A stretch of DNA of 35,724 nucleotides from Candidatus Roizmanbacteria bacterium RIFCSPLOWO2_01_FULL_39_19. Its GTDB lineage: Bacteria; Patescibacteriota; Microgenomatia; UBA1406; HO2-37-13b. Every line of letters starts with the position of its first letter. Position 1 is the first letter of the stretch. The notes beneath the pieces are model-generated. The model made no database searches and was not told the origin of the DNA. It saw only the letters and a list, made by a program, of their open reading frames with translations. The stretch lies in NCBI GenBank assembly GCA_001789725.1, contig MGAM01000008.1, positions 1 to 35,724 of the forward strand, given 5' to 3'. Below are positions 1 through 35,724 of the stretch, one piece after another. Both the position numbers and the translations under genes were made by a program.

Positions 1-65
1 AACCCCCGTAGGCTTGCGCCGATAGATTTACAGTCTATTCCGATTGGCCACTCCGGCACCCCTGG
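1..65 (-). tRNA. tRNA-Tyr (GUA), 5' part, cut by window edge
   Basis: Read on the minus strand, the sequence starts with an acceptor strand CCAGGGG, then the conserved T8, a D-arm, and an anticodon arm with loop CTGTAAATC, which gives anticodon GTA (tyrosine). It continues into the long variable arm expected of a bacterial class II tRNA-Tyr and the first strand of the T-arm (GGGGGTT), where the window ends. The 3' end and the matching acceptor strand lie outside. The nuclease gene upstream on the same strand runs into this tRNA. Confidence 0.92.
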
Positions 66-345
66 TTGATTTATCTCTTTCAATTACTGTTTTTAATCGT
101 GATTTTAACATTCTCCTTCCTTGGCTTGATTTATAAAAGAGCTCTTGGTTTATAGCGTCCCCTTTATATTTAAACCCCTCATAGTAAACTAACTCGAATG
201 GTCTTCTGGGTCTAGTACTTTTTGACTCACCATTATTATGCTGTTCTAGTCTTTTCTCTACATTATAGGTAAAACCAATATAAAATTTTTTATCCTTCAG
301 ACTAAGCAAAACATACACGAAATACATAAAAACATTATATTCCAT
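28..345 (-). CDS. GIY-YIG nuclease family protein running into tRNA-Tyr
   Basis: This 105-residue protein is a stand-alone GIY-YIG domain of the small UvrC/homing-endonuclease-like type. The signature reads YVLL near residue 11 and FYIGFT near residue 21. The helix with R32 and the HNNG motif (about 36-39), the following STRPRRP segment and the YYEGF strand also match the family. The usual domain ends near residue 88. The last 12 residues, from TRG onward, are encoded by the tRNA-Tyr 5' half, and the TAA stop falls in the tRNA anticodon loop. The start is the first ATG of the frame, although an ATG six codons later (MYFVYV) fits family alignments equally well. A 16-base copy of the tRNA 5' end and two hairpins lie just upstream. 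The family is known for DNA cleavage. A link to mobility at the tRNA is an inference from this arrangement. Confidence 0.85.
   Translation of the reverse strand: MEYNVFMYFVYVLLSLKDKKFYIGFTYNVEKRLEQHNNGESKSTRPRRPFELVYYEGFKYKGDAINQELFYKSSQGRRMLKSRLKTVIERDKSTRGAGVANRNRL
51..66. repeat. 16-base direct repeat, copy A (inside tRNA-Tyr 5' end)
   Basis: The 16 bases CTCCGGCACCCCTGGT occur here and again exactly at 412-427 in the same orientation. This copy is the acceptor strand and start of the D-arm of the tRNA-Tyr gene plus one flanking base. Confidence 0.9.
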
Positions 346-355
346 CCGCTCTGCC

Positions 356-379
356 CGCTCAGACTAAAAACTCTGAGCG
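356..379. repeat. Hairpin upstream of GIY-YIG gene
   Basis: Inverted repeat: CGCTCAGA (356-363) pairs with TCTGAGCG (372-379) around an 8-base loop. It sits about 10 bases upstream of the nuclease start on the minus strand. No T-run follows on either strand, so it is not a clear terminator. Confidence 0.7.
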
Positions 380-389
380 TGAGATCGGA

Positions 390-411
390 CCCGCTCGCTA
401 TGCCGAGCGGG
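390..411. repeat. GC-rich hairpin next to repeat copy B
   Basis: A perfect 8-base inverted repeat, CCCGCTCG (390-397) and CGAGCGGG (404-411), with a 6-base loop. It directly abuts repeat copy B at 412-427. The string CCCGCTC also occurs at 354-360, next to the other hairpin. Confidence 0.75.
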
Positions 412-427
412 CTCCGGCACCCCTGGT
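412..427. repeat. 16-base direct repeat, copy B (displaced tRNA-Tyr 5' end)
   Basis: Exact copy of positions 51-66. Here it is not followed by the rest of a tRNA; on the minus strand the GC-rich hairpin follows instead. Together the two copies bracket the GIY-YIG gene like an attachment-site or target duplication. Confidence 0.9.
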
Positions 428-493
428 AAAATCCGGTCTTATTATATCATCTCAGGCCTCTATCGACTTGTAATTCTTGTCAAAACTAAGTAA

Positions 494-499
494 CATAAT
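494..499 (+). promoter_or_regulatory. -10-like hexamer for the PilM/LytR_C gene
   Basis: CATAAT lies 5 bases before the ATG at 505, with no Shine-Dalgarno between. No convincing -35 at 17-base spacing. Confidence 0.4.
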
Positions 500-504
500 T
501 ATGT

Positions 505-1968
505 ATGGTATACGCCTTCGTTAAAGACCACACTATTAAACTCCTTTCTTTGTCTAGGACTATGCTTGGGCAATACCGTACGTCTTTTTTCGCTAAAAAT
601 CACTCCGTTGGCTTACTTAAAAATGGAGCTATAGAAAACATTGATCTTGTTGCATCGGCCATAAAAGAAGCTCTCACCCAGGCACAGCCAGCGCCAATGG
701 CTGAAAAAGACATTTTTCTCATTTTGCCTCAGGAAGCATTTACATTTGCACGCTATTCAATTCCTGGCGACATATCAGACGCTGCCGTCTTATCTTTTGT
801 TAAAGATAAGCTCCGCTCAGAACAGGCGGTTGACGTTGACACTCTTCTTCATGACTTTATTGTTACTAAAACAGACGAGGGGTGTGTAGTCTTGTTTTAT
901 GGAATGGATAAGACACTCTATGCCAATTTTGATGATGCATTTAGACTCCTTGGACTAACTGTTAAAAATGTTATTCCTGAAACACTTGCCTACTTCAAAT
1001 TGTTTAACAAAACATTAAATGGGCAAAAACAGGAGAAGGTTATGTTTGTTGATTATGATGAGGATTCATTTGGATTTGTATATGATGCCACCGGGTTACT
1101 GCAGGATGATAGAATCACTTTAAAAGATGATATTGTTGAGTCTTTAAAAAAAGAAATCGAGGACCTTCAGAAAAAACATACTCTTACCCTTAATAGAATT
1201 ATTTTATCCGGCCCAAAATCAAAAGATACCCGCCAGGATTTCTTCACTAAAGATGTTGGTGTCTGGACAAATCCACTTGAGAAAATTATTCAAAACTTTT
1301 ACGGAGATTATGTTAAGTTGCTTTTGCCCACACAGGGAGCACAATTTTCTCTTTTGCAGTTCGCTGTCAATCTAGGAGGATATATTTTTGAGAGTGAGAA
1401 AGATAAATTTCAACCGCTTACTCCTAATAGAAAAGTTAATATAACTTCAAATGGCAGTGAAAGACGAAAGACATCGCTTCCATTTACAAAACGAGACACG
1501 GCAATATTTTTACTATCATTTATTTTGTCGTTTGGAATCATAATTGGCCTTGCCAACTTCAAAAATATTCCAGGAATATCTCAATCTTTCAAACCAATAC
1601 CAACTATTGAACCAACAAAGACTCAGAAACCAACAACCGTTCCAACATCGTCTATTGAGCGTTCAGAAATCAAAGTAAAAATTTTGAATGGAACAGGAAT
1701 TAAAGGGAAAGCCAATGAACTGGCAACAATTTTAAAAGAAAAGGAATACTCTGAGGTTTTAACAGGTAATGCTGAGAGTTTTGATATTAAGAACACGGAA
1801 ATCCAAGTTAAAGAAAGTAAAAAAGACGCCGTTATCCTAATTAAAAAAGATTTGGGGGGAATTGTTGAAATCAAAAAGACGAGCTCTCTTGATGAGGATG
1901 AAGCAGCAGATGCTATTGTAATCTTAGGACTTGACTTAGTCTCACCCACGCCAACTAAATCCGAGTAG
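505..1968 (+). CDS. Membrane protein with PilM-like N-terminus and LytR_C domain
   Basis: This 487-residue protein has three parts. Residues 1-290 resemble the actin-like fold of PilM-type pilus assembly ATPases, but no clear nucleotide-binding signature is visible, so this assignment is weak. A single membrane segment lies at about 331-352 (after KRDTAIFLL). A proline/threonine-rich linker (about 365-385) leads to a LytR_C-type domain at about 388-475, recognisable from VKILNGTGIKGKANELA. In other bacteria LytR_C is found alone or behind LytR-CpsA-Psr enzymes, outside the membrane. The topology would put the PilM-like part in the cytoplasm and LytR_C outside. The gene leads a plus-strand run with prfB 36 bases downstream and has its own -10-like element. 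Possible role: linking cytoplasm and envelope. Function not established. Confidence 0.7.
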   Translation: MVYAFVKDHTIKLLSLSRTMLGQYRTSFFAKNHSVGLLKNGAIENIDLVASAIKEALTQAQPAPMAEKDIFLILPQEAFTFARYSIPGDISDAAVLSFVKDKLRSEQAVDVDTLLHDFIVTKTDEGCVVLFYGMDKTLYANFDDAFRLLGLTVKNVIPETLAYFKLFNKTLNGQKQEKVMFVDYDEDSFGFVYDATGLLQDDRITLKDDIVESLKKEIEDLQKKHTLTLNRIILSGPKSKDTRQDFFTKDVGVWTNPLEKIIQNFYGDYVKLLLPTQGAQFSLLQFAVNLGGYIFESEKDKFQPLTPNRKVNITSNGSERRKTSLPFTKRDTAIFLLSFILSFGIIIGLANFKNIPGISQSFKPIPTIEPTKTQKPTTVPTSSIERSEIKVKILNGTGIKGKANELATILKEKEYSEVLTGNAESFDIKNTEIQVKESKKDAVILIKKDLGGIVEIKKTSSLDEDEAADAIVILGLDLVSPTPTKSE

Positions 1969-1988
1969 TTTTAGCCTCATACCTCAGG

Positions 1989-1994
1989 TATACT
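1989..1994 (+). promoter_or_regulatory. -10-like hexamer before prfB
   Basis: TATACT lies 10 bases before the prfB ATG at 2005. No Shine-Dalgarno is seen, so the transcript would start within a few bases of the start codon. Confidence 0.45.
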
Positions 1995-2004
1995 GTACCC
2001 AACT

Positions 2005-3015
2005 ATGGAAACTTATGAAGAATTAATAAATCGGGTAGATTATTTGGTAAAAAGCGTTGATCTTGAGATAAAAAGACGAGAGTTGTCCGAGCTTGAGGCA
2101 CAGACTTATGGGCCAAATTTTTGGGCCGATCATGAAAAGGCTTCGAGTGTTATGAAGCAAATTTCCGATTTGAAAAAACTTATTGATGACTTTGACATGT
2201 TAAATATTCTTATTGAAGAGAAACAATATGATGAAGCTAAAAAATTAATTAACCAGTACGAGATTCAAATTTATTTATCAGGAAGTTATGACAAGGGAGA
2301 CGCTTTACTTTCGATTCACGCGGGGCAAGGCGGTACTGAGGCAATGGATTGGACAGAGATTTTATATCGCATGTATTCTCGCTATGTTGAAAGGAAAAAT
2401 TATAAAGCAACAGTTTTAGACCGAATTGACGGTGAGGAAGCCGGTATTAAAAGCATAACAATCAAAGTTGAAGGACTCAATGCTTTTGGTTATCTGAAGG
2501 CTGAAGCTGGAGTACATAGACTGGTGCGTTTGTCTCCATTTAACGCGAATAACCTTCGTCAAACGTCGTTTGCTCTGGTTGAAGTTTTGCCGGTAATTGA
2601 CGACAACGACGTTATTGTTAATGAAGACGATCTTGAGTGGAATTTTTTCAGATCAGGCGGTCATGGAGGGCAAAATGTTAATAAAGTTTCAACCGCAGTC
2701 AGATTAATTCATAAACCGTCAGGCATTGTTGTTACTTGTCAGCAAGAGAGAACTCAAGAACAAAATCGGGGAATTGCGCTAGAGCTACTGAAGGCAAAAC
2801 TTTGGCAACAACAATCAAAGGCCAGGGATAAAGAAATAAACAGTCATAAAGGCCCAAAGCAAGCTTCTTGGGGACTCCAAATTCGATCTTATGTTCTTCA
2901 CCCTTATCGGCTTGTTAAGGATCTAAGAACAGGGCACGAGGAAAGCAATACTGATAAAGTACTCGATGGTGACCTTGACCCATTTATTGAAGCATTCCTA
3001 AAATCTGCTCGTTAA
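2005..3015 (+). CDS. prfB: Peptide chain release factor 2
   Basis: This 336-residue class I release factor ends translation at UGA and UAA. It carries the RF2 tripeptide anticodon SPF (residues 177-179) and the catalytic GGQ loop (221-223) in the stretch [12 protein letters not shown], which triggers peptidyl-tRNA hydrolysis in the ribosome. The N-terminal coiled domain (LSELEAQ, then NFWADHEKA) is typical of RF2. In many bacteria prfB needs a +1 frameshift at an in-frame UGA near codon 25. Here the frame is continuous from the ATG and the shift signal CTTTGA is absent, so autoregulation by that route is lost. UGA is used as a stop in this window, consistent with the presence of RF2. Confidence 0.97.
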
Positions 3016-3032
3016 TAATTCCTTAATTTCAT

Positions 3033-3061
3033 TTGTTTTTTTGTGGGCTATTTGCTAGTAT
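3033..3061 (+). promoter_or_regulatory. Promoter for the 3071 gene
   Basis: TTGTTT (3033-3038), 17 bases, TAGTAT (3056-3061). The ATG at 3071 is 9 bases beyond the -10, so the mRNA would be leaderless or nearly so. Confidence 0.5.
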
Positions 3062-3070
3062 GAAAACATC

Positions 3071-3547
3071 ATGGACAGCACAACCAATTCATCAGAAGAG
3101 TCGTTAATGCATTCTCTTTCAACTAAAGAACCGCTTGCCCACAATGAGGGATTTAGCACAAAAGCAACGATTGCTATTCTGATTTTTGCAGTCGTCGTTG
3201 GAGGAGCATCGGGATTTATATATAAACAAGTCATTGCCGTCAAAACTTCAGCTTTGAACAGGCAAGTTCAAGTGAGTAACCAAAAAGCTAAGGAAGTTGT
3301 GGGAATCGCCGGCAAAAAGAACTTTAAAGATCAGGCTGAGGGAATATTGAAGCGTGGTGGGATTGACGGGGAAGGGAGCCATCATTTAGAACGCCCGGGA
3401 GGAACTTCACAAAATGTTTATCTAACTTCTTCAACCGCTGATCTGTCAGGATTTGAAAATAAAAGGGTAAGAGTTCATGGTGAAACGTTTGCAGCTGAGA
3501 AAGCCGGATGGCTCATGGATGTTGGTTTGGTTGAGGTATTGGAATAA
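3071..3547 (+). CDS. Single-pass membrane protein with small C-terminal beta domain
   Basis: This 158-residue protein has a charged cytoplasmic N-terminus (1-30), one membrane segment at about 32-52 (AILIFAVVVGGASGFIY) and an outside C-terminal domain. Residues about 112-158, from VYLTSS through KRVRVHGETF to GWLMDVGLVEVL, look like a short OB-like beta barrel of the kind that is common and uncharacterised in Candidate Phyla Radiation proteins. The stop overlaps the ftsE start by one base (TAATG), so it is probably cotranscribed and translationally coupled with ftsE-ftsX. That context suggests an envelope or division-related role, but no enzyme motif is seen. Confidence 0.7.
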   Translation: MDSTTNSSEESLMHSLSTKEPLAHNEGFSTKATIAILIFAVVVGGASGFIYKQVIAVKTSALNRQVQVSNQKAKEVVGIAGKKNFKDQAEGILKRGGIDGEGSHHLERPGGTSQNVYLTSSTADLSGFENKRVRVHGETFAAEKAGWLMDVGLVEVLE

Positions 3548-4224
3548 TGATACAATTTGACAATGTCTCCAAAAAATATCCCCTTGGAAATAGTGCATTG
3601 GAAGATGCTGCGTTTTTTATTGACAAACAAGAATTTGTTTTTTTTGTCGGGCCATCAGGTGCTGGTAAAACCACTATTCTTAAGTTAATTCTAAAACAAA
3701 TCAACCCATCATCCGGATCAATATTCGTAAATGACGTTGATATTGCTGATAAAAAATTTCACGATACTTTAAAGTTAAGACGATCAATCGGAATGATTTT
3801 TCAAGATTTCAAGATTTTGTTTGACAGAAATGTTTTTGAAAATGTTGCTCTCTCCCTTGAAATCGCCTCAGCTGGAAAAAATAGTATAAAAAAAGAAGTC
3901 GAAGAGGCGCTGTCAACAGTTGGCATTATCGACAAAAAACTAATGTTTCCTGTTCAGCTTTCGGCCGGGGAATTGCAGCGTGTTGCAATTGCCCGTGCAA
4001 TTGTTGGCGGACAAGATATTATCTTGGGTGACGAGCCAACGGGTAACCTTGACCCAAAAACAAGTTGGGATATTATGAAAATTTTTAAGAAACTCGAAAG
4101 TGACAAGACAATTTTAATCGCAACTCATAATGTTGACATCGTCAATAGTTTTAAAAAACGAGTTATCACGCTTGATGGGGGTAAAATAACTGCCGATGAA
4201 AAAAAAGGAGGCTATCACTTATGA
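3547..4224 (+). CDS. ftsE: Cell division ATP-binding protein FtsE
   Basis: This 225-residue ABC ATPase partners FtsX in the divisome and drives activation of peptidoglycan hydrolases. It has Walker A GPSGAGKT (35-42), a Q-loop near FQDFKI (85-90), the ABC signature LSAGE (138-142), Walker B IILGDE (158-163) followed by PTGNLD, and the switch histidine in ATHN. Length is normal for FtsE. It starts inside the stop of the upstream membrane protein (TAATG) and its TGA stop overlaps the ftsX ATG by four bases, so the three genes form a coupled operon. The TGA shows that UGA is a stop in this genome. Confidence 0.96.
   Translation: MIQFDNVSKKYPLGNSALEDAAFFIDKQEFVFFVGPSGAGKTTILKLILKQINPSSGSIFVNDVDIADKKFHDTLKLRRSIGMIFQDFKILFDRNVFENVALSLEIASAGKNSIKKEVEEALSTVGIIDKKLMFPVQLSAGELQRVAIARAIVGGQDIILGDEPTGNLDPKTSWDIMKIFKKLESDKTILIATHNVDIVNSFKKRVITLDGGKITADEKKGGYHL
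4205..4211 (+). promoter_or_regulatory. Strong Shine-Dalgarno for ftsX inside ftsE
   Basis: AAGGAGG ends 9 bases before the ftsX ATG at 4221. This perfect site stands out in a window where most leading genes have none, and shows that Shine-Dalgarno initiation is used when genes are internal to an operon. Confidence 0.85.
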
Positions 4225-5117
4225 GAACATTTTTTTCATCATTTAGGCGAACCCCTTATCAATCATTTGCATCAATTATTATTCTATTTTTCACATTACT
4301 TTTAGCTTTGTTTTTCTTTAATTTAGTTTCTTTTTTTTATGGAGTACTGGGATACGTTGAAACTAGACCACAGGTGATTGCCTATTTTAATGTTGAAACC
4401 ACAGATGATAAAGTGCTTGAGATTAAAAAACAGATTGAAAACTCGGGCAAAACATCATCAGTTGTGTATGTGTCTAAAAAACAAGCATTAGAGATATATA
4501 AAAATCTTAATAAAGACAATCCCCTTTTGATTGAAATGGTGAGCGCTGACATACTGCCTGCATCAATTGAAATTTATGCTAAGCGTCCGGAATATCTGGG
4601 TCAAATTGCTGATTATTTAAACAAACAGTCGGTGATTGATGAAGTTAATTATCAAAAAGATATAGTATCTAGACTTCTTGCCATCACAACTGCCCTAAGA
4701 CAAATTTCTGTATTTGTATTTTCGTTTTTAATATTAATAACAATTATTGTTCTAATGACTACAACGGCATTTAAAATTGCGGTGCGCAAGGATGAAATTG
4801 AACTTATGAAACTCTTGGGCGCATCAAACTGGTATGTTCGAAAGCCATTTTTAATCGAGGGGATAGCATTTGGAGTTATCTCCAGTACTCTAGCATTTTT
4901 GGTATTTTTTGGAATATTTTTTTATGTTAAGCCGTATTTAACTAACTATTTGCTTGGTATCCCCTCACTCCCATTTCTTGGTTGGGGGCAATACGGAGTT
5001 ACTGTTTGGCCCCCTTCAATTAATTTTGTTATTGCTAACTATTTTGGAATTGCCTTATTTGGCGGGATGATTGGACTTATTGGCAATTATATTGCCACCT
5101 CAAAATATATAAAATGA
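4221..5117 (+). CDS. ftsX: Cell division protein FtsX
   Basis: This 298-residue membrane subunit of the FtsEX complex has the expected four membrane segments: one near residues 20-42, a large outside loop (about 45-165), then segments at about 168-190, 215-237 and 265-290. The conserved cytoplasmic stretch KDEIELMKLLGAS (about 190-202), which contacts FtsE in MacB/FtsX-type permeases, is intact. The extracytoplasmic loop with YVSKKQAL and the preceding strand matches the ECD that binds peptidoglycan hydrolase partners. The start is fixed by the Shine-Dalgarno at 4205-4211 and the ATGA overlap with ftsE. No candidate hydrolase partner such as an NlpC/P60 or EnvC gene is seen nearby; the downstream lamin-tail protein is the immediate neighbour. 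Confidence 0.95.
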   Translation: MRTFFSSFRRTPYQSFASIIILFFTLLLALFFFNLVSFFYGVLGYVETRPQVIAYFNVETTDDKVLEIKKQIENSGKTSSVVYVSKKQALEIYKNLNKDNPLLIEMVSADILPASIEIYAKRPEYLGQIADYLNKQSVIDEVNYQKDIVSRLLAITTALRQISVFVFSFLILITIIVLMTTTAFKIAVRKDEIELMKLLGASNWYVRKPFLIEGIAFGVISSTLAFLVFFGIFFYVKPYLTNYLLGIPSLPFLGWGQYGVTVWPPSINFVIANYFGIALFGGMIGLIGNYIATSKYIK

Positions 5118-5121
5118 ATTT

Positions 5122-6351
5122 ATGAGTGGTTTTTTTTATTCACTCATTACATTAGTTTTTGTCTTGTTTTTCGTTAGTTTTCCCGTCTTTGCTCAGACAA
5201 TTAACGAGATTTGCCCGGTTGCATCAGATGGATATCCGTATGAATGGGTTGAGGTTTACAATGATTCAGATTCTCCTATTTCTACCGAAAATCTTAAAAT
5301 TACTGATGAGACCAATAAAACACTCAAATGGCAGAGTAACGAAGTTCCCCCTCATGGGTATGCTCTTGCCACATCAAGCTCGATCCTTAATAATGACGGC
5401 GACACTGTGTATATTAAAGATTCTTCAGGAAATGTCATAATCTCACAAAACTATCTTGAGACCTTTGGTGCAAATATGACTTACACCAGATGTGACAATG
5501 GTGGAAGGTGGATACAAACAAGTTTTGTCTCACCTCTTGCAGACAACGAACAAGCCTGTTTTTTGCCAACTGCAACTTCCGTCCCAACCAATACTAATGT
5601 TCCCCAAAATGATACATCAATAACCCCGTCGGTTGATTACAACAATATTTATATTTCTGAAGTTATGGCTTATTCGGAAACTGAATCAAACGAATGGATT
5701 GAATTGTTTAATAACAACTCTTTTGAAGTTCGTTTGATTGATTGGCAGATAGATGATGAGTTAGGTGGCGGATCAAGTCCTTTTAAGTTCTCTTTGACAA
5801 TCCCCGCTTATGGATATGGCAGTTTTGATATCACCAGGTCGATCTTCAATAATGACCAAGACGTCGTCCGACTCCTAAACACAGAAAGTTTACAAAAGGA
5901 TAGTATCAAATATTCAAGTTCTGAAAAAAATAAAAGTATTGGTAAACCTAATATTTTTTCAAGTTCTGTCTGTGTTCAGTTACCAAGCAGAAATGTCGGC
6001 AATTATCAATGTATCTCGGATGGCAATTCGAGCACCAAACAAAATCAAACATCAGCCCAAATTTTAACCCCAACTTTTTCGGCAAATAGTTTAGAAAATA
6101 AAATCGCCACCGATGGACAAAATCTTGCCTCTGTCGAGTCGCATTTTTCTCTTCCAAAATTTTTCGGATCAATCAAAGGTATTGCAACAAGAAAAAATGT
6201 CATTAGTCCTAAGAAAGTTGATAAAAAACAGCTAAAAACTGCTGCGTCATTTGCTGCCACATCTTTTATGTTTTCATGGGCCAATATTTTCTATATACTG
6301 TTTAAGTTACGAGGAAAATACAAAGAGTTTTATGAAAAGTCTCTCAATTAG
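5122..6351 (+). CDS. Surface protein with two lamin-tail domains
   Basis: This 409-residue exported protein has a signal peptide (about 1-25, ending VFA-QT). Two lamin-tail (LTD) domains follow: the first at about 26-125 from INEICP through EWVEVYN, the second at about 175-285 from IYISEVMA through NEWIELFN. The conserved cores (EWVELYN-like, then DDxxLT-like) are visible in both. A low-complexity linker (about 150-170, rich in T, N and P) separates them. Near the C-terminus, about 375-398, a second hydrophobic stretch (FMFSWANIFYILF) would anchor it in the membrane. Bacterial LTD proteins are usually secreted and may bind or act with nucleases and other surface proteins; this copy has no attached enzyme. 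Its end overlaps the VanZ-like gene by 20 bases. Confidence 0.85.
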   Translation: MSGFFYSLITLVFVLFFVSFPVFAQTINEICPVASDGYPYEWVEVYNDSDSPISTENLKITDETNKTLKWQSNEVPPHGYALATSSSILNNDGDTVYIKDSSGNVIISQNYLETFGANMTYTRCDNGGRWIQTSFVSPLADNEQACFLPTATSVPTNTNVPQNDTSITPSVDYNNIYISEVMAYSETESNEWIELFNNNSFEVRLIDWQIDDELGGGSSPFKFSLTIPAYGYGSFDITRSIFNNDQDVVRLLNTESLQKDSIKYSSSEKNKSIGKPNIFSSSVCVQLPSRNVGNYQCISDGNSSTKQNQTSAQILTPTFSANSLENKIATDGQNLASVESHFSLPKFFGSIKGIATRKNVISPKKVDKKQLKTAASFAATSFMFSWANIFYILFKLRGKYKEFYEKSLN

Positions 6352-6715
6352 ATCTTTTCTTTACTGGATGCCGGCAATTGTCTGGATGGTTTTTATTTTT
6401 GTACTTTCATCAAGGCAAAGAATAGCCGTCAGCGACGAGCCATTATTCAACTTCCTTATTTTTAAAACTCTTCACGTTATTGAATATGCGATTTTATATA
6501 CACTTAGTATCATTGCCCTAAAGAAAAACGCCAGTCGGAATGCAATTCTTTATGGAACATATATCACTATTATTTATGCATTGACTGACGAACTTCACCA
6601 GACGAACGTTCCTACAAGAGAGGGAATTTTCAGAGATGTGCTAATTGATAGTGCAGGCGTTGCGGTTGGAATTTTTTTAATAAATCAATTGCAGAGAAAA
6701 TTTAAATTAAAGTAA
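6332..6715 (+). CDS. VanZ-like family membrane protein
   Basis: A 127-residue protein with four predicted membrane segments and the family signature DELHQ followed by R and D residues (TREGIFRDVLIDSAGVAVG) in the last third. The SSRQ motif after the first segment is also typical. I chose the ATG at 6332 (MKSLSIRSFL) rather than an upstream in-frame ATG at 6251, because the earlier start would lie deep inside the lamin-tail gene and add 27 residues that do not belong to the family. VanZ gives low-level teicoplanin resistance in enterococci, but most VanZ-like proteins have no known function. It is sandwiched between two surface-protein genes. Confidence 0.85.
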   Translation: MKSLSIRSFLYWMPAIVWMVFIFVLSSRQRIAVSDEPLFNFLIFKTLHVIEYAILYTLSIIALKKNASRNAILYGTYITIIYALTDELHQTNVPTREGIFRDVLIDSAGVAVGIFLINQLQRKFKLK

Positions 6716-6716
6716 C

Positions 6717-7658
6717 ATGACACGTTTTATCAGACATTTTTTCACGCCTAATCAGGAAAACAATTACCGCGCTAAAACACTTCATACCAATGTTTTAGCG
6801 CTTTACTTACTGCTAGCTCTTTTTATGTCGATTATTTTCACTGTGGGAGACCGGGTTTTAGGTGTCGCAACAGACATTACAATTAATCGTTTACTTGAAT
6901 TGACAAATCAGAAACGAGCTGATCAGGGACTGTCAAGTCTTTCATATAACGAACAATTAGCTGACGCAGCCCGTCGCAAAGCTGCAGATATGATTACCAA
7001 AAATTACTGGGCCCATTTTGGGCCAAATAATGAAAGTCCTTGGGCTTTTATTTTGGCATCAGGGTATAGATATGAATCAGCCGGAGAAAACCTAGCTAAA
7101 GACTTTTGCTGCTCTGGGGACATTGTTGAAGCTTGGATGAACTCGGAAACTCACAGAGAAAATATCATGCGAAGCAATTATAAAGATATTGGATTTGCAA
7201 TCGTAAATGGAAATCTCACGGGTGAGAAAACCACGTTGGTGGTGCAAATGTTTGGTTCAAAAAGTGACACCCAGCGTGAGAATCGAGAAGTAATTCCAGT
7301 TGCTCAAGCAGAAGAGGTTGCTCAAAACCCCAAGATTGCTCCTCCTTCATCTCGTCCCTCTATTGTCACAACGCTCACAACAATTCCTCTGTCTCCAACA
7401 CCGTTTAAGTCAGGAAGTGAAATCGTGACCGGATCAAATCAACCCAAATCAACATTAATCTTGACATTTGCAAAAAAAACAACTGCTGATATTAGTTTTT
7501 TGGCCATAATTGCACTGGCAATTGCATTAATTTGCGATTTGTATTACGCCTACAAACTCGATTTACTTCGTTTAACCGGTAAAAACATCGCCCATCTTTT
7601 GTTTGTTGGAGTATCCTTGGTTGGATTTTTGCTCATTACCAAAGGTTCTATTTTATGA
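6717..7658 (+). CDS. CAP (SCP/PR-1) domain protein with membrane segments
   Basis: This 313-residue protein has an N-terminal membrane segment (about 27-50), then a CAP domain at about 57-180 starting NRLLELTNQKRADQGL. The cavity residues characteristic of the family are present: a histidine in AHFGP, glutamate in AGENLA, and glutamate/histidine in SETHRENIM. A threonine/proline-rich linker (about 205-240) leads to two further membrane segments (about 260-280 and 290-310), an unusual tail for CAP proteins, which are more often simply secreted. It follows the VanZ-like stop by one base and overlaps the next gene by four. CAP domains in bacteria occur in surface and sporulation proteins, mostly without known enzymatic activity. 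Confidence 0.88.
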   Translation: MTRFIRHFFTPNQENNYRAKTLHTNVLALYLLLALFMSIIFTVGDRVLGVATDITINRLLELTNQKRADQGLSSLSYNEQLADAARRKAADMITKNYWAHFGPNNESPWAFILASGYRYESAGENLAKDFCCSGDIVEAWMNSETHRENIMRSNYKDIGFAIVNGNLTGEKTTLVVQMFGSKSDTQRENREVIPVAQAEEVAQNPKIAPPSSRPSIVTTLTTIPLSPTPFKSGSEIVTGSNQPKSTLILTFAKKTTADISFLAIIALAIALICDLYYAYKLDLLRLTGKNIAHLLFVGVSLVGFLLITKGSIL

Positions 7659-7930
7659 GACACACACATATTAAAATCATTGAGGAAATTAAAGAACATT
7701 TTCTCGACTACTCACTACTTACGGCTCTCTCACTGCTTACCGTGCTGCTTCTAATATATTTTCAAGGAAGTCGTTTTTTACAGCTGAGTTTTTTTGGATT
7801 ATTTGCTTTCATTTATATTTTATGGGGGATTATTCACCATAAGAAAGAGAAAACGCTTCACCATAAGGTAGTTGTCGAGTATTTGCTGATTGCAGGGTGT
7901 ATACTGATGACCTTAATGATATTAGTCTAA
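7655..7930 (+). CDS. Small three-segment membrane protein
   Basis: This 91-residue protein starts inside the stop of the CAP gene (ATGA). It has membrane segments at about 19-36, 42-60 and 71-90, with a histidine/lysine-rich loop (HHKKEKTLHHK, about 61-71) between the last two. I do not recognise a family. The overlap indicates translation coupled to the CAP protein, suggesting the two work in the same membrane assembly. Confidence 0.65.
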   Translation: MRHTHIKIIEEIKEHFLDYSLLTALSLLTVLLLIYFQGSRFLQLSFFGLFAFIYILWGIIHHKKEKTLHHKVVVEYLLIAGCILMTLMILV

Positions 7931-7933
7931 TGT

Positions 7934-9010
7934 ATGAAGGCGATTATCCCCATTGGCGGACGAGGCACCCGAATGCGCCCAGTCACGTTTACTGCAAATA
8001 AACACTTTATTCCTGTTGGCAATAAACCGTTAATCTTCTATCCCGTAGAGACTATAGCACAAGCGGGAATAACTGAGATTGCTATAACTTATAATCCCGG
8101 TCAGATTGATTATGCTAAAGAGAAGTTGGGAGATGGCAGCAGGTGGGGTGTTAAGTTCACTTTCATCGAGCAGCCCGAACCCATTGGACTTGCAAATGTT
8201 GTTGAAGTGTGTGAAAAATGGCTTAGGAACGATCCTTTTGTGTATCACCTGGGAGACAATATTTTTGTTGATGGAATTGCCGATATCGTCAATTATTTTG
8301 AAAAAGAAAAACCGGACGGGCTCGTTACAATGCTCCACCACGCCGAAAACAAACGCATGGGAGTGCCTTATTTTGACAAAAATAATCGGTTGATTAAGTA
8401 TGTTGAAAAACCTACCCAACCGCCTCATGACTTTGCAGTGCCCGGACTTTATTTTGGAAACAAAAATTTCTTTAAGGCGTTTAAAGGAAAGGGCAGAATC
8501 AGACCATCAAAAAGGGGAGAGCTTGAGATTCCTTCTCCCTATCAGTGGTTGATTGATCACAAATTTCGAGTTGACGTTATTGAATACACTGGCGTTTGGC
8601 TTGATCCGGGAAAATTTAATGACTGGCTTGAGACTAATCAGCATCTCTTGGATAGAATGATTGTTAAGCGGTTTGAAAGCGAGCCGGATACGGACTCTAA
8701 AATTGAAGGAAGGGTGCAAATAGGCTTGGACTGCAAAATTACCAAATCAATAATTCGCGGTCCCGTCTCAATAGGAGATAATGTTATTATCGAAAATAGT
8801 TTTATCGGGCCATACACTTCAATTTACGACAACTGTCGTATAACGGCGTGCCATATTGAAAATTCTGTTTTAATGGAAGCGGTATTATTTAAAGATCTTG
8901 ACAAACCGGTTGACTCAAGCATTATCGGTCCCCACAGTGAAATAACTGGCGATGATTCCCAAACTTATCATCAGCTTTTTATTGGTGAAATGGGAAAAGT
9001 AAGTTTATAA
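7934..9010 (+). CDS. Sugar-1-phosphate nucleotidyltransferase (RmlA-like, long form)
   Basis: This 358-residue enzyme probably activates a hexose-1-phosphate with dTTP or UTP for cell-surface glycans. The N-terminal Rossmann-like domain (1-235) has the nucleotide loop GGRGTRMRP (8-16), the lysine in NKPL, the metal-binding aspartate in HLGDNIF and the EKP motif. The end (about 245-340) has hexapeptide repeats typical of a left-handed beta helix (SIIRGPVSIGDNV, then SFIGPYTSI). This layout is that of long glucose-1-phosphate thymidylyltransferases, as in secondary-metabolite and archaeal StrD/RmlA-like enzymes, rather than the 290-residue RmlA. No rmlB, C or D follows in the window. The start is 3 bases after the stop of the membrane protein. 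Confidence 0.88.
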   Translation: MKAIIPIGGRGTRMRPVTFTANKHFIPVGNKPLIFYPVETIAQAGITEIAITYNPGQIDYAKEKLGDGSRWGVKFTFIEQPEPIGLANVVEVCEKWLRNDPFVYHLGDNIFVDGIADIVNYFEKEKPDGLVTMLHHAENKRMGVPYFDKNNRLIKYVEKPTQPPHDFAVPGLYFGNKNFFKAFKGKGRIRPSKRGELEIPSPYQWLIDHKFRVDVIEYTGVWLDPGKFNDWLETNQHLLDRMIVKRFESEPDTDSKIEGRVQIGLDCKITKSIIRGPVSIGDNVIIENSFIGPYTSIYDNCRITACHIENSVLMEAVLFKDLDKPVDSSIIGPHSEITGDDSQTYHQLFIGEMGKVSL

Positions 9011-9016
9011 CCTACG

Positions 9017-9046
9017 TTGATTTTATACTTCTGACTATATTAGAAT
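9017..9046 (+). promoter_or_regulatory. Promoter for the VirB6-like gene
   Basis: TTGATT (9017-9022), 18 bases, TAGAAT (9041-9046). The ATG at 9053 is 6 bases later, so the mRNA is probably leaderless. Confidence 0.5.
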
Positions 9047-9052
9047 GAATTA

Positions 9053-10828
9053 ATGAGTGTATACGCTAAGATTTTAATTGACAACATCAAATCGCTTGCT
9101 AAAAGAATTATGCAGGTAACGCTAATTATCGCTGTTGTTATTGCTGTTGTTAGTTTATTCCTGAAATCAATTTATCCCCATTCAACCCAAAACACCAACG
9201 TTAGTTCGTTTAGTATTGAAAGACAAAAAATATATCGAGTACTTAACGATCCAAAAAATACTAAAACCAGTGTTCAAAGAGGTACAATTGCCGGAATGAG
9301 GGTTATTACATGTTTCTTTGTGGGTGAGACATGCAGTACAAATCCTAACGACCCTAAAAATAATATTAAAAAAGGGTTTGTCGGCAAACTTTCAGGAGTT
9401 ATTACACTTCCCTTACTTAACCCACCGGCATCAGGAGTGTATTACGTTAAAAATACACTTTCTCATTTTGGTTTTATTCCAAGCGCATATGCAGCCGAAG
9501 GAATTGGCTTTTCATCGTTGAATCCTTTATTTAAGGTGTGGAGGGCGCTTCGCGACATCTCTCTTATGGTAATTGTTGTTGTAATTATTTTTATTGGCTT
9601 TTTAATTATGTTTCGTATGAAGCTAAATCCTCAGACTGTGATAAACATCGAAAATTCTCTGCCAAAAATAGTAATTACATTAATTGTGATTACCTTTTCT
9701 TTTGCAATTGTAGGATTTTTAATTGATTTAATGTACATTCTCATGACGGTTATAATGACCGCTCTTGGACCGCTGGCTAATATCCCAACAGATCAACTGG
9801 CAACAAAATATCTATTTGCAGAACCATTTGACATATTTTCACTTTTTGCTGATAAGGGAAACACAGGAGGTGAACTAATAGGCAATATATTGTTTGACCT
9901 GCCCAATGCTTTAATGCGGGCAATTCCCATAGTCAGTGATTTTGCCCAAATTATGGGTGTAATTATCGGCTTCTGGAAAATTTTTCCTTTCTTGTGGACA
10001 CATTTAATTGGTGGAACTTATGGACAATTGTTTAACATCGACTGGACTATTCCGCTTATTGGCGTTACACTTGACGGGCCTATTGCTGCTGTTTTAACCA
10101 GAATATTTTTTACAGCAATTCTCATTCCCTTCTCATTCTCTTTAGCAGCATTTATCGTCCCAATTTTAATTGGGCTTTTGATTTTATTAACAGTGATATC
10201 TTTATTTTTTAGAATCCTATTTATGATTCTTAGATCATATGTAATGATATTATTTCTGACAATTCTCTCTCCCTTGCTTTTACTGATTGAGGCAATTCCC
10301 GGTCAATCGTCTTTTTCAAACTGGTTTAGAACTCTGCTCTCCGAACTCATTACATTCCCGACATTAATTGCAATTTTGCTAATCGGGACAATAATCACCG
10401 AATCAATCGGAACAAATGGATTTTTAACTCAATTCCCATTTCTTTATGGTATTAATGGAAACGCCCTAAGCATGATCGTTGGTATGATGTTATTGTTCTT
10501 AATTCCTGACCTAGTAAAGAAAGTAAAAACAAAAATACAACCCAAACCAATGGGACTTGAAAATGCAGGATTGGGAGTGTTCTTTGGCGGAGCAGCGGCT
10601 GGTGTTGGGGCAATAGGAGGGGGAGGAGCGGTTAAGTCATTGTTTATGAATAAAATCGGTTCAAGCAAGCTGCTTCCCGAGGCTCTAAGAAGTTTCTTCC
10701 CCTCTAAGAAACAAGAAAATGCAGATCTTGCAGCTGCAATCGCAAGTGCTATGCCCGGCGCTGGAGGTGGAGCGGGAGGAGCAGGTGGAGGAGGCGGAGG
10801 TGGGGGCGGAGGTGCTCCAGCACCATAA
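9053..10828 (+). CDS. VirB6/TrbL-like polytopic membrane protein, Gly-rich tail
   Basis: This 591-residue protein has a membrane segment at about 18-38, a loop to about residue 160 with two cysteines, and at least six further segments (about 168-188, 205-232, 298-312, 340-378, 385-412, 430-450, 465-485). The block FRMKLNPQTVINIENSLPKI followed by two hydrophobic helices is recurrent in polytopic proteins of Candidate Phyla Radiation genomes that are placed with VirB6/TrbL. VirB6 is the inner-membrane channel subunit of type IV secretion systems. The C-terminal 25 residues are almost all Gly and Ala, ending GGGGGGAPAP. The gene converges on the pilin-like gene at 10880. VirB4 and other ATPases are not in the window. 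Assignment is by topology and pattern; moderate confidence. Confidence 0.65.
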   Translation: MSVYAKILIDNIKSLAKRIMQVTLIIAVVIAVVSLFLKSIYPHSTQNTNVSSFSIERQKIYRVLNDPKNTKTSVQRGTIAGMRVITCFFVGETCSTNPNDPKNNIKKGFVGKLSGVITLPLLNPPASGVYYVKNTLSHFGFIPSAYAAEGIGFSSLNPLFKVWRALRDISLMVIVVVIIFIGFLIMFRMKLNPQTVINIENSLPKIVITLIVITFSFAIVGFLIDLMYILMTVIMTALGPLANIPTDQLATKYLFAEPFDIFSLFADKGNTGGELIGNILFDLPNALMRAIPIVSDFAQIMGVIIGFWKIFPFLWTHLIGGTYGQLFNIDWTIPLIGVTLDGPIAAVLTRIFFTAILIPFSFSLAAFIVPILIGLLILLTVISLFFRILFMILRSYVMILFLTILSPLLLLIEAIPGQSSFSNWFRTLLSELITFPTLIAILLIGTIITESIGTNGFLTQFPFLYGINGNALSMIVGMMLLFLIPDLVKKVKTKIQPKPMGLENAGLGVFFGGAAAGVGAIGGGGAVKSLFMNKIGSSKLLPEALRSFFPSKKQENADLAAAIASAMPGAGGGAGGAGGGGGGGGGGAPAP

Positions 10829-10879
10829 ATTACTTTGCGAATAACATCCCACTTACAAGCATGTTAAAACGTATGTTAG

Positions 10880-11629
10880 CTACTGAAGTCCGGGAATTCT
10901 TAGAATATCAACACCTATAATTTTCAAAATAAATACCGCAAATAAAATTAGAGCAAGTCCCATAAAGCAAGACCTCAGGTTGTCGGTTGCTTTTTTAAGA
11001 CGCTCGGTATTGCCCTCAGACATCTGTATTCTTATTGCGTTGTAAATAATGCACAAAAACGCAATAACTCCGGCTAACCCTAAGCCGTATACGAATACAT
11101 AATCATTAATAAATTTTTTAGTGTCAAGCGGAATACAACCCAAAGCTGACCAAAAATATTCGTTACCGCTACCTTTCTGGGTACAATTCAAACAGTTATT
11201 AAGTTCTTTCTGTTCTCTTATTGTTGTTCCTTTAATATATTGTCTGCAAAGAGTATCGAGCTTCTTTGGCGACTTATGAGTAATAGCATATCCACAAACA
11301 CAGCCAGCTGCAGAATTTATCTCCCTTCCCAAAACACACTTGGAACTTTTCCCATATTTGTTTTGGACATTGTCAAGCTCAACGAACATGTCATTAATGT
11401 TGCTTATTATCGGAACACTTGAAAACTGCGCAACAACACCTCTTATACCATTGAAAGCGCTTAGTGAATGTGACCCGTCATAGCAACACTTATCCATGCC
11501 ATTTGGCCCTCCGGCAACTCCACAATCCAAGCCTCTGATCTCACCCACTAATGGCAGCGCTTTAGACTCTCTCGGATTAACTAAAAATAATGCAGTTAAC
11601 AAAACCAGAAGCAAAATTTTCGTCCTCAT
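10880..11629 (-). CDS. Cysteine-rich pilin-like (VirB2/TrbC-type) protein
   Basis: This 249-residue protein has a signal peptide (1-24, ending ESKA-LP), a cysteine-rich outside region (about 30-165) with ten cysteines including KCC, GCVCG and NCLNC, and a C-terminal pair of membrane helices (about 178-200 and 222-245) separated by a basic loop (SEGNTERLKKATDNLR). The helix pair with this charged loop is the signature of type IV secretion pilins of the VirB2/TrbC type. The long cysteine-rich domain between signal and helices is unusual, and the even number of cysteines suggests disulfides. It starts 19 bases after the stop of the 1241-residue protein on the same strand, so they are probably one operon. 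Confidence 0.7.
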   Translation of the reverse strand: MRTKILLLVLLTALFLVNPRESKALPLVGEIRGLDCGVAGGPNGMDKCCYDGSHSLSAFNGIRGVVAQFSSVPIISNINDMFVELDNVQNKYGKSSKCVLGREINSAAGCVCGYAITHKSPKKLDTLCRQYIKGTTIREQKELNNCLNCTQKGSGNEYFWSALGCIPLDTKKFINDYVFVYGLGLAGVIAFLCIIYNAIRIQMSEGNTERLKKATDNLRSCFMGLALILFAVFILKIIGVDILRIPGLQ

Positions 11630-11648
11630 ATGCTTTTATGCTATCACA

Positions 11649-14600
11649 TTACGCTGCCATTTTTTGTTTTTGTTCAAATTCCTGAGCATAGGCTTTCTTT
11701 ATTTGTTCGAGAAGATACATCACGATTATTATTGACACTAAGGTAGGCAGAGCTTCAGCTAAGACATAGGTTGTTGTATCAATTCGTAAAATCTTCCTGA
11801 GCGACTCTCCTGAGAATGGTCCATCATGGGGCAACCATCCTTTTTTTTCAAAATCATAGGTCATTAATCTTAATTGCTCAGTTACATAGTCAGCAGCATA
11901 AGGCCCAATCATTACCTTAGAGTCTGATGCATATCTTGGATTCCAGAATGGATCAATAATCGCATGTCCTGTTCTCTGGAAGAACTCTAGTCTGGGAAGT
12001 AAAACACCAAAGGCCAACTTCCACATTCCTTCATTGCCCTCATTTGAAGCCAAAGCAGTTATTTTTCCCATAAATTCCTCCATTCCTTTAACGTCACCTC
12101 TGGCTTCGGCTCGCAAAAATTGATCAAAAATTGAAATTGATTTAACTACTTCATTGTATACGGGTGGATCACCCCACTGTCTTGATACTAGATCCTCGCC
12201 AACTACTGCAACTTTATCAAATAACGGTTCAAGTTTGACTTCGTTGGTGCTAGGAAGAAGTTTCCTCTGGTCAATGTCAAACCATCGAACTGCCAAAGTG
12301 TAGAAAAACTTTTTATCTCCTAAGTGATCTTCTTTTCCTTCTCCGTCGGCGTATTTTTCACCAAGTCCATGAAAATACTCCTGAAGCCCATCTCCATCTA
12401 AACAAACAGCAACAAAGAAATTTTCTTCATCAGTTGGATCCTCACTTACAATATCCTCCCTGGTCATTTGTCTCTTATTAGTTTTTTTAACGATTTCTGC
12501 TGCTGATCCTAGAACATGATATGTTCTTGCTCGAGCACGACTGACACTTTTTTTAAAATTTGCTACCATCTCAGCTTCTGATGGTTCTTGACCCCCGTGC
12601 TGGGCTCTGTATGTTCCTCTAAATTCATCCTGATAGAAACCATACGCTTCATGCCAAAACTGCATTACGCGCCCGACCCTCTTTGTATTATCTTTTCCCC
12701 AACGTTTTTCAAGTTTTTCTAAATATTTACTTCTGTCTTTTTCTTGAGCTTTTGTTAATTTAATACCATCTCTGTTGCCAAAGTAAAATTCGTATGCTGA
12801 TATAGTTGCGTCAAACTCCCTACCATCTTTAACTCTCTTTACTCCTTTTGTTGTGACAATCTCTTTCTCAAGGCGCGACATAATTAATAAGAAATCAAGT
12901 GGCGATCGCCCAAGCAACCGCTCAAAGTTCATCCCCTGGTAGCAACGAACTTTTTCCACTTTAAATTCATCAATTGTCATAGATTGACCGCCAAATATCA
13001 AAAAACGGCCACTAAAACCATGTTCTTTTGTGTTTTCCGGAATATCCTGTCTTGAGTCATAAAATTCTCTAAACGCTGCTTCCTGTTCGGCATCGGTATA
13101 TCTGTCAGCATAATCCGCGCCCCACTTTCTACTTAAGAAGACATGCTTAATTTCATCACTAACTCGCGCCTCGTCAAACTCCCAGCATATTCCTGCTCCA
13201 ACCTCAGCAACTAAATTGTCATACGTTTCTCGCCAAGCTTTTGGCGTACCCCCAAGAGACTCGCCTTTATGTTTGTCTTTATACCATGCTTTTAAAGCTC
13301 CAAGCCTCCAGCTTCTTTTTGACAAAAAGCCAAAACTAACATAGTCCCTTAGCATATTGTGAAAGGGAACACCGAGTCTTGCTTCTCTGTCTGAGATAGT
13401 ATATTCAAGCTCGTCATGTTCGATCCTGCCAGAGCTGCCACCTTTGGGAAAGTACGCCATCTTCATTCCAAGCGGATTATGATGACGGGCATTTCTTCGA
13501 GCCTCCCGTTGTTTCTTGGTCATTGGAATTCGTGAGTGAAGAACGCTAGGAAATTCAAAGAGGTCTCTGTTACGCATAATACGAGCCGCCCGACCAATCT
13601 CCTGCATGATACCACCAGCCATGCCACCTTCAAATCCCGGATTAGGATCGGCAGTTGCCAGAAGCTCGGGAATACGCATGTCAGCTACTAAACTTAAAGC
13701 CATCCCAAGGGCCATTGCCCTATCAACTCTCCATTGTTCCATAGGTTTGTTAAGTTGATCATACAAAACTCCATTAGCTTCAGTCCGCGCTCCTAGGCTT
13801 GCTCTCATCTTTTGGAGAGTGGCAACAAAATCATCTCTTAGTTGACGTTGATCAGGTTGAATATAACGATCATTCTCAGTAAAAAATGACGCAAAGAGTG
13901 CAGCTGGAATAATATTTCCGTTATCTTGAAGCTTATTATCAACGAATCTAACAGATTGATCTCGTGCGATAGTTACCAATTCACCATCATACGCTCTCAT
14001 AATATAAAACCAACGAGAAGATGGAAATCTCCCCCTTAAAAACTTTGTAAGATCCTCCGTTCCTGCTTGACCTCCTAAAATTGCTTTACGTACCGTATGA
14101 AGCGCCTCTCGAATACCAACTTCGTAGTCAATTTCTGCAGCCGCTTCAATAACCATATCTCGAAATTGACGCCTCGAGTTATCATCAACTAACCTGCGTT
14201 GAAGAGACTCATTGTCTAAAAGACTATAGATCCTAGACCTCAAAACTGAAACTGCCGCCCCTTCCCTAAAGTCAGAAAAGTTGTCTCGCCATTCAGCGTC
14301 AGGATTGGCTCCAACTCTGGCAGTAATTTTATTTGTTGACCTATAAACAGCTTCAATGAGTTTGCCTTTAAATTCAGGCTTAGGCACCCAACGACCGTCT
14401 ATAACTTCAAAAAAATTATCAAAGCTTGCCTCAACATAACGAGCATCAAAAACTGCAATATCATCACTTGTAATAGCATAATCACGAAGTCTCTCATCAG
14501 CCATATGCGACTGTGTATGAGTAAGATGAACTAGTTGTTCGACTTTTTCCCGAGTCCATCCATGAGAACGTAAGAGATTGTAAGCCTCATCAACACTATT

Positions 14601-15374
14601 GCGATTTATCGCAGACCATAGTTCGCCTTGTTTTATGGCTCTTTCGTCTGGTGAGACATCAGCTCCAGATGGATAACAATCAACATCACGCAGTAATTGT
14701 TCGTATTGTCCTCGTTCAGTTTCATTTCTTGGTCCTCGCCTCACAACTGACATATCTCTTAATGACTCATCAACTTCAAATCGACTCTTTGCCTCATCTT
14801 CAGAAAGACCATAGTCGTTATGACGCTCAAGAATAGCATCACGGATTTTTTTGGCAGTAGTTGGATGAAGTCTACTCTTAATATTGTTAAACTCCCTCTC
14901 TAACTCTTCTGCTGAAAGTTCATTATTGATTACTTTTGTAATTAAGGGAAAAATTATAACAGCAGATGAATCGCTAAGTTTGTTATCTAATTGTCGGTCA
15001 AGGACTCTAAGTAGATTTCGTGACCTTGGGGGGATGATATTTAAAGAGCCACGGGGAATCTCTCCTCTGTCGGCTAAACGAATAACATGAAACAATTGAA
15101 TCACCGCTCCTCTTGCGGTTTTAGCATTAGATACTTCCGTTGGTGGAATCGTCTCAACTTGCTGATCTGTGACCGCAGCCAATGCGGCAGCGGCAGCAGC
15201 TGCTTCTTCAGCAATATCGGTAGCATCAATTACTCTTTGTTTAATCTCGGCAGCAACAATATCTTTGTCAGCCGGAGCAAGCCCAGCCACGACAGTTTCA
15301 AACGTTTGGCGCACAACTTGATTATCAGCTGTGTAATGTTCCGGATTTGGTGATGGCGTCAGTTCTACCGGCAT
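11649..15374 (-). CDS. Giant 1241-residue protein of unknown function with C-terminal membrane anchor
   Basis: I do not recognise a family for this protein. It has no signal peptide. An alanine-rich helix lies at about 57-67 (EEAAAAAAALAA). The bulk (about 100-1190) is strongly charged and helical, with arginine-rich stretches, and reads as a folded cytoplasmic protein. One membrane segment occurs near the C-terminus (about 1207-1226, LPTLVSIIIVMYLLEQ), leaving a short basic tail. It would therefore be tail-anchored with its mass inside the cell. The GC content looks higher in the 5' half than in neighbouring genes. It leads the operon with the pilin-like gene at 10880 and faces a VirB6-like gene, so a scaffold or docking role for a secretion or pilus machine is a reasonable guess only. 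The ATG at 15374 follows TATAAT by 7 bases. Confidence 0.75.
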   Translation of the reverse strand: MPVELTPSPNPEHYTADNQVVRQTFETVVAGLAPADKDIVAAEIKQRVIDATDIAEEAAAAAAALAAVTDQQVETIPPTEVSNAKTARGAVIQLFHVIRLADRGEIPRGSLNIIPPRSRNLLRVLDRQLDNKLSDSSAVIIFPLITKVINNELSAEELEREFNNIKSRLHPTTAKKIRDAILERHNDYGLSEDEAKSRFEVDESLRDMSVVRRGPRNETERGQYEQLLRDVDCYPSGADVSPDERAIKQGELWSAINRNSVDEAYNLLRSHGWTREKVEQLVHLTHTQSHMADERLRDYAITSDDIAVFDARYVEASFDNFFEVIDGRWVPKPEFKGKLIEAVYRSTNKITARVGANPDAEWRDNFSDFREGAAVSVLRSRIYSLLDNESLQRRLVDDNSRRQFRDMVIEAAAEIDYEVGIREALHTVRKAILGGQAGTEDLTKFLRGRFPSSRWFYIMRAYDGELVTIARDQSVRFVDNKLQDNGNIIPAALFASFFTENDRYIQPDQRQLRDDFVATLQKMRASLGARTEANGVLYDQLNKPMEQWRVDRAMALGMALSLVADMRIPELLATADPNPGFEGGMAGGIMQEIGRAARIMRNRDLFEFPSVLHSRIPMTKKQREARRNARHHNPLGMKMAYFPKGGSSGRIEHDELEYTISDREARLGVPFHNMLRDYVSFGFLSKRSWRLGALKAWYKDKHKGESLGGTPKAWRETYDNLVAEVGAGICWEFDEARVSDEIKHVFLSRKWGADYADRYTDAEQEAAFREFYDSRQDIPENTKEHGFSGRFLIFGGQSMTIDEFKVEKVRCYQGMNFERLLGRSPLDFLLIMSRLEKEIVTTKGVKRVKDGREFDATISAYEFYFGNRDGIKLTKAQEKDRSKYLEKLEKRWGKDNTKRVGRVMQFWHEAYGFYQDEFRGTYRAQHGGQEPSEAEMVANFKKSVSRARARTYHVLGSAAEIVKKTNKRQMTREDIVSEDPTDEENFFVAVCLDGDGLQEYFHGLGEKYADGEGKEDHLGDKKFFYTLAVRWFDIDQRKLLPSTNEVKLEPLFDKVAVVGEDLVSRQWGDPPVYNEVVKSISIFDQFLRAEARGDVKGMEEFMGKITALASNEGNEGMWKLAFGVLLPRLEFFQRTGHAIIDPFWNPRYASDSKVMIGPYAADYVTEQLRLMTYDFEKKGWLPHDGPFSGESLRKILRIDTTTYVLAEALPTLVSIIIVMYLLEQIKKAYAQEFEQKQKMAA

Positions 15375-15381
15375 ATGCTAT

Positions 15382-15387
15382 ATTATA
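15382..15387 (-). promoter_or_regulatory. -10 hexamer for the giant protein gene
   Basis: On the minus strand TATAAT lies 7 bases before the ATG at 15374. No good -35 and no Shine-Dalgarno; a leaderless start is likely. Confidence 0.5.
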
Positions 15388-15429
15388 CCTGAATAAGGTC
15401 AAAGAAGCGAAATTTGACCTTTTAAGTAG

Positions 15430-15939
15430 TCAAAGTTGTGAATTGTCAAATTCTTCTTCAAGGGCAGCGATTGAGTCATCGCCACCACTTGATGAGACTA
15501 TTAGTGCCCGAGCAGGCTCCTCACCTTCAGAATGGGTTTTTAGGTCGGGATATTTTAGAGAGATGTACTCATGGATAATTTTTCGCTCATAAGCGTTGAA
15601 CGAGCGTAAAATAGAGGATCGTCTATCTCTTGAGACGCGAGATGCGACATTGTCGGCAATTTGTTCAAGTCTCTCCCTTTGACGTTCTCTATAGTTATTA
15701 ATGTCAACTAATATTTCGGTTTTTCTATCTAATTTTTTAAAGAGAATAATCTGCAAAATACGCTGCAGTGCCAGTAATCCCTCCGCATGCTTGCCAATTA
15801 ATAACGATGGGTCGTCATTGCATGTAATAGAGACAGTAAAAACCCCATCCGTCTCAGACAGAGAAAATGTGGCGTCAACGCCAAGTTGCTTAAGAATAAC
15901 TTTTATTACCTCGTTTATTGTCTTTTTTGTCTCTTCCAT
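15430..15939 (-). CDS. jag: Jag/KhpB-type RNA-binding protein (KH + R3H)
   Basis: This 169-residue protein has a KH domain at about 35-95 with the GKHAEG version of the GxxG loop (about 48-53), and an R3H domain at about 100-150 with the family pattern R, ERKIIHEYI, then THSEGEEPARALIV. It lacks the N-terminal Jag_N domain of longer versions. In many bacteria Jag (KhpB) is encoded right after yidC, binds RNA and affects cell elongation and membrane protein biogenesis. Here it starts 8 bases after the yidC stop, in the order rpmH-yidC-jag, so it is part of the same operon. Confidence 0.93.
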   Translation of the reverse strand: MEETKKTINEVIKVILKQLGVDATFSLSETDGVFTVSITCNDDPSLLIGKHAEGLLALQRILQIILFKKLDRKTEILVDINNYRERQRERLEQIADNVASRVSRDRRSSILRSFNAYERKIIHEYISLKYPDLKTHSEGEEPARALIVSSSGGDDSIAALEEEFDNSQL

Positions 15940-15947
15940 AGACTATG

Positions 15948-16724
15948 TTATTGTGACTTGCTTTTTCCCATATATTGTACTACAGAAAAGAGAGAAAAGA
16001 CATTCCAATATATAGCCAATCCTACAGGCAGAATGTATGAAAAGTAGCCGACCATCAGCGGAAACATAATTTTCATTTGAGATGACATAATTTGGCTCAT
16101 ATCTTCCCCTTTTTTCTCACCGTCAACGGTCACTGTTTTGGCAGGGGTGGGGAAAGTATATTTTCCTTGTAAATACTGCAAGTAGAAAGTGATAACCGGA
16201 ATCATAAGATAGTGGATACCCAAAGTCTGAAACCCTGAAGGGGCCTTAGCTAGATTAAAACCAAAAAAAATTGGGTCAATGGTTGAGATTTTAAGAAAAT
16301 CAATATAAGCAATTTTATTAACTTGCTCAATAACAGTTTTAATCGACCCGCCCTGCAAAAAAATATTTAGGGCATTGTAAAGTCCCAAGATAAATGGCAT
16401 TTGAAGTAGTCCTACTAAACATCCTCCAGCAGGATTTATTCCTTTATCCTTGTAAAGCTGTAGCTGGGCATGTTGAAGCTTTTGTTTGTCATCTTTATAT
16501 TTTTTTTGCAATGTCTCAAGCTCCGGCTTTAGATTGGTCATTTTTTTTGACAGGTCCATTTGTTGTTTATAGAAAGGATGTAAAACAAATCGTATTATCA
16601 CGGTTAATCCAATGAGAGCAAAACCTAAAGACCCCGGAATCCCCAATTTTGTAAAAAATACATAAAATACAAGAAGAAGATTAACGATTGGATTGATTAT
16701 AAGCGTGTTAAATATTTCTCCCAT
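15948..16724 (-). CDS. yidC: Membrane protein insertase YidC/Oxa1
   Basis: This 258-residue insertase has the short (Gram-positive-type) layout without the large periplasmic P1 domain. The first conserved segment reads VIIRFVLHPFYKQQ (about 40-53), with the arginine that lines the hydrophilic groove. A charged cytoplasmic hairpin follows (about 55-92), then segments at about 98-120, 168-186 and two near the C-terminus (about 215-250). YidC helps proteins insert and fold in the membrane, alone or with Sec. It follows rpmH by 10 bases. rnpA, which normally sits between rpmH and yidC, is missing here. No Shine-Dalgarno precedes the ATG. Confidence 0.95.
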   Translation of the reverse strand: MGEIFNTLIINPIVNLLLVFYVFFTKLGIPGSLGFALIGLTVIIRFVLHPFYKQQMDLSKKMTNLKPELETLQKKYKDDKQKLQHAQLQLYKDKGINPAGGCLVGLLQMPFILGLYNALNIFLQGGSIKTVIEQVNKIAYIDFLKISTIDPIFFGFNLAKAPSGFQTLGIHYLMIPVITFYLQYLQGKYTFPTPAKTVTVDGEKKGEDMSQIMSSQMKIMFPLMVGYFSYILPVGLAIYWNVFSLFSVVQYMGKSKSQ

Positions 16725-16734
16725 TAATGTTAAG

Positions 16735-16872
16735 TTATACTGTCAGTTTTTTCCTTCCCTTGGCACGACGCCTTGACAAGACAGACTTGCCTGCTGTGGT
16801 TTGAGAGCGTTTAAGAAAACCATGTTTTCTAAGTCGCTTGATTGATTTAGGTTGATATGTTCGCTTTGGCAT
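16735..16872 (-). CDS. rpmH: 50S ribosomal protein L34
   Basis: A 45-residue basic protein, [19 protein letters not shown], then an [10 protein letters not shown] end, which is the standard L34 pattern (KRTYQPS, GFRxRM, GRxVLxxRRxKGRxxL). Here the middle reads [19 protein letters not shown]; the usual MxTxxGRxVL is changed to [10 protein letters not shown]34 is part of the large ribosomal subunit. It was too short for a 60-residue cut-off. It has its own -10-like element inside the end of valS and begins 8 bases after it. Confidence 0.97.
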
Positions 16873-16880
16873 ACTGGATC

Positions 16881-16886
16881 ATTATA
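16881..16886 (-). promoter_or_regulatory. -10 hexamer for rpmH-yidC-jag
   Basis: On the minus strand TATAAT overlaps the valS stop and lies 8 bases before the rpmH ATG (16872). No Shine-Dalgarno. Confidence 0.5.
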
Positions 16887-19146
16887 CTATGTTTTTATTC
16901 AAACGTTCATTCAGAATTGATGATGCCTGTCCATTGAATTCTTGCCAAATTGCCTCAGTCACAAATGGCATAAATGGATGAAGAAGAAGCAGGCATGATT
17001 TAAAAGTTTCTTCCAATACAGTTAGAATTTCTTTACTTGAATTTTTAATTGGATCTTTCAACTCTTCAACATAATAATCAGCAAACCGGTGCCAAACAAA
17101 TTCATATAAATCATCAAAACATCTTGAAAATTTCAAATTATCCATATTCTTTATATATTTCTTTTTTAAATCACTAAATTCTTTTTCTAATTCTTTTAAT
17201 GTTTTTTTATGTGTTACTTGTAACTTGTAACTTCCTTGCCCCTCGAAGCCTTGGCGAAGTGGGGTCACCTGTAACGTTGCCGTTTCATTCATGTCAATGA
17301 AACGGCCTATATTCCAGAGTTTATTAGCAAAATTCCGCATAGCACGTACTTTATCTTCAGAGAGAACCACCGTTCCACCCTCACCAATCCCAAATAAAAG
17401 TGAGGCTCTAAATGCATCTGCTCCATACGTGTCAATAAAATTAATAGGATTTACAACATTACCCTTACTCTTACTCATTTTCGCACCAGTCTTATCAGCA
17501 ATCATCGACCATAGATAGACATTTTTAAAAGGAACTTCATTTTTTAAGTAGAGTGAGAATAATACCATTCGTGATACCCAAAATTTGAGAATATCAGCTA
17601 GTGTCCCCATCATGTCGGTCGGAAAACGCGTTTTAAATTCGTCCTCTTTCAAAGTGACTAATGGCCACTGTCCTGATGAAAACCAAGTATCGAATGTATC
17701 AGTTTCTGGAATATATTCTCCGTCTTTTGGCTCCTCTACTGATACTACATAGTTGGCTCTAGGTGCTGCAACAACTTCCTGAAGGCCCTCTTTTATGATT
17801 CTTAAGTCGGCCCCAGCAAGTTCCGTAATAAGGCTTCCTGTATGAGTTTTTGCTTGCTTATCAATCCATCTGACTGCGATGGTGTCGTGATTTCGATCTA
17901 TCTTATACCAAACAGGAATACGAATACCCCAAACAATTTGTCTGCTAATTGGCCAATCATGCATTATCTCCAACCACTGAAGCATCTGTTTTTTATATTT
18001 CTTGGGGTGAAAAAAAATATCGTCTGTTGTGACAGCCTTGATAATTGGTTTTTTAAGCTCGTCGACCTTTATGAACCAGTTGGGAATTATCAATGGTTCA
18101 AGATCTCGACCACATTTATAACACGTAATAACGCTATGAAAGTGTTTCTCATAAATTTTCTCGATTAATTTTTTATCATGTAGTTTTTTGACTATCGCTT
18201 CGCGTGCAGCTTTCACTTTCATACCGTGAACCCCAGATGTATTTTCAACATCAATCATTCTTCCTCTCCAATCGATTGCTTGGATAATTGGCAAACCTTT
18301 TTTCTTAGCAATCTGCCAGTCATTTGGATCGTGAGCGGGAGTTAACTTGATTACTCCTGTTCCAAAGTTAGGGTCAACATATTCATCTCCAATAATATCC
18401 ATCGTATCACCAGTTATGGGATTTTCTACTTTTTTACCAATCAGTTGCTTATTTTTTTTGTCGTGAGGGTTAACGGCAAGGTGAGTGTCGGCAAAGATCG
18501 GTTCCGGCCTGACTGTTGCAACCGTCACAAAACCAATATCTTTAATAAGCGGGTATTTAATAAAATACAATGGGTCAACTCTTTCTATGTGTTTAATCTC
18601 AAGCTCGGCAAGAGACGTTCCGCAATGCACACAATAATTCACGATATATTCATCCCGATAAACTAACCCATCACCAATCATTCTCTTAAATGTTTCATAC
18701 ACCCGATCAATGACTTTCTGGTCAAGCGTGAACACACTTCTATCCCAATCGGCCAAAAATCCTAAACGTTTAAATTGTTGGTAGATGAGACCGGAATTAT
18801 CTTTCACAAACTTGAAAATATTCTCGTAAAGTGTTTTTCTATCAAAATTGAGTCTTGACTTCCCCTCTTTTGTAAGCTTCTTTTCGTAAACATATTGGGT
18901 TTCAAATCCGGCATGATCCATACCAGGGATCCATAGACTAGAGAATCCCCCAAGGCGTTTGTAACGCACTGCAATATCATCAATAACATACATGCCATGG
19001 CCTGCGTGAAGTGAAGCATTAGCATTGGGAGGTGGCATTAAGACTGTATAGGGTTTGCCGGCATTTGGCGCCTTTAATAGGTTTTTATTTTCCCAAAAAG
19101 AGTAAATTAAAGGTTCGACAGTAGAGTGGTCAAAACGTTTGTTCAT
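16882..19146 (-). CDS. valS: Valyl-tRNA synthetase
   Basis: This class I aminoacyl-tRNA synthetase charges tRNA-Val. It has a HIGH-type motif HAGH (47-50) in PPPNANASLHAGH, a CP1 editing domain with zinc-like CxxC pairs (NYCVHCG, and CYKCG), the ISRQ motif, DTWFSSG, and KMSKS at about 556-560. I use the ATG at 19146 (MNKRFDHSTVEP); an upstream in-frame ATG at 19164 adds six residues but lies too near the -10 element. At 754 residues it is shorter than the usual 880-950, because the C-terminal coiled-coil arm is absent after the anticodon-binding domain. A non-conserved insertion of about 25 residues (622-647) is encoded by a repeat-like DNA element. Confidence 0.95.
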   Translation of the reverse strand: MNKRFDHSTVEPLIYSFWENKNLLKAPNAGKPYTVLMPPPNANASLHAGHGMYVIDDIAVRYKRLGGFSSLWIPGMDHAGFETQYVYEKKLTKEGKSRLNFDRKTLYENIFKFVKDNSGLIYQQFKRLGFLADWDRSVFTLDQKVIDRVYETFKRMIGDGLVYRDEYIVNYCVHCGTSLAELEIKHIERVDPLYFIKYPLIKDIGFVTVATVRPEPIFADTHLAVNPHDKKNKQLIGKKVENPITGDTMDIIGDEYVDPNFGTGVIKLTPAHDPNDWQIAKKKGLPIIQAIDWRGRMIDVENTSGVHGMKVKAAREAIVKKLHDKKLIEKIYEKHFHSVITCYKCGRDLEPLIIPNWFIKVDELKKPIIKAVTTDDIFFHPKKYKKQMLQWLEIMHDWPISRQIVWGIRIPVWYKIDRNHDTIAVRWIDKQAKTHTGSLITELAGADLRIIKEGLQEVVAAPRANYVVSVEEPKDGEYIPETDTFDTWFSSGQWPLVTLKEDEFKTRFPTDMMGTLADILKFWVSRMVLFSLYLKNEVPFKNVYLWSMIADKTGAKMSKSKGNVVNPINFIDTYGADAFRASLLFGIGEGGTVVLSEDKVRAMRNFANKLWNIGRFIDMNETATLQVTPLRQGFEGQGSYKLQVTHKKTLKELEKEFSDLKKKYIKNMDNLKFSRCFDDLYEFVWHRFADYYVEELKDPIKNSSKEILTVLEETFKSCLLLLHPFMPFVTEAIWQEFNGQASSILNERLNKNIV
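17212..17276. repeat. Palindrome plus GTTAC repeats inserted in valS
   Basis: A core at 17239-17264 starts CCCC and ends GGGG around the palindrome GCCTTGGC. It is flanked by GTTAC/GTAAC repeats on both sides (17213-17233 and near 17271). In valS it is translated in frame as LQVTPLRQGFEGQGSYKLQV. The composition and the repeats suggest a small inserted element. Confidence 0.6.
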
Positions 19147-19154
19147 AACAGGAC

Positions 19155-19183
19155 ATAGTATCAAATTAGCCTTGCATTTTCAA
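19155..19183 (-). promoter_or_regulatory. valS promoter
   Basis: Minus strand: TTGAAA (19178-19183), 17 bases, TACTAT (19155-19160). The ATG at 19146 is 8 bases downstream, so the mRNA is likely leaderless. It overlaps the divergent promoter of the DUF2298 gene. Confidence 0.6.
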
Positions 19184-19201
19184 GGCAAAACATGCTATCC
19201 T
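19172..19201 (+). promoter_or_regulatory. Promoter of the DUF2298 gene
   Basis: TTGCAT (19172-19177), 18 bases, TATCCT (19196-19201). The ATG at 19210 lies 8 bases after the -10. Its sequence overlaps the valS promoter, so the two may compete for polymerase. Confidence 0.45.
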
Positions 19202-19209
19202 TACTCTTC

Positions 19210-21333
19210 ATGGACTGGTTATCAACCGCATTAATATGGTACTTCATGTTAGCACTTTTGGGACTCTTTTTTCTCCCTTTGACAGGACGCCTTTTTTCTC
19301 GTTTTTTTGATGATGGGGGTTATCCTTTTGCCAAAACAATTGGAATTATAAGCATAAGTTACGCCATCTTTCTTTTGGTCACCTTAAAGCTTGTTCCATT
19401 TACAACCAAAGGAATCATGATCGTTGTTGCTGCCTTTATTCTCCTTAATCTTATTATTATCATAAAAAATCAGTCAACAGCATTTATAGATATTTTCAAG
19501 ACCAAAATTATTATTTTTGAAGAACTACTTTTCCTAGGAGCATTCATTTTTTGGGTCTTTGTGCGCGGTCAGGAACCTTCTGCCCACACCCTGGAAAAAT
19601 TCATGGACTTTGGGTTTATTAATTCCATCTTCAAAAGCGTCGTCTTCCCGCCTCCCGACATGTGGTTTTCCGGGCACAGTATCAATTACTACTATTTTGG
19701 TCATCTGACGGGGGCAGTTTTAAGCAAGCTCACCCCAATAACAACAGCAACTACATACAATTTAATACTTGCAACAATTTTTGCTCTTTCAGTTACACAA
19801 ATTTTTTCTTTAGGATTTACTTTGACTAAAGCATTATTTAAGTCTCCTCTCTCTCGAGCTGCAGCCGGGGTAATGTCAGCCTTTATTGTAAATCTGGCTG
19901 GAAACCTTCATACAATTTATCTTTTCACAAAAGGATATCCTAATGACAAACCAGTACCATTTTGGGAAATTTTGTCAAAATTTGACCCTACATCATATTG
20001 GTACCCAAATGCAACTCGATTTATACCATTTACAATCCACGAGTTTCCAATTTATTCATACGTTGTTGCCGATCTTCATGGCCATGTATTTGACATTCCA
20101 TTTGTGATACTAACCATTGCAATCTCCTATATTTTCCTCGCTTATAAAAAAAAAGGTGGAAGGCTGGAGACACCATTCTCACTTTTATTTGGCTTTTTGA
20201 TTGCAATCTCCTACATGACCAACGCACTTGATGGGCCGATTTATCTTTTATTTACCGCTCTCATTGGATTTTTCGTCTATCCTAATCTGATTAAATTTCT
20301 AAAACATATATCAATTGTTGTTCTGTCATTCGTTGTTTTTAGTCTGCCATTTTCGCTATTTTTCAAGCCATTCACAACCGGTATCGGCGTCAACTGTGCG
20401 CCGAAATTTTTAACTAATATCGGCAAGCTTGGACCATTTTTATTTGAAGCGGGTAACTGCCAACACTCATTTTGGTGGATGTGGATGCTCCTTTGGGGAT
20501 TTTTTATCTTCAATGCTTTATTTTTCGCATTATTTTATGGCAAAAAGGTAATCAGCTTGAGTTCCAAGAAAGAACTTGACGACACGGAGATTGTTTCTAT
20601 TTTACTAAGCGTCTGTTTTATTTTAGGAACTTTTTTAGTAATTGTTCCGGAATTTTTCTATATCAAAGATATCTACCCGGCTCACTTTAGAGCCAACACC
20701 ATGTTTAAACTTGGATATCAGGCATTTATTGTGATGGGATTGGCCAGCTCAGTCACGATTTTTTTGCTCAAAAAAACTTTTCAAAAAAAGAAACCGCTAA
20801 GTTATATTATATACGTCATTTTGGTTATTCCTCAACTTTTTTTGATCGGAGTCTACCCCTATTTCGCTGTTAGATCATATTACGGAACGCTAAATAAAAC
20901 CCCACAGCTAAACGGCACTAAATGGCTTGAAACATCAATTCCGGATTATACAGAGATTGTGAACTACTTAAATAATCATGCCGATAGTAAGTCGACCATT
21001 ATTGAGGCCCAAGGAGACTCATACACTGACTTTAACGTTGTCTCATCATACACGGGGTTGCCAACGGTTGGCGGGTGGTATGTGCATCAGTGGTTATGGC
21101 GAGGTAAGCCGGAGGTGCTACAAGCAAGGATTCCAGACATCGAAACTGTTTATAAGAATCCTGATATTGTTGCGATAAAAAATGTCATTAAGAAATACAA
21201 TATTGGATATATTATCTATGGACCCAACGAACGACAAAAATATGGAACAGGAAACGAAGAAATCCTGCCTCTTGTGGGAGTTAAGACTTTCAAAACCACA
21301 TCAGGAGTGTCTTATATAATTAAGACGCACTAA
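19210..21333 (+). CDS. DUF2298 polytopic membrane protein
   Basis: This 707-residue protein matches the DUF2298 / Chlor_Arch_YYY family. Diagnostic stretches are MDFGFINSI, PPPDMWFSG, INYYYFGH (the YYY pattern) and VVADLHGHVFDIP. About a dozen membrane segments span residues 5-590, and a soluble domain of about 120 residues closes the protein. The acidic DLHGH and DFGF loops recall the active-site loops of GT-C type glycosyltransferases, and a lipid-linked sugar transferase role is plausible, but no activity is established for the family. I chose the ATG at 19210 (MDWLSTALIWY) over one six codons upstream because it lies at the expected distance from the -10. A strong terminator follows at 21402-21455. 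Confidence 0.85.
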   Translation: MDWLSTALIWYFMLALLGLFFLPLTGRLFSRFFDDGGYPFAKTIGIISISYAIFLLVTLKLVPFTTKGIMIVVAAFILLNLIIIIKNQSTAFIDIFKTKIIIFEELLFLGAFIFWVFVRGQEPSAHTLEKFMDFGFINSIFKSVVFPPPDMWFSGHSINYYYFGHLTGAVLSKLTPITTATTYNLILATIFALSVTQIFSLGFTLTKALFKSPLSRAAAGVMSAFIVNLAGNLHTIYLFTKGYPNDKPVPFWEILSKFDPTSYWYPNATRFIPFTIHEFPIYSYVVADLHGHVFDIPFVILTIAISYIFLAYKKKGGRLETPFSLLFGFLIAISYMTNALDGPIYLLFTALIGFFVYPNLIKFLKHISIVVLSFVVFSLPFSLFFKPFTTGIGVNCAPKFLTNIGKLGPFLFEAGNCQHSFWWMWMLLWGFFIFNALFFALFYGKKVISLSSKKELDDTEIVSILLSVCFILGTFLVIVPEFFYIKDIYPAHFRANTMFKLGYQAFIVMGLASSVTIFLLKKTFQKKKPLSYIIYVILVIPQLFLIGVYPYFAVRSYYGTLNKTPQLNGTKWLETSIPDYTEIVNYLNNHADSKSTIIEAQGDSYTDFNVVSSYTGLPTVGGWYVHQWLWRGKPEVLQARIPDIETVYKNPDIVAIKNVIKKYNIGYIIYGPNERQKYGTGNEEILPLVGVKTFKTTSGVSYIIKTH

Positions 21334-21342
21334 ATATACCCC

Positions 21343-21371
21343 TTGACAACAAAAGCATACTTTGCTAGTCT
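21343..21371 (+). promoter_or_regulatory. Consensus-like promoter in front of a candidate small RNA
   Basis: TTGACA (21343-21348), 17 bases, TAGTCT (21366-21371). The -35 is perfect. It starts 9 bases after the stop of the DUF2298 gene and only about 80 bases before a terminator. Confidence 0.6.
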
Positions 21372-21377
21372 GAATGC

Positions 21378-21455
21378 ATCATCTCCGAATAGGAGGCCCA
21401 AAGAGCATTACTATGCGTCGTCCCCTAATGCGAACGATAGTGATGCTCTTTTTTT
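21378..21455 (+). ncRNA. Candidate small RNA, about 78 nt
   Basis: The promoter at 21343-21371 predicts a start near 21378, and the intrinsic terminator ends near 21455. Inside are a short hairpin (CTCC, GAATA, GGAG; 21383-21395) that would mask an AGGAGG sequence, and the long terminator stem. No convincing ORF is encoded. The RNA matches no family I recognise. Alternatively, this is only the 3' end and terminator of the DUF2298 transcript, with a chance promoter. Confidence 0.45.
21402..21455 (+). terminator. Strong intrinsic terminator
   Basis: A 13-base stem: AGAGCATTACTAT (21402-21414) pairs with ATAGTGATGCTCT (21437-21449) with a single G-T wobble. It can be extended by CGT/ACG past a bulge. 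A run of seven T (21449-21455) follows on the plus strand. On the minus strand the hairpin is followed only by TTT. Confidence 0.85.
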
Positions 21456-21597
21456 AAAGCTTGCAAGTAAAAACCGGAATCTGCAAACCTTTTTTCTTTA
21501 GTGAAAAGAACTCAAATGCTACAAATGACGCTGCCTTCTGATTTCTAAGTGTTTTTTTTGACAGGGATCTAAATTCGATTATATTCTGACTTTTCAT
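21454..21597 (-). CDS. Candidate 47-residue basic protein
   Basis: An ORF of 48 codons on the minus strand begins MKSQNIIEFRSLSKKTL and ends with FTCKL. It is lysine-rich and has no membrane segment or recognised motif. It is supported mainly by a very good promoter just upstream (TTGACA, 16, TATACT) and by filling the otherwise gene-free space up to the hairpin. There is no Shine-Dalgarno; the predicted transcript start is about 5 bases before the ATG. No family known to me. Confidence 0.45.
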   Translation of the reverse strand: MKSQNIIEFRSLSKKTLRNQKAASFVAFEFFSLKKKGLQIPVFTCKL

Positions 21598-21608
21598 AAT
21601 TAATTTTG

Positions 21609-21636
21609 AGTATACTTCTTAATTGTGATTTGTCAA
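21609..21636 (-). promoter_or_regulatory. Consensus promoter, minus strand
   Basis: On the minus strand TTGACA (21631-21636), 16 bases, TATACT (21609-21614). Points at the 47-codon ORF starting at 21597, with a predicted leader of a few bases. Confidence 0.6.
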
Positions 21637-21721
21637 GTCCTATAATATTTTACGTGTAAACTATAGGTAGTCTTATAGTATTTGTATTCATGTTTAGATT
21701 GTAGTAACAACGTAATTACTT

Positions 21722-21753
21722 TTATTCATAAATTGTGGACAACATGTGAACAG
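21722..21753. other. Cluster of three DnaA-box-like 9-mers
   Basis: TTATTCATA (21722-21730) differs by one base from the DnaA box TTATTCACA. TGTGGACAA (21734-21742) is the complement of TTGTCCACA, one base from TTATCCACA. TGTGAACAG (21745-21753) is the complement of CTGTTCACA, two mismatches. They lie in the AT-rich part of the only long intergenic stretch (21334-21797), a few kb from rpmH-yidC-jag, which often flank the origin. I see no gene in 21637-21797. This is a candidate origin or DnaA-controlled site only. Confidence 0.3.
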
Positions 21754-21785
21754 CTCTTTACCTTTAAGATTTAACCCACTCCGAG

Positions 21786-21791
21786 TATAAT
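21786..21791 (+). promoter_or_regulatory. -10 hexamer for the EEP-glycosyltransferase operon
   Basis: A perfect TATAAT sits 6 bases before the ATG at 21798. The -35 region is weak and there is no Shine-Dalgarno; a leaderless mRNA is predicted. Confidence 0.55.
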
Positions 21792-21797
21792 TGGTTA

Positions 21798-22517
21798 ATG
21801 CAATTAAAGCTGTTGACTTATAATTTATTCTTTAACAAGGCACTTGAAAAAATCGACGAGGTGGTAACATCACAAAAACCTGATATTGTCCTGCTCCAGG
21901 AATTTCAAACATCAAGCGTCGGGTTTACCCCGATTGAGAAATTAGGATACAAGCTAGCTAATTATTCTAACTCATTCCTAAAACATGGAACTACTTTTGG
22001 AGTGGCAACTTTCTATAACCCGGGCAAGCTGGTGGTTAGGAAATCTTATAGTATTGATTTGCCACGAAGCATTTATGAGCTTTTTCTCATCTTATTCTAC
22101 GGCGGAAACAAGCCAAGAACCGTGCTTAAAACCGATTTTGAGTTAAAGACAAGTAAAAAGAAGTTTACTGTTTATAACATTCATTTATCTTGGTTTAATA
22201 CAAATTCGTTAAGAATTAAACAGCTTAAAGAAGTTTTTAAGACTATTGGGACAGATGGATCACCTATTTTAGTGGGAGGAGATTTCAATTATCCTTATGG
22301 AAGACGAAAATTTGAACTATTTATTAAGGAGTACAATCTTCATGAGGCAACAAACACGATTCTCTATACATTTGAAAAAAGATTTTTGAAATTTATTAAG
22401 TTGCGATGGAAACTCGATTATATCCTGTATCATAATATTGACACCATAACAACTAGTAGAATCAATATTACTAATTCCGACCATTACCCAATTATTGCAG
22501 AGTTTGCTCTAATCTAG
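21798..22517 (+). CDS. Endonuclease/exonuclease/phosphatase (EEP) family protein
   Basis: This 239-residue protein has the fold shared by DNase I, exonuclease III and inositol phosphatases, which cleave phosphoester bonds with a metal ion. Motifs in order: TYNLFF (7-12), VLLQE (31-35, metal-binding Glu), NIHLSW, GGDFN (about 157-161), DYIL, and the terminal SDHYP with the catalytic histidine (about 229-233). It has no signal peptide. It leads an operon with two glycosyltransferases (one base gap to the next gene), so a phosphatase role on a lipid- or sugar-phosphate is as likely as DNA cleavage. The substrate cannot be read from sequence. Confidence 0.87.
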   Translation: MQLKLLTYNLFFNKALEKIDEVVTSQKPDIVLLQEFQTSSVGFTPIEKLGYKLANYSNSFLKHGTTFGVATFYNPGKLVVRKSYSIDLPRSIYELFLILFYGGNKPRTVLKTDFELKTSKKKFTVYNIHLSWFNTNSLRIKQLKEVFKTIGTDGSPILVGGDFNYPYGRRKFELFIKEYNLHEATNTILYTFEKRFLKFIKLRWKLDYILYHNIDTITTSRINITNSDHYPIIAEFALI

Positions 22518-22518
22518 C

Positions 22519-23268
22519 ATGAAAATAGTCTCGGCCATAGTGCCTGCGTATAACGAAGAGAAAAGCATTAGATTTGTGCTTGAGCAGCTGAAAAATGCCA
22601 GACTTATCAATGAGATTATTTGTGTTAACGACGGGTCCTTAGATAACACAATTTCCGAAATTAAAAAAGTTAAAGGCATTAAAGTTGTTGATCTAAAAAA
22701 GAATCGAGGCAAGTCTTACGCAATAGTTGAAGGGATCAGAACTGCCAAAGGGGATATTGTTTTGTTTGTTGATGCCGATCTTGATGGAAAAATCGCCGAA
22801 GCCGCTGATGAGTTGGTAACCCCTCTTATTAATGGCACCTATGACGTCACCGTCGGATATCCGCTTGCCAACAGTTTTGACAAGTTCTTTCGTCCCCTAA
22901 GCGGTGAAAGGGCTTACTACAAACACGATCTTGAAAAGATTTTGGATAAATTGGAAAAAAAAGGTTATGGAATGGAGCTTTTTTTAAATTTTGCTTTTAA
23001 AGATAAGCGTATTGACTGTTTTCCGCTTAATGGTCTGGTTCATAAAATGAAACATGAAAAACAAGATTATTCAACTGTGGTCAAGCTAACTGTAATTGAG
23101 GTGTTAGACATATTTTCAGAAGTATTTTCTCAAAAGAACCCCCCTTCATTTTTCCTGCGCTCTTACGTATATTCGTTTTATCTTAAACAACCAAACTCTA
23201 AAGATTCTAAAATCGAAAGAATGATCAAAGAAATTAAGGAAGCATTGATAAATCAATTTAGATTGTAA
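22519..23268 (+). CDS. Family 2 glycosyltransferase
   Basis: This 249-residue GT-A enzyme begins VSAIVPAYNEEKSI (4-17), has NDGSLDNT (about 37-44), a KNRGKSYAIVEG nucleotide-sugar region, and the DXD motif in FVDADLDG (about 84-91). The C-terminal 100 residues lack membrane segments, so it is cytoplasmic or peripheral. The family adds sugars from nucleotide donors to lipids or glycans, and several dolichyl- or undecaprenyl-phosphate mannosyltransferases look like this. It starts one base after the EEP gene's stop and is followed by another family 2 enzyme. Confidence 0.9.
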   Translation: MKIVSAIVPAYNEEKSIRFVLEQLKNARLINEIICVNDGSLDNTISEIKKVKGIKVVDLKKNRGKSYAIVEGIRTAKGDIVLFVDADLDGKIAEAADELVTPLINGTYDVTVGYPLANSFDKFFRPLSGERAYYKHDLEKILDKLEKKGYGMELFLNFAFKDKRIDCFPLNGLVHKMKHEKQDYSTVVKLTVIEVLDIFSEVFSQKNPPSFFLRSYVYSFYLKQPNSKDSKIERMIKEIKEALINQFRL

Positions 23269-23279
23269 ACTTTACACCT

Positions 23280-23993
23280 ATGAAAATTTCCGTTGTGATT
23301 CCGGCATATAATGAGGAACAGTCTCTACCTGCTACCCTTAATTCATTAGTAAACCAAAAAACAAAGTACGACTTTGAAGTTATTATTGTTGATAACAATT
23401 CAACTGATAATACCGGAAAAGTCGCCAAATCCTATGAAAATAAACTTCATGTTAAGGTTGTTCAAGAAACCCAAAAAGGCCGAGGGGCAGCAAGAAAATG
23501 TGGATTTGCCAAAGCACAAGGAGATATTATTGCGTCAACTGATGCTGATACAACGTTGCCCGGCAATTGGATTGAATCTATCGGAAATTTCTTTGAAAAA
23601 AATCTAAAAAGTATTGCGGTGACTGCGCTATGTAAATATCCTACAAAAAAGATCTCGATTGCCTTTTTTAACTTAACTCTTCCTTTTGCTTTTAGTCTGT
23701 TTAAAACTTTTTTTGGTCATTATTGGCTCTCCGGGTATTCATTTGCGATAAAAAAAGAAGCATACGTGACATCGGGCGGGTTTAATGCTGAGATTGATGG
23801 TAATGAGGACTCTGAACTGGCAACACGGGTTGCTAAACTGGGAAGAATAGAATATGACCGAAATATAACTATTGAGGCATCAGACAGACGATTTAAAGAC
23901 GGACTGTTAAAAAACCTTGTTCCTTACTTTAAAACATTTTATAATATGAGACAAAATAAATTCGCTTCTACTAAATTAGAGGATAAAAGATAA
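23280..23993 (+). CDS. Family 2 glycosyltransferase
   Basis: This 237-residue GT-A enzyme begins ISVVIPAYNEEQSLP, with VDNNSTDNT (about 37-45), KGRGAARKCGF, the DXD motif in STDADTTLPGNW (about 80-91) and the acceptor-site EDSELATRV (about 180-188). A hydrophobic segment (about 120-140, IAFFNLTLPFAFSLF) may dip into the membrane. It is closer to typical polysaccharide glycosyltransferases than to its neighbour and so probably adds a different sugar. No Shine-Dalgarno; it follows the first enzyme by 11 bases. Confidence 0.9.
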   Translation: MKISVVIPAYNEEQSLPATLNSLVNQKTKYDFEVIIVDNNSTDNTGKVAKSYENKLHVKVVQETQKGRGAARKCGFAKAQGDIIASTDADTTLPGNWIESIGNFFEKNLKSIAVTALCKYPTKKISIAFFNLTLPFAFSLFKTFFGHYWLSGYSFAIKKEAYVTSGGFNAEIDGNEDSELATRVAKLGRIEYDRNITIEASDRRFKDGLLKNLVPYFKTFYNMRQNKFASTKLEDKR

Positions 23994-23999
23994 ATCCCT

Positions 24000-24245
24000 A
24001 TGATAAAAAAAATTAAACGAGCAGTTATATTAACAATATTAATATCAGCAACAATTCACGTTGCAATACTTTTTTTCTACAGCGCCACAAATCAAACTCT
24101 TGAGCTTTTAAATACGTTTAAAATTTCATCTCTTGATTTAATATTTCCTCAATTGGGACAGGGGAACGATATGTTGCTTATGTCTTGGGCATTTACCGGA
24201 GCGATTTTTTTAATTAGCTATATATCTTTAAAGAACAAGAGATGA
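24000..24245 (+). CDS. Small two-segment membrane protein
   Basis: An 81-residue protein with a basic N-terminus, membrane segments at about 8-28 (ILTILISATIHVAILFF) and 58-76 (MLLMSWAFTGAIFLISYI), ending LKNKR. It follows the second glycosyltransferase by six bases and ends one base before the convergent ligase gene. No family recognised; its place suggests a helper to the preceding glycosyltransferases. Confidence 0.6.
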   Translation: MIKKIKRAVILTILISATIHVAILFFYSATNQTLELLNTFKISSLDLIFPQLGQGNDMLLMSWAFTGAIFLISYISLKNKR

Positions 24246-25970
24246 TTACCTATTCTGCAACTTAAAAAGTTGCTCAACTTCCTCAATGGTTGTCACGTCA
24301 TCGGGCCGTTTATCATCCCTTAGTCTCTCAAGCCTGGGAAAGCGAAGAGCTAAATGTGCCGTGTGCATTGGAGATTTGGTGATCTCATCAGATCGTATTT
24401 CAAGAACTATCGACGGTTTTACCCAAACGTCAACTGCCATTTGTTTATCAACGGAATAGTTAAGGGGTTTTTTCTTTGAAAGAGACTGGTCGCATAACTT
24501 CTTAACCTCCCGCCACTCAATATCAGTTAATCCCGTCCCAAGCTTTGAAACAGTTTTAAAAACATCTTTTTGCCCGTCATATACCCCAATCAGAAGAGCT
24601 CCTATCCCAAATCCTGACCTTTTACCCTGGCCAAAGTCGTATCCCATCACCAAGCAGTCAATAGTGTCCTCAACTTTTGTTGCATAACTTTTTTTGTATT
24701 TTATCCAGTTCCAATTTCTCGCATTTGGCTGGTATGCCCCATCGGGTTTTTTTACCATTATCCCCTCAAGATTATCTTCAATTGATTTTAAAAATGACTT
24801 TTTTATGTCTTCAGGCGCTCTAGCAATTGTCTCAGGAGCAAGATTAAGAGTATTTTTAGCAGTATTTTTAACTAGGCCAGACAATAACTCTCGTCGATGT
24901 TTTAAAGGCTCGTCAATTAAACTTTTGCCGTTAAGATACAAAAGATCAAACACAAAAAGTCGCAGTGGAATCTCTTTAGATTTTGCCTCAATATCATATT
25001 TTCTTTTTCTTTGTACCGTCTCCTGAAATGGTAAAAGTTTGCCTGTTTTAGTACTATAGCCAACAGCTTCTCCCTCGATAATTATATTTTTATATTTAAT
25101 TTCTGTTGAGATAGCCAAGACTATGTCAGGGTACATTTCAGTTACATTCTCCAAACTTCGAGAAAATAGCTTCACACCGCTCTTATTTGCATGGATTTGT
25201 AATCTAAACCCATCATATTTTTCCTCAATTATCCCTTCAGGGACTTTTTCAAAAATATCTTTCGGGTCAGCAAGACGCTCTGCCCTCATCATCAGAATTG
25301 GGGTAAAAACTGCCGGTTTAACATGAGTCAGCCCTTTTTCACTACTCTCTTTAATCGTCTTTCCGATAAAGCCAATATCAGGTCTAACATGATAAGCTTT
25401 TTCAATTACTCCCCGCAAACTTTTGTCCCCTTTCAACATCCACGAGAATCCATCAAGAATTGTCACGTCAGAAAATCCAAGCCTAAGCTTGTTTATTGGT
25501 ATTCTCACAACAAACCGGCAAGACAGTGGGTCAAGCTCTTGAATAAGACCGGAAAGAATTGAAATTTTTAAATCCTGCGACCCAACGCCCGAAGAGTCGG
25601 CAAGACGCCCTAGTTGATTAAAAACGTCTAAAATGCTTAGATCTTTGGAAAATAATGTAGACGCTTGTTTTTTCAACTCTTCAATCGCCACCCCGATGTC
25701 GCCTTTTTTTTTAAAAAGCGTTGTGAAAACATTTAATTCAACTCCAACGGCTCTGGCCGAGGCTTTTATAACCATTTTCTCCCCCATATTAAACTCAACT
25801 TTTTCATAAAGCGGGGCGACCCTACCCTGAAGAAGATAGAGAATTTGAGCAATTTCGTCTCTGTCTGCTTCTTTAAAAAGATCTGACAAAATCCTCGTCA
25901 TCTCAAGACGTGATGAGGTTTGTTCTATTGATTCGAAATATTCTGCAAGTCTACTAAAACGCATAGCCAT
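24246..25970 (-). CDS. ATP-dependent DNA ligase, archaeal/eukaryotic LIG1 type
   Basis: This 574-residue ligase joins nicked DNA using ATP. The N-terminal DNA-binding domain (1-190) is followed by the adenylation domain with motif I EEKYDGFR (249-256, adenylated lysine K251), motif III (VFDLLYLNG), and motif IV with EGIMVKKP, then motif V (NWIKYKK). The C-terminal OB domain ends with DVTTIEEVEQLF, typical of archaeal Lig. Full-length N-terminal DNA-binding domain plus this end separate it from LigD-type or short bacterial phage ligases. Bacteria usually depend on NAD-dependent LigA; whether one exists elsewhere is unknown. The gene is flanked by convergent and divergent genes, so it is its own unit. 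Confidence 0.95.
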   Translation of the reverse strand: MAMRFSRLAEYFESIEQTSSRLEMTRILSDLFKEADRDEIAQILYLLQGRVAPLYEKVEFNMGEKMVIKASARAVGVELNVFTTLFKKKGDIGVAIEELKKQASTLFSKDLSILDVFNQLGRLADSSGVGSQDLKISILSGLIQELDPLSCRFVVRIPINKLRLGFSDVTILDGFSWMLKGDKSLRGVIEKAYHVRPDIGFIGKTIKESSEKGLTHVKPAVFTPILMMRAERLADPKDIFEKVPEGIIEEKYDGFRLQIHANKSGVKLFSRSLENVTEMYPDIVLAISTEIKYKNIIIEGEAVGYSTKTGKLLPFQETVQRKRKYDIEAKSKEIPLRLFVFDLLYLNGKSLIDEPLKHRRELLSGLVKNTAKNTLNLAPETIARAPEDIKKSFLKSIEDNLEGIMVKKPDGAYQPNARNWNWIKYKKSYATKVEDTIDCLVMGYDFGQGKRSGFGIGALLIGVYDGQKDVFKTVSKLGTGLTDIEWREVKKLCDQSLSKKKPLNYSVDKQMAVDVWVKPSIVLEIRSDEITKSPMHTAHLALRFPRLERLRDDKRPDDVTTIEEVEQLFKLQNR

Positions 25971-25977
25971 TTGTCAT

Positions 25978-25983
25978 ATTTTA
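25978..25983 (-). promoter_or_regulatory. -10-like hexamer for DNA ligase
   Basis: On the minus strand TAAAAT lies 7 bases before the ATG at 25970; no Shine-Dalgarno. Confidence 0.4.
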
Positions 25984-26010
25984 CTCCTAAATCTTATTGA
26001 GAATAAGTAG

Positions 26011-26016
26011 TATAAT
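26011..26016 (+). promoter_or_regulatory. -10 hexamer for the 26024 gene
   Basis: TATAAT is 7 bases before the ATG at 26024. The -35 is weak. Confidence 0.5.
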
Positions 26017-26023
26017 CCAAGTT

Positions 26024-26383
26024 ATGGATACCCCAGAAACAGATCCTACAAAACACGTTGTTGATCCGGCAACTGATATTGATGATCCTAAACCTAGATG
26101 GAGGCCACCGCGCCATCGCAGCGGTCGGCTTTTCAGCTGGGTGGAACCACTAACGGTCGCACAGGCCAATGGGTTGGCAGAGATGCGCTTTGGAGGAGTG
26201 CAGAGCCGAGCTGCAGAAGCTGCAATTAAGATAGCAGTAATGGTCTATAGTGACCCAAGCACTGTCAGGACCCCAAACCCCGCACAGGCTCTGGCGACGT
26301 TTGTTCGCGCCCACGGCGGGCAAATAGATGAGGAGGAGCTTATGAAAGCCCTTAACGAGGTTGTTGGCGACAAAAAACAATAA
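26024..26383 (+). CDS. Unknown 119-residue protein, GC-rich
   Basis: No family recognised. The first 45 residues are rich in Pro, Asp and Arg (DPKPRWRPPRHR) and look unfolded; the rest (about 46-115) is predicted helical with AQANGLAEM and EEELMKALNEVV. There is no signal peptide or membrane segment. I chose the ATG at 26024 rather than an upstream TTG start at 25997 because it is 7 bases after a perfect TATAAT. Base composition looks clearly more GC-rich than the flanking ligase and Fic genes, so it may have a different history or a different codon preference linked to expression level. Confidence 0.6.
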   Translation: MDTPETDPTKHVVDPATDIDDPKPRWRPPRHRSGRLFSWVEPLTVAQANGLAEMRFGGVQSRAAEAAIKIAVMVYSDPSTVRTPNPAQALATFVRAHGGQIDEEELMKALNEVVGDKKQ

Positions 26384-26417
26384 CTTTAGCTCTATATCAG
26401 ACAACAAAAAAGCAAGT

Positions 26418-26603
26418 TTATCGAGAAAAGATATAAATATAACCCAAAACCACACCAATTAAAAATATAATTCCTAAAATAAACGTTAAATATCCCTCTT
26501 CGTTTTTGGCAATTTTATAGATACCCTCACCAACGAGCGTGAGCGCAAATAACATCGGCAACACAAATCCGACATATAAAAATTCTGAAGATGCAAGTGT
26601 CAT
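26418..26603 (-). CDS. Small two-segment membrane protein next to fic
   Basis: A 61-residue protein with membrane segments at about 8-28 (LYVGFVLPMLFALTLVGEG) and 38-58 (YLTFILGIIFLIGVVLGYIYIF). It starts 9 bases after the Fic gene's stop on the same strand and is probably cotranscribed. No family recognised. Confidence 0.6.
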   Translation of the reverse strand: MTLASSEFLYVGFVLPMLFALTLVGEGIYKIAKNEEGYLTFILGIIFLIGVVLGYIYIFSR

Positions 26604-26612
26604 TGTTTCATT

Positions 26613-27656
26613 TTACACCATCACATAACGAGCAGCTTTAGTTTTGCCAACTTTTCTGATGATGCCATGGTCAACAAGTTCCTTTAAATCTCTTAAGACC
26701 GTATCTTCAGACACGTCTTTAACTATCTCTTTGAAGCTCTGATTTTGTAAAAAACCTATTTGTTGAATGTATTCAATGACTTTTACTTGGCGTTCTGTTA
26801 AAAATATTTGTTTGCCCCCGAGCCGGCTTTTTAGTGTCTGGTCTTTAGATAGTTTAAGAATTTTTTGTTTTATCCGGTTAAATTCAATTGAGACTCCTAG
26901 CGTAAAGTACTCGAGCCAAGAGGTCGTGTCCCCCACCGATCCTTTCTGCAGGAAATTATAGTATGATATTGGGTCCTGATCGTAATATTCCTCAAGAGAA
27001 AAAAACTTTCTAATGTCATAGTTCCCTAAATATAGAATAAGTGTTGACATCGCCCGGGCAATTCTACCATTACCGTCAATAAACGGGTGAATCCGCACAA
27101 CTTCATGATGAGCAATGCCGGCCTTAATTACCGGATGAACTTCTTCATCAGTTGCTTTGTTTAGCCAATAGACAAATTCTCGCATTAAAAAAGGCACTTC
27201 AATCGACTCCGGTGGCCGAAAAGTTACTTCCCACGTTTGGCTGTTTCTGATAATCACCGACTTTGTGCGATATATTCCCGTCTCCTCCTCAGGTAATATG
27301 TTTGCAATCACAACCTTATGAATTTTTTTGATCAAGGCCTCAGTTATTCGCTCAACTTGGCGGTCAAATTCATCCTCTATTAGCGATAGTGTCTTTCTGT
27401 AGTTGATTACTTCCTGGACATCCCGAGGTCTGCCAATCACATCCATTCCATGTAAAACATTTTTTGCTTCGGTAAAATTAAGCTGATTGCCTTCAACGTG
27501 AGTTCCATGATGGGCAGTTCTGACAATTGCATCTTCTCTAAATTGTTTTTCCCATAGAGGAAGGAGTGGAGCATCGGCAATAACCTCCTTTGCTGCTTCA
27601 ATCTGGCCAATATTTTTTAAAATATTATTGGTTATTTGATATTGAGGGTTAAACAT
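26613..27656 (-). CDS. Fic family AMPylation enzyme with winged-helix C-terminus
   Basis: A 347-residue Fic enzyme; the family transfers AMP from ATP to protein hydroxyls. The active-site loop HPFIDGNGR (190-198) is the full HxFx(D/E)GNGRxxR type, so catalysis is expected. A stretch THVEGN (52-57) lies where N-terminal-inhibited Fic enzymes have their inhibitory helix; the glutamate is kept, but the preceding Ser/Thr is one position off the (S/T)xxxE(G/N) pattern. Residues 275-345 form a winged-helix domain (LTERQVKVIEYI, DVSEDTVLRDLKELVDHGIIRKVG), seen in many Fic proteins and thought to contact DNA. Weak Shine-Dalgarno GGAAG 10 bases upstream. No antitoxin-like small partner is visible, except for the two-segment protein downstream. 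Confidence 0.93.
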   Translation of the reverse strand: MFNPQYQITNNILKNIGQIEAAKEVIADAPLLPLWEKQFREDAIVRTAHHGTHVEGNQLNFTEAKNVLHGMDVIGRPRDVQEVINYRKTLSLIEDEFDRQVERITEALIKKIHKVVIANILPEEETGIYRTKSVIIRNSQTWEVTFRPPESIEVPFLMREFVYWLNKATDEEVHPVIKAGIAHHEVVRIHPFIDGNGRIARAMSTLILYLGNYDIRKFFSLEEYYDQDPISYYNFLQKGSVGDTTSWLEYFTLGVSIEFNRIKQKILKLSKDQTLKSRLGGKQIFLTERQVKVIEYIQQIGFLQNQSFKEIVKDVSEDTVLRDLKELVDHGIIRKVGKTKAARYVMV

Positions 27657-27661
27657 AAATT

Positions 27662-28351
27662 TTATCTTCCAAATCGTCTTTGACGGTTGACATAATCCTC
27701 TAAAACCTGATTCATTAACTTTGGTGTAAGGTCGGGTAAGTATTCTTTTAAGAAAACAAGTTCTGCATATTCTATTTGCCAGAGTAAATATCCTGACAGT
27801 CTTTGTTCCCCTCCGGTGCGAACAACTAAATCGGGATAAGGATATGGTTGGTTGGATGTATCAAGATATTGAGCAAACTTTTCCTGATCAACTAATTTGA
27901 CTTCTTCGTCTAGACATCTGTTCACTGCCCGCATAATTTCGTCCCGCCCCCCATAATCCAGAGCTAGGTTAAAGAAATATTTATTATAATTAGCTGTTTC
28001 ATTTTCAAAAAATGATATTTTTTCAATAAGTTTTTTCGGGAGCCTGTCTTTTCTTCCCAAGTGAGTAAACCTAACTTCGTGTTTTTTATACTCTTTAAGA
28101 TCGTCAAACATATGCATGAAAAGCTCCATTAAATAATTAATCTCTCCTTGTGATCTGTTCCAGTTTTCTGTCGAGAATCCCCAAGCCGTCAACGTAATTA
28201 CACCTTTGTCTCTTAAATACCGGCCAACTTTCAATATAGCATCAAGTCCTCTTCTATGACCCTCCAACGTTGGCAAGTTGCGTTCTTTTGCCCAACGTCT
28301 GTTCCCGTCAGGAATGATTGCAATGTGATTTGGTAAACCAGAACCTTTCAT
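27662..28351 (-). CDS. uppS: Undecaprenyl diphosphate synthase (cis-prenyltransferase)
   Basis: This 229-residue enzyme makes the C55 lipid carrier for cell-wall and polysaccharide assembly by adding isopentenyl units to farnesyl diphosphate. Motifs: IIPDGNRRWA (12-21, catalytic Asp15), GHRRG, AWGFSTENWNR (about 57-67), and the C-terminal RTGGEQRLSGYLLWQIEYAEL, which holds the residues that bind the diphosphate. It is a little shorter than the common 245-255 residues. The Fic gene begins 5 bases after its stop on the same strand, and a divergent pilin-like pair starts on the other side, sharing an AT-rich upstream region. Confidence 0.96.
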   Translation of the reverse strand: MKGSGLPNHIAIIPDGNRRWAKERNLPTLEGHRRGLDAILKVGRYLRDKGVITLTAWGFSTENWNRSQGEINYLMELFMHMFDDLKEYKKHEVRFTHLGRKDRLPKKLIEKISFFENETANYNKYFFNLALDYGGRDEIMRAVNRCLDEEVKLVDQEKFAQYLDTSNQPYPYPDLVVRTGGEQRLSGYLLWQIEYAELVFLKEYLPDLTPKLMNQVLEDYVNRQRRFGR

Positions 28352-28369
28352 TTGATTTGATATGTTTAT

Positions 28370-28375
28370 TATAAT
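28370..28375 (+). promoter_or_regulatory. -10 hexamer for the pilin-like pair
   Basis: TATAAT ends 13 bases before the ATG at 28389. The short leader includes AAGGTG just before the ATG, too close to be a normal Shine-Dalgarno. Confidence 0.45.
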
Positions 28376-28388
28376 ACACTTAAGGTGT

Positions 28389-28682
28389 ATGGTCTACGCT
28401 CTTGAAATAAATAAAGACATCTTCCCAGGAGCTAAAATAGGTGATTTTGGAGTTCTTTTAAGTACCCTTCTTCCTCTTGTATTCATAGGTGCATCTTTAC
28501 TGTTTTTAAGTTATTTAATCTGGGGCGCTCTTGACTGGATCAAGGCTGGAAACAACAAAGAAAATGTAGTCAAAGCACAAACAAAATGGCGATATGCCAT
28601 ACTTGGATTTATAGTGATGTTAACGAGCTTACTCATGGTTAAAGTTCTGGGATATATTACAAGGATTCCTTTTCCACTATGA
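28389..28682 (+). CDS. VirB2/TrbC-type pilin-like protein 1
   Basis: This 97-residue protein has two membrane helices (about 22-44 and 68-90) with a charged stretch WIKAGNNKENVVKAQTKWR between them, the same layout as type IV secretion pilins. I chose the ATG at 28389 (MVYALEINK); an in-frame ATG at 28362 would overlap the promoter. It has no obvious cleaved signal; the first 20 residues are not strongly hydrophobic. Its stop overlaps the next pilin-like gene by four bases (ATGA), so the two are translated together. Confidence 0.72.
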   Translation: MVYALEINKDIFPGAKIGDFGVLLSTLLPLVFIGASLLFLSYLIWGALDWIKAGNNKENVVKAQTKWRYAILGFIVMLTSLLMVKVLGYITRIPFPL

Positions 28683-29044
28683 AAACAGTAGCTGCAAATA
28701 TTGATCAAATCTTTGGTAAATTAACTCCACCCCCAGGGCCAACTGAAATATACAAAGATCCGGTTGAGGGTCTAAGCAGAGTCCTTGTTGTAGGAATTCA
28801 GCTTAGTCTTATTATTGGAGCATTTTTTTCACTCATTTATCTTTTAATGGGTGCAATCGATTGGGTCGCAGCAGGAGGAGATAAAGAGACCCTCCAAAAA
28901 GCGCAGGCAAAGATGCGAAATGCTTTTGTTGGAATGTTGGTTCTTGTTTTTGCACTCACCTTGTTCGTACTAATAACAGGCAATCTTTTGAATATCATCC
29001 AAATAGACGGTGGCGGATTCCAGTTCATACTACCAAGATTTTAG
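28679..29044 (+). CDS. VirB2/TrbC-type pilin-like protein 2
   Basis: This 121-residue protein has two membrane helices (about 36-62 and 82-105) separated by the loop DWVAAGGDKETLQKAQAKMRN. The AGGDKE plus alternating basic residues is the recurrent loop of VirB2-like type IV secretion pilins in Candidate Phyla Radiation genomes. It starts in an ATGA overlap with the first copy. The pair looks like a duplication with divergence: same order of helix, charged loop, helix, but different N-termini. The other secretion genes in this window are 13-19 kb away. Confidence 0.78.
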   Translation: MKTVAANIDQIFGKLTPPPGPTEIYKDPVEGLSRVLVVGIQLSLIIGAFFSLIYLLMGAIDWVAAGGDKETLQKAQAKMRNAFVGMLVLVFALTLFVLITGNLLNIIQIDGGGFQFILPRF

Positions 29045-29063
29045 GGTCAGAATGTGCTTGTTG

Positions 29064-29534
29064 TTATGATTTTTTTAAATCAGAGATTTCTTTCTGAAGT
29101 TTTTTTATCTCTTCTGTAAGAGTAAGAATAGTGTTGTTAATTTTTTGTTCTTGAGTAACTTCCTCTTCCTCGTCTGCCTGGATATCATCAATATCGGCTG
29201 ATATTTCATCAACTTCATCTTCAAGGCCTTCAACGGTTGTTTGTACCGTCTCAACATCATGCTGAATTTCGTCCAAATCCTCCTCAACATCCTCAAGGCT
29301 CTCAGAATGACGATTGACCGTCATTTGTATAAACAAGGCTAAATAAATTGCCTCAAGAGACACTGCGGTTGTTAAAATTAACATAATTTGATCAAAGGTA
29401 ACACCAAAGAAATGGAGTCCAAAAATTGTAATAAATAGAATCGTGTGTACAACAATCGATGTAGGACTGCCAATCCATTGTGTTATCACCAAAGACATTG
29501 ATTCCAGATTAAATTTCTTTTTCTTTTTTTTCAT
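29064..29534 (-). CDS. Two-segment membrane protein with long acidic coiled coil
   Basis: This 156-residue protein starts with a lysine run (MKKKKKKF), then two membrane helices (about 28-47 and 52-72) with the pattern SLEAIYLALFIQMTVNRHSE, which resembles DUF1003-like or low-affinity iron permease-type proteins. From about 76 on it is a highly acidic coiled coil (EEDLDEIQHDVETVQTTVEGLEDEV) that ends in a lysine/leucine heptad pattern. The coiled coil is longer than in the family's usual members. It is convergent with the pilin-like pair. Role unknown. Confidence 0.7.
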   Translation of the reverse strand: MKKKKKKFNLESMSLVITQWIGSPTSIVVHTILFITIFGLHFFGVTFDQIMLILTTAVSLEAIYLALFIQMTVNRHSESLEDVEEDLDEIQHDVETVQTTVEGLEDEVDEISADIDDIQADEEEEVTQEQKINNTILTLTEEIKKLQKEISDLKKS

Positions 29535-29650
29535 AAAACGAGTACGAACTCTACAGAAGAGTTTCTACGGAACATATAAGCGTATCAGTTTGGGGAATAC
29601 TAGCTATACGATATTATCATGATATCATTTGATACATTCTTTATCAAGCG

Positions 29651-30676
29651 CTAAACTCTTCGAATGATTCTTCTTAAATGCTCTACTGTGCTTGATAACG
29701 AATATCGAACCGGTTCAATAACTAAGTCTTGAGCATGAAGATAGTTAACTTCTTCCCCCCCAAATCCCCGCTTAAAAACTGAGACCCCATAAAATCGATG
29801 TTGAGATTCGTCATGAGGCGCAATCCCCCAGAAATTATATTTCTCCATACCACGCTGTTTCGCCTCTTTTATCGCCTCCCACTGCAACAAATAGGCGCCA
29901 GGATGATATCGACCCTCATTGGTACTTGCTCCGTAATGATACGCTGCCTCATGTCCGTAAAAAATAATGAAAGCCTGCGCAAGTAATTTTTTATTTAAAC
30001 TGGCTGAATATAGAAGCGCCAGATCATTTTTAGCAAAAACTGAAAACTGCTTTAGTAAAAACTCATACGAAAAAGGAACGAATCCTTGACGGCGCGACGT
30101 TTCAATCTGTAGATCATAAAATGATTTAATCTGATTTGCGTCATTGGTTGTTGTAACTATTATTCCTTCTTTTTCTGCTTTTTTAATCTCATGTCGGGTT
30201 GTTTTTCTCATATCATAAAGTAGTTCCGCATCAGTTTTGGAAAGATCAAGTTGAAGCGTTAGTTCTGCATGAAGATGCATTGGAGCAGAGATAAATCCGC
30301 ACTTTTCAAAAAGATTTTTTGAAAATTCACTGCTTACTAAAGGGGGTCTTATCCGAACAAAAATACATCGTGACTGCTTAGCTATTGTTCTAATGGTTAA
30401 AATAAATGCATTAACTAATGATTCATTCTTCCAGTCAATAATCGGCCCGGCAGCAACCGTTAAGTATCGCCCGCGCTTGGCATCTTCAATAATTGATAAC
30501 ATAGCCCCAACAAGAATATCGCTGTGATAAAAACCGGTTCGGAAAATAGCATGACCCAACTCCTGATGAAATTCACCCCAATACCAAGATTGAAGAAAGT
30601 TCGCTTCCATGTGGGCCAAAAGAAAATCTTCCCACTCTCTTTTATCAGTTATGTCTTTTGTTGTAATTGCTGCCAT
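29651..30676 (-). CDS. FemAB-family aminoacyl/peptidoglycan branch transferase
   Basis: This 341-residue protein matches the FemAB/FemX fold of two GNAT-like domains. Recognisable stretches are FLQSWYWGEFHQELG near 29-43, LDLSKTDAELLYDMRKTTRHEIKKAEKEGI (about 148-177), and HYGASTNEGRYHPGAYLLQWEAIKEAK (about 251-277), the conserved acceptor-side helix, followed by YNFWGI. The family uses aminoacyl-tRNA to add amino acids to the peptidoglycan stem peptide; some members, however, work on other substrates. It lacks the coiled-coil arm of FemX/MurM. Its start overlaps the aminotransferase stop by 28 bases, so it is part of the Mur-ligase cluster. Confidence 0.9.
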   Translation of the reverse strand: MAAITTKDITDKREWEDFLLAHMEANFLQSWYWGEFHQELGHAIFRTGFYHSDILVGAMLSIIEDAKRGRYLTVAAGPIIDWKNESLVNAFILTIRTIAKQSRCIFVRIRPPLVSSEFSKNLFEKCGFISAPMHLHAELTLQLDLSKTDAELLYDMRKTTRHEIKKAEKEGIIVTTTNDANQIKSFYDLQIETSRRQGFVPFSYEFLLKQFSVFAKNDLALLYSASLNKKLLAQAFIIFYGHEAAYHYGASTNEGRYHPGAYLLQWEAIKEAKQRGMEKYNFWGIAPHDESQHRFYGVSVFKRGFGGEEVNYLHAQDLVIEPVRYSLSSTVEHLRRIIRRV

Positions 30677-31857
30677 GCGTTTATTTTACTGACAATTCTA
30701 TGAGTTGCGTTTTGTGAGATTGCCCGATGTGTCGGTAAATTAATAATAGTTTCTGAAATTACTTCAGCATTTGAACAATCTCCTTTTTTATATCGAGTCT
30801 CCTTTAAATACTTTATTGGAGCAATAGGAGCGTCATACCAAGTATCGGCAATATAAATTCCTGATTTTTTAAGATATTTAAACAAACTTTGTCTATCTTT
30901 TGTTTGGGTAATAAATCTCAAATTTGACGAGTTGGGTAGAAGATTATAGGAAAGATCTTTAATTAAATTTTTATTAAGCGAACCTGCATAAATCATAGCA
31001 GTTTCCCGACGATGTGATAAGTTTGTATATAACTTTTCAAACTCCCCTTTTATTAGTTTACAGTGCCAGTTTGGCAATTTTCTAAATTGCCCTTTTTCAC
31101 CACCTGCCATAGGTGTAGATAACAGCCCAAACTGTTTCAAAAACATGTGGAAAGTTTTGCCAATTCCTGTTTGGTATGTTTTTCTGATGATAAAGGTTAA
31201 AAGGGGATAGAGTCGATCTTTTATTTGTTGAACATATGAAACGTTTTGTTGAAGTGTAATATTTTTTTGATTATATTTTTTATTTCTAATAACCAATGCT
31301 CCTCCTGACACTCCGTCAATCATTTTATCCTGACTAAATGACAGCGTGGTAAAGTCTCCCACTGTTCCCGATTCCTGATTATCACTATATCTTGTTCCAA
31401 TGCAATGAGCTAAGTCTTCAATAAGAATTAACTTATGTTGTTTGCAAATACTGGCAATTTTTTCAATGTCGCAAGGAAATCCAAACGTATTTTGGACGAT
31501 AACAACTTGCGTGGTTGGGTGTTTTTTAATCAAATTTTCAAGGGTTGAGGCAGAAAAATTAAATGTTTTATCAATATCGGCACATATCGCGTCAAGCCCA
31601 GCATTCTCAACTGCTCTGTACACCGCATAACACGTAAATCCGTTTATTATTACCTTGCTTCTTGCTGGAAAATCAAGCATCGTTAAAGCCATCTCAAGCG
31701 CTTCTCTACCCTTGTAAACAAGTGTTGCCTTGCCCTGATATTTTTTTTCCAGGTACAACGCCAGTTCCTCCTGATATTGAGACCTATTAAGAGTAAACAG
31801 GGCTTTAATTATAAAGTCAACGGTGTAGTTTGATCCTAATGAATTAAAACTCGTCAT
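30649..31857 (-). CDS. DegT/DnrJ/EryC1/StrS-family PLP aminotransferase
   Basis: This 402-residue protein has the fold of PLP-dependent sugar aminotransferases. The glycine/threonine region before NGFTCYA, the aspartate pairing with the PLP ring in LIEDLAH (D148), and the Schiff-base lysine K178 in SQDKMIDGVSGGALV are visible. The enzyme could transaminate a nucleotide keto-sugar, but its lysine context (SFSQDKMIDG) differs from the usual SFHPTKxLxxGEGG, so other amine acceptors are possible. It overlaps the hydrolase by four bases and the FemAB-family gene by 28, which places it in one translation-coupled cluster. Confidence 0.85.
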   Translation of the reverse strand: MTSFNSLGSNYTVDFIIKALFTLNRSQYQEELALYLEKKYQGKATLVYKGREALEMALTMLDFPARSKVIINGFTCYAVYRAVENAGLDAICADIDKTFNFSASTLENLIKKHPTTQVVIVQNTFGFPCDIEKIASICKQHKLILIEDLAHCIGTRYSDNQESGTVGDFTTLSFSQDKMIDGVSGGALVIRNKKYNQKNITLQQNVSYVQQIKDRLYPLLTFIIRKTYQTGIGKTFHMFLKQFGLLSTPMAGGEKGQFRKLPNWHCKLIKGEFEKLYTNLSHRRETAMIYAGSLNKNLIKDLSYNLLPNSSNLRFITQTKDRQSLFKYLKKSGIYIADTWYDAPIAPIKYLKETRYKKGDCSNAEVISETIINLPTHRAISQNATHRIVSKINAWQQLQQKT

Positions 31858-32546
31858 GATTGTATAAATGTAACTATAGCATCACCTACTTGTGCTACAT
31901 GTGTAAACTGTGGCGAATGCCGAGCTTGCTTTATAATAACCATTTTGGCGTTGGGAATTAATTTATGCATAATCATGCCATCTGAAATGGGCGTTGTTGT
32001 GTCGTTTTCTCCCCAGATAATAAGAGTTGGAATTTTAATAGATGGCATTTGAGTTGAAAGATCAACCGTTATAACATTTTTCATCGTTTCTCGTGAATTA
32101 ACTGAAGCATTAACGTAATCTTGTTCATGTGTCAGTTTATATAAAATACGTCTTAAGCTCTCTGATTTTGTAAATTTTTTACCCATTTTGGCCAGAGCAT
32201 TAAAAACTGCCCTTTTAGTTCTTATTGACATTTCATTATGATAAATTCCGGCGCTGTCAACAAGAATAAGAGCATCAATATGCTCAGGATGCTTGACTGC
32301 ATAAGCAAGAGAGATTCTCCCTCCATTTGAATGCCCTAAAAGAATCACTTTATTTTTTTCTCTCTCAACATATTTGTGTAGCCAACTAACATAATCGTCA
32401 ATATTCCATGGCCGATCAATCTTTTCAGTAAGACCTGGGATTTTAAGAATGACCGCATCATGTCCAGATTCTTTAAGTCGTTTTACCAAAGGTTCCCATT
32501 GGATTGCCTCATAGGCCCATCCATGAAGTATTAATATTTTTTTCAT
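31854..32546 (-). CDS. Alpha/beta hydrolase
   Basis: A 230-residue alpha/beta hydrolase. The oxyanion-hole segment is LHGWAYE (7-13), the nucleophile elbow GHSNGG (71-76) has Ser73, the acid is in WGENDTTTP, and the histidine in RHSPQ completes the triad. The start is the ATG at 32546 (MKKILILHGW), which overlaps the Mur ligase stop by four bases; an ATG 16 codons earlier would lie inside that gene. The family cleaves esters, thioesters or amides; the substrate is unknown. Because it sits in a Mur/Fem cluster, a peptide or amide substrate of the cell envelope is plausible. Confidence 0.88.
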   Translation of the reverse strand: MKKILILHGWAYEAIQWEPLVKRLKESGHDAVILKIPGLTEKIDRPWNIDDYVSWLHKYVEREKNKVILLGHSNGGRISLAYAVKHPEHIDALILVDSAGIYHNEMSIRTKRAVFNALAKMGKKFTKSESLRRILYKLTHEQDYVNASVNSRETMKNVITVDLSTQMPSIKIPTLIIWGENDTTTPISDGMIMHKLIPNAKMVIIKQARHSPQFTHVAQVGDAIVTFIQS

Positions 32547-33802
32547 AGCCCCCATTGTTTGCGCCTTTTCTGCCAAACAGCTTCCCTCCGGCATAATTTT
32601 TTAACGTCTTCCTTGTCATTTAAAAGATGTTCAATAATGCCTTCTAAAAAACGGGCTCCTTTAAATAAAATCGTCTCTCCCCCTGCTAAATTTTCTTTTA
32701 GATATAAAAGGGCATCTTTTGGCTGTTCAAATGAGGTTACTGGAAAGTTTTTTGTTGTAATTTTGGGAAGCGAATACCCTATCATTCGAGGCCCGACCAT
32801 AACCAATTTATTGATTTTTTGGGTGTTAAGAAGTTCTCCTAATTTTTCATGTTCTTCTTTTTCTTCATTTCCAAGTTCCAACATATCACTTATCACCATC
32901 CATTTTGTTTTGGTCTGATAATCTGAAAAAAGATCAATAATCGCCTTCATCCCATCAGGAGTTGCGTTATATGAGCTGTCAATAAGTGTTGTGTTTTTTA
33001 TTCCTTTAAATACCGAACATCTGCCCGGAGGAAGAGAAAAACGTTTGAAAGAAGGGTCAAATGGCAAATCCAAGTCATCAAGCAGTTGCTGTGACGCCTC
33101 TATGGAATAAAATGACTCGCGAGGTAAAAGAGCGTTGATTAAATAATCATTTGTTGTTGTTTTGAAATGAGTTTTTGAGTCAACGATATAGCTTTTTAAA
33201 TTCTTTTTACTGATTTTGACTATCTTGGCTTTTGTGCGAAAGGTTTGTTTAATAATATTTAGATTATCTGCATTAATTATTGCAAGTCTCTGGCAACACT
33301 CAAGAACGTGTCCAAATTCGTTTGCTACTGCATCCTCAATAGTTGAAAATTTTTCTGATTGAACAGAGCTGTCAAAATTCATTGAATGAGTCCGCCCGCT
33401 TGACAGCCAAATTACAATTTCAGGTCTAAGCAACTTTCCTAAAAACTTCCCCTCGCCGGGTCGATCACTATCAACTTCAACCACATATAACTTTTCTTTG
33501 TAAGGCTTCTTGAAAGCGCCAGAAGGAGCAAGAAAAAAAAGCATTGGCCACTCAAATAAAGATAGCGTCTTCCGGTTAAGTCCCAAAATATCAAAAGGAA
33601 TGCCAAATGAACTGTTAGCTTTGTGTGAATAGCGAGCGTGATGGTCAAGCTGGGCTTCAATTAGATGAAGTAATGTAGTTTTGCCACTTGATCCGGTTAT
33701 AACGATTATTCTGGGATTCCAGACTCTAAGCTGAATACGTGCCCAAAACCTAAAATATGAAGCGACCGGAAAGTAGAACGCCCTTTTAATCTTTTGAAAC
33801 AT
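32543..33802 (-). CDS. Mur ligase family protein (MurF-like)
   Basis: This 419-residue ligase has the ATP-binding loop ITGSSGKTT (35-43), the KANSSFGIPFDIL stretch seen in MurF, and the DSSYNATPDGMKAIIDL motif that matches the MurF lDDsYNANPxSM signature. The C-terminal domain carries the VISDMLELGNEEKEEH stretch. MurF joins D-Ala-D-Ala to the UDP-MurNAc-tripeptide. I chose the ATG at 33802 (MFQKIKRAF) because it follows a TACAAT by 8 bases; an earlier ATG would lie in front of that element. Its N-terminal substrate domain is short compared with MurF (about 450), so it may use a different acceptor. It opens the hydrolase-aminotransferase-FemAB cluster. Confidence 0.85.
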   Translation of the reverse strand: MFQKIKRAFYFPVASYFRFWARIQLRVWNPRIIVITGSSGKTTLLHLIEAQLDHHARYSHKANSSFGIPFDILGLNRKTLSLFEWPMLFFLAPSGAFKKPYKEKLYVVEVDSDRPGEGKFLGKLLRPEIVIWLSSGRTHSMNFDSSVQSEKFSTIEDAVANEFGHVLECCQRLAIINADNLNIIKQTFRTKAKIVKISKKNLKSYIVDSKTHFKTTTNDYLINALLPRESFYSIEASQQLLDDLDLPFDPSFKRFSLPPGRCSVFKGIKNTTLIDSSYNATPDGMKAIIDLFSDYQTKTKWMVISDMLELGNEEKEEHEKLGELLNTQKINKLVMVGPRMIGYSLPKITTKNFPVTSFEQPKDALLYLKENLAGGETILFKGARFLEGIIEHLLNDKEDVKKLCRREAVWQKRRKQWGL

Positions 33803-33810
33803 TAGTACAT

Positions 33811-33816
33811 ATTGTA
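33811..33816 (-). promoter_or_regulatory. -10-like hexamer for the Mur ligase cluster
   Basis: Minus strand TACAAT, 8 bases before the ATG at 33802; no Shine-Dalgarno. Confidence 0.45.
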
Positions 33817-33849
33817 GCAAAAAGCCCTGCTGCAAAATATTTTTTATAG

Positions 33850-33855
33850 TATAGT
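33850..33855 (+). promoter_or_regulatory. -10-like hexamer for the 20-residue peptide gene
   Basis: TATAGT, 6 bases before the ATG at 33862; a second TATAGT overlaps it at 33845-33850. Confidence 0.45.
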
Positions 33856-33861
33856 GTTAGT

Positions 33862-33924
33862 ATGGCAGAGCGATTCACGAAAGCAAAACGGGAAAAGAAA
33901 AAGCCGAAGAAAAATAAGAAATAA
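33862..33924 (+). CDS. Candidate 20-residue basic peptide
   Basis: A 20-codon ORF encoding MAERFTKAKREKKKPKKNKK, with 11 basic residues in its second half and no hydrophobic core. It fills the gap between the divergent Mur ligase promoter and the end of the phosphoribosyltransferase gene, and lies 6 bases downstream of a good -10 hexamer. Tiny Lys/Arg-rich proteins of this kind usually bind RNA, such as ribosomal components, but I recognise no specific family. Confidence 0.5.
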   Translation: MAERFTKAKREKKKPKKNKK

Positions 33925-33925
33925 A

Positions 33926-34516
33926 TTATTTTCTGTGCACTGGGCACTCTTCGGGTGAATAGGTAGGTAGTTCTTCTTCTATAAGATAATGGGCTGTAAA
34001 GCCCGTGCTGTATTGTGGTTTTGCCTTCCCACGTCTCCAAATTGCTAATGCATGAATTTCTTGCACGTCAGGACGGAGTAATCGTACTGCGCCTGCAACA
34101 GAACTCAGTGTTGTCACAACATCTTCAATTATTCTTGGACTGCTAGCTGATAACGCCAATTCTCTATCTGCTTTGGCGCGAAAACGAAAATCCTGTTTTC
34201 TCCCGTCAGGAATTCTCTCCAACCAGGCAATGGGTCTTTCATCAAATCCTAGTTCGTGCATTGTTGTTACTAATCTTTGTCCGCCAGATGGAACACCGAT
34301 CAACACATCCGCCTCAGGTAAACTTTCTGCAGCAGCAAGAGCGTGAAGAATGAGCGCTAATTGATTTGGATGATCCCATAAATTATCCATCTCAAGTTTA
34401 TTAAAACTATGGTCACCGTCAGCAAACACAAAATGACCATTAATTAAAACACCCGCTGCTAGTATTGACTCACGAATCATTTCTGACGAGTATCTACGAA
34501 GTTCTGGAGATGCCAT
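33926..34516 (-). CDS. Phosphoribosyltransferase (orotate PRTase-like)
   Basis: This 196-residue protein has a type I PRTase fold. The PRPP-binding motif reads RIIEDVVTTLSS (about 127-138), a version of vvlVDDvvTTG with an L where glycine is expected. An early helical hood (1-30) and GVPSGGQRLV (about 74-83) match orotate phosphoribosyltransferases, which form OMP in pyrimidine synthesis. No pyr genes are nearby, so other nucleobase salvage or regulatory roles are possible. Codon use looks more GC-rich than the surrounding genes. It follows the small membrane gene by 7 bases. Confidence 0.78.
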   Translation of the reverse strand: MASPELRRYSSEMIRESILAAGVLINGHFVFADGDHSFNKLEMDNLWDHPNQLALILHALAAAESLPEADVLIGVPSGGQRLVTTMHELGFDERPIAWLERIPDGRKQDFRFRAKADRELALSASSPRIIEDVVTTLSSVAGAVRLLRPDVQEIHALAIWRRGKAKPQYSTGFTAHYLIEEELPTYSPEECPVHRK

Positions 34517-34523
34517 GTGTTTT

Positions 34524-34697
34524 TTAATCTTTTTTCTTTAGCTCGATTAGGATATAGACAACTATTCCAAGTAACAAACTTAAAAAAATCTTCCAATATT
34601 TTCCATGTAATACTTCCTCAATCCCTGAGAATAGTGCAAACCAAACTCCATATGCAGCAAGAATTAGCCAAAGATGTTTGATATGTAATTTTTTCAT
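34524..34697 (-). CDS. Small two-segment membrane protein
   Basis: Using the ATG at 34697 (MKKLHIKHLW), this is a 57-residue protein with membrane segments at about 9-28 (LWLILAAYGVWFALFSGIEE) and 35-53. The start overlaps the stop of the broken hydrolase by four bases (ATGA), so an upstream in-frame ATG at 34730 is less likely. No family recognised. Confidence 0.6.
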   Translation of the reverse strand: MKKLHIKHLWLILAAYGVWFALFSGIEEVLHGKYWKIFLSLLLGIVVYILIELKKKD

Positions 34698-35467
34698 AAA
34701 TCGATATCTCCTGTTTTGAGAAATTTCCATACTATTTTAAATAGAGCTCTTCTATCTTTGGGTTTTTTAAAATTATGATCTCCGTTAACTTCATAATATC
34801 TTATACCCTTAATTTTCTTATATGCGTCAAAGTGTTTGTACTGCAAAACCTCATCTTGTAATGGTTTAAAAATTACTAAATTGGTTTTTCTTCCCAAATC
34901 TTTTATGTATTCAACTGGATCAAAATTTTCAAGCGTCCTCCAGTAATCTTTTCCGACAAGCTGCACGGCACCTTTTGATCTTGGGCATATTGTAATCCCG
35001 TTTTTATTCACCCTTCCACCATGCGACAGAATTCTCTTCTCAACTTGAGATGAAACAAACTTAGTATTTGCATTTACAATTGATGTAAACACTGTCTTCT
35101 GTATTCCTTAAGGAGAAAGAAGACTCACTATAAACGTCCCAAGAGAATGAGCAATGATATTAATACGTTTGTTTGGATATATTTTCCGAGCATATCGAAT
35201 TACTGAATCAACATCTCCGGCAGCTTTTTGAAATTGAAACTCATATTGCTCTCCATCACTTACTCCAAAGCCTGATAAGTCAAATCTTATCGCCAGAAAA
35301 TCATTTTTAATAAATTTAGAGAAATCTAAGAAACTGGCAAAACCTTCGTCCTTATCTGTCCCAAATCCATGAACAAAAATGACAACATCTCCAAACTTTT
35401 CGTTCCCTTCGATGAGAAGATCGAGATCTTCCCCAAAAATATTCTTAAGTTTTACCTTTTTATTCAT
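34694..35467 (-). pseudogene. Alpha/beta hydrolase interrupted by an in-frame TAA
   Basis: The reading frame of 258 codons is that of a normal alpha/beta hydrolase of about 257 residues, but codon 120 is TAA (35108-35110). Before the stop are the oxyanion segment FVHGFGTDKD (31-40), RFDLSGFG and the nucleophile elbow AHSLGT (Ser108). After it, in the same frame, come the acid in KPLQDEV (about 205) and the histidine in GDHNF (about 231). The second half alone could only start at GTG (35092). So a single base change (for example GAA or CAA to TAA) splits the catalytic triad. It may be a recent pseudogene, a strain-level variant or a sequencing error. A -10-like TATAGT precedes the ATG. Confidence 0.8.
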
Positions 35468-35476
35468 TAGTCAGAG

Positions 35477-35482
35477 ACTATA
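35477..35482 (-). promoter_or_regulatory. -10-like hexamer for the broken hydrolase
   Basis: Minus strand TATAGT, 9 bases before the ATG at 35467. No Shine-Dalgarno. Confidence 0.4.
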
Positions 35483-35509
35483 ACAAATATATGCGTTTTT
35501 TATATACAA

Positions 35510-35515
35510 TACAAT
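35510..35515 (+). promoter_or_regulatory. -10-like hexamer for the gene at 35522
   Basis: TACAAT, 6 bases before the ATG at 35522; an overlapping TACAAT lies at 35505-35510. Confidence 0.4.
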
Positions 35516-35521
35516 TGTCTC

Positions 35522-35724
35522 ATGTCAATAAAATTCAACAAAACTTTTGCTATTTTTTTGAAGAATCACTATCTATTTTTTCTCATTCTTGCACTTGCGC
35601 TTTTTTTACGAGTTTATCGACTTGAATATCTAACAACATTCGGTGGAGATCAAGGACAGGATTTTTTAGTGGTTCGTGACATGGTATTGTTTCACAAATG
35701 GACACTACTGGGAATCAAAACATC
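35522..35724 (+). CDS. Polytopic glycosyltransferase-like protein, N-terminal part
   Basis: The frame is open from the ATG to the window edge (67 complete codons). It starts with a basic stretch MSIKFNKTFAIFLKN, a membrane helix (about 17-32, YLFFLILALALFLRV), then LEYLTTFGGDQGQDFLVVRDM. The first outside loop with an acidic GGDQ followed by D and R is typical of GT-C type enzymes of the PMT/ArnT (family 39) kind, which transfer sugars from lipid carriers. The rest of the gene lies outside, so this assignment is tentative. Confidence 0.6.
   Translation, partial: MSIKFNKTFAIFLKNHYLFFLILALALFLRVYRLEYLTTFGGDQGQDFLVVRDMVLFHKWTLLGIKT

Follow-up and report, generated by a model that had tools for sequence, protein, structure and literature searches.

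The window analyzed here, a 35,724-nucleotide stretch of DNA that makes up an entire contig (G000:C8) of Candidatus Roizmanbacteria bacterium RIFCSPLOWO2_01_FULL_39_19, starts within a tRNA-Tyr gene on the minus strand. Alignment with the full tRNA-Tyr genes of relatives places tRNA-Tyr (GTA) at positions 1-65, its first nucleotide (nt 1) being base 65; the gene lacks about 20 nt at the 3′ side, lost to the contig end, which is why neither ARAGORN nor Rfam calls it. We presume this to be the working copy, with the proviso that its 3′ end is unread at the contig end, and the assembly, 77% complete, yielded no other tRNA-Tyr and no second half of one. Like those of relatives, this tRNA-Tyr starts with C1, in keeping with an archaeal-type identity of tRNA-Tyr that has been reported in certain CPR bacteria (PMC5370408). 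Upstream of the tRNA, the same strand carries an open reading frame of 105 residues (28-345, minus strand) encoding a GIY-YIG nuclease (Pfam PF01541, E 1.3e-16), the conserved domain of which begins near 327. The frame extends into tRNA-Tyr, where its last residues and its stop codon, at tRNA nt 36-38, are found.

A second copy of the start of the tRNA lies on the other side of the nuclease gene. The 16-mer CTCCGGCACCCCTGGT is present twice in the window, at 51-66 and at 412-427, both on the minus strand, as the preliminary description had reported; alignment with the full genes of relatives identifies it as tRNA-Tyr nt 1-15 (CCAGGGG TG CCG GAG) together with the single base that precedes nt 1. 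The upstream, broken copy (nt 1-15 at 412-426) is separated from the nuclease gene by two strong predicted hairpins (346-411; −43.2 kcal/mol, z −3.8), both assigned from fold and sequence on the minus strand. The first, CCCGCTCGGCATAGCGAGCGGG (390-411), begins immediately past tRNA nt 15, and the second (346-389) has a core stem CGCTCAGA/TCTGAGCG spanning 379-356. Ahead of the broken copy, an extended −10 promoter-like box, TGATATAAT (441-449, minus strand), is recognizable by consensus match only. No further copy of the 16-mer exists in the 658-kb assembly, even allowing two mismatches, and an Rfam search of positions 1-600 detected neither an intron nor any further RNA family.

The nuclease is of the minimal, single-domain UPF0213/Slx1 type, about 90 residues long, and lies nearer to these proteins than to homing enzymes of the I-TevI type. 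Among solved relatives, the best matches are 1ZG2 (UPF0213; E 2e-13) and 1YWL (E 8e-12), followed by SLX1 (E 5e-5), with I-TevI last (E 0.005). The test for a homing-type fold is met in that Pfam recognizes the GIY-YIG domain, albeit one closer to UPF0213/Slx1 than to I-TevI. The catalytic residues are conserved among the nucleases that we compared. There is no separate DNA-binding domain, and for that reason target recognition remains unexplained.

The same assembly holds three short GIY-YIG genes. The second (L003, on G000:C10) sits immediately before, and overlaps, tRNA-Gly(TCC), and upstream of it a tRNA-Gly-like 5′ body with a hairpin reproduces the layout of the Tyr locus. The two tRNA sequences of this second locus differ: within 1440-1802 of that contig, the broken copy resembles tRNA-Gly(GCC), and the intact downstream tRNA is Gly(TCC). 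No intact counterpart of the broken copy was found in the 77% complete assembly.

To place these loci in context, we analyzed 186 unique related GIY-YIG genes drawn from relatives in the same order and from a phylum-wide sample of Patescibacteria, many of the source genomes being metagenome assemblies. Relatives of the nuclease are present in 174 of 240 genomes, and several complete-looking relatives have no nuclease match whatsoever. Of the 186 elements, 125 adjoin a tRNA or tmRNA carried on their own strand; under identical limits, none adjoins one on the opposite strand. Because the elements were collected by similarity to a tRNA-associated nuclease, this proportion of two-thirds provides neither an unbiased nor a general rate. 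The arrangement recurs at most kinds of tRNA across this very large group of bacteria without cultured members, and also inside single-contig chromosomes (G019, G021). In what we term the 5′ type, the nuclease gene ends at or within the downstream tRNA, often with a TAG stop codon at tRNA nt 8-10 (11 cases) or with TAG or TAA at nt 13-15 (13 cases). Genes of the 3′ type instead come after a tRNA or a tmRNA (13 cases of the latter).

An upstream copy of the 5′ part of the following tRNA precedes 45 of 69 5′-type genes, and all but one (44) begin exactly at nt 1; in a control with tRNAs of other isotypes, an upstream copy appears in 21 of 4360 pairings (0.5%). The copy is usually interrupted by a GC-rich hairpin block, past which it often resumes at the very next tRNA base (for example 20|21, 15|16, 12|13, and 24|25). 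Identity between a copy and its own intact tRNA averages 98.0%, with 38 of 45 perfect, against 79.2% to the same tRNA in other genomes, which indicates that the copy was made from, or has been kept equal to, the resident tRNA gene. In two cases (L086 and L112), the upstream copy is near-complete (nt 1-70 and nt 1-51) and is itself still recognized as a tRNA by Rfam. Hairpins are more abundant in the leaders of both types than in those of other genes (p 4e-17), and 40 of 42 copy-bearing leaders contain one or more hairpins with a minimum of five pairs. A match to TATAAT of at least five of six bases is found at the broken copy in 25 of 45 cases, versus 16 of 45 before the intact tRNA. A promoter may thus be retained at the broken copy, although these counts are no more than suggestive because the regions are AT-rich.

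The duplication model applies to the 5′ type, since among 3′-type modules a matching copy of the tRNA 3′ part is limited to the Phe group. tmRNA 3′ ends appear as another class of target: at L014, L027, L045, L051, L055, L060, and L085, a GIY-YIG gene with a hairpin leader lies on the same strand past the tmRNA 3′ end. By ARAGORN, no tRNA or tmRNA lies near 62 of 184 elements; Rfam recovers a few additional tmRNA neighbors. One clade (L123, L134, L136, L148, L151, L155, L162, and relatives) lies away from any tRNA, tmRNA, or other RNA known to Rfam.

A conserved tRNA array, Arg-Ala-Ile-Phe-Gly, is shared across the order and allows occupied and empty sites to be compared directly. The Ile-Phe gap measures 1-9 nt in ten genomes and holds a module in two others (G022 and G034); likewise, the Phe-Gly gap measures 1-22 nt in seven genomes and holds a module in G010 and G021. 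Across genera, both gaps are thus either filled or empty, as the empty-site criterion for a free-standing homing endonuclease element requires. No empty ortholog of the Tyr site was recovered, because synteny is broken around the neighboring gene at 505-1968, whose ortholog lacks an adjoining tRNA at all 19 loci inspected in relatives. The preliminary description had allowed that its proposal would fail if close relatives all had this arrangement, with no empty site and no module at other tRNAs, or if the 16-mer proved common at unrelated places. None of these holds: many other tRNAs carry a module, empty sites exist at homologous tRNA pairs (the Tyr site itself having no direct empty counterpart), and the 16-mer is absent elsewhere in the 658-kb assembly.

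Further configurations bear description in their own right. A scar without a nuclease lies in the tRNA-Ile/tRNA-Phe interval of G021 (L190), consisting of tRNA-Phe nt 1-15, the palindrome CCCTCCGAATCGGAGGG, and then a piece of the tRNA-Phe 3′ half; the palindrome core TCCGAATCGGA reappears at Phe sites of other genera. In G043 (record KatS3mg090; L038, G043:C2:1-6500), 12 identical head-to-tail units of 357 bp reach the contig end, each composed of a tRNA-Ser 5′ half, a hairpin, and a GIY-YIG gene, although this array may be an effect of assembly. The contig of a sister genome (G050, L015) terminates in the same element. Elsewhere, modules flank a single tRNA on both sides (L013, L071, L073, and L075), or two consecutive nuclease genes precede one tRNA (L022).

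A tree of 184 nuclease domains, whose deep branches we do not trust because the alignment is short in columns, relates the nucleases to their targets. On this tree, tRNA isotype requires 65 changes where shuffles give no fewer than 89, and side of insertion requires 19 where shuffles give no fewer than 38; host family, with 77 changes to a shuffled minimum of 82, is close to random. Moreover, when a nuclease is paired with its closest relative from another genus, side and isotype both agree in 54 of 122 pairs, where shuffling reaches 15 at most. One Val clade, for example, spans three host families, and one Pro clade two. Nuclease lineages thus track the tRNA target, and not the host, as is asked of a free-standing homing endonuclease element. 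Beyond these genomes, a scan of named genomes with a profile built from four sequences found the arrangement widely among Patescibacteria lineages and also in 9 of 18 cases from Omnitrophota, where four tRNA-Met loci carry copies ranging from nt 1-9 to nt 1-27. Among relatives from eight other phyla, none of 15 adjoins a tRNA.

We consider it likely that these loci represent a minimal selfish module, a hairpin block with a GIY-YIG gene of about 90 residues, that lives in tRNA genes while one intact tRNA is kept. The layout on one strand (hairpin-broken 5′ tRNA copy, nuclease gene, intact tRNA), its recurrence at many tRNAs, its patchy presence with empty sites, and the tracking of tRNA identity by nuclease lineages are directly established by the sequences; cutting, mobility, and transcription are inferred. 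The preliminary description had suggested that a minimal mobile module, some 360 bases long, entered on the 5′ side of the tRNA and copied its first bases. That proposal is supported, movement being inferred from comparison, with two refinements: insertion is better placed within the gene's own 5′ half, in most cases in the D-arm, with the tRNA rebuilt downstream, and related modules occur at tRNA and tmRNA 3′ ends as well.

Mechanistically, the nuclease would cut the tRNA gene in its 5′ half. Insertion may then follow either by repair from an element-bearing copy or by single-crossover integration of a circular tRNA5′-hairpin-nuclease unit, and either route would yield a broken copy, hairpins, a nuclease gene, and a complete downstream tRNA. 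Insertion would be of little cost because the tRNA survives. The module would be transcribed from the promoter of the tRNA, and RNase P would free the tRNA from the joint transcript. In the many cases where the stop codon lies inside the tRNA, tRNA maturation would cut the message ahead of the stop, limiting production of nuclease. The hairpins may shield the end of the message, keep the broken copy from functioning like a tRNA, or serve as the recognition feature of the enzyme; the data do not decide between these possibilities. Several points weigh against our preferred explanation. Neither cleavage nor insertion nor a transcript has so far been seen, and the Tyr site lacks an empty ortholog. 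The protein resembles UPF0213/Slx1 nucleases more than homing enzymes of the I-TevI type and carries no DNA-binding domain of its own; 62 of 184 relatives are without a tRNA close by, and the copy at the Gly locus differs from the intact tRNA.

Several rival explanations deserve consideration, of which structure-guided insertion is the most serious, even if we regard it as unlikely. Here, an Slx1-like enzyme would act on the hairpins or cruciforms of tRNA genes and module palindromes, such that tRNA genes are targeted by their fold without sequence-specific homing and the tRNA copy arises by recombination between repeats. The ranking of solved relatives, with UPF0213 (E 2e-13) and SLX1 (E 5e-5) ahead of I-TevI (E 0.005), favors this idea, as do the strong hairpins of the leaders and the targeting of tmRNA ends; specialization of the lineages by tRNA isotype, however, is unexpected for a purely structural target. 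We think it very unlikely that the nuclease is instead a domesticated host enzyme for tRNA gene maintenance or processing, placed beside tRNAs for co-expression and leaving partial copies as by-products. Presence in 174 of 240 genomes, conserved catalytic residues, and an invariable position on the tRNA strand would fit such a role, but the distribution is patchy with empty sites, several complete-looking relatives lack any match, the lineages track target rather than host, and copies occur stacked and in tandem.

A still more remote prospect is that of a classical integrative element, or the remnant of a group I intron, at a tRNA. Integration at tRNA genes and intron-borne GIY-YIG genes are both known. 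Yet within its 360 bp or so the unit encodes the nuclease alone, without an integrase, its repeat is the tRNA 5′ end and not a 3′-end attachment repeat, and Rfam at 20 loci finds tRNAs only, with no intron family or fold. Group I or II introns and other RNA families were accordingly rejected as candidates, with none at those 20 loci and none in positions 1-600 of the window. Finally, tRNA duplication or contig-end assembly errors might by chance adjoin an unrelated nuclease gene, a reading encouraged by the start of the window inside a tRNA and by the several elements at contig ends. For the family as a whole, this is all but excluded by the presence of the layout within single-contig chromosomes (G019 and G021), the start at nt 1 in 44 of 45 copies, and the count of 0 on the opposite strand; for the window itself, only the tRNA 3′ end is still unread.

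On the selfish-module reading that we prefer, the modules look like a widespread and apparently undescribed family of minimal selfish DNA in tRNA genes. Our search of the open-access literature, which did not extend to subscription papers or preprints, found no description of tRNA-associated GIY-YIG modules in Patescibacteria. A bolder version, toward which we lean slightly less than against, envisages phylum-wide autonomous elements of about 360 bp (one 90-residue Slx1-type nuclease gene and a hairpin block), each lineage specialized on one tRNA, rebuilding that tRNA at every insertion, living off its promoter, and throttled by its maturation via the stop codon in the tRNA. If the selfish-module reading is true, tiny streamlined bacterial genomes carry many selfish genes within their most essential RNA genes, a load seemingly undescribed in the open-access literature searched. 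It would help to account for the abundance of short GIY-YIG genes in Patescibacteria, and a minimal Slx1-like nuclease would be the engine of a mobile element. The many natural insertions may serve as material from which target rules can be read, and a common cause is suggested for two features of these genomes, the broken tRNA copies and the contigs that end at tRNAs.

Comparison with known systems brings out both precedent and departure. The protein itself is most like the UPF0213, or prokaryotic Slx1-like, GIY-YIG proteins (1ZG2, 1YWL; PMC1564403), which are minimal single-domain enzymes and the best solved relatives of the window nuclease. These are regarded as vertically inherited and repair-related (PMC1564403), and relatives outside Patescibacteria and Omnitrophota, unlike those described here, do not adjoin tRNAs. 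GIY-YIG reading frames were noted in 2024 in insertion sequences of CPR rRNA genes, where they were sparse and judged to lie outside spread by homing (PMC11270868). That report shares with ours GIY-YIG genes in non-intron insertions of structural RNA genes from the same bacteria; tRNA goes unmentioned there.

As whole systems, phage SegB and fungal mitochondrial mORFs come closest. SegB is a free-standing GIY-YIG homing endonuclease that cuts within tRNA genes, and its tRNA-Tyr and segB undergo tandem amplification via microhomology linking the 5′ end of the tRNA to the 3′ end of segB (PMC13096335). Both systems place a GIY-YIG nuclease beside tRNA genes, and the tandem repeats are much like the array in G043. 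SegB differs in being a phage enzyme associated with tRNAs without isotype preference, whereas here we see bacterial chromosomes, nucleases of about 90 residues, and isotype-specific lineages; nor do the relevant passages report a broken 5′ tRNA copy with a hairpin block (PMC13096335). Phage matches to the module are weak and partial, with none to T-even phage. A phage or plasmid vehicle was considered and rejected, with only weak, partial matches and a single weak match among viral contigs.

Fungal mitochondrial mORFs, as in atp6 of Allomyces and atp6, atp9, cox2, and nad3 of Glomus (PMC3630166), are the other close likeness: a free-standing endonuclease gene lies within an essential gene, and a duplicated part of that gene keeps it functional. 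In mORFs, the hosts are protein genes, and the duplicated 3′ part is foreign (64-81% identity). In the modules, by contrast, the hosts are tRNA genes, the 5′ part is duplicated, and the copies are 98% identical to the resident tRNA.
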